A stretch of 64,000 nt of DNA from Burkholderiales bacterium (GTDB taxonomy: Bacteria; Pseudomonadota; Gammaproteobacteria; Burkholderiales; Burkholderiaceae_C): positions 1 to 64,000 of the forward strand of contig JAIOOS010000006.1 in assembly GCA_021414305.1 (NCBI GenBank), given 5' to 3'. Each line of letters starts with the position of its first letter. Within the stretch, counting starts at the first letter, position 1. The notes under the pieces are model-generated. The model made no database searches, was not told the DNA's origin, and saw only the letters and a list, made by a program, of their open reading frames with translations. Below are positions 1 to 64,000 of this stretch, one piece after another. The position numbers and the translations under genes were made by a program.

Positions 1-1553
1 CGGATGCGGTCGCCCGGGGCGAGCTCGATGTCCTGGTCCTTGGACAGGTGCGGCGGGCGGTACTCGACGCCGTGCTGGTCGATGGCTACCGTGTTGACGC
101 CGCCGTCCGAGCCGCCCAGCGCGCCCTGCGGGCCCACGCGGCCGTGGTCCATCACCATCGAGGCGCGGGCGTCGCCGCGCCGCAGCCGGATCGTGTAGTT
201 CACGCCGAACCCGCCGCGCTGCTCGCCGGCGCCGCCGGAGCCTTCGTGCAGCGAGTACTCCTCGAACAGGATCGGGTAGTACTGCTCCATGACTTCCAGC
301 GGCGGGGTCTTGGAGATCCCGATCGTGGAGCAGCCGTTGGAGATGCCGTCGCCGGACGGGCTGCCGCCGTAGCCGCCGCCCGAGATCACGTACATCACGT
401 AGTTGCGGTTCCTCTGCGGGTCGCGGCCGCCCACGGCGAGGTTGCCCGAACTTCCGGCAGGCGCGGCGAACAGGCGTTCCGGGATGGCATGGGTGAGGGC
501 GGAAAACACCGCCTCGGCAATCCGCTGGCTGACCTCCGCGGCGCAGCCCGATACCGGCCGCGGGTAATGGGCGTAGAGGAAGGTGCCTTCGGGATCCTTG
601 ATACGCAGCGGCTCGAACGTCCCCGCGTTGATCGGCACCTCGGGAAAGATATGTTTCATCGCGAGGTAGATCGACGAGCGGGTGGTGGCGATGACCGAGT
701 TCATCGGCCCGGCGCAGGGCGGCGAGGACCCGGCCATGTCGAATTCGAGCTCGGTGCCTTTCTTCGTCACCCGCATGCGGATCTCCAGCGGCTGGTCCAC
801 CACGCCGTCGGAGTCGACGATCGCCCGGCCTTCGTAGCTGCCGTCGGGGATCGTCGCGATCTTGGCGCGCATCTGCTGGGCCGCGCGCCTGCGCAGTTCG
901 GCGATCGCGTGCTCCACGGTGCCGGCCCCGTAGCGGTCGAGGAGCGCTTCCAGGCGCTTTTCGCCGATGGCCAGCGCGGCGGCCTGGGCCTTGATGTCGC
1001 CGATGCGCTGGTCGGCGATGCGGATGTTGCTGAGGATGATCGAGAGGATCTCGTCGTCGAGCACGCCTTCTTTGTAGAGCTTGACCGGCGGCAGGCGCAG
1101 GCCCTCCTGCTCGACCTCGGTGGCATTGGCCGAAAAGCCGCCGGGCACCATGCCGCCGGTATCGGGCCAGTGGCCGGTGTTGGCGAGCCAGCACCAGAGC
1201 TTGCCGTCGCGGAAGAACGGCTGCACGAACTTCACGTCCATGAGGTGCGTGCCGCCGAGATACGGGTCGTTGACGATGAAGACGTCGCCGGGGTTCAGCG
1301 CGATCCTCAGGCGGTTCACGCGCTCGATCACCGCCTGCACCGTGAACTGCATCGTGCCGACGAACACCGGAAGCCCGAGCTCGCCCTGCGCGATCAGCTC
1401 GCCCGAGTCGCGGTGGTAGATGCCGTCGGAGCGGTCGAGCGCCTCGGCGATCACCGGGCTGAACGCGCTGCGCACGAACGCCAGGTCCATCTCGTTGCAG
1501 ACCTGCATCAGGCCGTTCTGCAGGACCGAGAGGGTGATCGGATCGATCGTCAT
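1..1553 (-). CDS. hyuB: Hydantoinase B / 5-oxoprolinase beta-type subunit, 3' end cut by window
   Basis: This is the HyuB partner of ATP-dependent N-methylhydantoinase/5-oxoprolinase enzymes, which open a cyclic imide or lactam ring in the cytoplasm. The reading frame starts at the ATG at 1553 (MTIDPITLSVLQNGLMQVCN) and stays open to the window edge, about 517 residues of a usual 550-590. Family hallmarks are the N-terminal I-D-P-I-T-x-x-V-x-x-N motif, a VNDPYLGGTH segment near residue 105, and a glycine-rich GGGYGG region. The gene points the same way as hyuA but is separated from it by a hydrolase gene on the other strand, so it probably has its own promoter. Substrate (hydantoin, N-methylhydantoin or oxoproline) cannot be told from sequence. 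Confidence 0.93.
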   Translation of the reverse strand, partial: MTIDPITLSVLQNGLMQVCNEMDLAFVRSAFSPVIAEALDRSDGIYHRDSGELIAQGELGLPVFVGTMQFTVQAVIERVNRLRIALNPGDVFIVNDPYLGGTHLMDVKFVQPFFRDGKLWCWLANTGHWPDTGGMVPGGFSANATEVEQEGLRLPPVKLYKEGVLDDEILSIILSNIRIADQRIGDIKAQAAALAIGEKRLEALLDRYGAGTVEHAIAELRRRAAQQMRAKIATIPDGSYEGRAIVDSDGVVDQPLEIRMRVTKKGTELEFDMAGSSPPCAGPMNSVIATTRSSIYLAMKHIFPEVPINAGTFEPLRIKDPEGTFLYAHYPRPVSGCAAEVSQRIAEAVFSALTHAIPERLFAAPAGSSGNLAVGGRDPQRNRNYVMYVISGGGYGGSPSGDGISNGCSTIGISKTPPLEVMEQYYPILFEEYSLHEGSGGAGEQRGGFGVNYTIRLRRGDARASMVMDHGRVGPQGALGGSDGGVNTVAIDQHGVEYRPPHLSKDQDIELAPGDRI

Positions 1554-1662
1554 GGATCGATTGTGCTTCGGTCTTCCGGGTAGGGGAGAAATCTCGGACG
1601 GGAAGATGGTGGAGCAGAATCTCGCGAAGGTCATCCGCAACGAGATCTGACCCCAAGCCGCC

Positions 1663-2208
1663 ATGCCCACCAAGCGCGCCCTGCTCGTCATCGACGTCCA
1701 ACACCTCTTCTGCCAAGGCGAGTACGAGGCCTGGCATATCGCTCAGGTCGTCGGGCGCATCAACGGCCTGAGCGGCAAGGCGCGGAGCGCGAATGCGCCC
1801 GTCATCTTCGTCCAGCACGAGTCGAAAGGCGGGCTGCTTCGGCACGGCTCGGACGCCTGGCAACTGGCATCCGGCCTCGTCGTCGAGCCGGGCGACGTGC
1901 GAATGCGCAAGACCACGCCGGACTCGTTCCTGCGAACGGAGCTCGCGCATTTGCTGGAGGAGCGCGAAGTCGAGAGCCTCGTCGTTTGCGGCCTGCAGAC
2001 CGAGTTCTGCGTCGACACCACGACCCGTCGTGCCTTGGCGCTCGGCTACCCCGTGATGCTCGCCGCCGACGGCCACACGACGCTCGATGGCACGCACCTG
2101 TCTGCCGAGCAGATCATCGAGCACCACAACATCACGCTGTCGTCCATCGTCAGCTTCGGGCCGAGGGCCCAGCCCATGATGTCCTCGGACATCAGCTTCG
2201 TCGCCTGA
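1663..2208 (+). CDS. Isochorismatase-like cysteine hydrolase
   Basis: A 181-residue cytoplasmic hydrolase of the isochorismatase/N-carbamoylsarcosine amidase/nicotinamidase superfamily. The expected catalytic triad is visible: Asp11 in VIDVQ, Lys83 in MRKTTPDSF, and Cys116 in GLQTEFCVDTT, which is followed by the family cis-peptide region. Length is typical. It sits on the plus strand between hyuA and hyuB, ending 3 bp from the hyuA stop and starting 109 bp from the hyuB start. That position fits a hydrolase acting on an N-carbamoyl product of a hydantoinase, but this is inference; the fold also covers isochorismatases and other amidases. Confidence 0.88.
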   Translation: MPTKRALLVIDVQHLFCQGEYEAWHIAQVVGRINGLSGKARSANAPVIFVQHESKGGLLRHGSDAWQLASGLVVEPGDVRMRKTTPDSFLRTELAHLLEEREVESLVVCGLQTEFCVDTTTRRALALGYPVMLAADGHTTLDGTHLSAEQIIEHHNITLSSIVSFGPRAQPMMSSDISFVA

Positions 2209-2211
2209 TCC

Positions 2212-4257
2212 TCAGACCGAGACGATCAGGTTCCCGATCGCGTCGACCTCGACCCGATTCCCAGGCTCGATCACCGTCGTGCAATCGAGCTGCTCGACGA
2301 TCGCCGGCCCGTCGAAGCGCGCACGCGAAGGAAGCAGCTCGCGCACGTACACCGGCGTCGCGTGGAAGCGCGTGTCGAACCACACCGGCCGCGTCGTCCG
2401 CCGCGCCTCGTCGAGCGTGGCCTTCGGCCGCGAGGCGGCGATCGCGCCGAGCGACACCGGCTTCCTCCTGCCGATCACCGCGGTGTGCAGGTTCACGAGC
2501 ACCGGCCGGATCTCCGGCAGCTCGACGCTGAAGCGCTTCCAGTAGGCCGAGGCGAACGCGGCGCGCAGCTCGTCGACCGTGATCGCGGTCGACTCGATCG
2601 CCACCGGCAGGATGTGGCTCTGGCCCTGGAACTGCATGTCGGCGCGATGCAGCGTGACGACGCTCTCGACCGCCACCTTCTCGCGCGCGAGCAGCGCCCG
2701 GCCACTGGCGATCTGCGCCGCGAAGACCTCGCCCACGCGACCCGCGGCCAGCGCCTCCAGCGGCTGGTTGACGGTGGCGACGAAGTCGTGGCGCAGGTCT
2801 GCGACGAGGCAGCCGAGGGCGTTGGTCAGGCCCGGCCGCGCCGGAATCAGCAGCTTCGGGATGCCGAGCTCGCGCGCCAGCGCCGCCGCGTGCAGCGGGC
2901 CGGCGCCGCCGAAGGCGAAGAGGGCGAAGTCGCGCGGGTCGTGGCCGCGCGCCAGGCTCACCATGCGGATCGCGCCGGCCATGCGGTCGTTGGCGACGCG
3001 CACGATCGCCAGCGCCGCCTCGGTGGCGCCGAGGCCGAGCGGCGTGCCCACGTGCTGCAGCAGCGCCGCCTCGAGCGTCGCCAGCGACACGCCGCGGTCG
3101 ACCGCGAGCAGCCGGTCGGGGTCGAGGCGACCGAGAACGACGTTGGCGTCGGTGATGGTCGGCCGCGTGCCGCCGCGGGCGTAGCAGATCGGCCCCGGCG
3201 TCGCGCCCGCGCTTTCCGGGCCGACCCGCAGCATCCCCGAGGCGTCGACCGAGGCGATCGAGCCGCCGCCCGCGCCTATCGTGTGCACGTCGATCATCGG
3301 CACGTGGATCGGCATCGCGTACTCGAGCTCGAGGTCGCTCGAGACCGAAGGCTGGCCGCCGAGCACGAGGGCGACATCGCTCGAGGTGCCGCCCATGTCG
3401 TAGGTGACGACGTTGCCGAACTCGCCCGGCGTCGAGCCCGCCTGCATCGCCGTCGCCGCGGCGGCGATCACGCCCGAGGCCGGGCCCGACATCACGGTCG
3501 CGACCGCATGCTCGGCGACGATGCCCGAGGAGACCGTGCCGCCGTTGCCCTGCATCACCAGCAGGTCGCGCGTGAAGCCGCGTCCGGCGAGCTCGCTCTG
3601 CAGCCTTTCGATGTAGCGGTGCAGGACCGGCTGGATGGCGGCGTTCACGGCCGCGGTGGTGCCGCGCTCGTACTCGCGGTACTCGGCGACGATGGTGTGG
3701 CCGGCGGTCACGTAGCGGTTCGGCCAGAGCGCGCGCACGATCTCGGCGGCGCGCGCCTCGTGCGCGGCGTTGATGTAGCTGTGAAGGAAGTGGATGACGA
3801 CGCTTTCGGCGCCGAGCGCGATCAGTGCCTTCGCGGCAGCGGCCACCTGCGCCTCGTCGAGCGGCACCAGCACCGCGCCTTCGGCGTCGACCCGCTCGTC
3901 GACCTCGAGGCGCAGGCGCCGCTCGATCAGCGGCACGAACTTTCCCTTCAGGCCGTAGGGCGTGGGCCGGGTGCGGCGGCCGAGCTCGAGCACGTCGCGA
4001 AAGCCGCGCGTCGTGATCAGGCCGACGGCGGCGATCTTGCGCTCGAGCATCGCGTTGGTGGTGGTCGTCGTGCCGTGCACGATCGCGTCGAGCGACGCCG
4101 GCTCGACCTCGGCCGCCTCGAGCGCGGCGATCACGCCGAACGCCTGGTTGTGCACCGTCGTCGGCACCTTGGCGATGCGCACCTCGCCGGTCGCGTCGTC
4201 GACGACGATCAGGTCGGTGAAGGTGCCGCCGACGTCGATGCCCGCGATTCGGCTCAT
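2212..4257 (-). CDS. hyuA: Hydantoinase A / 5-oxoprolinase alpha-type subunit
   Basis: HyuA supplies the actin-like ATPase part of the two-subunit hydantoinase/oxoprolinase. The protein is 681 residues, the normal length. It opens with MSRIAGIDVGGTFTDLIVVD, the phosphate-binding motif, has HGTTTTTNAMLERK near residue 70, and a YDMGGTSSDVALV motif in the middle. The ATG at 4257 is 5 nt after the livF stop, so it reads as the last gene of a livK-livHM-livG-livF-hyuA operon. The transporter therefore probably imports the substrate of this enzyme. The open frame continues upstream on the same strand, but that extension overlaps livF and shows no homology. Confidence 0.93.
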   Translation of the reverse strand: MSRIAGIDVGGTFTDLIVVDDATGEVRIAKVPTTVHNQAFGVIAALEAAEVEPASLDAIVHGTTTTTNAMLERKIAAVGLITTRGFRDVLELGRRTRPTPYGLKGKFVPLIERRLRLEVDERVDAEGAVLVPLDEAQVAAAAKALIALGAESVVIHFLHSYINAAHEARAAEIVRALWPNRYVTAGHTIVAEYREYERGTTAAVNAAIQPVLHRYIERLQSELAGRGFTRDLLVMQGNGGTVSSGIVAEHAVATVMSGPASGVIAAAATAMQAGSTPGEFGNVVTYDMGGTSSDVALVLGGQPSVSSDLELEYAMPIHVPMIDVHTIGAGGGSIASVDASGMLRVGPESAGATPGPICYARGGTRPTITDANVVLGRLDPDRLLAVDRGVSLATLEAALLQHVGTPLGLGATEAALAIVRVANDRMAGAIRMVSLARGHDPRDFALFAFGGAGPLHAAALARELGIPKLLIPARPGLTNALGCLVADLRHDFVATVNQPLEALAAGRVGEVFAAQIASGRALLAREKVAVESVVTLHRADMQFQGQSHILPVAIESTAITVDELRAAFASAYWKRFSVELPEIRPVLVNLHTAVIGRRKPVSLGAIAASRPKATLDEARRTTRPVWFDTRFHATPVYVRELLPSRARFDGPAIVEQLDCTTVIEPGNRVEVDAIGNLIVSV

Positions 4258-4262
4258 GCTCG

Positions 4263-4964
4263 TCAGACGCTCAGGTGGGTTCGCAGCAAGGCATCGTCGC
4301 TCATCAGCGCCTCCATCGTGCCTTCGAACTTCACTTCGCCTTTTTCCAGGACGACGGCGCGGTCCGAGACGAGCCGGGCGAAGTGCAGGTTCTGCTCCGA
4401 CAGCAGCACCGCCACGCCCGCCTCCTTCAACGCCAGGATCATGCGCGCCATCTCCTCGACGATGATCGGCGCCACGCCTTCGGAAGGCTCGTCGAGCAGC
4501 ACCAGGTAGGGGTTGCCCATCAGCGTGCGCGCCACGGTGAGCATCTGCTGCTCGCCGCCACTCATCCTGCCGCCCGGACGATCGGGCATCTGCCCGAGGT
4601 TGGGAAAGAGCGCATACAGCCGCTCCGGCGTCCATTCGGGCGCCCCTTCGCGCTTCGGCTGGCGCGCGACCGAGAGGTTCTCGCGCACCGTGAGGTCGGT
4701 GAAGATGCGCCGGTCTTCCGGCACCCAGCCGAGCCCGAGGCGGCCGATGCGGTAGGCGGGCAAGGCCGAGATGTCGTGGCCGCGAAAGGCGATGCGGCCG
4801 CGCTTCTTCGCCATCAGGCCCATGATCGCCTTCATGGTCGTCGACTTGCCAGCGCCGTTGCGGCCGACCAGGGCCACGCACTCGCCCGCGCCGACGCCCA
4901 GGCTCACGCCGTAGAGGATCTGCGCCTGGCCGTACCAGGCGTCGAGGCCCGCGACCTCAAGCAC
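4263..4964 (-). CDS. livF: Branched-chain-type ABC transporter ATPase (LivF)
   Basis: A 233-residue ATPase of the HAAT (hydrophobic/polar amino acid) ABC family, acting at the inner face of the membrane together with LivG. Walker A is GRNGAGKST, the signature is MSGGEQQML and Walker B is LVLLDEPSEG. The start is a GTG at 4964, inside the last codons of livG (8-nt overlap), giving MLEVAGLDAWYG, where the family normally begins. The next gene, hyuA, starts 5 nt after its stop. Substrate is not predictable from the ATPase. Confidence 0.94.
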   Translation of the reverse strand: MLEVAGLDAWYGQAQILYGVSLGVGAGECVALVGRNGAGKSTTMKAIMGLMAKKRGRIAFRGHDISALPAYRIGRLGLGWVPEDRRIFTDLTVRENLSVARQPKREGAPEWTPERLYALFPNLGQMPDRPGGRMSGGEQQMLTVARTLMGNPYLVLLDEPSEGVAPIIVEEMARMILALKEAGVAVLLSEQNLHFARLVSDRAVVLEKGEVKFEGTMEALMSDDALLRTHLSV

Positions 4965-5880
4965 TTCCTGGTGCCCCCACGCTTGCGGCTGGCGCCGCTG
5001 CGCTGCCCCCCGAGGGGGCGCTCGCGCCTTGGGGCGGCCCGGCGGCGCTCGGCCGCCCCGTCGCCGGGTCGAAGGTCGTGCCGCCGCCGAAGTACACCTC
5101 GCGCACCTTCGGGTCGTCGCGCACCGCGGCGGGCGTGCCTTCGGCGATCAGCTCGCCGCGCGCCAGCACGATGATGCGGTCGGCGTGGGCGAACACCACG
5201 TCCATGCTGTGCTCGGTGAAGAGCACGCCGATCGATTGCTCGCGGGCGAGGCGGCGGGCCAGCGCCATCAGCTCGTTGCGCTCACGCGGCGCCATGCCGG
5301 CGGTCGGCTCGTCCATCAGCAGCAGGCGCGGCCTGTGCGCCAGCGCGATGGCGAGCTCGACCCGCTTGACGTCGCCGTACGCCAGTACGCTGGTCGCACG
5401 TTCGGCCTGCGCCGCCATGCCGACGCTCTCGAGCAGGGCGACGGCCTCGGCGCGGTACTGCAGCCGCGCCGGTCGCCAGAAGCCACCCACCCGGCCGCCA
5501 TGCGAGAGCAGCGCCATCTGCACGTTCTCGACGACGGTGAGCGAGGCAAAGGTCTCGGCGATCTGGAAGGTGCGGCCCACGCCCTGGCGCCAGATCGCCT
5601 CGGGCTTCAGGCCGACCAGCTCGACGCCGCCCAGCCGCACCGAGCCGGCATCGGGCGCGAGCTGGCCGCCGACCATGTTGAAGCAGGTCGTCTTGCCGGC
5701 GCCGTTGGGCCCGATCAGCGCCAGCATCTCGCCGGCGGCGAGGGTGAAGCTCACGTCCTCGACGGCGTGCACGCCGCCGAAGGCCTTGGCGAGGCCGCGC
5801 ACCGCGAGCAGCGGCTGTCCCCCCTCTCCCGCTTGCGGGAGAGGGCCGGGGTGAGGGTGCCCCGCGCGCACGCCCCTCAC
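4957..5880 (-). CDS. livG: Branched-chain-type ABC transporter ATPase (LivG)
   Basis: The second ATPase of the transporter. The core starts at LLAVRGLAKAFGGVHAVEDV, with Walker A GPNGAGKTT, Walker B LLLMDEPTAG and a variant signature LAYGDVKRVE instead of the usual LS-G-Q form. The start is unusual. No ATG precedes the core; the frame runs back through a palindromic repeat that encodes HPHPGPLPQAGEG. I chose the GTG at 5880, which overlaps the livHM stop as GTGA and has GGAGAG 7 nt upstream; GTG at 5871 or 5802 are alternatives. The last ~32 residues (Gly/Pro/Ala/Ser) are encoded by a second repeat family. Function is clear; both termini are repeat-derived. Confidence 0.85.
   Translation of the reverse strand: MRGVRAGHPHPGPLPQAGEGGQPLLAVRGLAKAFGGVHAVEDVSFTLAAGEMLALIGPNGAGKTTCFNMVGGQLAPDAGSVRLGGVELVGLKPEAIWRQGVGRTFQIAETFASLTVVENVQMALLSHGGRVGGFWRPARLQYRAEAVALLESVGMAAQAERATSVLAYGDVKRVELAIALAHRPRLLLMDEPTAGMAPRERNELMALARRLAREQSIGVLFTEHSMDVVFAHADRIIVLARGELIAEGTPAAVRDDPKVREVYFGGGTTFDPATGRPSAAGPPQGASAPSGGSAAAPAASVGAPGSA
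4972..5061. repeat. Dispersed GC-rich palindromic repeat at livG 3' end
   Basis: Two nested hairpins are visible: GCCCCCCGAGGGGGC around 5004-5019, and GGGGCGGCC (5031-5039) pairing with GGCCGCCCC (5051-5059). The layout resembles intergenic elements I associate with Comamonadaceae genomes (from memory, not searched). It is translated as the Ala/Gly/Pro/Ser-rich tail of LivG. Confidence 0.6.
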
Positions 5881-5913
5881 CCCAGCCCTCTCCCCGCCGG
5901 GCGGGGAGAGGGA
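5820..5913. repeat. Inverted pair of REP-like CCCTCTCCC palindromes
   Basis: Two copies of an element with consensus ACCCTCACCCC-GCCCTCTCCC-GC...GC-GGGAGAGGG lie head to head: 5820-5859 (reverse) and 5873-5913 (forward). A third copy is at 45713-45745. Each contains a stem of CCCTCTCCC pairing with GGGAGAGGG. The pair spans the livHM-livG junction, supplying the last residues of LivHM and the first of LivG. Confidence 0.8.
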
Positions 5914-7796
5914 GTCGTGTCGCGGATGAAGAGGCGCTTCAGCCCGCCCGCGACGCCGAGCGGGAACACCAGCACCAGCGCGAGCATGACGATGCCGAGC
6001 AGCGCCCGCCAGTAGTCGGTCTGGCGCGCCACCGTGTCCTGCAGCCAGGTGAAGAGCGCGCCGCCGACCCAGGGGCCCGAGACCGCCTGCACGCCGCCGA
6101 GCAGCACCATCACCAGGCCGTCGACCGACTTGGCGACGCCGAGCGTCTCGGGCGAGATCGTGCCCTTGGCGAAGGCGAAGAGCGAGCCCGCGAGCCCGGC
6201 GACCGTGCCGGCGACGACGAAGGCCGCCCACTGCAGGCGTGGCACCGCCAGGCCGATCGCCGCCGCGCGGACCGGCGAGTCGCGGCAGGCGCGCAGCGCC
6301 AGGCCGAAGGGCGCGTGCAGCATCCGCACCAGCAGGCCGCAACCGGCGACCGTGCAGGCGAGCACCAGCAGGTAGTACGCCGGCTTGGGCGCCAGCCACT
6401 CGGCCGGCCAGATGCCGACCAGGCCGTTGCTGCCGCCGGTGAGCGCGTCCCACTGGAACACCACCGACCAGACGATCTGCGCGAACGCCAGCGTCAGCAT
6501 CGCCAGGTACACGCCCGAGAGGCGCACGCAGAACCAGCCGAAGACGAAGGCGCCGAGCGCGGCGAGCAACGGCGCGAGCAACAGCGAGGCCTCCATCGGC
6601 AGGCCGAGCGCCTTGACGCAGAGCGCCGCGCCGTAGGCGCCGAGGCCGAAGTAGGCGGCGTGGCCGAACGAGTGCATGCCCGCCGGGCCCATCAGGAAGT
6701 GCAGGCTGGCGGCGAAAAGCACGGCGATCAGCACGTCGATCATCAGCACCACCGCGTACGGCGCCGGTCCGTTGAGGAACGCCACCAGCAGCAATGCCGC
6801 CAGCGCCACCCAGCCGGCCCGCCGCCAGATCGCCGGCAGCGGCCGGAGCGGCTGCTCCAGCGCCGCCTGGCCGCGCACCGCCCCCTGCGGCTTGCCGAAC
6901 AGGCCCCACGGCCGCCAGACCAGCACCACCGCCATCACCAGGAACTCGGCGACGAGCGTCAGCTTGCTGAGCGGAAACGGCGCGCCGAAGACATCGATCG
7001 AGCCGGCGGCGATGCAGAACGCCTTGACCATCGCGATCAGCACCGCGGCGACGAAGGCACCGGGAATCGAGCCCATGCCGCCGACGACCACGACGACGAA
7101 GGCCTCGCCGATCAGCGCCAGGTCGAGGTTGAGGTTGGCCGGCTCGTGCGGCATCTGCAGCGCGCCGCCGAGCGCGGCGAGAAAGGTGCCGAGCGCGAAC
7201 ACCGAGGTGAAGAGCCAGCGCTGGTTGACGCCGAGCGCGCCGACCATCTCGCGGTCCTGGGTCGCGGCGCGTACCAGCAGGCCCCAGCGCGTTCTCGTCA
7301 GCAGCAGCCAGAGCGCGCCCAGCACGAGCGGGCCGACGAAGATCGAGAACACGTCGTAGCTCGGGAACAGCTTGCCCGCGACCTCGACCGCGCCCGTCAT
7401 CCCCGGCGCCTTCGGCCCGAGCAGGTCCTCCGAGCCCCAGATCCAGAGCGCGGCGTCGCGGATCACGAGCACCAGGGCGAAGGTGGCGAGCAATTGGTAG
7501 AGCTCGGGCGCAGCGTAGAGCCGGCGCAGCAGCAGCATCTCGATCACGGCGCCGAGGGCGGCGACGAGAAGCGCCGCGAGCAGCACCCCGCCCCACCAGC
7601 CGAGCGGGCCGATGCCGGCGAACGCCTGCGAGAGCGAGACCGCCGCGTACAGGCCGAGCATGAAGAACGAGCCGTGCGCGAAGTTGACGACCCGCGTCAC
7701 GCCGAAGATCAGCGAGAGGCCGCTGGCGACGAGAAAGAGCGCCGAGGCCGAGGCCAGACCCGTGAGGATCTGGAGGACGACGGCCGAGAACGACAT
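5877..7796 (-). CDS. Fused LivH-LivM branched-chain-type ABC permease
   Basis: A single 639-residue membrane protein carrying both permeases of a HAAT-family transporter. Residues 1-300 are LivH-like (GVTRVVNFAHGSFFMLG, then GGMGSIPGAFVAA). Residues about 310-625 are LivM-like (GPAGMHSFGHAAYFGLGAYG, LTGGSNGLVGI, GGVQAVSGPWVGG). In most bacteria these are separate genes, so one chain replaces the heterodimer here. The ATG at 7796 is 10 nt after the livK stop. The final residues (TPSPRPAGRGLG) come from the REP-like repeat, so the original stop was probably nearer to the end of the LivM core. Confidence 0.93.
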   Translation of the reverse strand: MSFSAVVLQILTGLASASALFLVASGLSLIFGVTRVVNFAHGSFFMLGLYAAVSLSQAFAGIGPLGWWGGVLLAALLVAALGAVIEMLLLRRLYAAPELYQLLATFALVLVIRDAALWIWGSEDLLGPKAPGMTGAVEVAGKLFPSYDVFSIFVGPLVLGALWLLLTRTRWGLLVRAATQDREMVGALGVNQRWLFTSVFALGTFLAALGGALQMPHEPANLNLDLALIGEAFVVVVVGGMGSIPGAFVAAVLIAMVKAFCIAAGSIDVFGAPFPLSKLTLVAEFLVMAVVLVWRPWGLFGKPQGAVRGQAALEQPLRPLPAIWRRAGWVALAALLLVAFLNGPAPYAVVLMIDVLIAVLFAASLHFLMGPAGMHSFGHAAYFGLGAYGAALCVKALGLPMEASLLLAPLLAALGAFVFGWFCVRLSGVYLAMLTLAFAQIVWSVVFQWDALTGGSNGLVGIWPAEWLAPKPAYYLLVLACTVAGCGLLVRMLHAPFGLALRACRDSPVRAAAIGLAVPRLQWAAFVVAGTVAGLAGSLFAFAKGTISPETLGVAKSVDGLVMVLLGGVQAVSGPWVGGALFTWLQDTVARQTDYWRALLGIVMLALVLVFPLGVAGGLKRLFIRDTTPSPRPAGRGLG

Positions 7797-7806
7797 CCGC
7801 GGGGGT

Positions 7807-9003
7807 TCAGTCGGCGGGTCGGAGCTTCTTCACCTCGTCGTCGCTCGGCAGGTACTTGGCACCGTCGAGGTAGACGTAGTCGGTCATCACGCCCTTGGTC
7901 CCCTCGAGCTTGGTCTTGCCGAGGTAGGCGCCCATCGTCGACTGGTGGTCGATCGCGCGGTAGGTGACCTTGCCGAGCGGCGACATGAACGTCAGGCCGC
8001 TGAACGCGGCGATCAGCTTCTCGGTGTCGGTCGACTTCGCCTTCCTGATGCCTTCGGCGAGCGAGATGATGGTCGAGTAGCCGACCACCGAGCCGAGCTT
8101 CGGATACTCGTTGTACTTGCGGTAGTAGGCGAGGAAGAACTTCTTGTGCTCGTCGGTCTGGATGCCGTAGTACGGGTAGCCGGTGACGATCCAGCCGACC
8201 GGCGCTTCCTCGCGCAGCGGCTCGATGTACTCGGGCTCGCCGGTCAGCAGGCTCACCACCTCGCGGCCCTTGAAGAGCTGCCGGGTGTTGCCCTCGCGCA
8301 CGAACTTCGACAGGTCGGCGCCGAACAGCACGTTGAAGATCGCGTCGGGCTTGGCGTCGACCAGCGCCTGCACCACCGCGCCGGCCTCGATGCGGCCGAG
8401 GGGCGTCGCCTGGTCGGGCAGGAACTCGACGTCGGGCTGCAGCTTCTTCAGCATCGCCTTGAAGGTGGCGGCGGCCGACTGGCCGTATTCGTAGTTCGGG
8501 TAGACGACGACCCACTTCTTCTTCTTCAGCTTGGCTGCCTCGGGCACCAGCATCGCCGACTGCATGTAGGTGTTGGGCCGCAGGCGGAAGGTGTAGCGGT
8601 TGCCGTTCTGCCAGGTGATCTTGTCGGTGAGCGGCTCGGCGGCGAGGAAGAACACCTTCTTCTGCTTGGCGAAGTCGGTGACCGCGAGGCCGGTGTTCGA
8701 GAGGAAGGTGCCGGCGATCAGGGCCACGCCTTCGCGCGAGACCAGCTCCTCGGCGACGCGGACGGCGTCGCCCGGGCTGCCGTTGTCGTCGCGTGAGATC
8801 ACCTGCAGCTTCTTGCCGAGCACGCCGCCAGAGGCGTTGACCTCCTCGACGGCGAGCTCCCAGCCCTTCTTGTAGGGCTCGAGGAAGGCGGGCTGCGCCT
8901 TGTAGCTGTTGATCTCGCCGATCTTGATCGTGTCCTGCGCGAGCGCCGGCAGCGGGGCGGCGAGCGCCGCGACGGACGCAGCGAGGACGAGGCGTTTCAG
9001 CAT
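7807..9003 (-). CDS. Periplasmic substrate-binding protein of HAAT ABC transporter (LivK-like)
   Basis: A 398-residue periplasmic binding protein of the LivK/Peripla_BP_6 type, first gene of the transporter operon. The start ATG at 9003 has AGGAG 5 nt upstream and gives a classical signal peptide, MLKRLVLAASVAALAAPLPALAQ, with likely cleavage after ALA. The mature protein begins DTIKIGEINSYKAQPAF, typical of the family. The ligand is unknown; genetic linkage to hyuA suggests a hydantoin, oxoproline or related amide rather than a branched-chain amino acid. A longer frame upstream has no support. Confidence 0.92.
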   Translation of the reverse strand: MLKRLVLAASVAALAAPLPALAQDTIKIGEINSYKAQPAFLEPYKKGWELAVEEVNASGGVLGKKLQVISRDDNGSPGDAVRVAEELVSREGVALIAGTFLSNTGLAVTDFAKQKKVFFLAAEPLTDKITWQNGNRYTFRLRPNTYMQSAMLVPEAAKLKKKKWVVVYPNYEYGQSAAATFKAMLKKLQPDVEFLPDQATPLGRIEAGAVVQALVDAKPDAIFNVLFGADLSKFVREGNTRQLFKGREVVSLLTGEPEYIEPLREEAPVGWIVTGYPYYGIQTDEHKKFFLAYYRKYNEYPKLGSVVGYSTIISLAEGIRKAKSTDTEKLIAAFSGLTFMSPLGKVTYRAIDHQSTMGAYLGKTKLEGTKGVMTDYVYLDGAKYLPSDDEVKKLRPAD

Positions 9004-9077
9004 GGGAGCTCCTGGAGCGATGGAAGTGAACAGGGGGAGACGGTGGCAAGATGGCGCATCGCACGAGAGGGAACGCG

Positions 9078-9365
9078 ATGGACCATCCCAGCTTGCCTGA
9101 ATTCGAGGCCGCGGCACGCGCCGAGGGTTTCGACGAAGTGGCCGAGCGCACCTGGCCGGCGAACGCCGTGGTGCAGACGCACGAGCATCCGTTCGCGGTG
9201 AAGGCGATCGTCGTCGCCGGCGAGATGTGGCTCACCCATGGCGGCGAGACCCGGCACCTGCGTGCCGGCGACCGCTTCGAGCTGGCGCGCTCGGTGCCGC
9301 ATGCCGAGCGCTACGGTGCCGGCGGCGCCACCTACTGGGCAGCGCGCCGGCACGCGGGGGACTGA
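9078..9365 (+). CDS. Small cupin-domain protein
   Basis: A 95-residue single-domain cupin. The motif elements are HEHPFAVKAIVVAGEMWLTHGG and a second strand LRAGDRFELARSVPHAERYG, containing the histidines and glycines that bind metal in cupins. I chose the ATG at 9078 because GAGAGGGA lies 5 nt before it; an ATG nine codons upstream has no ribosome site. The gene is divergent from livK, with 74 bp between them. Its ligand and function are not recognisable. Confidence 0.82.
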   Translation: MDHPSLPEFEAAARAEGFDEVAERTWPANAVVQTHEHPFAVKAIVVAGEMWLTHGGETRHLRAGDRFELARSVPHAERYGAGGATYWAARRHAGD

Positions 9366-9390
9366 GCGACGGCCCGACGACATCGGCGGC

Positions 9391-10116
9391 TCAGACCGCA
9401 ATGTCGCCCGACTGGATGCGCTTGACGCCGGCCTTGGCCATCTTCTCCCAGGCGGCCTTGAGCGAGCCGTTCAGGTCGATGCCGCGCGACGCGTCTTCGA
9501 TCACCGACGCCTTGAAGCCGGCCTTGCGCGCATCGAGCGCGGTCCAGGCGACGCAGAAATCGGTGGCCAGGCCGCAGACGTAGACCGTGTCGACGCCGTG
9601 CGCCTTGAGGTAGGCGGCCAGGCCGGTCGAGGTCTTGCCGTCGGCTTCCATGAAGGCCGAGTAGCTGTCGGTGCCCTGGTGGTAGCCCTTCCTGATGATG
9701 AGCTGCGCCTTCGGCAGCGCCAGGCCCTTGAGCAGCGCCGCGTCTTCCGAGCCCTGCACGCAGTGGTCGGGCCAGAGCACCTGCGTGCCGTAGCCGAGCT
9801 TGGTCGTCTCGAACGGCTTCTTGCCCGAGTGCGCCGAGGCGAAGGAGACGTGGCCCGGGGTGTGCCAGTCCTGGGTGACGACGACGTTCTCGAACGCCGC
9901 GGAGAGCTTGTTGATGACCGGCACCACGTCGGCGCCGCCCTTGACCGGCAGGGTGCCGCCGTCGACGAAGCAGTTCTGCACGTCGACGACGATCAGCGCG
10001 CTTTTCGCGTCCGGCTTGATCGCCGCCGCGGCGAACGCGCCCGGCACGACGCCGATGCCCATCAGCCCGGCGAAGCCGGCATGGCGGACGAAATCCCTGC
10101 GGTGCATGAACATCAT
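9391..10116 (-). CDS. Nicotinamidase-like amidohydrolase with Tat signal
   Basis: A PncA-type hydrolase that would convert nicotinamide, or a related amide, to the acid plus ammonia. The 241-residue product has D45 (VVDVQNCF), metal ligands D83/H85/H89 in QDWHTPGHVSFA, K143 and nucleophile C188 in GLATDFCV. Unlike cytoplasmic PncA it begins MMFMHRRDFVRHAGFAGLMG, a twin-arginine motif followed by a hydrophobic stretch ending AFAAAA, so it is probably exported folded to the periplasm. The start at 10116 has GGGAGG 7 nt upstream. It could act on another amide; location is inferred from the signal only. Confidence 0.85.
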   Translation of the reverse strand: MMFMHRRDFVRHAGFAGLMGIGVVPGAFAAAAIKPDAKSALIVVDVQNCFVDGGTLPVKGGADVVPVINKLSAAFENVVVTQDWHTPGHVSFASAHSGKKPFETTKLGYGTQVLWPDHCVQGSEDAALLKGLALPKAQLIIRKGYHQGTDSYSAFMEADGKTSTGLAAYLKAHGVDTVYVCGLATDFCVAWTALDARKAGFKASVIEDASRGIDLNGSLKAAWEKMAKAGVKRIQSGDIAV

Positions 10117-10191
10117 GGCTTGCCCTCCCAGGCGAAGTGGATCTGCGTCGGCCGCCCATGCACCCATCGTGCCAAGCGCCGTGCCCGGACC

Positions 10192-10794
10192 CTAACGCTG
10201 CCCGTCGAACTTCGCAATCTCGTCTGCCCGCAAGCCGCCGACCCGGGCGTGCGGCCGCGGGCCGGTGGTCATGGCGATGACGAGCATCAATTCGTCGGGC
10301 CGCGGCGAATCGGCGATGCGCACTTCGAGCGAGTCGAAATGGCTGCGCACGTAGGCGGCGACGCGGTGGTGGATGGGAACGTCGATCGCCGTGCCCGCGG
10401 GGCCGATCTTGGTCGTGGAGGGGACGATGGCGTGCGAGCCCTCGAGCAGGTCGCGCATGCCGTAGCCGCCGGGCACGTGCCAGAGGGCGCCGTGCTCGAG
10501 CTCGCCGGCCAGGCCGACGAGGGCGCCCTTGCCGTAGGCCTCGATCCGGCCGGCGCCGCCGAGCGCGGCGACCAGGCGCGCCGCCATCTCGCGCCCGAGC
10601 GGCTTGAGCGCCTCCATCATCGGCTGGATGTCCTCGACGTAGCGGCCGGCGTAGGGATTCCTCAGCACCGCGGCGGCGCTGCCGCGCAGGAGCGGCGTCG
10701 CCAGCGGCGGCCCGTTGTCGTGCCAGACCTCCTCGACCGAGAGCACGAGCTTGCGGACGGCGACTTCGGGAGCGGGGGAAGCGGGTTTCGTCAT
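10192..10794 (-). CDS. Amino acid synthesis (AA_synth) family protein
   Basis: A 200-residue protein of the family named amino acid synthesis (PF06684/DUF1185), whose real biochemical role is poorly known. Recognisable parts are RKLVLSVEEVWHDNG, LRNPYAGRYVEDIQPMMEAL, a glycine-rich YGKGALVG segment, and the conserved ending MTTGPRPHARVGGL. No signal or membrane segment. It is 75 bp upstream of the nicotinamidase on the same strand and may be co-transcribed with it. Genes of this family are often near hydantoinase and amidase genes, as here. Confidence 0.82.
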   Translation of the reverse strand: MTKPASPAPEVAVRKLVLSVEEVWHDNGPPLATPLLRGSAAAVLRNPYAGRYVEDIQPMMEALKPLGREMAARLVAALGGAGRIEAYGKGALVGLAGELEHGALWHVPGGYGMRDLLEGSHAIVPSTTKIGPAGTAIDVPIHHRVAAYVRSHFDSLEVRIADSPRPDELMLVIAMTTGPRPHARVGGLRADEIAKFDGQR

Positions 10795-10889
10795 GGTGCG
10801 TCTCGCGCGAAGGGCGACGCGGCGGGCGTCGCGGCCATCGTAGCGCCTCGCCCGGCGCGCACGGGCACGGCCGTTGCCTCGGGCGGCGC

Positions 10890-13490
10890 ATGAAAGCGCT
10901 CGAGCCCTACCTCCGCAAGCGCGACTTCAAGGTCACCAGCGAACCCCGCGGCGGCAAGCCGACCGGCGAGGCGCTGTCGTTCGTGATCCAGAAGCACGCC
11001 GCCAGCCGCCTGCACTACGACTTCCGGCTGGAGCTCGACGGCACGCTGAAGAGCTGGGCGGTGCCCAAAGGACCCAGCCTCGACCCCGCCGACAAGCGGA
11101 TGGCGGTGCACGTCGAGGACCATCCGCTCGACTACGGCGGCTTCGAGGGCACGATTCCGGCGGGCCAGTACGGCGCGGGCACGGTGATCGTCTGGGACCG
11201 CGGCACCTGGGAGCCGGTGGGCGACCCGCAGGCCGGCTACCGCGCCGGCAAGCTCAAGTTCCGCCTCCTGGGCGAGAAGCTCCAGGGCGGATGGAACCTG
11301 GTGCGCATGCACGGCCACGCCAACGAGCGCCAGGAGCCCTGGCTGCTGATCAAGGAACGCGACGACGCGGCACGGCCATCGTCGGAATTCAAGGTGGTCG
11401 AGGCCGAGCCGGCGAGCGTGCTGTCGGGCCGGACGATCGAGGACAAGCCGGTCAAGGCGAGAGCGAAGGCGGTTCGCGTCAAGGCGCCGGCCCGGGCGAG
11501 CCGGCCGAAGGCAGCCGCCGGTGCGCCCGCCGGCTGGCCGGCCGGCGCGAAGAAGGCGGCGCTGCCGGCGGAGCTGGCGCCGCAGCTCGCGACCCTGGTG
11601 TCCGAGCCGCCGGGCGACGCCGGCTGGATCTGGGAGATCAAGTTCGACGGCTACCGGGTGCTGGCGCGCGTCGACGGCGACGAGGTCCGCCTCTTCACCC
11701 GTCGCGGCAACGACTGGACCTCGCGCATGCCCGGCCTCGCCGCGGCGATCGGCGCGCTCGGCATCGGCTCGGGCTGGCTCGACGGGGAGATCGTCGTCAC
11801 CGGCAGCAACGGCGCGCCCGACTTCAACGCCTTGCAGAACGCGTTCGATTCGGCCCGTACCGAGGCCATCCGGTACTACGTGTTCGACCTGCCGTATTGC
11901 GGCGGCCACGACCTGCGCGGGGTGCCGCTGGTGGAGCGGCGCGCGCTGCTCGCCGCGTTGCTGGAGAAAGCCGCGCCGCAGGACCGGGTTCGCTTCAGCG
12001 AGAACTTCGACGCCAGCGCCGCCGAGCTGCTGCAGAACGCCTGCCGGATGCGCCTCGAAGGCATGATCGGCAAGCGCGCCGATTCTCCCTATGTCTCCAA
12101 GCGCAGCCCCGCCTGGATCAAGCTCAAGTGCACGCATCGGCAGGAGTTCGTCGTCGGCGGCTGGACCGATCCGAAAGGCTCGCGCACCGGCGTCGGCTCC
12201 CTGCTGCTCGGCATCCACGACGAGACCGGCAAGCTCCGCTTCGCCGGCGGTGTGGGCAGCGGCTTCGACCAGACCTCGCTCGCAGCCCTGCGCAAGGCGC
12301 TCGACGCCCGCGCCAGCGAGACGACGCCGTTCTTCCAGAAGGCGCGCGACGTGAAGGGCCACTGGGTGAAGCCCGATCTCGTGGCCGAGGTCTCGTTCGG
12401 CGAATGGACGCCCGACGGGCGCATCCGCCATTCGGTCTTCCACGGCCTGCGCGATGACAAGCCGGCGCGCAGCATCACGCGCGAGCAGCCGGCGGAGGCG
12501 GTCGACGTGAAGAAGAAGACGACGTTGGCGAAGACCCCTGCAGCGAAGAAGGCCGCGCCGCCCTCGGCACCCCGTGCGACGACGAAGAAGCGGGCGAGCG
12601 GCGACGCCGAAGTGCAAGGCATCCGCATCAGCCATCCCGAGCGGGTGATCGACACCTCTACCGGCATCACCAAGCTCGAGGTCGTCAACCACTACCTCGC
12701 CGTCGCCAAGCTGATCCTTCCGCACCTCGCCACCCGGCCGGTCTCGCTGGTGCGCGCGCCGGCCGGCATCGACGGCCATCTCTTCTTCCAGAAGCACGCC
12801 GAGTCGCTGAAGATTCCCGACCTGAAGCAGCTCGACCCGGCGATCTCGCCCGACCACAAGCCGATGGTCGAGGTCGATTCGTTCACCGCGCTGATCGGCG
12901 CGGCGCAGGCCAACGTGATCGAGTTCCACACCTGGAACGCGACCACGCGCAACCCCGCCCGGCCCGACCGGATGGTGTTCGACCTCGATCCCGGCGAGGG
13001 CGTGAGCTGGAAGCAGATCCAGGAAGGCACCGAGCTGACGCGCTCGCTGCTCGAGGAGCTCGGCCTCGCCTCGTTCCTGAAGACGAGCGGCGGCAAGGGC
13101 TTGCACGTGATCGTGCCGATCGAGCCGAAGCAGGACTGGGACACGGTGAAGGCGCTCTCGAAGGCGATCGTCGAGCACATGGCGACGGTGATTCCCGAGC
13201 GCTTCGTCGCCAAGAGCGGACCGAAGAACCGGGTCGGCCGGATCTTCGTCGACTACCTGCGCAACAACTTCGGCGCCACCACCGCCTGCGCCTGGTCGGC
13301 GCGCGCCCGCCCCGGGCTCGGCGTTTCGGTGCCCTGCGGCTGGGACGAGCTCGGCGCGCTGACCGGCGGCGCGCACTGGACGATCCGCAGCCTGCAGGAG
13401 CGGATCGAGGACAAGGCCGATCCGTGGCGCGCGTATGCGAAAACGCGGCAGACCCTGGCGAAGGCGGGGAAGACGCTGGGGGTTCTCTAG
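10890..13490 (+). CDS. ligD: ATP-dependent DNA ligase D (phosphoesterase-ligase-polymerase)
   Basis: LigD performs bacterial non-homologous end joining: end cleaning, nucleotide addition and ligation of double-strand breaks. All three domains are present in 866 residues. The 3'-phosphoesterase is at about 1-165 (ASRLHYDFRLELDG, EDHPLDYGGFEGTIP). The ligase is at about 225-530, with adenylated Lys251 in IWEIKFDGYR. The primase-polymerase is at about 575-860 (FDLDPGEGVSW, TSGGKGLHVIVP). Basic Lys/Ala/Pro linkers join them. The end overlaps the convergent SDR stop by 4 nt. Its usual partner Ku is not in this window. Confidence 0.95.
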   Translation: MKALEPYLRKRDFKVTSEPRGGKPTGEALSFVIQKHAASRLHYDFRLELDGTLKSWAVPKGPSLDPADKRMAVHVEDHPLDYGGFEGTIPAGQYGAGTVIVWDRGTWEPVGDPQAGYRAGKLKFRLLGEKLQGGWNLVRMHGHANERQEPWLLIKERDDAARPSSEFKVVEAEPASVLSGRTIEDKPVKARAKAVRVKAPARASRPKAAAGAPAGWPAGAKKAALPAELAPQLATLVSEPPGDAGWIWEIKFDGYRVLARVDGDEVRLFTRRGNDWTSRMPGLAAAIGALGIGSGWLDGEIVVTGSNGAPDFNALQNAFDSARTEAIRYYVFDLPYCGGHDLRGVPLVERRALLAALLEKAAPQDRVRFSENFDASAAELLQNACRMRLEGMIGKRADSPYVSKRSPAWIKLKCTHRQEFVVGGWTDPKGSRTGVGSLLLGIHDETGKLRFAGGVGSGFDQTSLAALRKALDARASETTPFFQKARDVKGHWVKPDLVAEVSFGEWTPDGRIRHSVFHGLRDDKPARSITREQPAEAVDVKKKTTLAKTPAAKKAAPPSAPRATTKKRASGDAEVQGIRISHPERVIDTSTGITKLEVVNHYLAVAKLILPHLATRPVSLVRAPAGIDGHLFFQKHAESLKIPDLKQLDPAISPDHKPMVEVDSFTALIGAAQANVIEFHTWNATTRNPARPDRMVFDLDPGEGVSWKQIQEGTELTRSLLEELGLASFLKTSGGKGLHVIVPIEPKQDWDTVKALSKAIVEHMATVIPERFVAKSGPKNRVGRIFVDYLRNNFGATTACAWSARARPGLGVSVPCGWDELGALTGGAHWTIRSLQERIEDKADPWRAYAKTRQTLAKAGKTLGVL

Positions 13491-14524
13491 ATCGCGCCCA
13501 CGCTCCCGGTCACCGGCAGCACGATCCCGGTGATGTATCCGGAGCACACCGGCGAGGCGAGAAAGACGTACGCCGGCGACAACTCTTCCGGCTGGGCGGC
13601 GCGCTTCATCTGCGTGTCGGCGCCGAACTCTGCAACCTTGTCGGCGGGCGAATCGGCGGGGTTGAGCGGCGTCCACACCGGACCGGGCGCGACCGCGTTG
13701 ACGCGGATGCCCTTGTCGATCACGTTCTGCGCCAGCGCCTTGGTGAAGGCGTGGATCGCGCCCTTGGTCGAGGAGTAGTCGAGCAGCTTCGGGCTGCCCT
13801 TCAGGCCGGTGACCGAGCCGGTGTTGATGATCGAGGCGCGTTCCTTCATGTGCGGCAGCGCCGCCCGCGCCATGTGGAAGTAGCCGTGGATGTTGGTGCG
13901 AAAGGTCAGGTCGAGCCGCTCGTCGGTGAGGTCCTCGATCGACGCGGCATGCTGCTGGTAGGCGGCGTTGTTGACCAGCACGTCCAGGCGGCCGAAGGTC
14001 TTCACCGCCCGGGCGACGGCGCGGTCGCAGAACTTCGAGTCCTTCACGTCGCCAGCGATCAGCAGGCAGCGCCGGCCCTCGGCCTCGATCCGGGCCTTGG
14101 TCTCCTTGGCATCGCGGTGCGAATCGAGATAGATCACGGTCACGTCCGCGCCCTCGCGCGCGAACAGCACCGCGACGGCGCGGCCGATGCCCGAATCGCC
14201 GCCGGTCACGATCGCGGCGAATCCCTCGAGCTTGCCGCTGCCGCGGTAGTCGGGCGCCATGAATTGCGGTGCGAGCGCGAGGCGGGCCTCGTCGCCCGGC
14301 TTGGCCTGGTGCTGGGCCGGCAGCTTCACCGGCTGGCGGCGGGCGCCGGCCTGCACCGCGACCTTCGCCTTCTTGTCCTCGCCCGCTGCCGCGGCGCGGG
14401 CATCGCGTGCGTCCTGGGTGCGCTGGATCCTTCGCTCGGCCGCACCCGTCGAGGCGGCGCCCGTCGCCACGCGTCGCTTCGCGGTGCTCGCAGGTGCGGC
14501 CTCGCGCGCCTTGCGCGTGGTCAT
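13487..14524 (-). CDS. Short-chain dehydrogenase/reductase with basic N-terminal extension
   Basis: A 345-residue NAD(P)-dependent oxidoreductase. The SDR core starts near residue 95: TGGDSGIGRAVA cofactor loop, NNAAYQ, and active-site Y-S-S-T-K. Its closest style is the YghA/glucose-dehydrogenase-like group (MKRAAQPEELSPAYVFLAS, SGYITGIVLPVTG). The first ~95 residues are Lys/Arg/Ala-rich and low complexity, absent from ordinary SDRs (about 250-290 residues). The start ATG overlaps the stop of the upstream lipoprotein gene as ATGA. Substrate unknown. Confidence 0.9.
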   Translation of the reverse strand: MTTRKAREAAPASTAKRRVATGAASTGAAERRIQRTQDARDARAAAAGEDKKAKVAVQAGARRQPVKLPAQHQAKPGDEARLALAPQFMAPDYRGSGKLEGFAAIVTGGDSGIGRAVAVLFAREGADVTVIYLDSHRDAKETKARIEAEGRRCLLIAGDVKDSKFCDRAVARAVKTFGRLDVLVNNAAYQQHAASIEDLTDERLDLTFRTNIHGYFHMARAALPHMKERASIINTGSVTGLKGSPKLLDYSSTKGAIHAFTKALAQNVIDKGIRVNAVAPGPVWTPLNPADSPADKVAEFGADTQMKRAAQPEELSPAYVFLASPVCSGYITGIVLPVTGSVGAI

Positions 14525-14997
14525 TGCTTGCTGCCGGGCGAAACGCTGAGCGGCTGATCGTTGGCCGGCGCGCTCGCCGGACCGAACGAACCCGCGGCGG
14601 GAAGGCTTGCCGCAGGCGCCGCGGGCACGCCGGCAGTGAGCGGCGCCGGCGCCGGTGCAGGCACCGAGCTCACCGTGACGGGCGCCGGCGGGGTCGCGGA
14701 AATGACGCTCACGGTGCCACCGGGCGAGGCGACGACTTCGGTGCTCGAAGTCGCCGGCGTTGCCGCGGTGGACGGCGTCGGAGCCGGCGTGACGGCCGCC
14801 GTCGGCGCCAGGGCGCCGGCATCGGCGGAGGGCGGCGCCGTGCCCGGCAGGATCGCGACCGCCGGCGGCGGCGGCAGGGGCTCGGGCGCCTTGCTGCAGC
14901 CGGAGAACAGCGCCGCCATCACGAACGCCGCAGCGACGACCGCGAGCGCAAGCTCGCATCGCGGGCGCAGCAGGGGCCGGGAAGCAGCGTCGTTCAT
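14521..14997 (-). CDS. Putative Pro/Ala-rich lipoprotein
   Basis: A 158-residue protein starting MNDAASRPLLRPRCELALAV, with one hydrophobic segment ending MAALFSGCSKAPEP. The FSGC sequence is a slightly atypical lipobox, so the Cys near residue 34 is the probable lipidated residue. Everything after it is Pro/Ala/Thr/Val-rich and low complexity, consistent with an extended periplasmic linker. No known domain is seen. It overlaps the SDR gene by 4 nt (ATGA), so the two are translationally coupled, though no functional link is obvious. Confidence 0.65.
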   Translation of the reverse strand: MNDAASRPLLRPRCELALAVVAAAFVMAALFSGCSKAPEPLPPPPAVAILPGTAPPSADAGALAPTAAVTPAPTPSTAATPATSSTEVVASPGGTVSVISATPPAPVTVSSVPAPAPAPLTAGVPAAPAASLPAAGSFGPASAPANDQPLSVSPGSKQ

Positions 14998-15098
14998 GAG
15001 GTCCTTGACGAGGGGGTTGGGAAGCCCGGCGTCGGGCAAGGCGCATGCCCGAGGCACAGCGATTGCCCCGCACCGACATCGCCACCCTGAATGTCGCC

Positions 15099-15317
15099 AT
15101 GCTCCCCAAAACAACGCCGCCGGACACGGGCAAGACGAAGACTGCGATCGAGGGCGAGGCCGTGCCGCGCCTGCCGCACGAGCGCGACGAGTCCTCCGAC
15201 AGCGGGACGAGCCCGCCGCGCGAGATCATGCGCAAGGCCAAGCGCGACATCGACGCCGGCCGGGTCGACACCGATCGCGGAGCCGCCGCCGACGCGGCTT
15301 ACCAGAAGCAGAAGTGA
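15099..15317 (+). CDS. Small conserved hydrophilic protein
   Basis: A 72-residue hydrophilic protein, MLPKTTPPDTGKTKTAIEGE..., containing PRLPHERDESSDS and ending RVDTDRGAAADAAYQKQK. Similar short proteins with a PHERDESSDS motif occur widely in Burkholderiales (recollection, not searched); their role is unknown. I prefer the ATG at 15099 because the conserved part begins there; an in-frame ATG at 15045 would add 18 residues that look unlike the family. No membrane segment or signal. Confidence 0.65.
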   Translation: MLPKTTPPDTGKTKTAIEGEAVPRLPHERDESSDSGTSPPREIMRKAKRDIDAGRVDTDRGAAADAAYQKQK

Positions 15318-15345
15318 GCCGCGGTTCGGCCCACAATCGCCGTCC

Positions 15346-16521
15346 ATGACCGATCCGATCCACATCGTCGACACGACGATGTTCTGGAGCCCGACCGGCG
15401 GCGGCGTCCGCCGCTACCTGCTGACCAAGCACGACTGGCTGGCGCGCCGCCCTGGCTGGCGGCACACGATCGCGGTACCGGGCGGCGACCGCGTCGCCGG
15501 CGGAGCGAATCTGCCCGCGCTGCCCTTGCCCGGCAGCGGCGGCTACCGCCTGCCGTTGCGACGGGGTGCGGTCGCGCGGGTCCTGCGCGACCTCGAGCCG
15601 GACCTGATCGAGGCAGGCGACCCGTACCGCGTCGCCTGGAGCGCGCTCGACGCGGCGCGGGCCCGTGACATCCCCGCGGTCGCCCTGTGCCACTCGAACC
15701 TCGAGGCGATGGCCCGGCTCGCTGCCGGCCCGCGCTTCGGTGGCGTCGCCGCCCGGGCCGCGCGGCGCTACGCCCGGCACGTGTACCGCGGCTTCGATCT
15801 CGTGCTCGCGCCGAGCCGCAGCATGCGCCGCCACCTGATCGAATGGGGCGTCGAGCGGGTTGCCCTGCAGCCGCTCGGCGTCGACACCGTCGCATTTCAT
15901 CCCGATCGGGCGTCGCCCGGTTGGCGTGCCGAGCTCGGCCTCGCCGCCGACGCCCGGGTGCTGGTCTACGCCGGTCGCTTCGCCCCCGAGAAGCATCTCG
16001 ACGTGCTCGCCGACGCGGTAGCACGCCTCGGCGCGCCGCACGTCCTGCTCGCGGTCGGCGCCGGGCCGACGCCGCCGCCGGCGAGCGAGCGGGTGCGCAT
16101 CGTGCCGTTCGTAGCCGGCGTCGCGGCGCTGAGCCGCATCCTCGCAAGCGCCGACGCCTTCGTCCACGCCGGCGACCAGGAGACCTTCGGCCTCTCGGCG
16201 CTCGAGGCGATGGCCTGCGGCACGCCGGTGGTGCTGCGCCGGGCCGAAGGCCTCGCCGAGCTCGCCGAAGGCGCCTCGGGCATCGGCGTCGAGCACGGCA
16301 GCGGCGCTGCCTTTGCCGAAGGCATCGCCGCGCTGCTTGCCGGCGATCGGCAAGCGCAGCGCCGGGCGGCGCGCGCGCGCGCCGAAGCGAACGACTGGGA
16401 GCAGGTTCTGCCCGCCCTGCTCGGCCACTACCAGCGGCTGCTGGCGCGCGCGCCCGCGGCGGCGACTCCGGCGCCCGGCCGGCCGCTCGAAGCCTCGGCG
16501 CTGCCGCCGGCGCGCTCGTGA
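15346..16521 (+). CDS. Glycosyltransferase, GT4/GT1-like fold B
   Basis: A 391-residue retaining glycosyltransferase of the GT-B fold. N-terminal glycine-rich loop: TMFWSPTGGGVRRYL. C-terminal nucleotide-sugar domain: LVYAGRFAPEKHLDVLADAV, and the E-x7-E motif in ETFGLSALEAMACGTPVV. No membrane segment. The ATG at 15346 matches where the family begins. Its stop overlaps the start of the next gene (TGATG), so it is coupled to a DUF2334-type deacetylase. The pair faces a second GT4/PAP2 pair, suggesting a small glycolipid or polysaccharide locus. Acceptor and sugar unknown. Confidence 0.88.
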   Translation: MTDPIHIVDTTMFWSPTGGGVRRYLLTKHDWLARRPGWRHTIAVPGGDRVAGGANLPALPLPGSGGYRLPLRRGAVARVLRDLEPDLIEAGDPYRVAWSALDAARARDIPAVALCHSNLEAMARLAAGPRFGGVAARAARRYARHVYRGFDLVLAPSRSMRRHLIEWGVERVALQPLGVDTVAFHPDRASPGWRAELGLAADARVLVYAGRFAPEKHLDVLADAVARLGAPHVLLAVGAGPTPPPASERVRIVPFVAGVAALSRILASADAFVHAGDQETFGLSALEAMACGTPVVLRRAEGLAELAEGASGIGVEHGSGAAFAEGIAALLAGDRQAQRRAARARAEANDWEQVLPALLGHYQRLLARAPAAATPAPGRPLEASALPPARS

Positions 16522-17357
16522 TGCACGACACGACGGTCACGCCGAGCCGGTTCGAGAGCGAGCGCTTCCTCTGCGTCGTCCTGCACGACGTCGCCGCATC
16601 GACCCGCGCCGCCTGCATGCGCACGCTCGCCGCCATCGCCCAGGTCGCCGACGTGCCGGTGACGCTGCTCGCCGTGCCGCGCTATCACGGCGAGACGCCG
16701 ACGCCGGACCTGATCGACTGGCTGGGCTCGCGCAGCCGCAAGGGCGACGAGCTCGCGCTGCACGGCTGGAGGCATCGCGACGAGCTCGCGCCCGAGGGTC
16801 CGCTCGACCGCCTGCGCCGCCGCGTCTACACCCGCGGCGAGGGCGAGTTCTGGGCGATATCGGAACGCGAGGCGACGCGCCGCATCGACGCCGGCGTCGC
16901 CTGGTTCCGTGACAACGGCTGGCCGCTCGCGGGCTTCGTCGCCCCCGCGTGGCTGCTCGGGCCGGGCGCCTGGCAAGCGCTGGCGACCCAGCGCTTCGAA
17001 TACACGTCGACACTGCGCGAGCTGGTCCACCTGCCGGGCCGACGCAGCGTCAAGAGCCAGAGCGTCGTCTACAGCACCTCGAGCGCCTGGCGACGGCAGA
17101 GCTCCCTTCTCTGGAACTGGGTCGTTCCTCGCCTCGAGAGCCGCAACCCGCTGATGCGCCTCGAGCTGCACCCGCGCGACGCCGACTTCACTGCCGTGCG
17201 GCGCTCATGGCAGAAGGTGCTCGAGCGGGCGCTGCGCGATCGCCGGGCGGTGACGGTGGCCGACTTCATGCGCCACGACCGGGCAGGCGCGCCGACGCAG
17301 GTGCCGGCGATGACAGTCGCGCCGTCGACCCAATGGCAGTCGACGACCGCCGAGTGA
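16521..17357 (+). CDS. DUF2334-type polysaccharide deacetylase-like protein
   Basis: A 278-residue protein with the opening beta-strand and aspartate of NodB-like deacetylases (FLCVVLHDVAAST), then TLLAVPRYHGE, GDELALHGWRHRDE with the metal-binding histidines, and LELHPRDAD near the end. This order matches DUF2334 proteins, proposed to de-acetylate sugars. There is no signal peptide, so a cytoplasmic step before export is more likely than cell-wall editing. It is translationally coupled to the preceding glycosyltransferase and convergent with the PAP2 gene (7-nt gap). Confidence 0.82.
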   Translation: MHDTTVTPSRFESERFLCVVLHDVAASTRAACMRTLAAIAQVADVPVTLLAVPRYHGETPTPDLIDWLGSRSRKGDELALHGWRHRDELAPEGPLDRLRRRVYTRGEGEFWAISEREATRRIDAGVAWFRDNGWPLAGFVAPAWLLGPGAWQALATQRFEYTSTLRELVHLPGRRSVKSQSVVYSTSSAWRRQSSLLWNWVVPRLESRNPLMRLELHPRDADFTAVRRSWQKVLERALRDRRAVTVADFMRHDRAGAPTQVPAMTVAPSTQWQSTTAE

Positions 17358-17364
17358 GTCGCGG

Positions 17365-17952
17365 CTAGAGGAGGTTGAAGCTGATCGCCGCGGTGGTCGC
17401 GCCGATCAGGCCGCCGACGATCACGTCGCTCGGATAGTGCAGGCCGAGGATGATTCGCGAGGTGGCGATGAGCAGCGTCAGCGGCCAGACGAAGATCGCC
17501 GCCGCCGGGTAGTAGGCGGTCAGGATGAAGCTGAACGCGACCGAGTGCAGGGTGTGGCCGCTAGGGAAGCTGAACTCGTCGAGCGCGCGCGCGCATTCGC
17601 GAAAGCCCTCGCAGGCGCGAAACGGCCGCGGCCGGGCGATCCAGCGCTTGACGATCTTGTAGAGCAGCAGGTTGACCAGGCCGACGCCGATCATCCGCGC
17701 CGCCGCCGAGCCGCCGACCGGGCCGCCCCACCACGGGAGCGCGGCGATGATCGCGTACCAGATCCAGCCGTCGCCGATCAGGCTCACCGTGGTCAGTGCG
17801 CGCACCACCCAGGACCGGGTCGAGGCGCCGTGCATCCAGAGCGCGACCAGCCGCTCGCGCTCGAACCAGACGAGTACGCGCTCGCTCTCGCGCCAGACGA
17901 CCCGTGCCTCAGGCCACGACGGGGAAGGCAGCGGGCGACGCTTGGTGCGCAT
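17365..17952 (-). CDS. PAP2-family membrane phosphatase
   Basis: A 195-residue integral membrane phosphatase of the PAP2 (type 2 phosphatidic acid phosphatase) family with about five hydrophobic segments. All three catalytic motifs are seen: KRWIARPRPF, FPSGHT, and SRIILGLHYPSDVI. Substrates in this family are lipid phosphates such as undecaprenyl pyrophosphate or phosphatidic acid. The ATG at 17952 puts the start inside the 3' end of the upstream glycosyltransferase (44-nt overlap), so the two genes are one operon. Confidence 0.88.
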   Translation of the reverse strand: MRTKRRPLPSPSWPEARVVWRESERVLVWFERERLVALWMHGASTRSWVVRALTTVSLIGDGWIWYAIIAALPWWGGPVGGSAAARMIGVGLVNLLLYKIVKRWIARPRPFRACEGFRECARALDEFSFPSGHTLHSVAFSFILTAYYPAAAIFVWPLTLLIATSRIILGLHYPSDVIVGGLIGATTAAISFNLL

Positions 17953-19066
17953 CGACGGTGTCCTGAAGGCGGGCCTCGAAGCGAGCCAGCACTTCGTCCC
18001 AGGTGGCGCGGCGGGCAGCGGCGACGGCCGCGTCGCGCATCGCCTGCAGGGAGCACGGATCGACCGCGAGCGAGGCGGTCGCGGCGATGAACCCCGCTTC
18101 GTCGCCGGGCACGACCAGGCGACCGCTGGCGCCGTCGGCGACATGCTCGGCCGCGGCCGCGCAATCGAAGGCCACGACCGGCAGGCCGGAGGCGAGCGCC
18201 TCCATGACGACGTTGCCGAAGGTGTCGGAGAGGCTGGGGAACAGGAACGCGTCGGCCGACGCGTAGTACGCGGCGAGCTCGTCGCCGCGCCGCGCGCCGA
18301 CGAACAGCGCCGCCGGGTGCGCCGCCGCGAGCCGGCCACGCGCCGGGCCGTCGCCCACCACCACCATGCGCACGTCGGGCCGGTCGCGCCGCGCCCGCTC
18401 GAAGGCGCGCAGCGCGAGCTCGACGTTCTTCTCGGCGGCGATGCGGCCCACGGCAAGCAGCACCGGCGTTTGCGGACCCGCCTGCCAGCTCGCGCGCAGC
18501 GCCTCGTTGCGCATGGCCGGCGTGAAGCGCGCGCTGTCGACGCCGCGGCCGACGACGCAGAGCTCGTGGAAACCGGCCTCCGCCAGCTCGCGCCGCGAGG
18601 CCTGCGTCGGCACGAAGGTGCGCTGCGTCAGGTTGTGGAACCGGCGCAGCAGGCCGAGCACCGAGCCGGAGATCACGCCCAGGCCGTAGTGCTTGCTGTA
18701 CTGATGGAAATTGGTGCGGAAATCGGAGCTCGTGACGAGGCCGAGGCTGCGCGCCGCGGCCAGGGCGGCCCAGGGCAGCGGCCCCGGCGTCGCCAGGTGC
18801 ACGAGGTCGGGCCGGCTCTGGCGGAACCGGCGCGCCAGCGTTCCGGGGCGCGCCAGGCCGAAGCGCAGATCGGGGTACATCGGAATGACGCAGCCGGCGG
18901 TGCGCAGCTCGTCGGTCGCGTCGAGCGGCGACTCACCGGGCTGGCGCGGCCGGATCAGCTCGACGAGGTGGCCGCGCGCGCGCAGGTAGCGCACCGTGCG
19001 CTCGACGGTGAGCGAGACGCCGTTGAGTTCGGGCGGCCAGGTTTCGGTGACGTAGGCGATGCGCAT
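17909..19066 (-). CDS. GT4-family glycosyltransferase
   Basis: A 385-residue GT-B glycosyltransferase resembling lipid-directed alpha-glycosyl/mannosyl transferases. It starts MRIAYVTETWPPELNGVSLT at the ATG at 19066, has RTNFHQYSKHYGL, LLAVGRIAAEKNVELAL and the E-x7-E region SDTFGNVVMEALASGLPVV. The family probably attaches a sugar from a nucleotide donor to a membrane lipid at the cytoplasmic face. It forms an operon with the PAP2 gene. The longer frame upstream (14 codons) has no supporting features. Confidence 0.88.
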   Translation of the reverse strand: MRIAYVTETWPPELNGVSLTVERTVRYLRARGHLVELIRPRQPGESPLDATDELRTAGCVIPMYPDLRFGLARPGTLARRFRQSRPDLVHLATPGPLPWAALAAARSLGLVTSSDFRTNFHQYSKHYGLGVISGSVLGLLRRFHNLTQRTFVPTQASRRELAEAGFHELCVVGRGVDSARFTPAMRNEALRASWQAGPQTPVLLAVGRIAAEKNVELALRAFERARRDRPDVRMVVVGDGPARGRLAAAHPAALFVGARRGDELAAYYASADAFLFPSLSDTFGNVVMEALASGLPVVAFDCAAAAEHVADGASGRLVVPGDEAGFIAATASLAVDPCSLQAMRDAAVAAARRATWDEVLARFEARLQDTVDAHQASPAAFPVVA

Positions 19067-19192
19067 TCGGCGAGGAGGCGATTGACTGCGGCGAGCGGCA
19101 ATCGGCATGCCCAGCTGCGCTCGTCGAATCAGACTCCCGACCGTGCCGGATGTTCCGGCCGAAGCGTGACGCCACGGTGAACGGGTCGGTCT

Positions 19193-20257
19193 TTACTTTC
19201 CTTCAAGGTAGACGCAGACCAGGCGCAGCCGGCGCGAGCGCTTGCACACGGCGCGCAGCCCGAGCAGCAGCGGCACGGCGATGAAGGCGCCTGCCACGCC
19301 CCACAGCCAGCCCCACACCATCACCGAGAGGAAGACGAACACCGGGCTCAGGCGCAGGCGGTGACCCATGATCAGCGGGCTGAGGAAGTTCGCCTCCAGG
19401 CCGTGCAGCAGCAGGAAGGCCGCCGGCGGCCCGAGCATCGCCGCGCCGGTGCCGAAGGTGACGCTGCCGGCAAGCAGCAGCAGCACCGCGATCAGCAGCG
19501 GCCCGAGATAGGGAATGAAGGCGAGCACCGCGGTGGTCGTTCCCCAGAGCACCGGATTCGGCAGGCCGATCGCCCAGAGGGCGAGCCCGGTGGCGATGCC
19601 GAGGGCGACGTTGACCAGGCTCATCGTGCTGATGAAGAGGCCGATGTCGCGCTGTGCCTGGCGCAATCCGGCGAGCACGAGCGCGCGCCGGCGCGGCTCG
19701 CGGATCGCGGCGGCCGTGCGCTCGACCAGCCAGCGCTCGGTGGCGAGCATGAAGTAGAGCAGGATCACCGTGGCCGAGGCCGAGACGGCGAACGAGAGGG
19801 TGTTGCCGATCGCCAGCCGGGTGAAGATCCATCCCTCGATCGCCAGCCGCTCGTTGAGCGGGTCTGCCGCCATCGCCGGGGCGGGGCCGCGCGCCAGCGG
19901 CGCCGGCGTCGCGTACGGAAACAGCGCGTCGCGCCAGCCCTGCAACGCCTCGATCAGCTCGTGGACGATCGCGGGGGCACGCGACCACCAGGCCGCGGCG
20001 GGCGCCGCGATCAGGGCGAACACGACCACGACCGCGGCCAGGATGGCGGCGATGACGAGGGCGGTGCCGATGTACTCGTGGATGCCGCGGCGCTGCATCG
20101 CCCGCACCGGCGCGGAGAGGACCAGGGTGAAGACGATCGCGATCGTCACCGGCAGCAGCAGCGGACGGGCGTGCTCGAGCAGGAGCACGGCGGCGATGAA
20201 GAGCAGGCCGCGGCCGAGCCAGGGCGTGGCCGCTTGCGAGGTGCGAATGGGGCTCAA
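19193..20257 (-). CDS. AI-2E family transporter (PerM-like)
   Basis: A 354-residue polytopic membrane protein with the hydrophobic pattern of the AI-2 exporter/PerM family: paired helices at the N-terminus, a long soluble loop (about 90-150), and a C-terminal block with GLPNPVLWGTTTAVLAFIPYLGPLL and FVFLSVMVWGWLWGVAGAFIAVP. These proteins are exporters or ion antiporters; the substrate is uncertain. The only plausible start is a TTG at 20257 giving MSPIRTSQAATPWL, as no ATG or GTG precedes the first helix. A run of charged residues closes the protein. Confidence 0.85.
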   Translation of the reverse strand: MSPIRTSQAATPWLGRGLLFIAAVLLLEHARPLLLPVTIAIVFTLVLSAPVRAMQRRGIHEYIGTALVIAAILAAVVVVFALIAAPAAAWWSRAPAIVHELIEALQGWRDALFPYATPAPLARGPAPAMAADPLNERLAIEGWIFTRLAIGNTLSFAVSASATVILLYFMLATERWLVERTAAAIREPRRRALVLAGLRQAQRDIGLFISTMSLVNVALGIATGLALWAIGLPNPVLWGTTTAVLAFIPYLGPLLIAVLLLLAGSVTFGTGAAMLGPPAAFLLLHGLEANFLSPLIMGHRLRLSPVFVFLSVMVWGWLWGVAGAFIAVPLLLGLRAVCKRSRRLRLVCVYLEGK

Positions 20258-20347
20258 GGTGCGGCCGATGATGGCACGCCGCGAACCCCGGATGAAGGTG
20301 TCCGGAAGCGGCGAGGCCGCGGGCGGCGAAGCTGTCAGGATGCGCCC

Positions 20348-20755
20348 ATGGCATCGCTTCGCAAGGACCTCCTTCTCGCCGCTTCGGCCGACGCCGTGTG
20401 GTCAGCGCTGCGCGACTTCGGCGTCGTGCACCTGCGCCTGGCGCCGGGATTCGTGACCGCTACGACGATGGCGGGCGACGCGGTTCGTGTCGTCACCTTC
20501 TTCAACGGCACGTCGGCGCGCGAGACGCTGGTGAGCTGCGACGACGCGTCGCGCCGGCTCGTCTACGCGATCATCGGCGGCCGCGCGGAGCACTACAGCG
20601 CGAGCGCACAGGTCTTCGACGATGCCGATGCCGGGCGCTGCCGCTTCGTATGGATCGTCGACGTGCTGCCCGACGCGATCGCGCCCTACATCGACGAGAT
20701 GATGACGCGCGGCGCGGCGGTGATGAAGGAAGCGCTGGAGGCGACTTCCGCCTAG
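20348..20755 (+). CDS. SRPBCC-family (START/Bet v1-like) protein
   Basis: A 135-residue single-domain protein with the polyketide cyclase/dehydrase 2 pattern: a first strand, then ASADAVWSALRDFGVVHLRLAPGF, central beta strands, and a long C-terminal helix (IAPYIDEMMTRGAAVMKEAL). The domain forms a hydrophobic ligand cavity; ligand unknown. No signal peptide. It is divergent from the AI-2E gene (90 bp) and convergent with dgkA (12-nt gap), so it is probably a single-gene unit. Confidence 0.82.
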   Translation: MASLRKDLLLAASADAVWSALRDFGVVHLRLAPGFVTATTMAGDAVRVVTFFNGTSARETLVSCDDASRRLVYAIIGGRAEHYSASAQVFDDADAGRCRFVWIVDVLPDAIAPYIDEMMTRGAAVMKEALEATSA

Positions 20756-20767
20756 GGAACCTCGACG

Positions 20768-21127
20768 CTAGGACAACCAGCGCATCGCCACCGGCCCGCC
20801 GATCACCGCCCAGCACAGGGCCGACATGAGGAGCGCCACCGCCACCGCGGCACTGCCCAGGTCCTTGGCCTGGCCGGAGAGCGGATGACGCTCGAGCGAG
20901 ATGCGGTCGATCGCCGCCTCCACCGCCGAGTTGAGAAACTCGGTCAGCACCACCAGCAGCATCGAGAGTACGAGCAGCAGCCGCTCGATCGCCGGCACCG
21001 GCAGCAGCACGGCGAGCGGGATCAGCACCAGGCAGGCGAACAGCTCCTGGCGCAGCGCCGCCTCGGCCTGCATCGCATGGCGCAGGCCCGCGATCGAGTA
21101 GCCGGCGGCATTGACGATCCGGCGCAA
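20768..21127 (-). CDS. dgkA: Diacylglycerol kinase
   Basis: A small membrane kinase that phosphorylates diacylglycerol to phosphatidic acid. It has three hydrophobic helices and the DgkA signature FLNSAVEAAIDRISLERH with the catalytic glutamate. Start is uncertain. TTG at 21127 gives a 119-residue protein beginning MRRIVNAAGYSIAG. However the codons upstream (NGEFKGATG) also look like a DgkA N-terminus and reach a CTG at 21172 that overlaps the eptA stop (CTGA). It is the last gene after PAP2 and eptA, where it can recycle the diacylglycerol that EptA releases from phosphatidylethanolamine. Confidence 0.9.
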   Translation of the reverse strand: MRRIVNAAGYSIAGLRHAMQAEAALRQELFACLVLIPLAVLLPVPAIERLLLVLSMLLVVLTEFLNSAVEAAIDRISLERHPLSGQAKDLGSAAVAVALLMSALCWAVIGGPVAMRWLS

Positions 21128-21168
21128 GCCGGTCGCGCCCTTGAATTCGCCGTTCGGTGGAGAGGTGC

Positions 21169-22911
21169 TCAGCCTTCGTCGCGCCGTTTGCAGGCGGCCC
21201 AGATGTCGAGGCCGGCATCATAGGTCGGGGTCGCGACGTCGAGCAGGCCGAGCACGCTGTGATAAAGGTTGTCGTGGCTCAGCCGTGCGTCGAGCCGGCC
21301 GCGCAGGCAGGCCGGATCGATGCGCGCTCGCCGCGCGATCCCCTCGCCCAGCCAGGCGACCATCGGCACGTGCTTCTGCGCATCGGGCGCGAACGGATAC
21401 GGCACGCCGTGCAGGAACACGCCGAACTCGCCGAGCGACTCGCCATGGTCGCTGACGTAGAGCATCGCCGGCGCGAAGGCCGCGTCCTGGCTGCGCAGCC
21501 AGTCGATGGTGCGGGCCAGCACGTGGTCGGTGTAGGCGATCGAGTTGTCGTAGACGTTGACCAGCTCGGCGGGGACGCAGTCGCCGAGGGTCGTGGTCCT
21601 GCATTCCGGCTTGAAGCGCTTGTAGGCCTCGGTCGAGCGGCGTCCGTAGGCCGGTCCGTGGCTGCCCATCTGGTGCATGACCAGGAGCACGCCCTTGCTG
21701 CGCCGCTCGGCGGGCAGGGCGGCGAGGCGCGCGTCGAGGCCTTCGAGCAGGGCTTCGTCGAGACACTCGTTGTCGCTGCAGAGGCGGTTCCCGGCCGGCG
21801 TGCCCGCGAGCTCGCTGGTCGAGGCGCTGCCGACCCGTTCGCAGACGCTCTTGCAGCCGGCCTGGTTGTCGATCCAGAGCACCGCCATGCCGGCCGCCTG
21901 CACCACGTCGAGCAGGTTCTCGTGCTCGGCCTGGCGCTTCTCGAACGCCGCCTTGCCGAGCGAGGAGAACATGCAGGGCACCGAGGCCAGCGTGTTGGTG
22001 CCGCACGACCAGACGTCGCGGAAGCTGAGGACGCCGCGCGCCGCCAGCTCGGGCGTCGTGTCGCGGGCGTAGCCGTTCAGGGAGAAGTGGTCGGCGCGGG
22101 CGGTTTCGCCGACCACGAGCACGAGCAGCGGCGGCTTGCCCGGCTTCGCGTGGCTGGGCCCGAGCGCGGTGCCGGCGGTGATGGGAACGATCGCCTTCGG
22201 CCGGCTCGTCAGCGGCCGGATCGCGACCTTCACCGCCGACCAGATCGGCACCACCGGGTTGGGCAGGTAGCGCAGGCCCATGTTGTTGCGCACCAGCGGC
22301 GCGAGCACGCTGTACATCGCCGCCGTGACCGCCAGGCCGAGCGCCAGCGAGGCGGCGAACAGGACGACGACGCGCAGCGTCTTGCGCGCGAGCGACTGGC
22401 GCGTCACCCGCAGCGGCACCAGCCAGAGCGCGGGCGGCGCCGCCACGAGGAGGACATTGCCGAGCAGGGTCCAGGTGAGCAGGTCGCGCGCCTCGCCGAC
22501 GTTGGTCTCGACGACGTTGGCGATCATGGTGGTGTCGATCACCGCGCCGAAGTTGAGCATGTAGTGCTGCGATACCGCCGCCGCGAGCACCACGGCGAGC
22601 CAGAGCGGCTTCATCCAGCGGCTCCAGGCGGTGAGCGAGAGGAAGGTGGTCATCGCCGCCATCAGGATGACGGCGACGCCGATGACCACCGCCACGCCGC
22701 GCGGCCCGGACTGCAGGCCGGCCAGCGCCCGCCACAAGGCGAGGTTGCCGGCGACGGTGAGCCAGAGCGCGAGGATCAGGACGACCGCCTGCGGCGAGCG
22801 CGGGGCCGTCCAGGCTTGCCGCAGGCGCTCGAGGAGCGAGCGCGGCGGGTTCGCGGGCGGCACGGGGGCGCGGCCCGCGGCGGCGGGCCCGCCCTCCTTC
22901 GCCAACGTCAC
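21169..22911 (-). CDS. eptA: Lipid A phosphoethanolamine transferase
   Basis: EptA moves phosphoethanolamine from phosphatidylethanolamine to lipid A at the periplasmic face, lowering surface charge and giving polymyxin tolerance in other bacteria. About five transmembrane helices (residues 41-200) precede an alkaline-phosphatase-fold domain: E269 in VVGETARADHFSLNGY, nucleophile T307 in CGTNTLASVPCMFSS, metal ligands in SDHGES and FLHGVPYPFAP. Six or more cysteines in the catalytic domain fit the usual disulfides. The GTG at 22911 overlaps the PAP2 stop (GTGA), so translation is coupled. 580 residues, slightly longer than usual because of a Pro/Ala N-terminus. Confidence 0.94.
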   Translation of the reverse strand: MTLAKEGGPAAAGRAPVPPANPPRSLLERLRQAWTAPRSPQAVVLILALWLTVAGNLALWRALAGLQSGPRGVAVVIGVAVILMAAMTTFLSLTAWSRWMKPLWLAVVLAAAVSQHYMLNFGAVIDTTMIANVVETNVGEARDLLTWTLLGNVLLVAAPPALWLVPLRVTRQSLARKTLRVVVLFAASLALGLAVTAAMYSVLAPLVRNNMGLRYLPNPVVPIWSAVKVAIRPLTSRPKAIVPITAGTALGPSHAKPGKPPLLVLVVGETARADHFSLNGYARDTTPELAARGVLSFRDVWSCGTNTLASVPCMFSSLGKAAFEKRQAEHENLLDVVQAAGMAVLWIDNQAGCKSVCERVGSASTSELAGTPAGNRLCSDNECLDEALLEGLDARLAALPAERRSKGVLLVMHQMGSHGPAYGRRSTEAYKRFKPECRTTTLGDCVPAELVNVYDNSIAYTDHVLARTIDWLRSQDAAFAPAMLYVSDHGESLGEFGVFLHGVPYPFAPDAQKHVPMVAWLGEGIARRARIDPACLRGRLDARLSHDNLYHSVLGLLDVATPTYDAGLDIWAACKRRDEG

Positions 22912-23657
22912 TGTGCCGCGTCCCGCGGGCTGGTTCTCGCGCGCATCGCGTGCAGCATAGCGAGGCTCAGGGCCCAGCACCACCACGCGGTCCAGAGCGA
23001 ATGGCTGACGTAGTGGGCGCCGCGCACCACCTGCACCCCGCCGAGCAGCAGGCCGGCGGCGAGCGTCGCCAGCAGCCAGGCCCGCGCCGCGCCTGGCGCG
23101 GCCTGGCGGAGCACGAAGTAGCCGGGCAGGAAGCAGAAGGCGGCGGTGGCGTGGCCCGCCGGGAAGCATCGCCCGGGGCCGCCGTCGGCCACGCCGACCA
23201 GCCAGTGCGAGACGTAGCTCGCCGTGCCGCCGAATTCGGCCAGCGACCAGGGGCAGCTCGTCAGGCTCACCCGCTTCAGGAGCGGAATCAGGATCACGCA
23301 GGCGAGCGTCGCCGCCACCCAGGCGACGCGCTCGCGGCGGGAGAGCCGGCGCGCGAACGGCAGCGGACGCCAGATGCCGACGACCAGCACGATCGCCAGC
23401 GCCCAGGCCAGCCACCTTGCGCCGTTGTGCAGCACGCCTTCGGTCAGCCAGTGGTCGCGCAGGGCGAACCCCACCGCCGTGCCGAACAGGCGCGAGACCC
23501 CGAGGTCGAGGCCGGCGGCGTCCCAGGCGAGCACGGCGAGCAGGCCGAGCGCGAGGAAGACCGCGTCGCGCGGCAGGGAGGGAATCGGCAGGCGCGGCTC
23601 GTTGACGCCGGCCGCGTCGGCGGAAAGCGGGCGCGCGGCGGCGACGCGGGCATCCAT
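22908..23657 (-). CDS. PAP2-family phosphatase of the eptA operon
   Basis: A 249-residue membrane protein with about six helices. PAP2 motifs are KRVSLTSCPWSL, CFPAGHATAAF and RGAHYVSHSLWT. First gene of a PAP2-eptA-dgkA operon running divergently from a two-component system. In similar loci such phosphatases act on lipid A or on diphosphate lipids; the exact substrate is not known here. Two ATGs are close together; 23657 gives MDARVAAARPLS. Stop overlaps eptA. Confidence 0.88.
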   Translation of the reverse strand: MDARVAAARPLSADAAGVNEPRLPIPSLPRDAVFLALGLLAVLAWDAAGLDLGVSRLFGTAVGFALRDHWLTEGVLHNGARWLAWALAIVLVVGIWRPLPFARRLSRRERVAWVAATLACVILIPLLKRVSLTSCPWSLAEFGGTASYVSHWLVGVADGGPGRCFPAGHATAAFCFLPGYFVLRQAAPGAARAWLLATLAAGLLLGGVQVVRGAHYVSHSLWTAWWCWALSLAMLHAMRARTSPRDAAQ

Positions 23658-23670
23658 TGCGCCGAGCGTA

Positions 23671-23719
23671 TGAACCGTGGATGAAGCTCGGCTGAACCGG
23701 TCGCTCAGATTTTGTTCAG
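23671..23719. promoter_or_regulatory. TGAACC repeats between PAP2-eptA and two-component genes
   Basis: The 115-bp divergent spacer carries TGAACC at 23671 and again at 23693 (22 bp apart, about two helical turns), and the inverted form GTTCA at 23714. CTGAAC (23692-23697) and GTTCAG (23714-23719) make a symmetric pair. Direct repeats at helical spacing are typical OmpR-family binding sites, so autoregulation plus control of eptA is inferred. Confidence 0.45.
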
Positions 23720-23772
23720 GTTCGCCCCGGGTGCGAAACTAGACTCGCTTCCGGGCATAAGGAGCTCGTGTC

Positions 23773-24444
23773 TTGCGCATCCTGCTGGTGGAAGACGACG
23801 TCGACCTGGCGGCTGCGGTCTGCAGCTACCTGCGCGCCAAGGCCTTCGTGGTCGACGTCGTCGGCCGCCTCGACCAGGCCCGCGCGGCCCTGCTCACCGC
23901 CCAGTACAGCGCCGTTCTGCTCGATCTCCACCTCGAGGACGGCGACGGCCTGTCGCTGATGCCCGCGGTGCGCGCCCTTCGCGACCAGCCGGCCGTGATC
24001 GTCCTGACCGCGCGCGACCAGGTCAGCGACCGGATCCGCGGCCTCGACGCCGGCGCCGACGACTACCTGACCAAGCCCTACGACCCGGAGGAACTGCTCG
24101 CCCGCCTGCGGGCGGTGCAGCGGCGCAGCGGCGGCGGCGATTCGACCGTGGTGCAGCTCGGCTCGCTGCAGATCGACCTGGCACACGACCTGGTGCGCCG
24201 CGAAGGCGTGCCCGTGGTGCTGACGCAGAAGGAGTGGGCGCTGCTCAGGGTGATGGCGATGCGGCCCGAGCGCATCCACACCCGCGACGCGCTCCAGGAC
24301 GCCCTGTACGGCTTCCACGACGAGGCCGACAGCAACACGCTCGAGGTCTTCGTCAGCCGCCTGCGCAGGAAGCTCGGCCGCGAGCACATCCAGACCCTGC
24401 GCGGCCTCGGCTACCGGCTCGCCTTCTTCGCCGGGTCGACGTGA
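23773..24444 (+). CDS. OmpR-family response regulator (PmrA/QseB-like)
   Basis: A 223-residue two-domain regulator. Receiver: acidic pair in VEDDVD, phosphorylated Asp51 in LLDLHLEDGDG, switch Thr in LTARDQ and Lys101 in TKPYDPEE. DNA-binding winged helix at about 130-220 (LTQKEWALLRVMAMRPERIHT, SNTLEVFVSRLRRKL, LRGLGYRL). The start is a TTG at 23773 with AAGGAG 8 nt upstream; it gives the correct family N-terminus MRILLVEDD. The stop overlaps the kinase start (GTGA). Divergent from the PAP2-eptA-dgkA genes, its likely targets. Confidence 0.93.
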   Translation: MRILLVEDDVDLAAAVCSYLRAKAFVVDVVGRLDQARAALLTAQYSAVLLDLHLEDGDGLSLMPAVRALRDQPAVIVLTARDQVSDRIRGLDAGADDYLTKPYDPEELLARLRAVQRRSGGGDSTVVQLGSLQIDLAHDLVRREGVPVVLTQKEWALLRVMAMRPERIHTRDALQDALYGFHDEADSNTLEVFVSRLRRKLGREHIQTLRGLGYRLAFFAGST

Positions 24445-25859
24445 GCCGCGCGGCGCCGGCGCCGCGGCTGGCCGACCGGCTGGCGCGCACGCTGATGCTG
24501 TGGGTCGGCAGCGTCTGGCTGGCCTGCGTCCTCGGCGCGACCTGGTACGTCGACCGGGAGATCAACCACAACTTCGACAGCGAGATGGTCGAGAGCGCGC
24601 ACCGCATGATCGAGATCGCGGTGCACGACCTCGACCAGGCGAGCGCCGCCGGGCCGCTCGAGCCGGCCCGCCTGCCGCTGGTCGCCCACGAGCCCGTCAT
24701 CGACGACGACCCGGTGGTGTTCCAGCTCGCCGACGCGACGCCGCGCATGCTGATGCGCTCGCCCGAGGCGCCGGCGACGGCGTTCGCGGTGCCGCTCGCC
24801 ATCGGCTTCGCGGAGACCGGGCCGTGGCGCGTCTACACCGTCAAGCATCCGACCCGGCCGCTCTATCTGCACCTCGCCGACCCGCTGGCCGAACGGCACG
24901 CGGCGCGCAACGGCGCCCTGCTCGGCCTGTTCATCCCGCTGATGGCGGTGCTGCCCCTGCTGGCGCTGATGCTGCGCCGGATCGCCCGGCGGGAGCTGCG
25001 GGTCGTGTCGGAGCTGGAGAGCGAGATCGCCCGGCGCAGCGGCAGCGACCTGAGCCGGATCTCGCTCGACGCCCTGCCGGCGGAGCTGCAATCGGTCGGC
25101 GAGCACGTGAACCGGCTGCTCGGACGGCTGGAGCGCGCCCTCGACACCGAGCGCTCGCTCGCCGCCAACGCCGCCCACGAGCTGCGCACGCCGCTCGCCG
25201 CGGTGCGCCTGCGCCTGCAGACCGCCCTCGACGAGAACCTGTCGCGCGCGGACGTTCAGGCGGCGCTCGACGCGCTCGCCACCTTCGGCCATCGGGCCGA
25301 CAAGCTGCTGCAGCTCTCGCGCGCCGAATCGTCCGACGCTCTCGCCCGCCAGCCGGTCGACCTGGTGCAGCTCGCCGCCACCGTGGCCGAGGAGTTCTGG
25401 GGCGCCGAGCCGGCGCGGCGCCGGCTCGACCTGCAGATCGCCGAGAGCGGCCTGTTGCCGGCGCGCGGCGATGTCGATTCGCTGGCGATCGCGCTGCGCA
25501 ACCTGGTGGAAAACGCGCTGCGCTACAGCGGCGACGCCCGGGTCGCGATCGAGGTCCTTGCACCGTGCACCCTCGTGGTTCGCGACGAGGGGCCCGGCGT
25601 CGCCGCTTCGACGCTGGAGACGCTGCGCCGCCGCCATGTGCGCCAGACCGCCGACGCCACCGGCTACGGGCTCGGCCTTTCGATCGTCGGCACCATCGCC
25701 GAGAAGCAGGAAGGCCGCCTCGACCTGAGCTCGCCGCCGCCCGGTCGCGGGCACGGATTCGAGGCCCGGCTGACGCTGCAGCCGGCGCCGACGGCGCCAG
25801 AGCGGGCAGCCGGAGCCGAGGGCGCGATGCCGCCGGCAGAGGCCGAAGCCGCGAAATAG
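24441..25859 (+). CDS. Sensor histidine kinase (PmrB/QseC-like)
   Basis: A 472-residue inner-membrane kinase partnered with the preceding regulator. First transmembrane helix at about 15-40 (LMLWVGSVWLACVLGATWYV), periplasmic sensor about 40-160, second helix about 165-188, HAMP-like linker, H-box SLAANAAHELRTPLAAVRL, N-box ALRNLVENALRYSG, and G-boxes RDEGPGVA and TGYGLGLSIVGTIAEKQ. The GTG at 24441 overlaps the regulator stop. The same frame is open further upstream, but that stretch overlaps the regulator. The C-terminal ~30 residues are Ala/Pro/Glu-rich. Confidence 0.92.
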   Translation: MSRAAPAPRLADRLARTLMLWVGSVWLACVLGATWYVDREINHNFDSEMVESAHRMIEIAVHDLDQASAAGPLEPARLPLVAHEPVIDDDPVVFQLADATPRMLMRSPEAPATAFAVPLAIGFAETGPWRVYTVKHPTRPLYLHLADPLAERHAARNGALLGLFIPLMAVLPLLALMLRRIARRELRVVSELESEIARRSGSDLSRISLDALPAELQSVGEHVNRLLGRLERALDTERSLAANAAHELRTPLAAVRLRLQTALDENLSRADVQAALDALATFGHRADKLLQLSRAESSDALARQPVDLVQLAATVAEEFWGAEPARRRLDLQIAESGLLPARGDVDSLAIALRNLVENALRYSGDARVAIEVLAPCTLVVRDEGPGVAASTLETLRRRHVRQTADATGYGLGLSIVGTIAEKQEGRLDLSSPPPGRGHGFEARLTLQPAPTAPERAAGAEGAMPPAEAEAAK

Positions 25860-25962
25860 TCGGCAACGGCCGGTCTGTTCCGGACGCCGGGCGGGGCCGT
25901 CGTTTCGTAACCTTGCGGAACGGACCGAGCCTCGGGTCCGCGCCCGCAAGGAATCTCCCTTC

Positions 25963-26250
25963 ATGAAGCTGTTCGGCATCGCCCTTCGCAAGACGACGTT
26001 CAACGAAATCACCGCCGCCGCGGTGCTCGGCACGGGCCTGTGGATGGTCGGCCTCGGCATCGCCCACGCGAGCGGCCACGCCCTCGACCTGCGCGAGGCC
26101 GGCGCCCTGCTGCTGGTCACTGCCTGGGCCTGCATCGCCGTCCGGCTCGGCCTCGGCGTCGACCAGGGCACGCGTCATCTCGTCGTCAACATCGGCGTGA
26201 TCGCCGTGCTGCTCGGCGCCTACGACGGCGCGCTCGCGTTCGTCGCCTGA
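25963..26250 (+). CDS. Small three-helix membrane protein, unknown
   Basis: A 95-residue hydrophobic protein with about three predicted helices (around 14-35, 45-66 and 73-93). It starts MKLFGIALRKTTFNEITAAA and ends GAYDGALAFVA. I do not recognise the family. AAGGA occurs about 10 nt before the ATG. It lies 103 bp after the kinase on the same strand and could be in its transcript, but an own promoter is equally possible. No charged catalytic residues stand out. Confidence 0.65.
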   Translation: MKLFGIALRKTTFNEITAAAVLGTGLWMVGLGIAHASGHALDLREAGALLLVTAWACIAVRLGLGVDQGTRHLVVNIGVIAVLLGAYDGALAFVA

Positions 26251-26429
26251 TCCGCCCTGTAGGAACCGGCCGACAGCGGGTCACGCCGCTGCCCTTTGGA
26301 CAACGGAGCGGCAGCCCCTTAGCCTTCGATCCACGCTTTCGGCATCAGTCCGGAACGTCGTTTCGACAAGAGATCCCCGCGGGAGTCGAGTCGGAGCGCT
26401 CCTCAACGCAAGGGCAGGAAGGGAATCCC

Positions 26430-26699
26430 ATGAACTTCATCATCTGGCTGATCGTCGGCGGCCTCATCGGCTGGGTGGCAAGCATGATCATGCGCACCGA
26501 CGGCCAGCAGGGCGTCATCCTCAACATCGTCGTCGGCATCGTCGGCGCGTTCCTCGGCGGCTGGTTGCTGGCGCCGATGTTCGGCACCGGTACCATCAAC
26601 TCGAACGACTTCAGCCTCGCCGGCCTCGGCGTCTCGCTGCTCGGCGCAGTGGTGCTGCTGGCCATCGTCAACCTGTTCCGTCGCGGCAGCGTCCGCTGA
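26430..26699 (+). CDS. GlsB/YeaQ/YmgE family stress-response membrane protein
   Basis: An 89-residue membrane protein of the transglycosylase-associated (GlsB/YeaQ/YmgE) family, often induced by envelope or osmotic stress. It has three hydrophobic helices with characteristic glycines: MNFIIWLIVGGLIGWVASMIM, LNIVVGIVGAFLGGWLLAPMFG, and LLGAVVLLAIVNLF. A GGAAGGGAA ribosome site precedes the ATG at 26430. The 179 bp in front, between it and the small membrane protein, hold no other gene. A strong double hairpin follows the stop. Confidence 0.9.
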   Translation: MNFIIWLIVGGLIGWVASMIMRTDGQQGVILNIVVGIVGAFLGGWLLAPMFGTGTINSNDFSLAGLGVSLLGAVVLLAIVNLFRRGSVR

Positions 26700-26706
26700 C
26701 GCTTCG

Positions 26707-26773
26707 GCCGGCGCTCGGCGCCGGCACGATGGGTTTGGGAAGGCCCGCCCCGGGCAACCGGCGGCGGGCCTTC
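26707..26773 (+). terminator. Double hairpin, likely terminator after glsB-like gene
   Basis: Two perfect stems: GCCGGCGC (26707-26714) with GCGCCGGC (26718-26725), 3-nt loop; and an 11-bp stem GAAGGCCCGCC (26739-26749) with GGCGGGCCTTC (26763-26773). The T-tract is weak (TTCTC), common in GC-rich genomes. It separates the glsB-like gene from pcaI. Confidence 0.65.
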
Positions 26774-26823
26774 TCGCGTCTGCGCGTGCCATCATTCGCA
26801 CCCGACCGCCGGGGAGATGTCGA

Positions 26824-27543
26824 ATGATCCAGAAGGAAGTCGCGAGCCTCGCCGCGGCCGTGGCCGACGTGGCCGACGGCGCGACCGTGATGGTCGGCGG
26901 CTTCGGCACCGCCGGCCTGCCGAACGAGCTCGTCGGCGCGCTGCTCGAGCAGGGCGCGCGCGAGCTGACGATCGTCAACAACAACGCCGGCAACGGCGAC
27001 ACCGGCCTGGCCGCGCTGCTCGCCGCGGGGCGGGTGCGAAAGATCATCTGCTCGTTTCCGCGCCAGGTCGACAGCCACCACTTCGACGCCCTCTACCGCG
27101 CCGGCAAGATCGAGCTCGAGCTGGTGCCGCAGGGCAACCTCGCCGAGCGCATCCGCGCCGCGGGCGCGGGCATCGGCGGCTTCTTCACGCCCACCGGCTA
27201 TGGCACCGAGCTCGCCAAGGGCAAGGAAACGCGCGAGATCGGCGGCCGCATGTACGTGCTCGAGGCGCCGATCCACGGCGACTACGCCTTCATCAAGGCC
27301 GAGGTCGGCGACCGCTGGGGCAACCTCACCTACCGCATGACGGCGCGCAACTTCGGCCCGGTGATGGCGATGGCGGCGAAGACGACGATCGCCACCGTGC
27401 ATCGCATCGTCGCCCTCGGCGAGCTCGATCCGGAAGCGGTGGTCACGCCGGGCATCTTCGTGCAGCGGATCGTCCGCATCGACCCGGTCGCCACCAGCGC
27501 GGGCGGCTTCAGCAGCGCCGCCGCGACCAGGGGGGCCGCATGA
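26824..27543 (+). CDS. pcaI: 3-oxoadipate CoA-transferase subunit A
   Basis: Alpha subunit of succinyl-CoA:3-oxoadipate CoA-transferase, which activates 3-oxoadipate in aromatic-compound degradation. The 239-residue protein has the family I motif VGGFGTAGLPNELV, NNNAGNGDTGLAAL, ICSFPRQVDSHHFDALYRAGKIELELVPQ and the ending TPGIFVQRIV. That pattern fits PcaI better than acetoacetate transferases. The stop overlaps pcaJ (ATGA), and the thiolase pcaF follows, which supports the assignment. Confidence 0.93.
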   Translation: MIQKEVASLAAAVADVADGATVMVGGFGTAGLPNELVGALLEQGARELTIVNNNAGNGDTGLAALLAAGRVRKIICSFPRQVDSHHFDALYRAGKIELELVPQGNLAERIRAAGAGIGGFFTPTGYGTELAKGKETREIGGRMYVLEAPIHGDYAFIKAEVGDRWGNLTYRMTARNFGPVMAMAAKTTIATVHRIVALGELDPEAVVTPGIFVQRIVRIDPVATSAGGFSSAAATRGAA

Positions 27544-28169
27544 AGAAGTGGAGCCGCGTCGACATGGCGCAACGGGTCGCCGCCGACATTCCCGACGGCG
27601 CCGTGGTCAACCTCGGCATCGGCCTGCCGACCCTGGTCGCCAACCACCTGCCGCAGGGACGCGAGGTCGTGCTGCACAGCGAGAACGGCGTCATCGGCAT
27701 GGGTCCGGCGCCGGCCGCGGGGGCCGAGGACTACGACCTGATCAACGCCGGCAAGCAGCCGGTGACGCTCCTGCCCGGCGGCTCGTTCTTCCATCACGCC
27801 GACAGCTTCGCCATGATGCGCGGCGGCCACCTCGACGTCTGCGTGCTCGGCGCGTTCCAGGTCTCGGCGAGCGGCGACCTCGCCAACTGGCACACCGGCG
27901 CGGCCGACGCGATTCCGGCGGTCGGCGGGGCGATGGACCTCGCCATCGGCGCGAAGAAGACCTACGTGATGATGGAGCACGTCACGAAGTCGGGCGAGCA
28001 CAAGATCGTTGCCCGCTGCACGTATCCGCTCACCGGCGTCGCCTGCGTCGCCCGCATCTACACCGATCTTGCGGTCATCGACGTCACGCCAGGCGGCCTC
28101 GTGCTGCGTGAGATGGTCGACGGCCTTTCGCGCGAGGAGTTGCAACGGCTGACCGGAGCGCCGTTGTGA
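27540..28169 (+). CDS. pcaJ: 3-oxoadipate CoA-transferase subunit B
   Basis: Beta subunit carrying the catalytic glutamate that forms the CoA thioester intermediate: Glu48 in LHSENGVIG. The glycine-rich NLGIGLPTLVANHLP motif precedes it, and GGAMDLAIGAKKTYVMMEH is the conserved middle. 209 residues, normal for the family. Its ATG overlaps the pcaI stop. Together the two subunits turn 3-oxoadipate and succinyl-CoA into 3-oxoadipyl-CoA and succinate. Confidence 0.93.
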   Translation: MKKWSRVDMAQRVAADIPDGAVVNLGIGLPTLVANHLPQGREVVLHSENGVIGMGPAPAAGAEDYDLINAGKQPVTLLPGGSFFHHADSFAMMRGGHLDVCVLGAFQVSASGDLANWHTGAADAIPAVGGAMDLAIGAKKTYVMMEHVTKSGEHKIVARCTYPLTGVACVARIYTDLAVIDVTPGGLVLREMVDGLSREELQRLTGAPL

Positions 28170-28237
28170 TCCAGCCCCTGCCCTACCCCCAGACCAGCGC
28201 GCTTCCCGTCGTCGAGGAAGAGGCTGAAGGAGCAACC

Positions 28238-29440
28238 ATGAACCAGGCTTTCATCTGCGATGCCGTGCGCACGCCCTTCGGCCGCTATGGCGGCGCGCTG
28301 TCGTCGATCCGTACCGACGACCTCGGCGCGCTGCCGATCATCGCCCTGATGGAGCGAAACCCCAAGGTCGACTGGGGCGCGGTGGCCGACGTGCTCTACG
28401 GCTGCGCCAACCAGGCGGGCGAGGACAACCGAAACGTCGCCCGCATGTCGGCGTTGCTGGCCGGCCTGCCCATCGGCGTGCCCGGCGCGACGATCAACCG
28501 CCTGTGCGGTTCGGGCATGGACGCGGTGGGCAGCGCGGCCCGCGCCATCAAGGCCGGCGAAGCCGAGCTGATGATCGCGGGCGGCGTGGAGAGCATGAGC
28601 CGCGCGCCGTTCGTCATGCCCAAGGCCGAGAGCGCGTTCTCGCGCAGCAACGCGGTGTACGACACGACCATCGGCTGGCGCTTCGTCAACAAGCTGATGA
28701 AGGAGAAGTACGGCGTCGACTCCATGCCCGAGACCGCGGAGAACGTCGCCGCCGACTACAGGATCGAGCGCGAGGCCCAGGACCGCATGGCGCTGGCCTC
28801 GCAGCAGAAGGCGGTGGCGGCGCAGAAGAGCGGCTTCTTCGACGGCGAGATCGTGCCGGTGACGATCGTCCAGAAGAAGGGCGAGCCCGTGGTCGTCGTC
28901 AAGGACGAGCATCCGCGCGACACCAGCCTCGAATCGCTGGCGAAGCTGAAGGGCGTGGTGCGGCCCGAGGGCAGCGTGACGGCTGGCAACGCCTCGGGCG
29001 TGAACGACGGTTCCTGCGCGCTGCTGCTGGCGAGCGAGCGCGCCGCGGCGCGGCACGGCCTCGTGCCGCGGGCCCGCGTCGTGGGAATGGCGACCGCCGG
29101 CGTGCCGCCGCGGATCATGGGCATGGGCCCGGCGCCGGCGACGAGGAAGGTGCTCGAGCTCACCGGCCTCAACCTCGCGCAGATGGACGTGATCGAGCTC
29201 AACGAGGCGTTCGCGGCGCAGGGCCTCGCCGTGCTGCGCGACCTCGGCCTCGCCGACGACGACGCGCGCGTGAACCCGAACGGCGGCGCGATCGCCCTCG
29301 GCCACCCGCTCGGCGCGAGCGGCGCGCGCCTGGTGACCACCGCGGTGAGCCAGCTGCACCGGATCGGCGGCCGCTACGCCCTGTGCACGATGTGCATCGG
29401 CGTGGGCCAGGGGATCGCGATCGTGGTGGAACGCGTCTAG
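28238..29440 (+). CDS. pcaF: 3-oxoadipyl-CoA thiolase
   Basis: Cleaves 3-oxoadipyl-CoA with CoA to succinyl-CoA and acetyl-CoA, the last step of the beta-ketoadipate pathway. 400 residues. Nucleophile Cys90 is in NRLCGSGMDAVGSA; the second active-site parts are NPNGGAIALGHPLGASGARL and CTMCIGVGQGIA. The start ATG at 28238 has AAGGAG 5 nt before it. A GTG at 28166 overlapping the pcaJ stop would add 24 residues unlike any thiolase, so I rejected it. No pca regulator is in the window. Confidence 0.94.
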   Translation: MNQAFICDAVRTPFGRYGGALSSIRTDDLGALPIIALMERNPKVDWGAVADVLYGCANQAGEDNRNVARMSALLAGLPIGVPGATINRLCGSGMDAVGSAARAIKAGEAELMIAGGVESMSRAPFVMPKAESAFSRSNAVYDTTIGWRFVNKLMKEKYGVDSMPETAENVAADYRIEREAQDRMALASQQKAVAAQKSGFFDGEIVPVTIVQKKGEPVVVVKDEHPRDTSLESLAKLKGVVRPEGSVTAGNASGVNDGSCALLLASERAAARHGLVPRARVVGMATAGVPPRIMGMGPAPATRKVLELTGLNLAQMDVIELNEAFAAQGLAVLRDLGLADDDARVNPNGGAIALGHPLGASGARLVTTAVSQLHRIGGRYALCTMCIGVGQGIAIVVERV

Positions 29441-29533
29441 GCAATCGGGGAGTCTAGCGAAGGCGAGACGCCCCGCCGCGCAGCGCGGGCATGTGGGTTG
29501 CCGCATGCTTGCGACCTATCACTTGGAGCGACG

Positions 29534-29917
29534 ATGATGGCACGGAGCAGCATCATGGGCGGCGAACGGGCGCCTCAGCAGGCCAAGGGCCGCAGCGCCG
29601 AAACGCTCGGCCCGAGCGATACCTCCGACAGCGGCAGCGACATCCAGGGCGCGACTCGCCTGAAGACCGACGCCGAGGAAGGCCAGCTCGGCGGCGCCAC
29701 GCCGGTCGAGCGCGAGAGCGACAGCGATTCGATGGGCACCGGCGAGCGCGGCTCGGCGGTGCCGGGGCGCGGCCGCGACGACGCCGACATCCGGCCCGAC
29801 CGGATCGCGCGCTCGAAGGACGCGCTCGATTCGGCGGTCTCGATCGACGACGACGACGACTCGGTCGAGGCGCTCGCGATCGACGAGCCGGAAGAAGACG
29901 AAGACGAAGACGCCTGA
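29534..29917 (+). CDS. Small acidic disordered protein
   Basis: A 127-residue, Asp/Ser/Glu-rich, probably unfolded protein. It contains LGPSDTSDSGSDIQGATRLKTD, SDSMGTGERGSAVPGRGRDDADIRPDRI and ends in a strongly acidic DEPEEDEDEDA tail. Similar proteins with the PSD-SDSGSD motif are common in Burkholderiales (recollection); no function is known. GGAG lies just before the ATG pair at 29534/29537. It converges with the LuxR gene (12-nt gap). Confidence 0.7.
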   Translation: MMARSSIMGGERAPQQAKGRSAETLGPSDTSDSGSDIQGATRLKTDAEEGQLGGATPVERESDSDSMGTGERGSAVPGRGRDDADIRPDRIARSKDALDSAVSIDDDDDSVEALAIDEPEEDEDEDA

Positions 29918-29929
29918 CGGCGTGCTTCG

Positions 29930-30568
29930 CTAGACGTCGACCAGCCCGGCGCGCAGCGCCTTCGCCACCGCATGGGCGCGCGACTGCGCGTCGAGCTTGG
30001 CGATGATCTGGGCGACGTGGAACTTCGCCGTGTGCGCCGAGATGCCGAGCGCGCCGCCGATCTCGCGGTTGCCGAGGCCGTGGCTCATCTCCACCAGCAC
30101 CTGGCGCTCGCGCGGCGTGAGCGCATCGAAGCCCGGCGGCACGCTGCGCCGCTCGCCGACGCGCTCGAAGCGCAGGGCGTCGGCGGCGAACGCCGGCGGC
30201 GTCGCCACCAGGCCGGCGCGCACTGCCTGCGCCGCGGCGGCGATCTGCTCGCCCGAGGCGCCCTTGGGCAGGACCGAGCAGCCGTCGATCAGCCACTCGC
30301 CGATGCGCTCGTCGCCCGCCTCGGCGAGGACGACGACCCGCGGCCCCTCGACGCCGAACGCGGGGTCGGTGGCGTCGCCGCCCTCGCTCGCCTCGCCGAG
30401 GTCGACGACCACCACCTCGGCGCCGCCGAACGAGGCCGCGCGCAAGGCCGCGAACGACTCGGCGGCGAGCACGACCAGCACGCCTTCCCTCGCGCCCAGG
30501 CCCGCAGCGAGGCCGGCGCGGACCAGCGGCGAGCGCGACGCGACCGCCAGCAGCATTTGCGGGCCCAT
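29930..30568 (-). CDS. LuxR-family regulator with degenerate receiver
   Basis: A 212-residue NarL/LuxR-type protein. The C-terminal helix-turn-helix is clear (LTPRERQVLVEMSHGLGNREIGGALGIS, KFHVAQIIAKLDAQSR). The N-terminal receiver-like half keeps Asp56 (EVVVVDLGE) and a Lys (VLPKGAS) but lacks the acidic pair at its start (LLAVASRSPLVRAG), so phosphorylation may not control it. The ATG overlaps the stop of the protease gene (TGATG), making the two a coupled unit with no kinase beside it. The signal probably involves the protease. Confidence 0.88.
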   Translation of the reverse strand: MGPQMLLAVASRSPLVRAGLAAGLGAREGVLVVLAAESFAALRAASFGGAEVVVVDLGEASEGGDATDPAFGVEGPRVVVLAEAGDERIGEWLIDGCSVLPKGASGEQIAAAAQAVRAGLVATPPAFAADALRFERVGERRSVPPGFDALTPRERQVLVEMSHGLGNREIGGALGISAHTAKFHVAQIIAKLDAQSRAHAVAKALRAGLVDV

Positions 30569-31521
30569 CAGCAGAACCTCCGCTCGGCCGGCCATTCGCC
30601 GACCTCGACCTTGAGCTCCTGCGCGACGCCGCCGCGCAGGATGGAAAGCGTCGCCGCCTGGCCGACATGCGCCGCGAGCGCATCGCGCAGGGCACGCAGG
30701 TCGGCGGCGATCTGGCCGGCGGCGCGAACGACGATGTCGCCGATCAGCAGGCCGGCGCGCTCGGCCGGGCCGCCCGGCGCGAGCGAGGAGATCAGGAGCC
30801 CGGTGCCGGCCGCCGCAGCGCCGGCATCGGCCGCGACCGGCACCGGCTGCGCGCCGATCCCCAGCCACGGCCGGGCGACATGGCCGCTGGCGAGCAGCGC
30901 GGCGACGACCCGCGCCACGGTCGAGGTCGGCACCACGACGCCATAGCTGCGCGAGAGCGCCGCCGTGGCGATGCCGATCGCCGCGCCGCGCGCGTCGACC
31001 ACGGGCGCGCCGGAGAGGCCCTCGTAGACGCCGCCGTCGAGGCGGATCAGGCGGTCGAGGCTGCCGCCGAGCCAGGTCTGCCAGGCGCCGGCGGCGCGGT
31101 TGACGATGCCCGAGCTGGCGATCGGGTCGCCTTCGCCGCTGCGCCCGACGGCGACGACGAAGTGGCCGGCGCGCACGCCGGCGGCGTCGCCGCCCGCGAC
31201 CGGCGCGAACGCCGAGGCGTCGGCCAGTGCGAGGCGGAACAGGGCGATGTCGGTCGAGGAATCGATGCCGACCAGCGTCGCCTCGACCGTGCGGCCTTCC
31301 GCGCCGACCAGGGTGATCGCCGCCGGGGCGCGGCGGAACACGTGCGCCGCGGTGACGACCAGGCCGGGCTGCCAGACGACGGCGGTGGCGAGCGTGCCGC
31401 GCCGGCCGCGCACGGCGAAGGTGCTGGCGGCGACGCGCTCGACCAGGCCGGCGAGCGCGTCGGAGTGCGCGGCCAGCGGCGAGCCCGGGCCGTCCGGCGA
31501 AGCCTGCGTATTGCTGTTCAT
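30568..31521 (-). CDS. HtrA-like trypsin-fold serine protease with PDZ domain, no signal peptide
   Basis: A 317-residue S1C-type protease: trypsin fold about 30-210 with triad His60 (VVTAAHVF), Asp91 (SSTDIALFRL) and Ser170 (YEGLSGAPVVD), then a PDZ domain about 225-310 (LISSLAPGGPAERAGLLIGDIVVRAAG). Unlike DegP/DegS it has no signal peptide or membrane anchor; MNSNTQASPDGPGSP is polar. It should therefore be cytoplasmic. The ATG at 31521 begins the recognisable protein; an upstream in-frame stretch is Arg-rich and unlikely to be coding. It is coupled to the LuxR gene. Confidence 0.87.
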   Translation of the reverse strand: MNSNTQASPDGPGSPLAAHSDALAGLVERVAASTFAVRGRRGTLATAVVWQPGLVVTAAHVFRRAPAAITLVGAEGRTVEATLVGIDSSTDIALFRLALADASAFAPVAGGDAAGVRAGHFVVAVGRSGEGDPIASSGIVNRAAGAWQTWLGGSLDRLIRLDGGVYEGLSGAPVVDARGAAIGIATAALSRSYGVVVPTSTVARVVAALLASGHVARPWLGIGAQPVPVAADAGAAAAGTGLLISSLAPGGPAERAGLLIGDIVVRAAGQIAADLRALRDALAAHVGQAATLSILRGGVAQELKVEVGEWPAERRFC

Positions 31522-31686
31522 GAGGTGGGTGCCTTGGCGATGACGATGGCGCAAGGTACGCCGCCGCCGGCGGCCCCGAATCCGCCGAACGGCCGACCCC
31601 TGCGCCGAGCTACCCAACTGGGGCGTGCCGCCCCGATTTGCAAGGCAGGGGTGCCCCGGCGCGGATCCCTGCCGCCCCCCGGGCGC

Positions 31687-32592
31687 TCAGCCCACGACCG
31701 GATCGCGGTAGCGGGGATCGTCGTGCAGCGCCCAGTAGGCGTCCTGCAGCCGCTTCGTCACCGGCCCCGGCCAGCGCGGGAACGCCTGGCCGTCGATCTT
31801 CGCGATCGGCAGCACGCCGCCGCCGGTGGAGCTGAGGAAGACCTCGTCGGCCCGGGCCAGGTCCGCCGCCGGCACCGCCTCGACCCGGAGCGGGATGCCG
31901 AGCGCGCCGCAGAGCTCGATCACCGTCTTGCGCGAAATTCCCTCGAGCACGCCGCGGCCGGGCGTGCGCACGATCCCGTCCTTGACCAGGAAGACGTTGA
32001 AGCCGGGCCCCTCGGCGACGTTGCCCTGCGCGTCGACGACGCAGCTCGTGTCGGCGCCGCGGTCGTAGGCGTCGAACATCGAGAGAACGAGATCGATCCA
32101 GTGGTAGTTCTTGATCGTCGGATCGACCGACTCGGGCGCGATCCGGATCCGGCTGCTGACGTGCAGGTCGATGCCGGCCGCCTGCTTCTCGGGATGGGCG
32201 ATCCAGACGAAGGGCAGCGCGTAGGCGTAGAAGCGGTTGGTCGCCAGCCGCGGGTCGCGCGCGCCGCGCGGCGGCACGCCGCGGGTGCAGACCATGGCGA
32301 CGTAGGCGTCGTCCAGGCCGCCGGCGACAACGCAGCCGTGCAGGATCCGGCGCACCTCGGCCCGGCCGTACGGAATTCGCATGTGCAGCTTGTCGAGGCT
32401 GGCGAAGAAGCGGTCGAGGTGATCGTCGAGGCGAAAGAACGCGCCTTTCCAGGCGCTGACGACGTCGTAGGTGACGTCGGAGCGGGTGAAGCCCCAGTCG
32501 AACATCGAGACCTTGGCCTCGGAGAGCGGCTTCCAGTCGCCGTCGATGAAGACCGAGCCGCCCTCGAATTCGCCCCTCTGCACCGTTCGCAT
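31687..32592 (-). CDS. Class IV aminotransferase (branched-chain/D-amino-acid type)
   Basis: A 301-residue PLP enzyme of fold type IV. Lys161 in PTIKNYHWIDLVL is the PLP-binding lysine. Other family elements are SMFDWGFTRSDVTYDVVSAWKGAFFRLDDHL at the N-terminus, EGPGFNVFLVKDG, RGVLEGISRKTVIELC, and FLSSTGGGVLPI. The family includes IlvE, D-alanine aminotransferase and amine transaminases; the sequence does not decide between them. The gene is divergent from the ABC-2 exporter (133 bp, no further gene) and has no obvious partner. Confidence 0.87.
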   Translation of the reverse strand: MRTVQRGEFEGGSVFIDGDWKPLSEAKVSMFDWGFTRSDVTYDVVSAWKGAFFRLDDHLDRFFASLDKLHMRIPYGRAEVRRILHGCVVAGGLDDAYVAMVCTRGVPPRGARDPRLATNRFYAYALPFVWIAHPEKQAAGIDLHVSSRIRIAPESVDPTIKNYHWIDLVLSMFDAYDRGADTSCVVDAQGNVAEGPGFNVFLVKDGIVRTPGRGVLEGISRKTVIELCGALGIPLRVEAVPAADLARADEVFLSSTGGGVLPIAKIDGQAFPRWPGPVTKRLQDAYWALHDDPRYRDPVVG

Positions 32593-32725
32593 CGCCCGTC
32601 CTTTCGTGCAGCTCGCGCCGCCTGCTCGCCGTTGGCGCCGCGGCGGCGTCGATCCATCGCTCCGGGGCTGCGCCGGCCGGGCCGACCGCCAGAATCGCGC
32701 TCCGTTGCTCCTACCGGGAATTCCG

Positions 32726-33661
32726 ATGCTCGAAGCCAGAGGCCTGTGCAAATCGTACGGCAGCCGCACCGTCGTCTCCGATCTTTCGCTCTCGGTGAAG
32801 GGCGGCGAGATCGTCGGCCTGCTCGGGCCGAACGGCGCCGGCAAGTCGACCACCGTCGCCATGCTCTGCGGCCTGGTCGCCGCCGACCGCGGCGAGGTGT
32901 TCGTGGGCCAAGGCGCGACACGCCGGCCGCTGACCGAGAACACGCCGGAGGCCAAGCGCCGCATCGGCGTCGTGCCGCAGGAGCTCTCGATCTACGAGAA
33001 CCTCGGCACCGCCGCCAACCTCGAGCTGTTCGGCGCCCTCTACGGACTCTCGGGGGCACTGCTCGCCGAGCGCGTGGCCGCGGCGCTGAAGCTGGTGGGC
33101 CTGGCCGACCGGGCCAGGGACAAGCCCTCGACCTTCAGCGGCGGCATGAAGCGGCGTCTCAACATCGCCTCGGCGCTGGTGCACGACCCCGACATCCTGA
33201 TCTTCGACGAGCCGACGGTCGGCGTCGACCCGCAGAGCCGCAACGCCATCTTCGACAACCTCGAGGAGCTGCGCCGGCGCGGCAAGGCGCTGCTCTACAC
33301 CACCCACTACATGGAAGAGGCCGAGCGCCTGTGCGACCGGATCGTCATCGTCGACCACGGCCAGGTGGTCGCCAGCGACACGCTCGCAGGCATCGAGAAG
33401 CTGCTGCCGGCGACGCAGTCGCTGGAGATCGAGGTCGACGGCGTGGCCGACCTGGTGACGCTGGCGGCGCTGCCGGGCATCGACAAGGTATCCCAGGAAG
33501 GCACGCTGCTTCGCGCCGGCATCGCCGACCTGGCGCGCGACACGCCCGCTCTCCTCGCCGCGCTGGCCGCGGGCGGCCGGCGCGTCAGCCGCATCGCCTC
33601 GGCGCGGCCGGGCCTAGAAGACGTCTTCCTGTCGCTGACCGGCCGCCAACTGAGGGACTGA
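32726..33661 (+). CDS. ABC-2 type exporter ATPase
   Basis: A 311-residue ATPase of the drug/lipid/polysaccharide exporter type. Walker A is GPNGAGKST, the signature is FSGGMKRRLNIASAL, Walker B is ILIFDEPTVGVDPQSR, and the H-loop is TTHYMEEAERL. The C-terminal ~80 residues, beyond the ATPase, are usual for DrrA/CcmA-like members. The ATG at 32726 starts the conserved core (MLEARGLCKSYGSRTV). The membrane partner follows 2 nt after the stop. The substrate is unknown. Confidence 0.92.
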   Translation: MLEARGLCKSYGSRTVVSDLSLSVKGGEIVGLLGPNGAGKSTTVAMLCGLVAADRGEVFVGQGATRRPLTENTPEAKRRIGVVPQELSIYENLGTAANLELFGALYGLSGALLAERVAAALKLVGLADRARDKPSTFSGGMKRRLNIASALVHDPDILIFDEPTVGVDPQSRNAIFDNLEELRRRGKALLYTTHYMEEAERLCDRIVIVDHGQVVASDTLAGIEKLLPATQSLEIEVDGVADLVTLAALPGIDKVSQEGTLLRAGIADLARDTPALLAALAAGGRRVSRIASARPGLEDVFLSLTGRQLRD

Positions 33662-33663
33662 CC

Positions 33664-34836
33664 ATGAACGCATCGAACACGCTGACCGCGCTCAAGGCGC
33701 TGATCAGGAAGGACCTGATCCTCTACTTCTCGAACCGGCGCGCGCTGGTGATGTCGATCGCCGCGCCGATCGTCATCGCCGCGTTCTTCGGCTCGCTGTT
33801 CGGCGCGGGCGGCGACAAGCCGACCCGGGTGCCGATCGCCGTCGTCGACGCCGACGGCAGCGCGATCTCGAAGGCCGTCGCCGCCTCCCTCAAGGGCGAC
33901 ACCACCTTCGAGGTCCGCGAGCTCGCCGAGCCCGCGGCGATCGAGGCGTCGCGCCAGGGCAAGGTGCGGGCGGCGATCGTGCTGCCCGCGGGCTTCGGCG
34001 CGAAGGCGCCGGCGGCCCTGATGGGCGGGGGCGAGAAGCCGACGATCGCGGTTCACTACGACCCGTCGCAGGCGACCGCGCTGCCGATGGTGCGGGGGCT
34101 CCTCACCCAGCACGTGATGAAGGCGATCGGCGAGAGCATGGGCGGCCCCGGCGGCGGCGGCGCGAAGAGCGCCTTCAGCGCCCCCTACGACACGCAGACC
34201 TTCGCCACCACCTCGGGCGCCGACCGGCCGTACAACGGCTACGCCCACTCCTTCGCCGGCATGGGCGTGCAGTTCATCCTGTTCATGGGCATCGAGGTCG
34301 GCGTCGGCGTGCTGCTGGCCCGGCGCCTGGGCCTGTGGAAGCGGCTGCGCGCAGCGCCGCTCTCGCGCACCATGCTGCTCGGCAGCCACATCCTGAGCGG
34401 CGCGCTCACCGCGCTGATCCTGCTGGCGATCATCTACGCCGCGGCGATGGCGTTCTTCAAGGTGCGCATCGACGGCAGCGTGCCCGGCTTCGTCGGCATC
34501 GCCATCGCCTTCGCCCTGCTCACCTCGAGCTTCGGCCTGCTCATCGCCGCGATCGGCAAGACGCCCGAGGCGACCCGCGGCCTGGCCATCTTCGCCACCC
34601 TGATCATGGTGATGCTCGGCGGCGCCTGGGTGCCTTCGTTCGTGTTCCCGCAGTGGCTGCAGACCGCCTCGCTCGTCATTCCCACGCGCTGGGCGGTCGA
34701 CGGCCTCGACGCCATGACCTGGCGCGGCCTCGGCTTCGAGGCGGCGATCGGGCCGATCGCCGCCCTGCTGTTCTTCAGCGCGCTGTTCGCGGCGATCGCG
34801 ATCTGGCGCTTCGACTGGGAGGAGCCGCGCGGCTGA
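33664..34836 (+). CDS. ABC-2 type permease
   Basis: A 390-residue membrane protein of the ABC2_membrane_3 type (YhgE/YbhR-like). One helix near the N-terminus (RALVMSIAAPIVIAAFFGSLFG), a periplasmic domain about 50-195 with a Gly-rich loop, then five helices including the ABC-2 region FGLLIAAIGKTPEATRGLAIFATLIMVMLGGAWVP. It pairs with the preceding ATPase; genes are 2 nt apart. An upstream open frame of about 1,000 codons overlaps other genes and is not part of it. Confidence 0.92.
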   Translation: MNASNTLTALKALIRKDLILYFSNRRALVMSIAAPIVIAAFFGSLFGAGGDKPTRVPIAVVDADGSAISKAVAASLKGDTTFEVRELAEPAAIEASRQGKVRAAIVLPAGFGAKAPAALMGGGEKPTIAVHYDPSQATALPMVRGLLTQHVMKAIGESMGGPGGGGAKSAFSAPYDTQTFATTSGADRPYNGYAHSFAGMGVQFILFMGIEVGVGVLLARRLGLWKRLRAAPLSRTMLLGSHILSGALTALILLAIIYAAAMAFFKVRIDGSVPGFVGIAIAFALLTSSFGLLIAAIGKTPEATRGLAIFATLIMVMLGGAWVPSFVFPQWLQTASLVIPTRWAVDGLDAMTWRGLGFEAAIGPIAALLFFSALFAAIAIWRFDWEEPRG

Positions 34837-35014
34837 GGCAGGCGGGCGCGAGCTGAATGGAATCTGAGGGGCAACGTCGCCGGGCGTCTGCCCCCGGACG
34901 TTCGGTAACGCACAGACAAGTCGCTCTTTCGGGCCTACAAGGAAAGACCACCGACTTATTGCGATAGGGAATCTGCCGCTGCGCTGATCGCCTCATCCCT
35001 CCGGCGACACCGTG

Positions 35015-36145
35015 ATGCATGCCTTTCTCCTGAACAACCGCGACGAGCTGATCGCCCGCTGCAAGCTCAAGGTCGCGCAGCGGCCCAAGCGCGGCGCAAC
35101 CACCCAGCAGCTTTCGAACGGCATCCCGCTGTTTCTCGATCAGCTGACGAGGACGCTCGCCGCCGAGGAAGCCGACGAGACGGCGGAGAGCCTGCGGATC
35201 TCCGGACCTTCCGGCGGCGACTCGCTGGCCTTGTCGGAAATGGGGGTCACCGACACTGCGCATGGCAAGGACCTCATGCGCCTCGGGTATTCGGTGGACC
35301 AAGTCGTCCACGACTACGGCGACCTCTGCCAGGCCATCACGGAGCTCGCGTTCGAGCGCGATGCGCCTTTCGCCGTTCAGGAGTTCCGCACGCTGAACCG
35401 GTGCCTCGACAACGCCATCGCCGACGCCGTGACCGAGTTCGGCTTCCAGCGCGAGGCGGAACTGGCCCGACGCCAGGACGCCGAGGGCAACCGGCGCGCG
35501 GGATTCCTGGCCCACGAGCTTCGCAACTCACTGAGCACGGCGACCATCTCCCTGCGGGCGCTGGAGCTTTCGGGCATGCCGGTGAGCGGCGCCACTGGCG
35601 CGCTCCTGAAGCGCAGCCTGACCGCGATGGGCAACCTGATCACGCGGGCTATCGACCAGGTACGAAACGGCGCCCTCGATCAGCGCGAGACCTTTTCCGT
35701 AGCCGCGCTCATCGCCGACGCTCACAACGAGTGGGAGCCTCGAGCCGCCGCTGGCGGGCTCGCCTTCGAGGTCCCCGTCGTCGACCCGGCGCTGGCCGTT
35801 CGCGGCGACCGCGAGCTTCTTCTGGCCGCCCTCGGCAACCTGCTGCAGAACGCCCTCAAGTTCACCCACGCGCACAGCGAGGTCACCTCGAAGGCCTACG
35901 CTTTCGGCGAGATGGTCCTGATCGACGTGATCGACCACTGCGGCGGACTCCCGCCCGGGCGCGCGGAAGGCATGTTCACTCCCTTCACCCAGCGCAACGA
36001 AGACCGGTCCGGCCTGGGCCTTGGCCTGTCCATCGCCCGCTCGAGCGTCGAAGCCGACGCCGGAACCCTGGGCGTTCGCGACGTGCCGGGCATCGGCTGC
36101 GTCTTCACGATCAGCCTGCCGCGCATGACGTCCCCGGCCGCGTGA
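35015..36145 (+). CDS. Soluble sensor histidine kinase with RsbRD-like N-terminal domain
   Basis: A 376-residue kinase with no membrane segment. The N-terminal ~155 residues (MHAFLLNNRDELIARCKLKV..., GYSVDQVVHDYGDLCQAITE) resemble the RsbRD-N/globin-like sensor domain used in stress kinases. The H-box is FLAHELRNSLSTATISLRAL, the N-box ALGNLLQNALKFTH, and the G-box SGLGLGLSIARSSVEADAG. ATG at 35015 is preceded directly by GTG at 35012, which is also possible. No response regulator is adjacent; a small gene is coupled to its stop (GTGA). Confidence 0.87.
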   Translation: MHAFLLNNRDELIARCKLKVAQRPKRGATTQQLSNGIPLFLDQLTRTLAAEEADETAESLRISGPSGGDSLALSEMGVTDTAHGKDLMRLGYSVDQVVHDYGDLCQAITELAFERDAPFAVQEFRTLNRCLDNAIADAVTEFGFQREAELARRQDAEGNRRAGFLAHELRNSLSTATISLRALELSGMPVSGATGALLKRSLTAMGNLITRAIDQVRNGALDQRETFSVAALIADAHNEWEPRAAAGGLAFEVPVVDPALAVRGDRELLLAALGNLLQNALKFTHAHSEVTSKAYAFGEMVLIDVIDHCGGLPPGRAEGMFTPFTQRNEDRSGLGLGLSIARSSVEADAGTLGVRDVPGIGCVFTISLPRMTSPAA

Positions 36146-36372
36146 GCGTCTTCATCGCTCGCGGCGTCGTCGGCGCCGGTCGCGGCGGCATCTCCCGGGC
36201 AGGGCGTTTCACGTATCTCTCCGAAGTCTCGGCCGATTGGTACCAGTGGGACGGCGAGCACAAGGCGACCCACTTCGCATCGCCCGACGAGGCCATGACG
36301 GCGGCAGCGGCCTGCAAGGGACCCTGGTTCAACCACCCCGATCCGGACACGGTCGAGGCCATCCCGCTATGA
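36142..36372 (+). CDS. Small protein coupled to the histidine kinase gene
   Basis: A 76-residue soluble protein reading MSVFIARGVVGAGRGGISRA, then RFTYLSEVSADWYQWDGEHKATHFASPDEAMTAAAACKGPWFN and ending VEAIPL. The start GTG at 36142 overlaps the kinase stop (GTGA). The composition is that of a folded small domain, and it lies between two genes with no other explanation for the DNA. I do not recognise its family. Co-translation suggests it works with, or modulates, the kinase. Confidence 0.6.
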   Translation: MSVFIARGVVGAGRGGISRAGRFTYLSEVSADWYQWDGEHKATHFASPDEAMTAAAACKGPWFNHPDPDTVEAIPL

Positions 36373-36394
36373 AGAACATCCACCAGGAAATGCG

Positions 36395-37468
36395 ATGCCC
36401 ATGATGAAAGCCGCCGTCTTCGTCGAGCCCGGCCGGATCGTCCTCGAGGACAAGCCGATCCCGGACGTCGGCCCCCAGGACGCGCTGATGCGCGTGACCA
36501 CGACCACGATCTGCGGCACCGACATCCACATCCTCAAGGGCGAGTACCCGGTCGAGCGCGGCCTGACGATCGGCCACGAGCCGGTCGGCGTGATCGAGAA
36601 GCTCGGCTCGGGCGTGCGCGGCTACCGCGAGGGCCAGCGGGTGATCGCCGGGGCGATCACGCCGAGCGGCTGGAGCAACGCCTGCCTCTGCGGCACCGGC
36701 TCGCAGGACGGAGCGGGCAGCGCCCACGGCTGGAAGGCGATGGGCGGCTGGAAGTTCGGCAACACCATCGACGGCTGCCAGGCCGAGTACGTGCTCGTGC
36801 CCGACGCGATGGCCAACCTCGCGCCCGTGCCCGACGGCCTGAGCGACGAGCAGGTCCTGATGTGCCCCGACATCATGTCGACCGGCTTCAGCGGCGCCGA
36901 GAGCGCGGGCGTGCGCGTCGGCGACACCGTGGCGGTGTTCGCGCAGGGACCGATCGGCCTGTGCGCGAGCGCCGGCGCCAAGCTCAGCGGCGCGGCGATG
37001 GTGATCGGCGTCGACCGGCTCGCCGGCCGCCTCGCCATCGCCAGGAAGATGGGCGCCGACCATGTGATCGACGCGAGCAAGCTCGATCCGGTCGAGGAAA
37101 TCATGCGCCTCACCGAGGGCCGCGGCGTCGACGTCGCGATCGAGGCGCTCGGCACGCAGCAGACCTTCGAGGCCTGCCTGCGCGTGCTTCGTCCCGGCGG
37201 CACGCTGTCGAGCCTGGGCGTCTATTCCACCGACCTGACGATCCCGCTCGGCCCGTTCGCCGCCGGGCTCGGCGACCACCGGATCGTCACCACCCTGTGC
37301 CCCGGCGGCAAGGAACGCATGCGCCGGCTGATGGCGGTGATCGCAGCGAAGCGGGTCGACCTCGAAGCGATGGTGACGCACCGCTTCAAGCTCGACGACA
37401 TCGAGGCCGCGTACGAGCTCTTCGGCCACCAGCGCGACGGCGTTCTGAAGGTGGCCATCACGCCCTGA
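36395..37468 (+). CDS. Zinc-dependent secondary alcohol dehydrogenase (TbADH-like)
   Basis: A 357-residue medium-chain dehydrogenase. Catalytic zinc ligands fit the Thermoanaerobacter/Clostridium secondary alcohol dehydrogenase pattern: Cys40 (ICGTDIHI), His61-Glu62 (GHEPVG) and Asp159 (CPDIMSTGF). The structural-zinc lobe of four cysteines is absent; only SNACLCG remains, as in that subgroup. The nucleotide fold has QGPIGLCASAGA. The start is MPMMKAAVF at 36395, although the second in-frame ATG is possible. It lies 107 bp before the GntR gene and may be outside that operon. Confidence 0.9.
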   Translation: MPMMKAAVFVEPGRIVLEDKPIPDVGPQDALMRVTTTTICGTDIHILKGEYPVERGLTIGHEPVGVIEKLGSGVRGYREGQRVIAGAITPSGWSNACLCGTGSQDGAGSAHGWKAMGGWKFGNTIDGCQAEYVLVPDAMANLAPVPDGLSDEQVLMCPDIMSTGFSGAESAGVRVGDTVAVFAQGPIGLCASAGAKLSGAAMVIGVDRLAGRLAIARKMGADHVIDASKLDPVEEIMRLTEGRGVDVAIEALGTQQTFEACLRVLRPGGTLSSLGVYSTDLTIPLGPFAAGLGDHRIVTTLCPGGKERMRRLMAVIAAKRVDLEAMVTHRFKLDDIEAAYELFGHQRDGVLKVAITP

Positions 37469-37536
37469 AGCCGGGCGGCTCGGGAGCGCGTCGCCATGCC
37501 GCGGCGGTTCGGGTTTTCCACGCCCCCGGGAAAAAG

Positions 37537-37548
37537 ATTGTTGACAAT
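37537..37548. promoter_or_regulatory. Palindromic GntR (FCD) operator overlapping a -35 box
   Basis: ATTGTTGACAAT is a perfect inverted repeat of the ATTGT-N2-ACAAT form bound by FCD-type GntR regulators. It contains TTGACA (37541-37546), a consensus -35, followed by an A/T-rich stretch about 17 nt on. It lies 27 bp before the GTG of the GntR gene, implying autoregulation. Confidence 0.65.
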
Positions 37549-37575
37549 AGGCAGTAAAAATCCAGAATTTGGCGG

Positions 37576-38286
37576 GTGAGCACGGCCCCCGCCAACATCG
37601 CGATCCTGCAGAACCACTCGCTGACCATGCTGGTGCAGCGCGAGCTGGAGCGCATGGTTCTGGCCGGCGAGCTGGTGGCCGGCGAGAAGCTGAACGAGCT
37701 CGCCCTGGCCGAGCGGCTCGGCGTCTCGCGCGGCCCGGTGCGCGAGGCGCTGCGCGCCCTGGCCGAGACCGGCCTGGTGCGGATCGAGAAGAACCGCGGC
37801 GTCTTCGTGCGCGAGATCTCGGTCACCGAGGCCGACGAGATCTACGAGCTGCGCGCCACCCTCGACCAGATGGCGGGCAGGAAGCTCGCCCAGGCGATCG
37901 TGCCGGAGCAGCTCGCCGAGCTGCAGGCCGTGGTCAAGCGCATGCAGGACGCTGCCATCCGCGACGACCGCGAGGGCTACCATCTCGCCAACCTGCGCTT
38001 CCACGACGCGCTGGTCGAGTTCGCGGGCAACGCGAAACTGACCCAGATGTATCGCCGGCTCGTCAACGAGCTGAGCCTGTTTCGCCGCCACACGCTGGCC
38101 GAGCCGCTGCGCCTGCGCAAGTCGACGCTCGAGCACCAGAAGATCCTCGCCCTCATCGCCGCCGGCGACACCGAGGGCGCTGGCGCCCGCCTTCACGAGC
38201 ACGCGATGGCGAGCCGGGCGCGCATGCACACCTTCGCCGCGACCGGCACCGCCCCCGTGGAGGAGCGCCGCGCGAGCAACGAGTAG
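37576..38286 (+). CDS. GntR-family (FCD) transcriptional regulator of the phosphonate operon
   Basis: A 236-residue regulator. Winged helix about 12-80 (LVQRELERMVLAGELVAGEKLNELALAERLGVSRGPVREALRAL), then an FCD ligand-binding domain about 90-220 with metal-type residues in RFHDALVEFAGN, ELSLFRRH and HQKILALIAAGD. The start is a GTG at 37576. Such regulators precede phosphonoacetate-degradation operons; here phnD follows after 132 bp on the same strand. The ligand is probably a pathway phosphonate (inference). Confidence 0.88.
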   Translation: MSTAPANIAILQNHSLTMLVQRELERMVLAGELVAGEKLNELALAERLGVSRGPVREALRALAETGLVRIEKNRGVFVREISVTEADEIYELRATLDQMAGRKLAQAIVPEQLAELQAVVKRMQDAAIRDDREGYHLANLRFHDALVEFAGNAKLTQMYRRLVNELSLFRRHTLAEPLRLRKSTLEHQKILALIAAGDTEGAGARLHEHAMASRARMHTFAATGTAPVEERRASNE

Positions 38287-38418
38287 ACGGTTCAGCACAA
38301 CGAGAGCGGCAGGGCCGAAAGCCCCAGTCCGCCGGATCGTGTCAACGCGATGAAAGGACGCTGTCTTGTCATCTCGCAGCGGCACAGTAGTCCAGCCATT
38401 CACCGAACGGAGACATCC

Positions 38419-39375
38419 ATGCACAACACTTCGCTTCCCCGGCCGCAAGGGCTGGCCTCGCTCTGGTCGCGCGTTTCGGGCGCAGTGCTCGTTGCCGGCA
38501 CGTTGCTGCTCGCTCCCGGTCTGGCCCAGGCCCAGACTCCGGCGCCCGCCGCCGGGGCCTGCGAGAACCCCAAGGTGCTGCGCTTCTCGATCATCCCCAC
38601 CCAGGAATCGGTGCGCGAGCTGACGCTGTACAAGCCGGTGCTCGACATCCTGGCCAAGAACAGCGGCAAGAAGATCGAGTTCTACATGCCGACCTCGTAC
38701 TCCTCGGTGGTCGAGGCGCTGCTCGGCAAGTGGGTCGACGTCGCCGTGCTCGGGCCCGAGTCGTACCTGATCGCCAAGACGCAGGGCGCCAACATCGACG
38801 TGTTCGCGACCTACTACAAGAAGAAGGACGGCGTGCAGGAAGCCGGCCCCGGCTTCAAGTCGATCCTCATTGCCAAGAAGGGCTCCAAGTTCACCAGCCT
38901 CGACTCGGTCAAGGGCTCGGTGATGCTGCTGGTCGACCCGGCCAGCACCTCGGGCTCGCTGATCCCCGAATCGATCTTCGGCGGCAAGGTCGTGAAGATG
39001 CCGCTGAAGCAGTACTTCGGCAAGGTCGCGTTCTCCGGCGGCCACGACCTCTCGACCATCGCCGTGTTCGACGGCAAGGCCGATGCCGCCTTCGTCGCCA
39101 CGCACCGCTTCATGAACACGATCACCGCGAGCAAGGGGAAGATGAAGACCGACGACTTCAACATCCTCTGGACCTCGCCGCTGATCCCGCAGGACCCCTT
39201 CGTCTACCGCGCTTCGCTCTGCCCCGAGCTGAAGAAGCAGATCCAGGACACCTTCCTCACGCTCGACCAGAACGCCGACGGCAAGAAGTACCTCGACAAC
39301 GTCGACGCCGAGAAATTCGTAGAGATGAAGGACTCCGACTACAACGTCATCCGCGAAGCCGGCGGCGGCAAGTAA
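38419..39375 (+). CDS. phnD: Phosphonate-binding periplasmic protein
   Basis: A 318-residue periplasmic protein of the PhnD/SsuA-like type that delivers phosphonates to the ABC transporter. A signal peptide ends near LLLAPGLAQAQ. The mature part has LRFSIIPTQESVRELTLYKPVLDILAKN, the ligand loop PTSYSSVVEALLGKWVDVAVLGPESY, and DPASTSGSLIPE. ATG at 38419 is preceded by GGAGA. An in-frame ATG 23 codons upstream lacks a ribosome site and would bury the signal. First gene of phnDCEE. Confidence 0.9.
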   Translation: MHNTSLPRPQGLASLWSRVSGAVLVAGTLLLAPGLAQAQTPAPAAGACENPKVLRFSIIPTQESVRELTLYKPVLDILAKNSGKKIEFYMPTSYSSVVEALLGKWVDVAVLGPESYLIAKTQGANIDVFATYYKKKDGVQEAGPGFKSILIAKKGSKFTSLDSVKGSVMLLVDPASTSGSLIPESIFGGKVVKMPLKQYFGKVAFSGGHDLSTIAVFDGKADAAFVATHRFMNTITASKGKMKTDDFNILWTSPLIPQDPFVYRASLCPELKKQIQDTFLTLDQNADGKKYLDNVDAEKFVEMKDSDYNVIREAGGGK

Positions 39376-39388
39376 GCGAAAGCGCCCG

Positions 39389-40138
39389 ATGCAAGCCGTC
39401 CTGGAGGTGAAGGATCTGCACGCCGGCTATGCCGACCGCGAGATCCTCAAAGGCGTGAGCTTCAAGCTCGGGCCCGATGACTTCTTCGCCATCATCGGCC
39501 CGAGCGGCGCCGGCAAGTCGACGCTGATCCGCTGCGTGAACCGGCTGGTCGAGCCGAAGAGCGGGCAGATCCTGTTCAACGGGGTCGACCTGCTCAAGCT
39601 CTCGTACGCCGAGATGCGCATGCAGCGCCGCAACATCGGCATGATCTTCCAGGAGTTCAACCTGATCGAGCGGCTCTCGGTGATGGACAACGTCCTCACC
39701 GGCCGGCTCGGCTACACCGGCACCCTGCGCAGCATCCTGCGCATGTACACCAAGGACGACATCGCGCAGGCGCTACGCCTGCTCGACCGGGTGGGCCTCT
39801 CGGAGCACGTCGACAAGCGCGCCGACCGCCTCTCCGGCGGCCAGCGGCAGCGTGTCGGCATCGCCCGCGCGCTGATCCAGAACCCGAAGCTGCTGCTGGT
39901 CGACGAGCCCACCTCCAGCCTCGACCCGAAGATCTCGCGCGAGGTGATGACGCTCATCCGCGAGATCGCCCGCGAGTTCCACATCCCGGTGCTCTGCAAC
40001 ATCCACGACGTCGACCTGGCGTGCGATTTCTGCACCCGGGTGATCGGCCTGCAGGATGGCCTCAAGAAGTTCGAAGGCACGCCGGCCGAGCTCGACAAGG
40101 CGGCGCTGCAGGACATCTACGCGATGGAGGTGCTGTGA
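39389..40138 (+). CDS. phnC: Phosphonate ABC transporter ATPase
   Basis: A 249-residue ATPase: Walker A GPSGAGKST, Q-loop GMIFQEFNLIERLSVMDNVLTGRLGYT (typical PhnC), signature LSGGQRQRVGIARAL, Walker B LLLVDEPTSSLD. It begins 13 nt after phnD and its stop overlaps phnE1 (GTGA). The PhnC-specific GRLG segment after the Q-loop supports phosphonate rather than amino acid transport. Confidence 0.94.
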   Translation: MQAVLEVKDLHAGYADREILKGVSFKLGPDDFFAIIGPSGAGKSTLIRCVNRLVEPKSGQILFNGVDLLKLSYAEMRMQRRNIGMIFQEFNLIERLSVMDNVLTGRLGYTGTLRSILRMYTKDDIAQALRLLDRVGLSEHVDKRADRLSGGQRQRVGIARALIQNPKLLLVDEPTSSLDPKISREVMTLIREIAREFHIPVLCNIHDVDLACDFCTRVIGLQDGLKKFEGTPAELDKAALQDIYAMEVL

Positions 40139-40927
40139 ACGCCGCAACACTCGCGTTGCGGGTCGAAAGCATCGAGGCCAGTCGGCAGCGCACGCGGCGG
40201 ATCCGCTACCTCTCCTACGCGGTGATCCTGATCGCGGTGGCATGGAGCATCCAGGTCATCGTCGTCAAGGACACCGACTGGAGCCGGATCAGCCTCGCCT
40301 CGCTGCTCGAGTCGGCGCGCCGCTTCGTCGAGCTCGACGTCAGCGTCGTCCCCGAGCTGTGGAAGCCGGCGCTCGAGACGGTGGTGATGGCCACGCTCGC
40401 CACCGTCGTCGGCCTGGTGATGTCGATTCCCGTCGCCTGGCTCGGCGCTTCCAACATCACGCCGTTCGGCAAGACGTCGTACGCGATCGGCCGCTTCCTG
40501 ATGACGATGTCGCGCTCGGTGCACGAGATCGTCTGGGGCCTGATCTTCGTCTCGGCCGTCGGCCTCGGCGCGCTCGCCGGCGTGCTGGCGATGGCGGTGC
40601 GCTCGATCGGCTTCATCTCCAAGACGATTGCCGAGGCGATCGAGGACGTCGACCCGAAGCCGCTGGAGGCGATCCGCGCGGCCGGCGGCACCAAGTTCCA
40701 GATCCTCTGGTTCGCGATCCTGCCGCAGATCATTCCGGTGTTCGTGGGCAACATGATCTTCGAGTGGGACATCAACATCCGCCGTTCGACCATCATGGGC
40801 CTGGTCGGCGCCGGCGGCCTCGGCCTGCTGCTGTTCCGGCAGATGGCGATGTCGAACTACGGCGGCATCGCCGTCGTCATCCTCGCCGTGCTGGCGCTCA
40901 TCATCCTCGGCGAGATCGCGTCGCACT

Positions 40928-40950
<23 letters not shown>
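40135..40950 (+). CDS. phnE: Phosphonate ABC transporter permease 1
   Basis: A 271-residue permease with about six helices. The family region EAIEDVDPKPLEAIRAAGGTKFQILWFAILPQIIP is the EAA loop contacting PhnC. RSVHEIVWGLIFVSAVGLG and FEWDINIRRSTIMGLVGAGGLGLLL are PhnE hallmarks. The GTG at 40135 overlaps the phnC stop. The downstream permease overlaps its last 23 nt if the first ATG is used. Confidence 0.93.
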
Positions 40951-43115
<2,165 letters not shown>

Positions 43116-43138
43116 GCGGCCCGGCAAGGAAGTTCGCC

Positions 43139-44260
43139 ATGGCCCATTGGCAGTATCACAACCCCGTCGCGGTGCACTTCGGCGCCGGCGTCCTCGAGAG
43201 CCTCCCTTCGGTCCTGCGCGGCAGGAGGGCGAGCATCGTCACGTTCCCCGAAGCAGAGGGCTTCGGCCTGCTGCCGCGGCTGAAGAAGCTGGTCGGCGCG
43301 TCGCTCGTCGGCGTGATCGACCAGACCCAGCCCAACCCCGACGTCGACGGCCTCGACGCGCTCTACCGCGCCTTCTGGCGCGAGCAGCGCGAGAGCGAGG
43401 TGATCGTCGCCGTCGGCGGCGGCAGCGCCCTCGACACCGCCAAGGCGCTGATGGTCGGCACCGAGAGCGGCGAGTTCGACGCCCTGGTCGCGCTGCTCGC
43501 CACCGGCAAGCCCTTCAAGCCGCATCGCGTGAAGACGCTGATCGCCGTGCCGACGACCTCGGGCACCGGCAGCGAGGTCACCGGCTGGGCGACGGTGTGG
43601 AACCGCGCCGCCGGCAAGAAGTATTCGCTGCACCTGCCCGAGACCTGGCCGGAGGCGGCGCTCGTCGACCCCGAGCTGACGCTCTCGCTGCCGGCCGGAC
43701 CGACGCTCGCCGCCGGGCTGGATGCGCTCTCGCACGCGCTCGAGTCGATCTGGAACATCAACGCCAATCCGGTATCCGACAACCACGCCGTCGCCGCCGC
43801 CCGCCTCGTGCTCGCGACCCTGCCGGCGCTGATGAAGAACATGGGCGACATCGAGCTGCGCCGGCGCATGGCGCTCGCCGCTCTGACGGCCGGCCTGGCC
43901 TTCTCCAACACCCGCACCGCGCTCGCCCACTCGATCTCCTACGACATGACGATGCACCACGGCCTGCCGCACGGCATCGCCTGCTCGTTCACGCTCGGCA
44001 TGGTGCTGCAGCGGGCGATCGGCAAGAGCGCCGAGCGCGACGCGGTGCTGGCGCGGGTGTTCGACGTGCCGCTGGCGCAGGCGCCGGCGGTGCTGCACGA
44101 CTTCCTCGAGGGCCTGGGCGTCAGCACCCGGTTCGAGAGCTACGGCGTGACCGAGGCCGAATCGGCGCGCATGATCACGAACGCGCTCGACGGCGTGCGC
44201 GGCAAGAACTTCATCGGCGTCGCCAGCGGCGCCGCAACGACATCAGGAGTCACAGCATGA
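43139..44260 (+). CDS. Phosphonate-associated iron-containing alcohol dehydrogenase
   Basis: A 373-residue group III (Fe) alcohol dehydrogenase of the type linked to phosphonate operons. Cofactor loop: VIVAVGGGSALDTAKALM; metal region LDALSHALESIWN and MHHGLPHGIACSF. The start ATG at 43139 has AAGGA 8 nt upstream; a GTG at 43112 overlapping the phnA stop is an alternative. It would oxidise 2-hydroxyethylphosphonate to phosphonoacetaldehyde or do the reverse (inference from family reports and position). Its stop overlaps phnY. Confidence 0.9.
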   Translation: MAHWQYHNPVAVHFGAGVLESLPSVLRGRRASIVTFPEAEGFGLLPRLKKLVGASLVGVIDQTQPNPDVDGLDALYRAFWREQRESEVIVAVGGGSALDTAKALMVGTESGEFDALVALLATGKPFKPHRVKTLIAVPTTSGTGSEVTGWATVWNRAAGKKYSLHLPETWPEAALVDPELTLSLPAGPTLAAGLDALSHALESIWNINANPVSDNHAVAAARLVLATLPALMKNMGDIELRRRMALAALTAGLAFSNTRTALAHSISYDMTMHHGLPHGIACSFTLGMVLQRAIGKSAERDAVLARVFDVPLAQAPAVLHDFLEGLGVSTRFESYGVTEAESARMITNALDGVRGKNFIGVASGAATTSGVTA

Positions 44261-45693
44261 ACGCCAGAGACCTGCGCCGCGAGGCGATGCGCATCGGCGG
44301 AGAACTCGTCCACCGCGACCGCGTGATCGAGGTCTTCAACCCCTACACCGAGCAGCTCATCGGCACCGTGCCGAAGGCGACGGTCGAGGACGTGAAGCGC
44401 GCCTTCTCGATCGCCAAGGCCTACAAGAGCAAGCTCACCCGCTACGAGCGCGCGGCGATCATGCGCAAGGCCTCGGCGATCGTCGCCAGCCGCGCCGAGG
44501 AGCTCGCTGACCTCATCACCGCCGAGAGCGGCCTGTGCAAGAAGGATTCGATCTACGAGATCGGCCGCGTCAGCGACGTGCTGGTCTACGGCGCCAGCGA
44601 GGCGCTCAAGGACGACGGCCAGATCTTTTCCTGCGACCTCACGCCGCACGGCAAGAAGCGCCGCGTCTACACCCAGCGCGATCCGCTGCTCGGCGTGATC
44701 AGCGCGATCACGCCGTTCAACCACCCGATGAACCAGGTGGCGCACAAGGTCGTGCCTTCGATCGTCACCAACAACCGGATGGTGCTCAAGCCTTCGGAGA
44801 AGGTGCCGTTCTCGGCGATCGTCCTTGCCGACATCCTCTACGAGGCGGGCCTCCCGCCCGAGATGTACCAGGTGGTCACCGGCGACCCGAAGGAGATCGC
44901 CGACGAGCTGATCACCAACGAGCACGTGGACCTCGTCACGTTCACCGGCGGCGTGGCGATCGGCAAGTACATCGCCTCGAAGGCGGGCTACCGGCGCATG
45001 GTGCTCGAGCTCGGCGGCAACGACCCGATCATCGTCATGGAAGACGCCGACCTCGAGGAGGCGGCGACGCTCGCCACCGCCGGCTCGTACAAGAACTCGG
45101 GCCAGCGCTGCACCGCGATCAAGCGGATGCTGGTGCAGCGCTCGGTCGCCGACCGCTTCGTCGAGCTGCTGGTCGCCAAGACCAGGGCCTGGACCCACGG
45201 CGACCCGATGGACGCGAAGCTCGACATGGGCACGGTGGTCGACGAGGCCGCGGCGCGCTACTGCGAAGACAAGGTCAACGAGGCGGTGGCGCGCGGCGCG
45301 AAGCTCCTCGTCGGCAACCAGCGGCGCGGCGCGCTCTACTCGCCGACCGTGGTCGATCACGTCACCCAGGACATGCCGCTGGTGCTGCAGGAGACCTTCG
45401 GCCCCGTGTCGCCGGTGATCCGCTTCGACACGATCGACGATGCGATCCGGCTTTCCAACTCCACCGCCTTCGGTCTCTCGTCGGCGGTGTGCACCAACCG
45501 GCTCGATTACATCTCGCGCTTCGTCTCCGAGCTCGAGGTGGGCTCGGTCAACATCCGCGAGGTGCCGGGCTACCGACTGGAGCTCACGCCCTTCGGCGGC
45601 ATCAAGGACTCGGGCCTGGGCTACAAGGAAGGCGTGCAGGAAGCGGTGAAGAGCTTCACCAACATCAAGACCTACTCGCTGCCCTGGGTTTGA
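44257..45693 (+). CDS. phnY: Phosphonoacetaldehyde dehydrogenase
   Basis: An NAD-dependent aldehyde dehydrogenase, 478 residues, that oxidises phosphonoacetaldehyde to phosphonoacetate, the PhnA substrate. Catalytic Cys285 is in NSGQRCTAIKR, Glu251 in VLELGGND, and Asn155 in ITPFNHPMN. The ATG at 44257 overlaps the previous stop (ATGA) and has AGGAG 8 nt upstream. With PhnA and the Fe-dehydrogenase it completes a route from a C2 phosphonate to acetate plus phosphate. Confidence 0.94.
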   Translation: MNARDLRREAMRIGGELVHRDRVIEVFNPYTEQLIGTVPKATVEDVKRAFSIAKAYKSKLTRYERAAIMRKASAIVASRAEELADLITAESGLCKKDSIYEIGRVSDVLVYGASEALKDDGQIFSCDLTPHGKKRRVYTQRDPLLGVISAITPFNHPMNQVAHKVVPSIVTNNRMVLKPSEKVPFSAIVLADILYEAGLPPEMYQVVTGDPKEIADELITNEHVDLVTFTGGVAIGKYIASKAGYRRMVLELGGNDPIIVMEDADLEEAATLATAGSYKNSGQRCTAIKRMLVQRSVADRFVELLVAKTRAWTHGDPMDAKLDMGTVVDEAAARYCEDKVNEAVARGAKLLVGNQRRGALYSPTVVDHVTQDMPLVLQETFGPVSPVIRFDTIDDAIRLSNSTAFGLSSAVCTNRLDYISRFVSELEVGSVNIREVPGYRLELTPFGGIKDSGLGYKEGVQEAVKSFTNIKTYSLPWV

Positions 45694-46721
45694 GCGCGGC
45701 GCAAGCAGACCCTTACCCCGGCCCTCTCCCGCGAGCGGGAGAGGGAGCCAGTCGGCGCCTCTCGACCTTCGCCTTCCTGCACCCGATCGAACCGGCGCAG
45801 CTGCAGGTCTACCTCGACGCCTTCCCCGGCGTCGAGTTCCTGCAGCTCGATGGCGACGCACTGCCGCAAGGGCTGGAGCGAGCCCAGGCGGGCGCGATCT
45901 CGTGGGTCGGGCCGCCGGTCGACGACATCCTCGCGGCGGGGCGAAGCCTGCAGTGGCTTCACCAGCGCGGTGCCGGCATCGACCGGATCGCGACGCCCGC
46001 GCTGGTGGCGAGCGACGTGCTGCTCACCAACGGCAGCGGCAACCACGCGATCAACATCGCCGAGCACGTGCTCGGCCTGATGCTCGCCTTCGCCCGCCAG
46101 TTCCCGGCGCTGCTGCGGGCGCAGGGCGAGCGGCGATGGACGCCGCCGGCGGCCGGGTCGCTGTTCGAGCTCTCCGGGCAGACGCTCGCCGTCATCGGCG
46201 CCGGCGCGCTCGGCTGCGCCGTCGCCGAGCGCGCCGCCGCCTTCGGCATGCGGGTGCATGGCGTGCGCCGCTCGCCGGCGAGCGAGCCGCCGCCGGGGTT
46301 CGTGGCAATGGCGGCGATGGACGCGCTCGACGGCGTGTTGCGCGAGGCCGACCACGTGGTCATCACCCTGCCCCTCACCGCGGAGACGCGCGGCCTGTTC
46401 TCGACCGCGCGCATCGCAGCGATGAAGCCGGGCGCGCACCTCTACAACGTCGGCCGCGGCGCGATCGTCGACCAGGGCGCCCTGCTCGAAGCGCTGCGCG
46501 CCGGCCACCTCGCGGGCGCCGGGCTCGACGTCACCGACCCCGAGCCGCTGCCCGCCGACTCTCCGCTCTGGGCCGAGCCGGGGGTCGTGATCACCGCGCA
46601 CTCGTCCGGCCTCACGCCGCGCTCGTACGCGCGCTACCAGGCCTTGCTGCTCGACAACCTCGGCCGCTTCATGCGCGGCGAGGAGCTGCTCAACCTCGTC
46701 GACAAGCGGCGCGGCTACTGA
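45690..46721 (+). CDS. D-isomer specific 2-hydroxyacid dehydrogenase with repeat-encoded N-terminus
   Basis: A 343-residue NAD-dependent dehydrogenase. Nucleotide loop: LAVIGAGALGCAVAERAAAFGM; catalytic Arg in YNVGRGAIVDQ, Glu in VTDPEPLP, and His in ITAHSSG. The core starts near FAFLHPIEPAQLQ. No ATG or GTG occurs before the core. The only usable start is a TTG at 45690 overlapping the phnY stop (TTGA), after which residues DPYPGPLPRAGEG are encoded by the CCCTCTCCC repeat. Probably translated with the phosphonate operon, but a link to phosphonates is not evident. Confidence 0.83.
   Translation: MSAAQADPYPGPLPRAGEGASRRLSTFAFLHPIEPAQLQVYLDAFPGVEFLQLDGDALPQGLERAQAGAISWVGPPVDDILAAGRSLQWLHQRGAGIDRIATPALVASDVLLTNGSGNHAINIAEHVLGLMLAFARQFPALLRAQGERRWTPPAAGSLFELSGQTLAVIGAGALGCAVAERAAAFGMRVHGVRRSPASEPPPGFVAMAAMDALDGVLREADHVVITLPLTAETRGLFSTARIAAMKPGAHLYNVGRGAIVDQGALLEALRAGHLAGAGLDVTDPEPLPADSPLWAEPGVVITAHSSGLTPRSYARYQALLLDNLGRFMRGEELLNLVDKRRGY
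45713..45745. repeat. REP-like CCCTCTCCC palindrome
   Basis: Forward copy of the same element as at 5820-5913: ACCC-TTACCCCGGCCCTCTCCC followed by GC-GA-GC and GGGAGAGGG, forming a stem of ten or more base pairs (45722-45745). It lies inside the 5' end of the 2-hydroxyacid dehydrogenase frame. Confidence 0.8.
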
Positions 46722-46742
46722 CGATCCGGGCCGCGGCGCGAC

Positions 46743-47408
46743 TCACTTCTTCGATGCAGCCGCCGGGGCCGGCGGCAGCGGCGCCGGCACCCGGTTCTTC
46801 ACCGCCGGAATCGCCCGCAGGTAGGCGAAGATCGCGTCGAGGTCGGCGTCGTTGAAGTGCTTGTAGGCCGGGATCGGCATCGGCGGCAGCACCTCGCGGC
46901 CGCCGCCCAGGTGCTTGCCGGTGCGCATGGTGTCGGCGAACTGCCGGGCGGTCCAGCCGCCGAGCCCGGTCTCGACGTCGGGCGTGAGGTTGGCGGTGAA
47001 GCTCACGCCCCACGGCCCGGACCAGGCCGTGTTGGTCGCCGACACCACCACCGTCCAGGGGCCCGCAGGCAGCTTCGGCGCCGGCGGCATCGCCAGCGAC
47101 TGCGGATGGCCCGAGAGCAGGCGGCTGGCGTCGGGCTCGGGCCCGTTCTTGCCGATCTTCCACGGCGTGTGGCAGTCGCCGCAGCCGCCGGTGTTGACCA
47201 GGTACTGGCCGCGCAGCACCCGGTCGACCACCGGCGCGGGCGTGATCGGCGTTGCGACACCGCCGGCGGGCACCCGCTCGATAACGGGTGGCGGCAGGGG
47301 CGCCTTGGCCGGCGCGTCGGCGGCGGCCGACAGACCGGACACGGCGAGGCCGAGCACGGCGAAGGCAAACGGCAGCGTCGCGGAGATCGTGGCGACGGGT
47401 CGGATCAT
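46743..47408 (-). CDS. Periplasmic c-type cytochrome
   Basis: A 221-residue exported monohaem cytochrome. A signal peptide about 1-30 (FAFAVLGLAVSGLSAAADA) precedes haem motif C76-G-D-C79-H80 in NTGGCGDCHTPW. The likely axial methionine lies in VLPPMPIPAYKHF. It resembles the cytochrome subunits of membrane alcohol/aldehyde or isoquinoline dehydrogenases, or stand-alone cytochromes; no dehydrogenase partner is adjacent. Convergent with the 2-hydroxyacid dehydrogenase (21-nt gap). Confidence 0.88.
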   Translation of the reverse strand: MIRPVATISATLPFAFAVLGLAVSGLSAAADAPAKAPLPPPVIERVPAGGVATPITPAPVVDRVLRGQYLVNTGGCGDCHTPWKIGKNGPEPDASRLLSGHPQSLAMPPAPKLPAGPWTVVVSATNTAWSGPWGVSFTANLTPDVETGLGGWTARQFADTMRTGKHLGGGREVLPPMPIPAYKHFNDADLDAIFAYLRAIPAVKNRVPAPLPPAPAAASKK

Positions 47409-47452
47409 GATCGGAGCTCCTTCGTTCGAGATTGGGACAAGGGGTTCGCGGC

Positions 47453-48058
47453 TCAGGTCGCCGCGTCGGGCTTGCTCGCGGCCTGCACCAGGGCGCGAAT
47501 CGCCCAGCGCTTGACCTTGCGGGCCTCGGCGTCGTCGAGCTGCAGCACGTCCTTGAAGACGATCAGCGACTCGGTGCCGATGACCAGGGCGAGCGCGCGG
47601 GTCAGCATGCGCAGATCGGCGGGCCGGAAGCGATCGCGCGCCGGCGCCAGCGCCGCCTCGATCAGGGGCGTGCGCCGGTTCTGCCGCGGCGGCAGCTCGC
47701 TGCCCTCGTCGCGCTGCAGCGTGTGCACCAGCATCATCCGAAGCTGCGCCTCGTTGGCGACGATCATGTCGTGCATCGCCGTGTCGACGCGCTGCAGGCG
47801 GGCCACCGGGTCGTCGGGCGAGGCGTCGCGCAGCACGTCTTCGGCCACCGGCGCCGCCATGTCGAGCGAAGCTTCGACGAGCAGCGCCTCGACGCCCGGG
47901 AAGTAGCGATAGGCGGTGGCCCGCGACACCATCGCCTCTTCGGCGATCTGTTCGAGGTCGGGCTTCCTGCCCTGCTTCATCAGCCGCGACGCCGCCTGCA
48001 GCAGGTCCTTGCGGGTGCGGCGCTTCTGGTTGTGCCGGTCTGACGTTTCGCCGGCCAT
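47453..48058 (-). CDS. TetR-family transcriptional regulator
   Basis: A 201-residue repressor. N-terminal helix-turn-helix: KRRTRKDLLQAASRLMKQG, LEQIAEEAMVSRATAYRYFPGVEALLVEA. The C-terminal half is helical and ligand-binding. It is the second gene after the SnoaL-like gene; its ATG comes 1 nt after the stop that the SnoaL frame would have if intact. A near-perfect 16-bp palindrome within the shared promoter is its likely operator, implying autorepression. Ligand unknown. Confidence 0.9.
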   Translation of the reverse strand: MAGETSDRHNQKRRTRKDLLQAASRLMKQGRKPDLEQIAEEAMVSRATAYRYFPGVEALLVEASLDMAAPVAEDVLRDASPDDPVARLQRVDTAMHDMIVANEAQLRMMLVHTLQRDEGSELPPRQNRRTPLIEAALAPARDRFRPADLRMLTRALALVIGTESLIVFKDVLQLDDAEARKVKRWAIRALVQAASKPDAAT

Positions 48059-48059
48059 G

Positions 48060-48481
48060 TCAGTCCTGCGGAAGCTGCTGCATCACGGCGCCGAGATCGA
48101 TCCACACGTTCTCGCGCCGGATCGCCCGCTGGCGGCGAACTCGACGACGTGCAGCAGACGGAACTCGAGCGGCCGGTCCTTGCCTTCGAGGCCGAACGGC
48201 CGGCCCGGCGCCTTGCCGCGCCAGAGCGACTCGTCGACGAGGAAGCCTTCGCCGTAGAGACGTTTCCTGCTCTCGACCCGGCTCTCGGCGAGATCCTGGA
48301 ACAGGGCCTCGTAGAACGGACGGGCGGCCTCGCGGCCCCGCGTCGGCCCGCCCGGCCAGCCGACGATGTCGTGCTCGACATCCTCGGCCAGGGTGGCCAG
48401 CACGCCCTCGACGTCGTCGCGGGCCTCGAAGTCGAAGTGCTCGTCGATCCGGCGGTCCATCTCCCTGGGGGTCATTGCCAT
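48060..48481 (-). pseudogene. SnoaL-like protein gene with 1-nt frameshift
   Basis: The frame from ATG 48481 encodes a SnoaL/NTF2-like fold (MAMTPREMDRRIDEHFDFEA, DVEHDIVGWPGGPTRGREAARPFYEALF, LEFRLLHVVEFAASGR) but then changes to SGARTCGSISAP and stops at 48083. The +1 frame beginning at about 48124 continues with a normal family ending, IRRENVWIDLGAVMQQLPQD, and stops at 48060, right before the TetR start. One missing base near 48123-48126 explains it. It may be a real mutation or a sequencing or assembly error; the first ~117 residues are intact. Confidence 0.8.
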
Positions 48482-48517
48482 GGTCGGATCCCTCGTCCGT
48501 CTGTTGAGATGGCAGTG

Positions 48518-48546
48518 ATCTTAGTGAGACTCGATTCTCATGTCAA
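48518..48546 (-). promoter_or_regulatory. Promoter with embedded TetR operator for SnoaL-tetR
   Basis: Read on the minus strand: TTGACA (48546-48541), exactly 17 nt spacer, then TAAGAT (48523-48518) as the -10. The spacer holds TGAGAATCGAGTCTCA (48540-48525), a 16-bp palindrome matching its own reverse complement at 14 positions. Binding there would block the polymerase, consistent with repression by the TetR protein in this operon. Confidence 0.75.
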
Positions 48547-48579
48547 TACCGTGGTCTTGTAAAGAAAATCCGGTCGCGG

Positions 48580-50577
<1,998 letters not shown>

Positions 50578-50585
50578 GCTCGCCC

Positions 50586-52193
50586 TTACATCCGGAACAC
50601 GCCGAACTTCGTCGCCGGGATCGGCGCGTTCAGCGTCGCCGCGAGCGAGAGGCCGAGCACGCGACGCGTATCGGCCGGGTCGACGACGCCGTCGTCCCAG
50701 AGCCGGGCGCTCGCGTAGTAGGGGTGGCCCTGGTGCTCGTACTGCTCGAGCAGCGGTGCCTTGAAGGCGCGCTCTTCTTCGGCCGACCACGAGCCGCCGC
50801 GCGCCTCGATGCCATCGCGCTTCACGGTGGCGAGCACCGCCGAGGCCTGCTCGCCGCCCATGACGCTGATGCGCGCGTTCGGCCACATCCAGAGGAACCG
50901 CGGCGAATAGGCGCGGCCGCACATGCCGTAGTTGCCGGCGCCGAACGAGCCGCCGATCAGCACCGTGAGCTTGGGCACCTGCGCCGTGGCGACCGCGGTG
51001 ACCATCTTGGCGCCGTCGCGGGCGATGCCGGCGTTCTCGACCTTCTTGCCGACCATGAAGCCGGTGATGTTCTGCAGGAACAGCAGCGGCACGCGCCGCT
51101 CGCAGCAAAGCTCGATGAAGTGCGCGCCCTTCTGCGCCGACTCGCTGAACAGGATCCCGTTGTTGGCGATGATGCCGACCGGCATGCCGTAGATCCGGGC
51201 GAAGCCGGTGACCAGGGTGGCGCCGTAGCGCGCCTTGAACTCGTCGAGCCGCGAGCCGTCGACGATGCGGGCGATGACCTCGCGCACGTCGTAGGGCTTC
51301 CTCGTGTCCTTGGGGATGACGCCGTAGATCTCCTTCGGGTCGTAGAGCGGCTCCTCGCTGGACTCGAGCGTCACGGCCTGCGGCTTCGTGCGGTTGAGGC
51401 TGGCGACGATGCGCCGGGCGATCGCCAGGGCATGCCGGTCGTCGTCGGCGAGGTGGTCGGCCACGCCCGAGAGGCGCGTGTGCACGTCGCCGCCGCCGAG
51501 CTCCTCGGCGCTGACGATCTCGCCGATGGCGGCCTTCACCAGCGGCGGGCCGCCGAGGAATATCGTGCCCTGGTTCTTGACGATGACGGTCTCGTCGCTC
51601 ATCGCCGGCACGTAGGCGCCGCCTGCGGTGCACGAGCCCATCACGACGGCGATCTGGGCGATGCCCTGGGCGCTCATGTTGGCCTGGTTGAAGAAGATCC
51701 GGCCGAAGTGCTCGCGGTCGGGAAAGACCTCGTCCTGCCGCGGCAGGAAGGCGCCGCCGGAATCGACGAGGTAGATGCACGGCAGCCGGTTCTGCATCGC
51801 GATTTCCTGCGCGCGCAGATGCTTCTTCACCGTCATCGGGTAGTAGGTGCCGCCCTTCACCGTCGCGTCGTTGGCGACGATCATGCATTCCTGGCCCTGG
51901 ACCCGGCCGATGCCGGCGATCATGCCGGCCGCCGGCGCCTCGCCGTCGTACATGCCGAAGGCGGCGAGCTGGCCGATCTCGAGAAACGGCGAGCCCGGAT
52001 CGAGCAGGCCGTCGACACGCTCGCGCGGCAGCAGCTTGCCGCGCGACACGTGGCGCTCGCGCGACTTGGCGTCGCCGCCGAGCGCAATCTCGCCGGCCCG
52101 GGCGCGCAGGTCGTCGACCTGGCCTTGCAGGAAGGCGGCATTGGCCTTGAAATCCTCCGAGCGCGGGTCGATGCGTGACTTCAACGCGGGCAT
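50586..52193 (-). CDS. mccB: 3-methylcrotonyl-CoA carboxylase carboxyltransferase (beta) subunit
   Basis: Carboxyltransferase that moves CO2 from biotin to 3-methylcrotonyl-CoA, 535 residues. Typical MccB features are [59 protein letters not shown] and [35 protein letters not shown]. This set separates it from propionyl- and acetyl-CoA carboxylases. ATG 52193 starts the conserved [15 protein letters not shown]. The 226 bp upstream, divergent to a small plus-strand gene, contain no other gene. Confidence 0.94.
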
Positions 52194-52419
52194 GGTCTCC
52201 AGCTTTGTCGTTGTTGTTCCGGAACCGGAGCTTAACGGGCCGCCGTCAGGCCCCGGCAAACCCGTGCAAGCTCGCCGAGGGCGTAGGCCTCCTCCGACGC
52301 GCGACCGGCCCGTTCCGTCGGGACAGACCGCCGCCGTCCGACGCGGCACGCGCAGACGCGGGGTTACGGTGAGGCATGGCCGCAATGCGGTCCTTCCCCG
52401 AACACTCCAAGGAGACCCC

Positions 52420-52701
52420 ATGGACGACACCACCGTGCAAACCGACACCGCCCGCGAGCAAGCCTACTGGCGTTCGCACTACCGCAACCGCTCGTACGTC
52501 GCGCAGGACGACAGCTACGACGACTACGGGCCGGCCTTCGGCTACGGCATCGACGCCCACGGGCGACGTGACGGCCGACGCTTCGAGGACATGGAGTCGG
52601 AGCTGGCGCGCGACTGGGACCAGTTCAAGGGCCAGTCGAGGCTGACCTGGGAGCGCGCCAAGAGCGCCGTTCGCGACGCCTGGAATCGCCTCACCGATTG
52701 A
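52420..52701 (+). CDS. Small hydrophilic protein with WxxxKxAVRDAW tail
   Basis: A 93-residue, Asp/Arg/Tyr-rich soluble protein: [20 protein letters not shown], then [20 protein letters not shown] and the helix [31 protein letters not shown]. The ending resembles the C-termini of small stress-related Burkholderiales proteins and, loosely, CsbD. AAGGAG lies 6 nt before the ATG. Function unknown. Confidence 0.72.
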
Positions 52702-52787
52702 CTCTGCGACAGGCCGGGCGGGGCGCTGCGGCGCCCTGCTCGCGCTGGCGCTCGTGCGGCTGCCGCTTGACGAGCGAAGGACCGTGG

Positions 52788-52818
52788 GTTACCGTCTGGA
52801 TACGTAACTCACTGGTTA
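52788..52818 (+). promoter_or_regulatory. Candidate ArsR-family operator
   Basis: Three related half-sites precede the ArsR gene: GTTAC (52788), GTAAC (52804) and GGTTA (52814). GTTAC-N11-GTAAC and TAAC-N6-GTTA are inverted pairs. The A/T-rich TTATATATA next to the start could be the -10 region or part of a short leader. Autoregulation is inferred. Confidence 0.4.
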
Positions 52819-52823
52819 TATAT

Positions 52824-53204
52824 ATGCCCAGCGAAGACTCCCTGACGCTGACCTTCTCGGCCCTGGCCGACCCGACGCGCCGCGCCATCCTGCAGCGGCT
52901 CGCCTCGGGCCACGCCGTCGTCAAGGACATCGCGTTGCCTTTCGAGATGAGCTCGCCGGCCATCTCGAAGCATCTGCGCGTGCTCGAGCGGGCCGGCCTG
53001 GTGGAGCGGGGTCGCCACGCCCAGTGGCGGCCGCGCCGCCTGCTCGGCCCGCCGCTCAAGGAAGCCGCCGACTGGCTGCAGTCCTACCGCCCGTTCTGGG
53101 AAGCGCAGCTCGACCGGATGGAAGAAGCGCTGCAACGCATGAAGGCCGAAGAGCCACCCGACCCCGCCCCCCTTCAACCCCGCAAGCGCTCACCCCGCCC
53201 ATGA
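52824..53204 (+). CDS. ArsR-family transcriptional regulator
   Basis: A 126-residue winged-helix repressor: TFSALADPTRRAILQRLASG, then VKDIALPFEMSSPAISKHLRVLERAGLVERGRH and a C-terminal helix. There are no metal-binding cysteines, so it is of the non-metal type that commonly precedes SRPBCC genes. The start is ATG 52824. It heads an ArsR-SRPBCC-GST operon; the next gene begins 17 nt after its stop. The C-terminus is Pro/Arg-rich. Confidence 0.9.
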   Translation: MPSEDSLTLTFSALADPTRRAILQRLASGHAVVKDIALPFEMSSPAISKHLRVLERAGLVERGRHAQWRPRRLLGPPLKEAADWLQSYRPFWEAQLDRMEEALQRMKAEEPPDPAPLQPRKRSPRP

Positions 53205-53220
53205 CTGCCGAGGAATCACC

Positions 53221-53691
53221 ATGACCCCCATCGCCACCCCCGCCGATACCGAGCAGGCGCTCGTCCTTCGCCGCGTCTTCGACGCGCCGCCGCAAACCGT
53301 CTTTCGCCTCTGGTCCGACCCGGCCCGGGTCAAGGAGTGGTGGCATCCGAAAGACTTCACCACGCCCACCTTCGAGATGGACTTCCGCGAGGGCGGCGCC
53401 TATCGATACAGCATCCGCTCCGAGAAGAATCACGGCTGGGCGCACGGCGTCTATCGGGAGATCGATGCGCCGAACCGCCTGGTGATGAGCTTCCAGTGGG
53501 AAACCGGCGACGTCGCGCACGACCAGCCGACGCTGATCACGATCACATTCGAGGCCGAGGGCGAAGGCAAGACGCTGCTCACCTTCCGCCAGGAGCCCTT
53601 CAGCTCGGAAGGCGAGCGCCTCAGCCACGGCGCCGGCTGGGGCCAGGTGCTGGACGCCTTCGCCCAGGTGCTCGCGGGAGCGAACTCGTGA
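53221..53691 (+). CDS. SRPBCC (AHSA1-like) domain protein
   Basis: A 156-residue protein of the Aha1/START-like group: LVLRRVFDAPPQTVFRLWSDPARVKEWWHPKDF, MDFREGGAYRYSIRS, and the C-terminal helix GWGQVLDAFAQVLA. These partner ArsR repressors widely; their ligands are mostly unknown. Its ATG follows an AGGAATC site. The stop overlaps the GST-like start (GTGA). Confidence 0.9.
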   Translation: MTPIATPADTEQALVLRRVFDAPPQTVFRLWSDPARVKEWWHPKDFTTPTFEMDFREGGAYRYSIRSEKNHGWAHGVYREIDAPNRLVMSFQWETGDVAHDQPTLITITFEAEGEGKTLLTFRQEPFSSEGERLSHGAGWGQVLDAFAQVLAGANS

Positions 53692-54347
53692 TCCGCCTCA
53701 GCGCGTTCCGCTGGGTGCCGCCGTTCGCCCAGGGCCTGGTGCGCGACCTGCGCGTGCGCTGGGCGCTCGAGGAGGCCGCCCTGCCGTACGAGGTGATGCT
53801 GATCGGCTTCGAGGACCAGAAGTCCGACAGCTACCGCAAGATGCAGCCCTTCGGCCAGGTGCCGGCGATCGATGACGATGGCCTCGTGCTGTTCGAGTCG
53901 TGCGCGATCGTCATGCATCTCGGCGAGCGCTCGCAGGCGCTGATGCCGGGCGACGAGCCGGCGCGGGCGCGCGTGCGGACCTGGATGCTCGCCGCGCTGA
54001 ACACGATCGAGCCGCCGATCATGATGCTCAACTACATCGACATGCAGCCCGATGGCGCGCGGGCCGGCGCCAGGGAGGTCCGCGACTCGATCGTCGCCTG
54101 GATCGGCATGCGGCTCGACAACCTCGCCGCCTTCCTCGGCGACCGCGAGCACCTGGTCGAAGGCCGCTTCACCGCGGCCGACCTGCTGATGACCACGGTG
54201 CTGCGCATCCTGCGCACCACCGACCTCGTCAGCCAGCGACCGACGCTCGAGGCGTACAAGCAGCGCCATGAGGCCCGGACGGCTTTCCAGAAGGCGCTCG
54301 GCGACCAGCTCGCGGCATTCGCGAAGCACGCGCCGCCGAAACAGTGA
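53688..54347 (+). CDS. Glutathione S-transferase family protein
   Basis: A 219-residue two-domain protein. Thioredoxin-like half: IRLSAFRWVPPFAQGLVRDLRVRWALEEAALPYEV, GQVPAIDDDGLVLFESCAIVMHLGER. Helical half: ADLLMTTVLRIL with the conserved Asp. No Cys or Ser is in the usual first-helix position, so the nucleophile is unclear. The start GTG overlaps the SRPBCC stop, placing it as the third gene of the ArsR operon. It could be a transferase or a reductase. Confidence 0.88.
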   Translation: MIRLSAFRWVPPFAQGLVRDLRVRWALEEAALPYEVMLIGFEDQKSDSYRKMQPFGQVPAIDDDGLVLFESCAIVMHLGERSQALMPGDEPARARVRTWMLAALNTIEPPIMMLNYIDMQPDGARAGAREVRDSIVAWIGMRLDNLAAFLGDREHLVEGRFTAADLLMTTVLRILRTTDLVSQRPTLEAYKQRHEARTAFQKALGDQLAAFAKHAPPKQ

Positions 54348-54426
54348 CGAGAGCCGCCGCCGGCGACGCCTTCTTCCTCCATGATGGGAACCGCCGGGCT
54401 CTCCGGCGACCTGTCTGGAGGACACC

Positions 54427-56172
54427 ATGCCCGCCGTCAACTGGGATCAACCGTCGACCGGCCTCGTCAGCGACGCCGCCCCTTCGCTGCTGCTGAAGAA
54501 CGACAAGGGCGAGGCGCTCAACGCCCGCTCGAGAGACGTCGCGATCGACGCCGTCTCCAAGGAGGCCGAGGCGCTGCTGGCGCGCACCGACAAGACGGTG
54601 GCTGCCAGGATCCGCTCCGACCAGTTCATCGGCGCCATCGCCTACGGCCCCAAGGCCACCGGCGCGATCGGCGTCAACGAGGCGGCCGCGGTGGCGCTCG
54701 GCGGCGTCAATCTCGTCGACCCCGCCAAACCGGTCGACAGCCGCGACGGCATCGGCGTCGCCGGCATATCGAACCGGGCGGTCGGCTACGGCGTCGTCGG
54801 CACCACCTTCGGCATCCGCTCGGTCGGCGTGCTGGGCAATGCGGCGGCAGGCGGCGTCGGCGTGCGCGGCACCGGCTCGCAAGGCGGCGTCGAAGGCACG
54901 TCCAGCCAGGGACATGGTGTCTCGGGAACGAGCCAGTCGAAGACCGCCGCCGGCGTGTTCGGCTTCGCGCCCGGGCCCCAGGGCGGCGGCGTGTTCGGCC
55001 AGAGCGCGGCCGGCGCCGGCGTCGACGGCAGCTCGAGCGCCGGCACCGGCGTGCGCGGCACGAGCGTGCAGGCGCGCGGCGTCGTCGGCGAGTCGACCGG
55101 CAGCAATGCCTCGGGCGTGTTCGGCCGCAACGATCTCGGCAACGGCGTCGGCGTCGACGCCTTCAGCCAGGCCGGCACGGCGATGCGCGCGAACAGCGGC
55201 AGCGGCACCGGCCTCGTGGTCCAGTCCTTGTCCGGCGGTGGCATCGACGTCGGCAACAACAGCACGAGCAAGCCCGCGCTCAAGGCCTACTCGCCGGGCA
55301 AGCCTGCGGTCGACGCGATGTCGCTGACCGACGCCGGCGTGCGCGCCGGCAGCGCCCACGCCGGCGTCGTCGGCGTGGCCATCGCCGCGAGCAAGGCGGG
55401 CGACCCCGAAGCCGGTTGCGGGGTGTACGGCAACTCGATGGGTGGAGTCGGCACCTGCGGCATCACCTTCATCGGCACCGGCGTGCTCGGCATCGGCTAT
55501 CCGCAGCTCAATGCCTGGGCGGGACGCTTCATCGGCAACGTGCACGTCGACGGCATCCTGTTCAAGTCGGCGTCGATGTTCTCGATCGACCATCCGCTCG
55601 ACCCGAAGCGCAAGGTCCTGAACCACGCCTGCGTCGAATCGCCCGAGTACAAGACCTTCTACGACGGCAGCGTCACGCTCGACCGGCGCGGCCAGGCGAC
55701 GGTCAAGCTGCCGCGCTGGTTCGACGCGCTCAACCACGAGCTGCGCTACCAGCTCACGTCGATCGGCGCGCCCGCGCCCGAACTGCACGTCGCGCGAGAG
55801 GCCAAGGCCGGGTCGTTCGCGATCGCCGGCGGCTCGCCCGGCCAGCGCGTGTGCTGGCAGGTCACGGGCGTGCGCCGCGATGCCTGGGCCAAGGCGCACC
55901 CGATGCAGGTCGAGCAGGCCCGCAGCAAGGCACGGTCGGCTGCGCCGCCGGTGACCCTGGCCGACGCCAGGCGCGCCGCCGCGCTCGCCGAGAAGGCGGC
56001 GAAAGCGCTGCATGCGACCGAAAAGGCGCAGCGCAAGCCGGCTCGCCCGCCCGCGGCGCTTGACCTGGCGGCCGTCAAGCCGCCGGCAGGCAGCGACGAG
56101 GGCCGCACCGAGCGCACAGCGCGCGACCTGGTGCGCGAGATCGGGCGGCTGGCGCCGTTGCGCGAGAGCTGA
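54427..56172 (+). CDS. Glycine-repeat beta-structure protein with conserved C-terminal domain, unknown function
   Basis: 581 residues, start ATG after GGAGG. Residues 1-100 are mixed. Residues about 108-350 hold many degenerate G-V-x-G units (GVAGISNRAVGYGVVGTTFG..., GVLG, GVRG, GVFG, GVYG), typical of a beta-helix or prism as in tail-fibre-like proteins. Residues about 370-490 are a distinct domain: GRFIGNVHVDGILFKSASMF, DHPLDPKRKVLNHACVESPE, LPRWFDALNHELRYQLTSIG. The tail about 500-581 is Ala/Lys/Arg-rich and helical. No signal peptide or anchor. I cannot assign a function; an extracellular or structural role is only a guess. Confidence 0.8.
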   Translation: MPAVNWDQPSTGLVSDAAPSLLLKNDKGEALNARSRDVAIDAVSKEAEALLARTDKTVAARIRSDQFIGAIAYGPKATGAIGVNEAAAVALGGVNLVDPAKPVDSRDGIGVAGISNRAVGYGVVGTTFGIRSVGVLGNAAAGGVGVRGTGSQGGVEGTSSQGHGVSGTSQSKTAAGVFGFAPGPQGGGVFGQSAAGAGVDGSSSAGTGVRGTSVQARGVVGESTGSNASGVFGRNDLGNGVGVDAFSQAGTAMRANSGSGTGLVVQSLSGGGIDVGNNSTSKPALKAYSPGKPAVDAMSLTDAGVRAGSAHAGVVGVAIAASKAGDPEAGCGVYGNSMGGVGTCGITFIGTGVLGIGYPQLNAWAGRFIGNVHVDGILFKSASMFSIDHPLDPKRKVLNHACVESPEYKTFYDGSVTLDRRGQATVKLPRWFDALNHELRYQLTSIGAPAPELHVAREAKAGSFAIAGGSPGQRVCWQVTGVRRDAWAKAHPMQVEQARSKARSAAPPVTLADARRAAALAEKAAKALHATEKAQRKPARPPAALDLAAVKPPAGSDEGRTERTARDLVREIGRLAPLRES

Positions 56173-56258
56173 GCCGTCGGGTCAGCTTGCGAGTCCCGTG
56201 GGCGCAGGGCAAGCGGCCGCGCCTTCCTGGCGCGAACCGTTCGGTCGCGTCGAGACGG

Positions 56259-57176
56259 CTACAGCGAAAGCACGTGTGCGAAGGCGTGATGCCATAGCGT
56301 TGCGGTCACAAGGCCGAGCGGGATGCCGACGCCGATCATGGTCGAGACAAGTGGCGCGTCCAGCCGGGCCTCCGCGGCGACGATGCCAGCACCGATCATC
56401 GGTGGCATCGCTGCCTCGATCATGCTGACGCGGCTGGTCATGTCGAGCTCCGCGTCGAGCAGCCACAGGATGGCAAAGACGATGGCCGGACAGGCGACGA
56501 GCTTGTAGCCGAGGCCGATCGCCAGCAGTCGGGCCTGGCTGCGCAGCGCGCCGAGGCGCAGCTGCAGTCCGACCGAGAGCAGAGCGAGCGGAGCCAGCGT
56601 GTCGCCGACGCGCGCGAGCGCCGAGTCGAGAGGCGCCGGGAACGGCAGCGGCCGCAGCGAGAGGGCCAGCGCCAGCGCGATCAGCGGCGGAAAGGTCACG
56701 ATCTTCTTCAGCATGCTGGCGCGCGAGGTCGGCGCGTCGCCGGCGTAGAGGGCGGCGACGAAGACGCCGATCGTGGCAAGCGCCAGGTACGAGCCCAGCT
56801 GGTCGATCAACAGGCCTAGGCCGAGACCGTCCCGCCCGTGCAGCGACTCGATCATCGGCAGGCCGACGAACGAGGTGTTGCCGAACCCGCCGACCAGCGT
56901 CAACGCGCCGACGCTGGCGCGCGGCAGGCGGAGCCACCGGCCGACGCACCAGAACGCCGCGGCGCCGACCGCGAAGAGCCCCCACGGCATCAGCACCGGC
57001 CAGAGCTGGTTCGGATCGAAGGCGAAGCCGTGCAGCGCTTTCAGCGTCACCGCTGGAAGCGAGACGTGGAGGATGACGGCGTTGAGCGTCTGGGGGGCGT
57101 TGGCGGGCGTTCGCGACGAGTGCTGCAGCAGCACTCCGACCGCCAGGCAGGCGACGAGCAGGAGAAGGTTCGACAT
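56259..57176 (-). CDS. AEC (auxin efflux carrier) family transporter
   Basis: A 305-residue protein with about ten helices in two repeats. Family features include NAVILHVSLPAVTLKALHGF, the crossover region GGFGNTSFVGLPMIE, and a second half with TLAPLALLSVGLQLRLG and EAAMPPMIGAGIVA. These carriers move organic acids or amino-acid-like anions in bacteria. ATG 57176 was chosen (MSNLLLLVACLAVGVLL); the upstream extension is Arg-rich. The 224 bp between it and the next plus-strand gene hold nothing else. Confidence 0.87.
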   Translation of the reverse strand: MSNLLLLVACLAVGVLLQHSSRTPANAPQTLNAVILHVSLPAVTLKALHGFAFDPNQLWPVLMPWGLFAVGAAAFWCVGRWLRLPRASVGALTLVGGFGNTSFVGLPMIESLHGRDGLGLGLLIDQLGSYLALATIGVFVAALYAGDAPTSRASMLKKIVTFPPLIALALALSLRPLPFPAPLDSALARVGDTLAPLALLSVGLQLRLGALRSQARLLAIGLGYKLVACPAIVFAILWLLDAELDMTSRVSMIEAAMPPMIGAGIVAAEARLDAPLVSTMIGVGIPLGLVTATLWHHAFAHVLSL

Positions 57177-57400
57177 GGGCGGCTCGCTGGTTCGGCGCAA
57201 CGGCGCCCGTGCCCTGTCGTACGTGATGGGGGCCGCGAAGCGGACAACGGCGGCCGGCGGAGTCCGGCTTCGACGCCGCCGAGCCGCGCCGCGGAAATCG
57301 CTCATCGCGGTTCGTCGTCGGCGTCAGCGGCCAGGTCTGGCCGGTTTCTCCGCGCCGCTGCGTACTTCCGAGTGCAGATCAACAACTGACCGGAGCTCCC

Positions 57401-57796
57401 ATGAACGAGATCACACGATATGAGCGCCTCGAGCAACGCCAGCCGCGCCGCCGTGGCGCCCCTGCCGGAACGGGCGGTGCGAAAGGACCTGTCGCGCTCG
57501 CCGTGCGAGGGCTGCTCGCGCTTTGCGTGATCAGCGCGCTCTGCGGCGGTGCGGCGGCGACCGAACCCGCGGCTCGCCCGGTCGCGTCGCCAGCGCCGGC
57601 CCAGGCCTCTGTCCCCGCATTGAAGCGGGAGTACCTGCGCTGCGACCACGTCTCTTCGCAACGCCGGCTCACGCTGGAGGCGTCGATCTACTGCGGTACG
57701 GTCAGCGAGGAGCTCATGAGGCGAGAGTTCGACGGTGACCTCGATCTCATGCTGGCGTGGAGGCGTGCGGCGCGGCAGGCGTCCATCCCGGAATGA
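57401..57796 (+). CDS. Small exported protein, unknown
   Basis: A 131-residue protein with a basic start and a hydrophobic segment about 30-50 (VALAVRGLLALCVISALCGGAAA), then a Pro/Ala linker and a C-terminal part EYLRCDHVSSQRRLTLEASIYCGTVSEELMRREF with two cysteines that could form a disulfide. GGAGCTCCC precedes the ATG. I do not recognise it. It is 21 bp upstream of a tiny membrane protein and may be co-transcribed. Confidence 0.6.
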   Translation: MNEITRYERLEQRQPRRRGAPAGTGGAKGPVALAVRGLLALCVISALCGGAAATEPAARPVASPAPAQASVPALKREYLRCDHVSSQRRLTLEASIYCGTVSEELMRREFDGDLDLMLAWRRAARQASIPE

Positions 57797-57817
57797 CCCA
57801 AGCACCCGGGAGCCGAC

Positions 57818-57955
57818 ATGAACGACACCGAAAGGGAACAGCGCATCGTTCGCATGCTGCGCGAATGCAAGGCGTCGGCCGCTCCCGCGCAGCTGCTGGC
57901 GGTCGCCTGCGCCGCCCTGGCGGCGTTCGTCGCGCTGGCCGCGTACCTGGGCTGA
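57818..57955 (+). CDS. 45-residue single-helix membrane protein
   Basis: A very short gene: MNDTEREQRIVRMLRECKAS is a charged cytoplasmic segment and AQLLAVACAALAAFVALAAYLG one membrane helix, ending in TGA. GGGAG lies 5 nt before the ATG. It follows the small exported protein by 21 bp. The N-charged/C-helix layout is like other small regulatory membrane peptides; its role is unknown. Confidence 0.5.
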   Translation: MNDTEREQRIVRMLRECKASAAPAQLLAVACAALAAFVALAAYLG

Positions 57956-57979
57956 GCACGACGCGCCCCGGGCCTCGGC

Positions 57980-58200
57980 TCACATGCTTTCGGCGTACAG
58001 CTCGCGGCCGATCAGCATGCGGCGGATCTCGCTCGTGCCGGCGCCGATCTCGTAGAGCTTGGCGTCGCGCCAGAGGCGCCCGGCCGGGTACTCGTTGGTG
58101 TAGCCGACGCCGCCCAGCGCCTTGGCCCACCGCGTAGACATAGGCGCGCGACGCCTCTTCCATGAGGCGCTTGCAGACCAGTTGAGGGCATCCGCCGAGA
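57980..58200 (-). pseudogene. Fragment of isovaleryl-CoA dehydrogenase 3' end (copy A)
   Basis: This fills most of the only stretch over 300 bp without a gene (57956-58275). On the minus strand, 58123-57980 encodes the last 47 residues of an acyl-CoA dehydrogenase ([20 protein letters not shown] to GRELYAESM, stop TGA). Just upstream, in a different frame, is [11 protein letters not shown], which belongs about 30 residues earlier in that enzyme. The piece has an internal deletion and no start. Bases 57982-58123 are identical to 61506-61647. Confidence 0.85.
57982..58123. repeat. 142-bp direct repeat, copy A
   Basis: Identical base for base to 61506-61647 in the same orientation. Both copies encode the end of isovaleryl-CoA dehydrogenase on the minus strand. 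They differ immediately outside: the stop is TGA here and TAG in copy B, and the upstream junction is different. Confidence 0.95.
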
Positions 58201-58275
58201 ACGCGCCCGGCGTGAGGTAGAACTGCGGCAAGGCCCGAACCTTGCGTTCGCGGCGCGGCAGGACTTTCTCCGGCA

Positions 58276-59892
58276 ATGATCGAACTCCACATCGGCCTGT
58301 ATCCCCGGTTGGTCATCGACGGCGTCGAGCAGCCGCTCAAGCTCAAGCGCGGCTGGGCGGTGCTGGTGTTCCTCGCCGAGCGGGGCCACAAGGTGTCGCG
58401 CGAGCATCTCGCGGCGCTGCTCTGGCCCGAGGTCGCGGCCCCGCTGGGGCGGGGCCGCCTGCGTCGCCTGGTCCACGAGCTGAACGCTGCGCTCGGGCGG
58501 GATCTGCTGGTCGGCGACGCCGATGCTCTGTGGCTCGTCGAGGCCGGTGCAAGCGCCACGAGCGACGTCGTCGCGATCCGGCACAGCGCGCGCGCCATCG
58601 TCGCCGCGGCCGGCATGCCTTCGGCCATTGACGTCGAGCGCGTGCTGGCCGTTGGCGCCGCCCGCTATCTCGAAGGCTTCTCGGTGGACGCCGAGCCCTT
58701 CATGGAGTGGATGGAGCAGCAGCGCGCCGATCACGAACGCCTGGTGATGCGGGCGCTGCAGCGCGTCGCCGAGCACGCGTCGCACCGCGGTGATGCCGAC
58801 GTCGCGCTCGCTGCCGCGGAACGGCTGATCGCTCTCGACCGCTGCGGCGAGGCCGGCCATGCCGCCCGGCTCGTGGCGCTCGGCCGCAAGGGCGACGGCG
58901 CCGCCGTCGAGGCCGCGTACTTCGACTGCGCGCAGGCGCTGCGCGAGGAGCTCGGCATCCGGCCGTCGTTCAAGCTCGAGGCGGAGTACGCGCTGGCGAT
59001 CGACCTGCTGGCCCGGCCGGGCGGGGAGCCACGCGCCGCCGAGGTGGGCAGCCCGGATATCCGCTTCGCCGAATCGAGCGACGGCTGCGTCGCCTACACC
59101 TGCGTCGGCAGCGGCGCGCAGACGGTGCTTGTCGTCCCCGATCTGTTCTCCCACCTGGAAGTGGCGTTCGAGGACCCGCGGCTGCGCCACTGCATCGGCG
59201 AACTCGCCAGCCGCTACCGGCTGGTGCTGCTCGACCGCCGCGGCACGGGTCTCTCCGAGCGCATCGGCGTGCGCCCCGACGCCGAGACGACCCTCGAGGA
59301 CATGACTGCTGTGCTCGACGCGCTCGCGGTCGAGCGCGCCTGGATCTTCGGCGAATCGGTCGGCGGCCCGCTGGCGATCGAATTCGCCGCGACCCGGCCG
59401 CAACGCACGCTCGGCCTGTTGCTCTACGGCAGCCACGCTCGCGGCAGCTGGGCTCCCGACTACCCCTGGGCCATGGCCACCCCGGCGCTGGAGAAGTGGC
59501 TGACGCAGCTACACGCCGAGTGGGGCAACGCGCCCAGCCTCGGTCTTTTCGCGCCCTCGAGCGCCGCCGATCCGCAGGTCCGGGCATGGTGGGCGCGGAT
59601 GCTGCGCCAGTCGACCTCGCGGCAGGGCGTCGAGGCCTTGCTCATGTCGTTCCACCGCATCGACGTGCGCCATCGCCTGGCGGCGCTGCGCACGCCGACT
59701 CTGGTGGTGCACCGCGAGGACGATCGGATCGTCCGCGCCGGGGCGGCGCGCTACCTGGCGGCCGCCATCCCGGGCGCGCGGCTCGTCCTGCTGCCCGGCG
59801 CGGACCACTGGTTCTGGCATGGCGACGCCGAGCCGGTGCTGCAGGAGATGCACCGCTTCATCGAGCGTCATTCGGCTCCGGCGCCGCCGTGA
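58276..59892 (+). CDS. BTAD-type regulator fused to an alpha/beta hydrolase
   Basis: 538 residues in two parts. About 1-90 is a winged helix of SARP/BTAD activators ([46 protein letters not shown]), followed by the helical BTAD region to about 250 ([30 protein letters not shown]). Residues about 265-535 form a hydrolase with nucleophile Ser361 in FGESVGGP, an acid in HREDDR and His511 in GADHWFW. So a DNA-binding activator carries its own catalytic or small-molecule-sensing domain. No membrane segment. The start ATG at 58276 lies just after the ivd fragment. Confidence 0.87.
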
Positions 59893-59964
59893 CCTGAGCG
59901 GAAGGACGCCGAACGGACGCCCCGCGCGGACCATCAGCGTTCCGACAACCCTCCAGGAACGATC

Positions 59965-61275
59965 ATGACTCTCTGCGACATGCACGGCACAGCCCTCTCC
60001 ACCACCCGGGCCGCCTCCGCCGACGCCTACGACCAGGCGCTGGCGCTGTTCAACAGCTTTCGCCTCGACCCGATGGCGGTGCTCGGCCAGGTCCTGGCCG
60101 AGGACCCGACCTTCGTCTCCGGCTGGCTGATGCAGGCCGGAATGGTCCTCGGCACCTACGACGGCCTGCTGCTCGGCATGGCGCGCGAGTCGCTCGCCGC
60201 GGCCGAGGACTGCGTCGGCCACGCCAACGCCCGCGAGCGGTCGCTGCTCGGCGCCTTGCGACCCTGGGCCGACGGCGATCTGCGCCGCGGCCAGGCCCTG
60301 CTCGAGCGCCACGTGGTCGACCATCCGCGCGACCTGTTCGCGCTGCAGCTCTCGCATCTGAGCGACCTCGTGCTCGGCCAGTCGGAGATGCTGCGCGACC
60401 GGATCGGCCGCGCCCTCGCTCACTGGAGCCCTGCCGACCCCGGCTACGGCTACGTGCTCGGCATGCATGCCTTCGGCCTCGAGGAATGCCACGAGTACGC
60501 GCGGGCGGAAGCGACCGGCCGGCGGGCCGTCGAGCTGAACCCGGACGACGCCTGGGCGGTGCATGCGGTCGCCCACGTCTGCGAGATGCAGGGCCGGGTG
60601 GCCGACGGGCTCGAGTGGCTGACGGCGACCGAGCGCGATTGGGACGGCAACGGCCTCGCGGTGCACAACCACTGGCACATGGCACTGATGCATCTCTCGC
60701 GTGGCGACGAGCCGGCGGCGCTGGCGCTCTTCGACGCGGCCGTGACGCCGAAGGCCGAGTCGCTGGCGATGGACCTGAACGACGCCAGCGCGCTGCTCTG
60801 GCGCCTGATGCTGCGCGGCGTCGACGTCGGCGACCGCTGGACGCAAGTGGCGGCTCTCTGGCGCGCGCATGCCGCCTGGGGCGCTCTGGCGTTCAGCGAC
60901 GTGCACGCGATGCTGGCGATGGTCGCCAGCGGCGACCGCGACGCTGCCGCCGAAGGCGCTGCCGTCGCCGCAGCGGCTGCCCGGTCGAACGAGACGCCGG
61001 AATGGCGCCTGGTCGCGGCTCCGGCTTGCGAGGCGCTGCAGGCCTTCGCTCGAGGGCGCTACGCGGAGTGCACGCAGCGTCTGCTGCCGGTTCTCGCCTA
61101 CGGCCGCCACCTCGGCGGCAGCCACGCGCAGCGCGACCTGCTGCGCCTGACGGCCATCGAGGCCGCGCGCCGCGCCGGCGACGATGCCATCGTGCGCGCG
61201 TTGAGCGAGCAGCGGGCCGTGCAGAAGGCCGGGCGGCCGCACGCTGCGAGGAGGGAGCGGCATGCCATCGCCTGA
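59965..61275 (+). CDS. TTC38-like tetratricopeptide repeat protein
   Basis: A 436-residue soluble, all-helical protein: [100 protein letters not shown] and [11 protein letters not shown]. That order matches the family of human TTC38 found in many bacteria; no activity is established. The conserved histidine-rich segments are unusual for simple scaffold TPRs. AGGAACG precedes the ATG. It follows the BTAD-hydrolase gene by 72 bp. Confidence 0.85.
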
Positions 61276-61579
61276 TGCGACGCAAGAGCGCGGGCGCGGG
61301 CTGCAGGCGCGGCGCTGGGCGCCCGCTCGTCGGCAGCGAGTGCGGGGCCGATCGGTCGTGGCTTGGGTGGCTGTCGCCGCCTGCTGCGCGCTGCTCGCCT
61401 TCAGCGTGCTCGAGGCCCTGGAGACGCTCGACGAGCTCGCGGCCGCCGTGCACCTGATGGCGGGCGCGGCGTCCGGCGCACCGGCGACGCGCGCTGCCGG
61501 AGGCTACATGCTTTCGGCGTACAGCTCGCGGCCGATCAGCATGCGGCGGATCTCGCTCGTGCCGGCGCCGATCTCGTAG
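61262..61579 (+). CDS. Small membrane protein whose C-terminus reads into the ivd repeat
   Basis: A 105-residue frame overlapping the TTC38-like gene by 14 nt. It has an Arg-rich start, one membrane helix about 31-50 ([20 protein letters not shown]), then [20 protein letters not shown]. The last ~24 residues ([20 protein letters not shown]...) are the antisense reading of 142-bp repeat copy B. So the original C-terminus was probably lost when that sequence was joined here. Function unknown. Confidence 0.5.
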
Positions 61580-62515
61580 AGCTTGGCGTCGCGCCAGAGG
61601 CGCCCGGCCGGGTACTCGTTGGTGTAGCCGACGCCGCCCAGCGCCTTTGCCCTGCATGAGCTGGAACTCGCCGATCGACTGGCCGAACTGCTTCCTCTCA
61701 TGGATGAAGGGCAGCACCAGGTCCATGCACGCCGCCATGATGCCGAGCGGCCCGCCCGAGAGCACGGCCCGCTCGTAGTCGAGGCCGCTCATCAGCACCT
61801 TGACGCCGCCGCCCTCCTTTCCGAGGACGTTCTCCGCCGGCACCTCGCAGTCCTGGAAGAACACCGGCCAGGTGTTCGAGCCGCGCATGCCGAGCTTGTC
61901 GAGCTTGGCGCCGAACGAGAGGCCCTTCATGCCCTTCTCGATGATGAAGGCGGTGATGCCGCTCGGCCCGCCGTTGATGTCGGTCTTGGCGTAGACGATC
62001 ATCGTGTCGGCGTCGCCGCCATTGGTGATCCACATCTTCGAGCCGTTGAGCACATAGCGGTCGCCCTTCAGGTCGGCGCGCAGCTTCATGCTCACCACGT
62101 CGGAGCCGGCGTTCGGCTCGCTCATCGCCAGCGCGCCGACGTGCTCGCCCGAGACGAGCTTGGGCAGGTACTTCTTCTTCTGCGCCTCGCTGCCGTTGCG
62201 ATGCAGCTGGTTGACGGCAAGGTTGGAATGGGCGCCGTAGGAAAGGCCCACCGACGCCGAGGCGCGCGACACCTCCTCCATGGCGACGACGTGCGCCAGG
62301 TAGCCGAGGTCGCTGCCGCCGTACTCCTCCTTCACCGTCATGCCGTGCAGGCCGAGCGAGCCGAGCTTTCTCCACAGGTCGGCGGGAAACAGGTTGTCGC
62401 GGTCGATATCGGCGGCGCGCGGCGCGATCTCGTCGTCGGCGAACTGCTGCACGCTGTCGCGCAGCATGTCGATCGTCTCGCCGAGGTGGAAGGCGAGGCC
62501 GGGAAGGTGGGGCAT
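61504..62515 (-). pseudogene. ivd: Isovaleryl-CoA dehydrogenase with internal deletion and frameshift
   Basis: A flavin enzyme that converts isovaleryl-CoA to 3-methylcrotonyl-CoA in leucine degradation, feeding the MCC encoded at 48.6-52.2 kb. Residues 1-290 are intact: start ATG 62515 with [27 protein letters not shown], catalytic Glu249 in [27 protein letters not shown]. At 61647/61648 it jumps to the last 47 residues ([15 protein letters not shown]...) in another frame, skipping about 50 residues of the C-terminal helical domain. As written the product is out of frame and not functional. Rearrangement or assembly error. Confidence 0.87.
61506..61647. repeat. 142-bp direct repeat, copy B
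   Basis: Identical to 57982-58123. Here it is the 3' end of the broken ivd gene. Together the copies flank 3,382 bp that hold the BTAD-hydrolase and TTC38-like genes. Confidence 0.95.
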
Positions 62516-62557
62516 GGCAAGTCTCCTGCTCTTGGAGACCGTATTAGAGCCCGAAGC

Positions 62558-63034
62558 TCAGCGGCGCTGGACGACCGCCAGGTGCACCGCCGTCTCGAGC
62601 CAGCGCTCGTGCAGGCGCTTCAGTGCCGCCGCGTCGATGGCGACGCGCGTCGCCTCGGCCGGGTCGGCCGGGCCGGCGCTTGCGGCGAGGCGCTGCATCG
62701 AGGTCTCGAACGCCGCGGCCGCCGTGCGCCATTCGCGCTGGGCCACGGCGTAGGCCTCGCGGTCCCTGCGCGCCGACTCGGCGGCCAGCGCCTTCGTCGC
62801 GCCCGACTCGAGCGCGTCGAGCCAGCGCAGCGCGGCGTCGCGGCCAACGTCGGCGGCCTCGGCCGCGGTGGGAAACGGCGCAAGCTCGGGGCGCAGGCGA
62901 TGGTCTAGCACCGAGCCGTCGTCGTCGATCCAGGAGACGACCACGCGGGCGAGGAAAGTCCCGTCCGGCGTCAGCTCCGGACGGCAGCTCACTCGATAGC
63001 GGTTGTGGTGAACGAGCTCGAAAGGCTCTCGCAT
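62558..63034 (-). CDS. Conserved hypothetical protein
   Basis: A 158-residue soluble protein starting MREPFELVHHNRYRVSCRPEL, with beta-rich TPDGTFLARVVVSWIDDDGSVLDHRL and then a long alpha-helical part (AALRWLDALESGATKALAAESARRDREAYAVAQREWRTAAAAFETSM). Not recognised. It is 42 bp upstream of ivd on the same strand. The 159 bp between it and the epoxide hydrolase hold no other gene; an upstream in-frame extension is Arg-rich and unlikely. Confidence 0.72.
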   Translation of the reverse strand: MREPFELVHHNRYRVSCRPELTPDGTFLARVVVSWIDDDGSVLDHRLRPELAPFPTAAEAADVGRDAALRWLDALESGATKALAAESARRDREAYAVAQREWRTAAAAFETSMQRLAASAGPADPAEATRVAIDAAALKRLHERWLETAVHLAVVQRR

Positions 63035-63193
63035 GGCGGGCCCTGGCGGGCGGAAGCACCCGATCCGCCGATCATGGTCTCCACGGGCCCGGCGGGCGGC
63101 GGAGCACCGACGAACGGCGCGGCTCGCTTGCCGTTCGGCCGGTCGGCATCTGGCCGTTGGTCCGGCCACGTCCCGTATGCTTGTCCGGCGCCA

Positions 63194-64000
63194 TGAGCCC
63201 GTCCCCGCAGCCCTTTCGCCTGCACGTCGCCGACGCGGCGATCGACGACCTGCGCGAACGCCTGGCGCGAACGCGCTTCCCCGACCAGGCGCCGGGCGAG
63301 CCCTGGGCCTACGGCACCGACGTCGCCTACCTGCAGGGCCTGGTCGAGCACTGGCGCTGCGGCTTCGACTGGCGCGCGCAGGAAGCGCGCCTGAACGCCT
63401 ACGACCAGTGGACGGTGCCGCTGCATGGCATCGACCTGCACTTCCTGCATGTCCCGGGCAAGGGACCGCGCCCGTTCCCGCTGCTGCTCTCGCACGGCTG
63501 GCCGGGCTCGGTGTTCGAGTTCCTGGAGATCATTCCGCGCCTTACCGATCCGGCCCGGTTCGGCGGCGACCCGGCCGACGCCTTCACCGTGGTCGCGCCT
63601 TCGCTGCCCGGCTACGGCCCGTCGTTCAAGCCCGGTCAGCCGCGCCTCGGCCTGGAGGCGATGGCCGATTGCCTGGCCGAGCTCATGACCGGCGTGCTCG
63701 GCTACGAGCGCTTCGCCGCGCAGGGCGGCGACTGGGGCGCGTTCATCACCTCGCGCCTGGGCGCCGTTCACGCCGACAAGCTGATCGGCATTCACCTCAA
63801 CCTGCTGGCGCTGCGTCGGGACGCGAAGCTCGCGAACCCCACGGCCGAGGAGAAGGCCTACCTCGGCGAGCTCGAGACCTGGCTCAAGGAGGAGACCGGC
63901 TACCAGTGGATCCAGGGCACGCGGCCGCAGACGCTCGCCTTCGGCCTCACCGATTCGCCGGCCGGCCTGGCCGCATGGATCGTCGAGAAGTTCCGCCGCT
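63194..64000 (+). CDS. Epoxide hydrolase-like alpha/beta hydrolase, 3' end cut by window
   Basis: About 269 of an expected ~380 residues. The N-terminal EHN domain (FRLHVADAAIDDLRERLARTRFPDQAPGEPWAYGTDVAYLQGLVEHW) is typical of microsomal-type epoxide hydrolases. Oxyanion HGWPGS and nucleophile Asp in AAQGGDWGAFI follow. The substrate is not predictable; many bacterial members act on unknown epoxides or esters. Start ATG 63194 follows the end of a gap with no other coding signal. Confidence 0.9.

Follow-up and report, generated by a model that had tools for sequence, protein, structure and literature searches.

A leaderless GVxG-repeat protein of a Burkholderiales bacterium ends in an unnamed domain that appears to cap phage, injection-system and adhesin fibres

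Introduction

The foot of the R-type pyocin fibre, AP22 gp53, and the C-termini of several tailspikes have a common fold, which in the case of the R-pyocin foot was called a lectin fold by the authors (PMC6363177). eCIS can carry up to four fibres per baseplate, and SLL-type lectin tips are named among the eBAP3 fibres in the eCIS fibre catalogue (PMC12923769). The MAT fibres of Bdellovibrio are modular proteins with exchangeable C-terminal tips (PMC10769870). In the Arthrobacter phages Mufasa8 and Sonali, gp19 is encoded directly after the tape measure and minor tail genes.

A 64,000-nucleotide stretch of a Burkholderiales genome (the window) encodes a protein, here called the GVxG protein, which an earlier note had described as fibre-like with a separate C-terminal module. 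The homologous domain was indeed found in tail-fibre and injection loci. Judged from sequence, this tip domain appears to cap phage tail fibres, fibres of injection machines, and secreted bacterial adhesins, and here it stands alone. The GVxG protein shares its C-terminal domain family with the eCIS tail fibres of actinomycetes, which are encoded by tandem genes in the fibre position of injection loci; unlike them, it is encoded outside an injection locus, and its N-terminus is different. The C-terminus of Mufasa8 and Sonali gp19 is likewise homologous (34-38% identity) with a matching predicted fold, but gp19 is shorter, lacks the GVxG repeats, and belongs to a phage tail operon. Many tip-domain homologues have a MAT-like N-terminus, whereas the GVxG protein has neither this N-terminus nor a signal peptide. 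The predicted β-sandwich aligns with the R-pyocin foot, AP22 gp53, and tailspike lectin fold over about 70 residues (Z 6-8); however, profile searches of PDB sequences gave no match to the R-pyocin foot or other members of the discoidin-like lectin fold, and the tip domain differs from the foot, AP22 gp53, and the tailspike fold in having one more conserved segment, FxIDHPLDP, on its N-terminal side. Because its locus is neither a phage tail nor an injection locus, the protein is not classified here as a phage or eCIS fibre, and for want of the signal peptide and MAT N-terminus it is not classified as a MAT protein. It belongs to a known kind, as an orphan and leaderless variant, and its tip domain comes from a family that has no name.

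The gene and its product

The reading frame begins with ATG at 54427 and runs for 581 codons without interruption, behind a Shine-Dalgarno-like sequence (Table 1). Its GC3 is 0.93, like that of its close neighbors, the GST and AEC genes. A full-length homologue of 580 residues (L078) was found in a Nitrospirales genome; it is 51% identical and has the same start, MPAVNW. The open frame, ribosome site, GC3, and full-length homologue establish the ORF as genuine. Identity with L078 differs by part: it is 47% in the repeats, 74% in the tip domain, and 25% in the tail, with the value for the N-terminal region given in Table 1. Some 600 bp upstream of the L078 homologue, the Nitrospirales genome carries a phage-type integrase gene (L078:3156-4319), which hints at a mobile element there.

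Table 1. Features of the GVxG protein gene and its upstream neighbors, in window positions.
Feature	Position	Strand	Basis
SRPBCC/AHSA1-type ORF	53221-53691	+	name from sequence reading
GST-type ORF	53688-54347	+	name from sequence reading
Shine-Dalgarno-like GGAGG, 5 nt before ATG	54417..54421	+	direct reading
ORF, 581 aa, leaderless GVxG fibre-like protein	54427..56172	+	reading frame; full-length homologue L078
N-terminal region, residues 1-109; 52% identical in L078	54427..54753	+	Pfam/NCBIfam, N-terminus check, alignment
Degenerate GVxG repeats, residues 110-362, proposed trimeric shaft	54754..55512	+	repeat statistics
Conserved C-terminal domain, residues 363-497 (HMM core 373-487 = 55543-55887), predicted β-sandwich fibre tip	55513..55917	+	profiles, alignments, model
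Basic helical tail, residues 498-581	55918..56169	+	model, homologue alignment

The N-terminal region matched no family in Pfam or NCBIfam. No signal peptide is evident, in agreement with the earlier note, and the N-terminus is kept in L078. The G-V-x-G repeats noticed in the sequence also hold up statistically: the motif occurs 15 times in residues 71-365, mostly at a spacing of 10 or 12 residues, whereas shuffling these residues 10,000 times yielded 2.1 copies on average and never more than 9. Structure prediction, which had been suggested as a check, gave a confident model of the C-terminal domain, while the repeats in the full-length AlphaFold monomer reach a pLDDT of only about 36-53 and show no confident repeat fold. 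As the monomer model is poor in this part, a β-helical shaft is put forward here as a proposal. The basic helical tail is present in both the AlphaFold model and the alignment with L078. Most homologues end in VE..K..ERGkYLHPE.yG, and the GVxG protein and L078 have the basic helical tail there instead.

The C-terminal tip domain

A separate conserved domain had been placed at about residues 370-490; the domain itself was borne out, with longer borders (Table 1). Neither the domain nor the whole protein found anything useful in Pfam and NCBIfam, and PDB sequences, searched with the whole protein and two profiles, returned chance matches only, so that the domain is still without a named family, as had been proposed. 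In the Pfam and NCBIfam searches, a RepA match (E 0.1) was dismissed as chance. Only two PHROGs reach the domain and both are of unknown function. F, DHP, L, H, E, Y, G, and R are invariant or nearly so, and the string DHPLDP did not occur in the literature searched.

In the AlphaFold model the domain consists almost entirely of strands which form a β-sandwich, with a pLDDT of 92.6, in line with the separate folded module proposed in the earlier note. Its best solved structural neighbor is the tip of the Pam1 tailspike, with a Z of 8.2 over 68 residues, a score near the noise level of the tool, and Foldseek E values against the PDB were above 0.001. Further neighbors are the R2 pyocin fibre, AP22 gp53, the C-terminus of the K1 lyase, and the LKA1 and phi297 tailspikes, together with the lectins SLL-2 and Helix agglutinins. 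This set is close to the one reported for the R-pyocin foot (PMC6363177). Against viral models, Foldseek gave 22 matches with E below 0.001, the best of them to the minor tail protein of Mufasa8 (E 4.8e-12). Since each Z is modest and the E values against the PDB exceed 0.001, a fold shared with fibre feet and lectins is likely for the modeled domain rather than proven. The SLL lectin tips of the eBAP3 fibres (PMC12923769) may include the tip domain described here.

Distribution of the domain

The earlier note had seen in the protein its strongest candidate for something undescribed. The domain, at least, is neither rare nor confined to this protein: it has a wide distribution, and the fold predicted for it is similar to that of known fibre feet. 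At least 574 GTDB genome stretches encode it, and the best 80 of these span more than 20 phyla (read from record titles) with 51-74% identity. In nearly all homologues the domain is C-terminal. Among viruses, besides gp19 of Mufasa8 and Sonali, it forms the C-terminus of long tail-fibre-like ORFs in 71 IMG/VR loci; these loci were retrieved with an alignment query, while a single domain sequence found nothing. Proteins encoded beside the viral copies match PHROGs for tail fibre, minor tail, baseplate hub, and tape measure proteins.

Cellular copies occur in three settings: injection loci, secreted fibres, and leaderless orphans (such as the GVxG protein and L078). In seven actinomycete loci, one to four tandem copies occupy the tail-fibre position next to Baseplate_J genes or genes of contractile injection systems. 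In five of the genomes (Acrocarpospora, two Herbidospora, Nonomuraea, and Amycolatopsis), one to four tandem domain genes share a contig with a sheath gene at a distance of 10-16 kb. The order in Amycolatopsis is sheath, CIS_tube with LysM, Phage_base_V, Baseplate_J, Tail_P2_I, and then the domain gene, and an AAA+ ATPase comes next in the loci of Acrocarpospora and Herbidospora. In Kitasatospora and in Streptomyces griseus, a Baseplate_J gene is followed on its contig by a tandem set of two to four genes for leaderless proteins that have both GVxG repeats and the domain, the architecture of the GVxG protein itself. The suggested search for homologues in tail-fibre or contractile-injection loci was therefore positive on both counts. 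A sheath gene was not found in most of the other domain-bearing genomes searched.

A sheath-like ORF of Kitasatospora had no Pfam or phage match and was not accepted as a sheath, hence the locus is called only Baseplate_J-containing. In the loci of Kitasatospora griseola and Streptomyces griseus (L167, L169, L184), a very large protein with β-propeller-like matches also precedes the tandem GVxG proteins, and the tail-like locus is otherwise barely recognized by Pfam.

With regard to the secreted form, many homologues start with a signal-like stretch, as judged by a rough measure of hydrophobicity. The NCBIfam model of the Bdellovibrio-type MAT N-terminus is matched (E ≤ 0.01) by 19 of 55 other homologue N-termini. 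Paceibacterota-type genomes encode short signal-bearing proteins in which YYSQSTYYSQ-like repeats precede the tip domain (L116:5806-6507, L141:5515-6486, L153:5785-6516).

In a domain tree built on 124 columns, in which many other forks are open, the GVxG protein and L078 group together (support 100/100) within a set of 16 rows which holds all five eCIS copies (99/86).

Genomic setting

Neither phage genes nor export genes adjoin the GVxG gene, as the earlier note had stated. The ArsR-type, SRPBCC/AHSA1-type, and GST-type genes form a block that is conserved in one sister genome without the fibre gene. Sister genomes retain the GST neighbor and lack the fibre gene, which was not found in the five other genomes of the genus nor in 299 sampled genomes of the family. 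The genes downstream of GST differ among the sister genomes, and no clean empty site was found. Moreover, sheath and Baseplate_J genes were not found in the genome of the GVxG protein, which leaves it no particle to sit on. This genome has one Phage_base_V gene, which encodes VgrG and belongs to a T6SS cluster. This cluster (G000:C20, about 72800-88900; L183:2806-18921) contains VgrG, a ClpV-like ATPase, and TssF by Pfam, as well as FHA-like and Hcp-like ORFs recognized by eye, and is the only tail-like machinery found in the genome.

Interpretation

The GVxG protein is probably a leaderless, trimeric fibre with a lectin-like foot, gained horizontally from the fibre pool of phages and injection systems; we hold this reading with moderate confidence. 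Three chains would probably be wound together, the GVxG repeats forming a β-rich shaft, and the C-terminal β-sandwich would close the trimer as a lectin-like foot, putatively binding a surface glycan. The gene would stem from a tail-fibre pool common to phages and contractile injection systems and would have entered this lineage by horizontal gain. Under the best reading, the protein would act like a tail fibre or a fibrous adhesin. The reading frame, the repeats, the common domain and its placement in phage and injection loci elsewhere, the predicted fold, and the patchy presence are given by the data; from these we infer trimerization, the fold of the shaft, binding to a glycan, and a role as an adhesin that needs no particle. 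Several observations count against a fibre: the genome has no sheath or Baseplate_J gene, no signal peptide or export gene accompanies the protein, and the repeats are not confidently predicted as a monomer. Moreover, 51-74% identity of the tip domain in the best 80 of at least 574 stretches exceeds the usual conservation of receptor-binding tips.

The domain could instead be mainly a trimerization or folding cap, comparable in position to the S74 chaperone, which binds nothing and leaves specificity to another part of the fibre. Such a role would fit its C-terminal place in nearly all homologues and its very strong conservation from phylum to phylum, including residues that vary little or not at all. 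However, Pfam found no Peptidase_S74 domain in the GVxG protein, and the nearest structural matches are with fibre feet and lectins, which include proposed or established sugar binders; we consider a pure cap rather unlikely. A free adhesin on the cell surface, like the MAT fibres of Bdellovibrio and exported by an unrecognized route, would agree with the MAT and signal-like N-termini of many homologues, but the GVxG protein itself has neither and we consider this improbable. We are equally doubtful that the gene is a relic, a fibre gene now out of use that outlived the phage or injection locus it came from. While its orphan position, its absence from the related genomes sampled, and the GST neighbor kept in sister genomes without it point in that direction, the frame is intact over all its codons, the ribosome site is good, GC3 is host-like, and the full-length homologue is conserved, most strongly in the domain.

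Beyond the fibre reading preferred above, one unnamed tip family might circulate among phages, injection particles, and free adhesins in more than 20 phyla, and cells like this one might keep leaderless fibres for use without a particle, released by lysis or an unrecognized route; this wider proposal is speculative and on balance unlikely. Despite its spread, neither Pfam nor NCBIfam has a model for the domain, and naming it would make fibre and adhesin genes now called hypothetical recognizable and would connect phage fibres, injection-system fibres, and MAT-like adhesins. It also offers a clean case in which to ask whether fibre tips move between systems and which glycan they bind.
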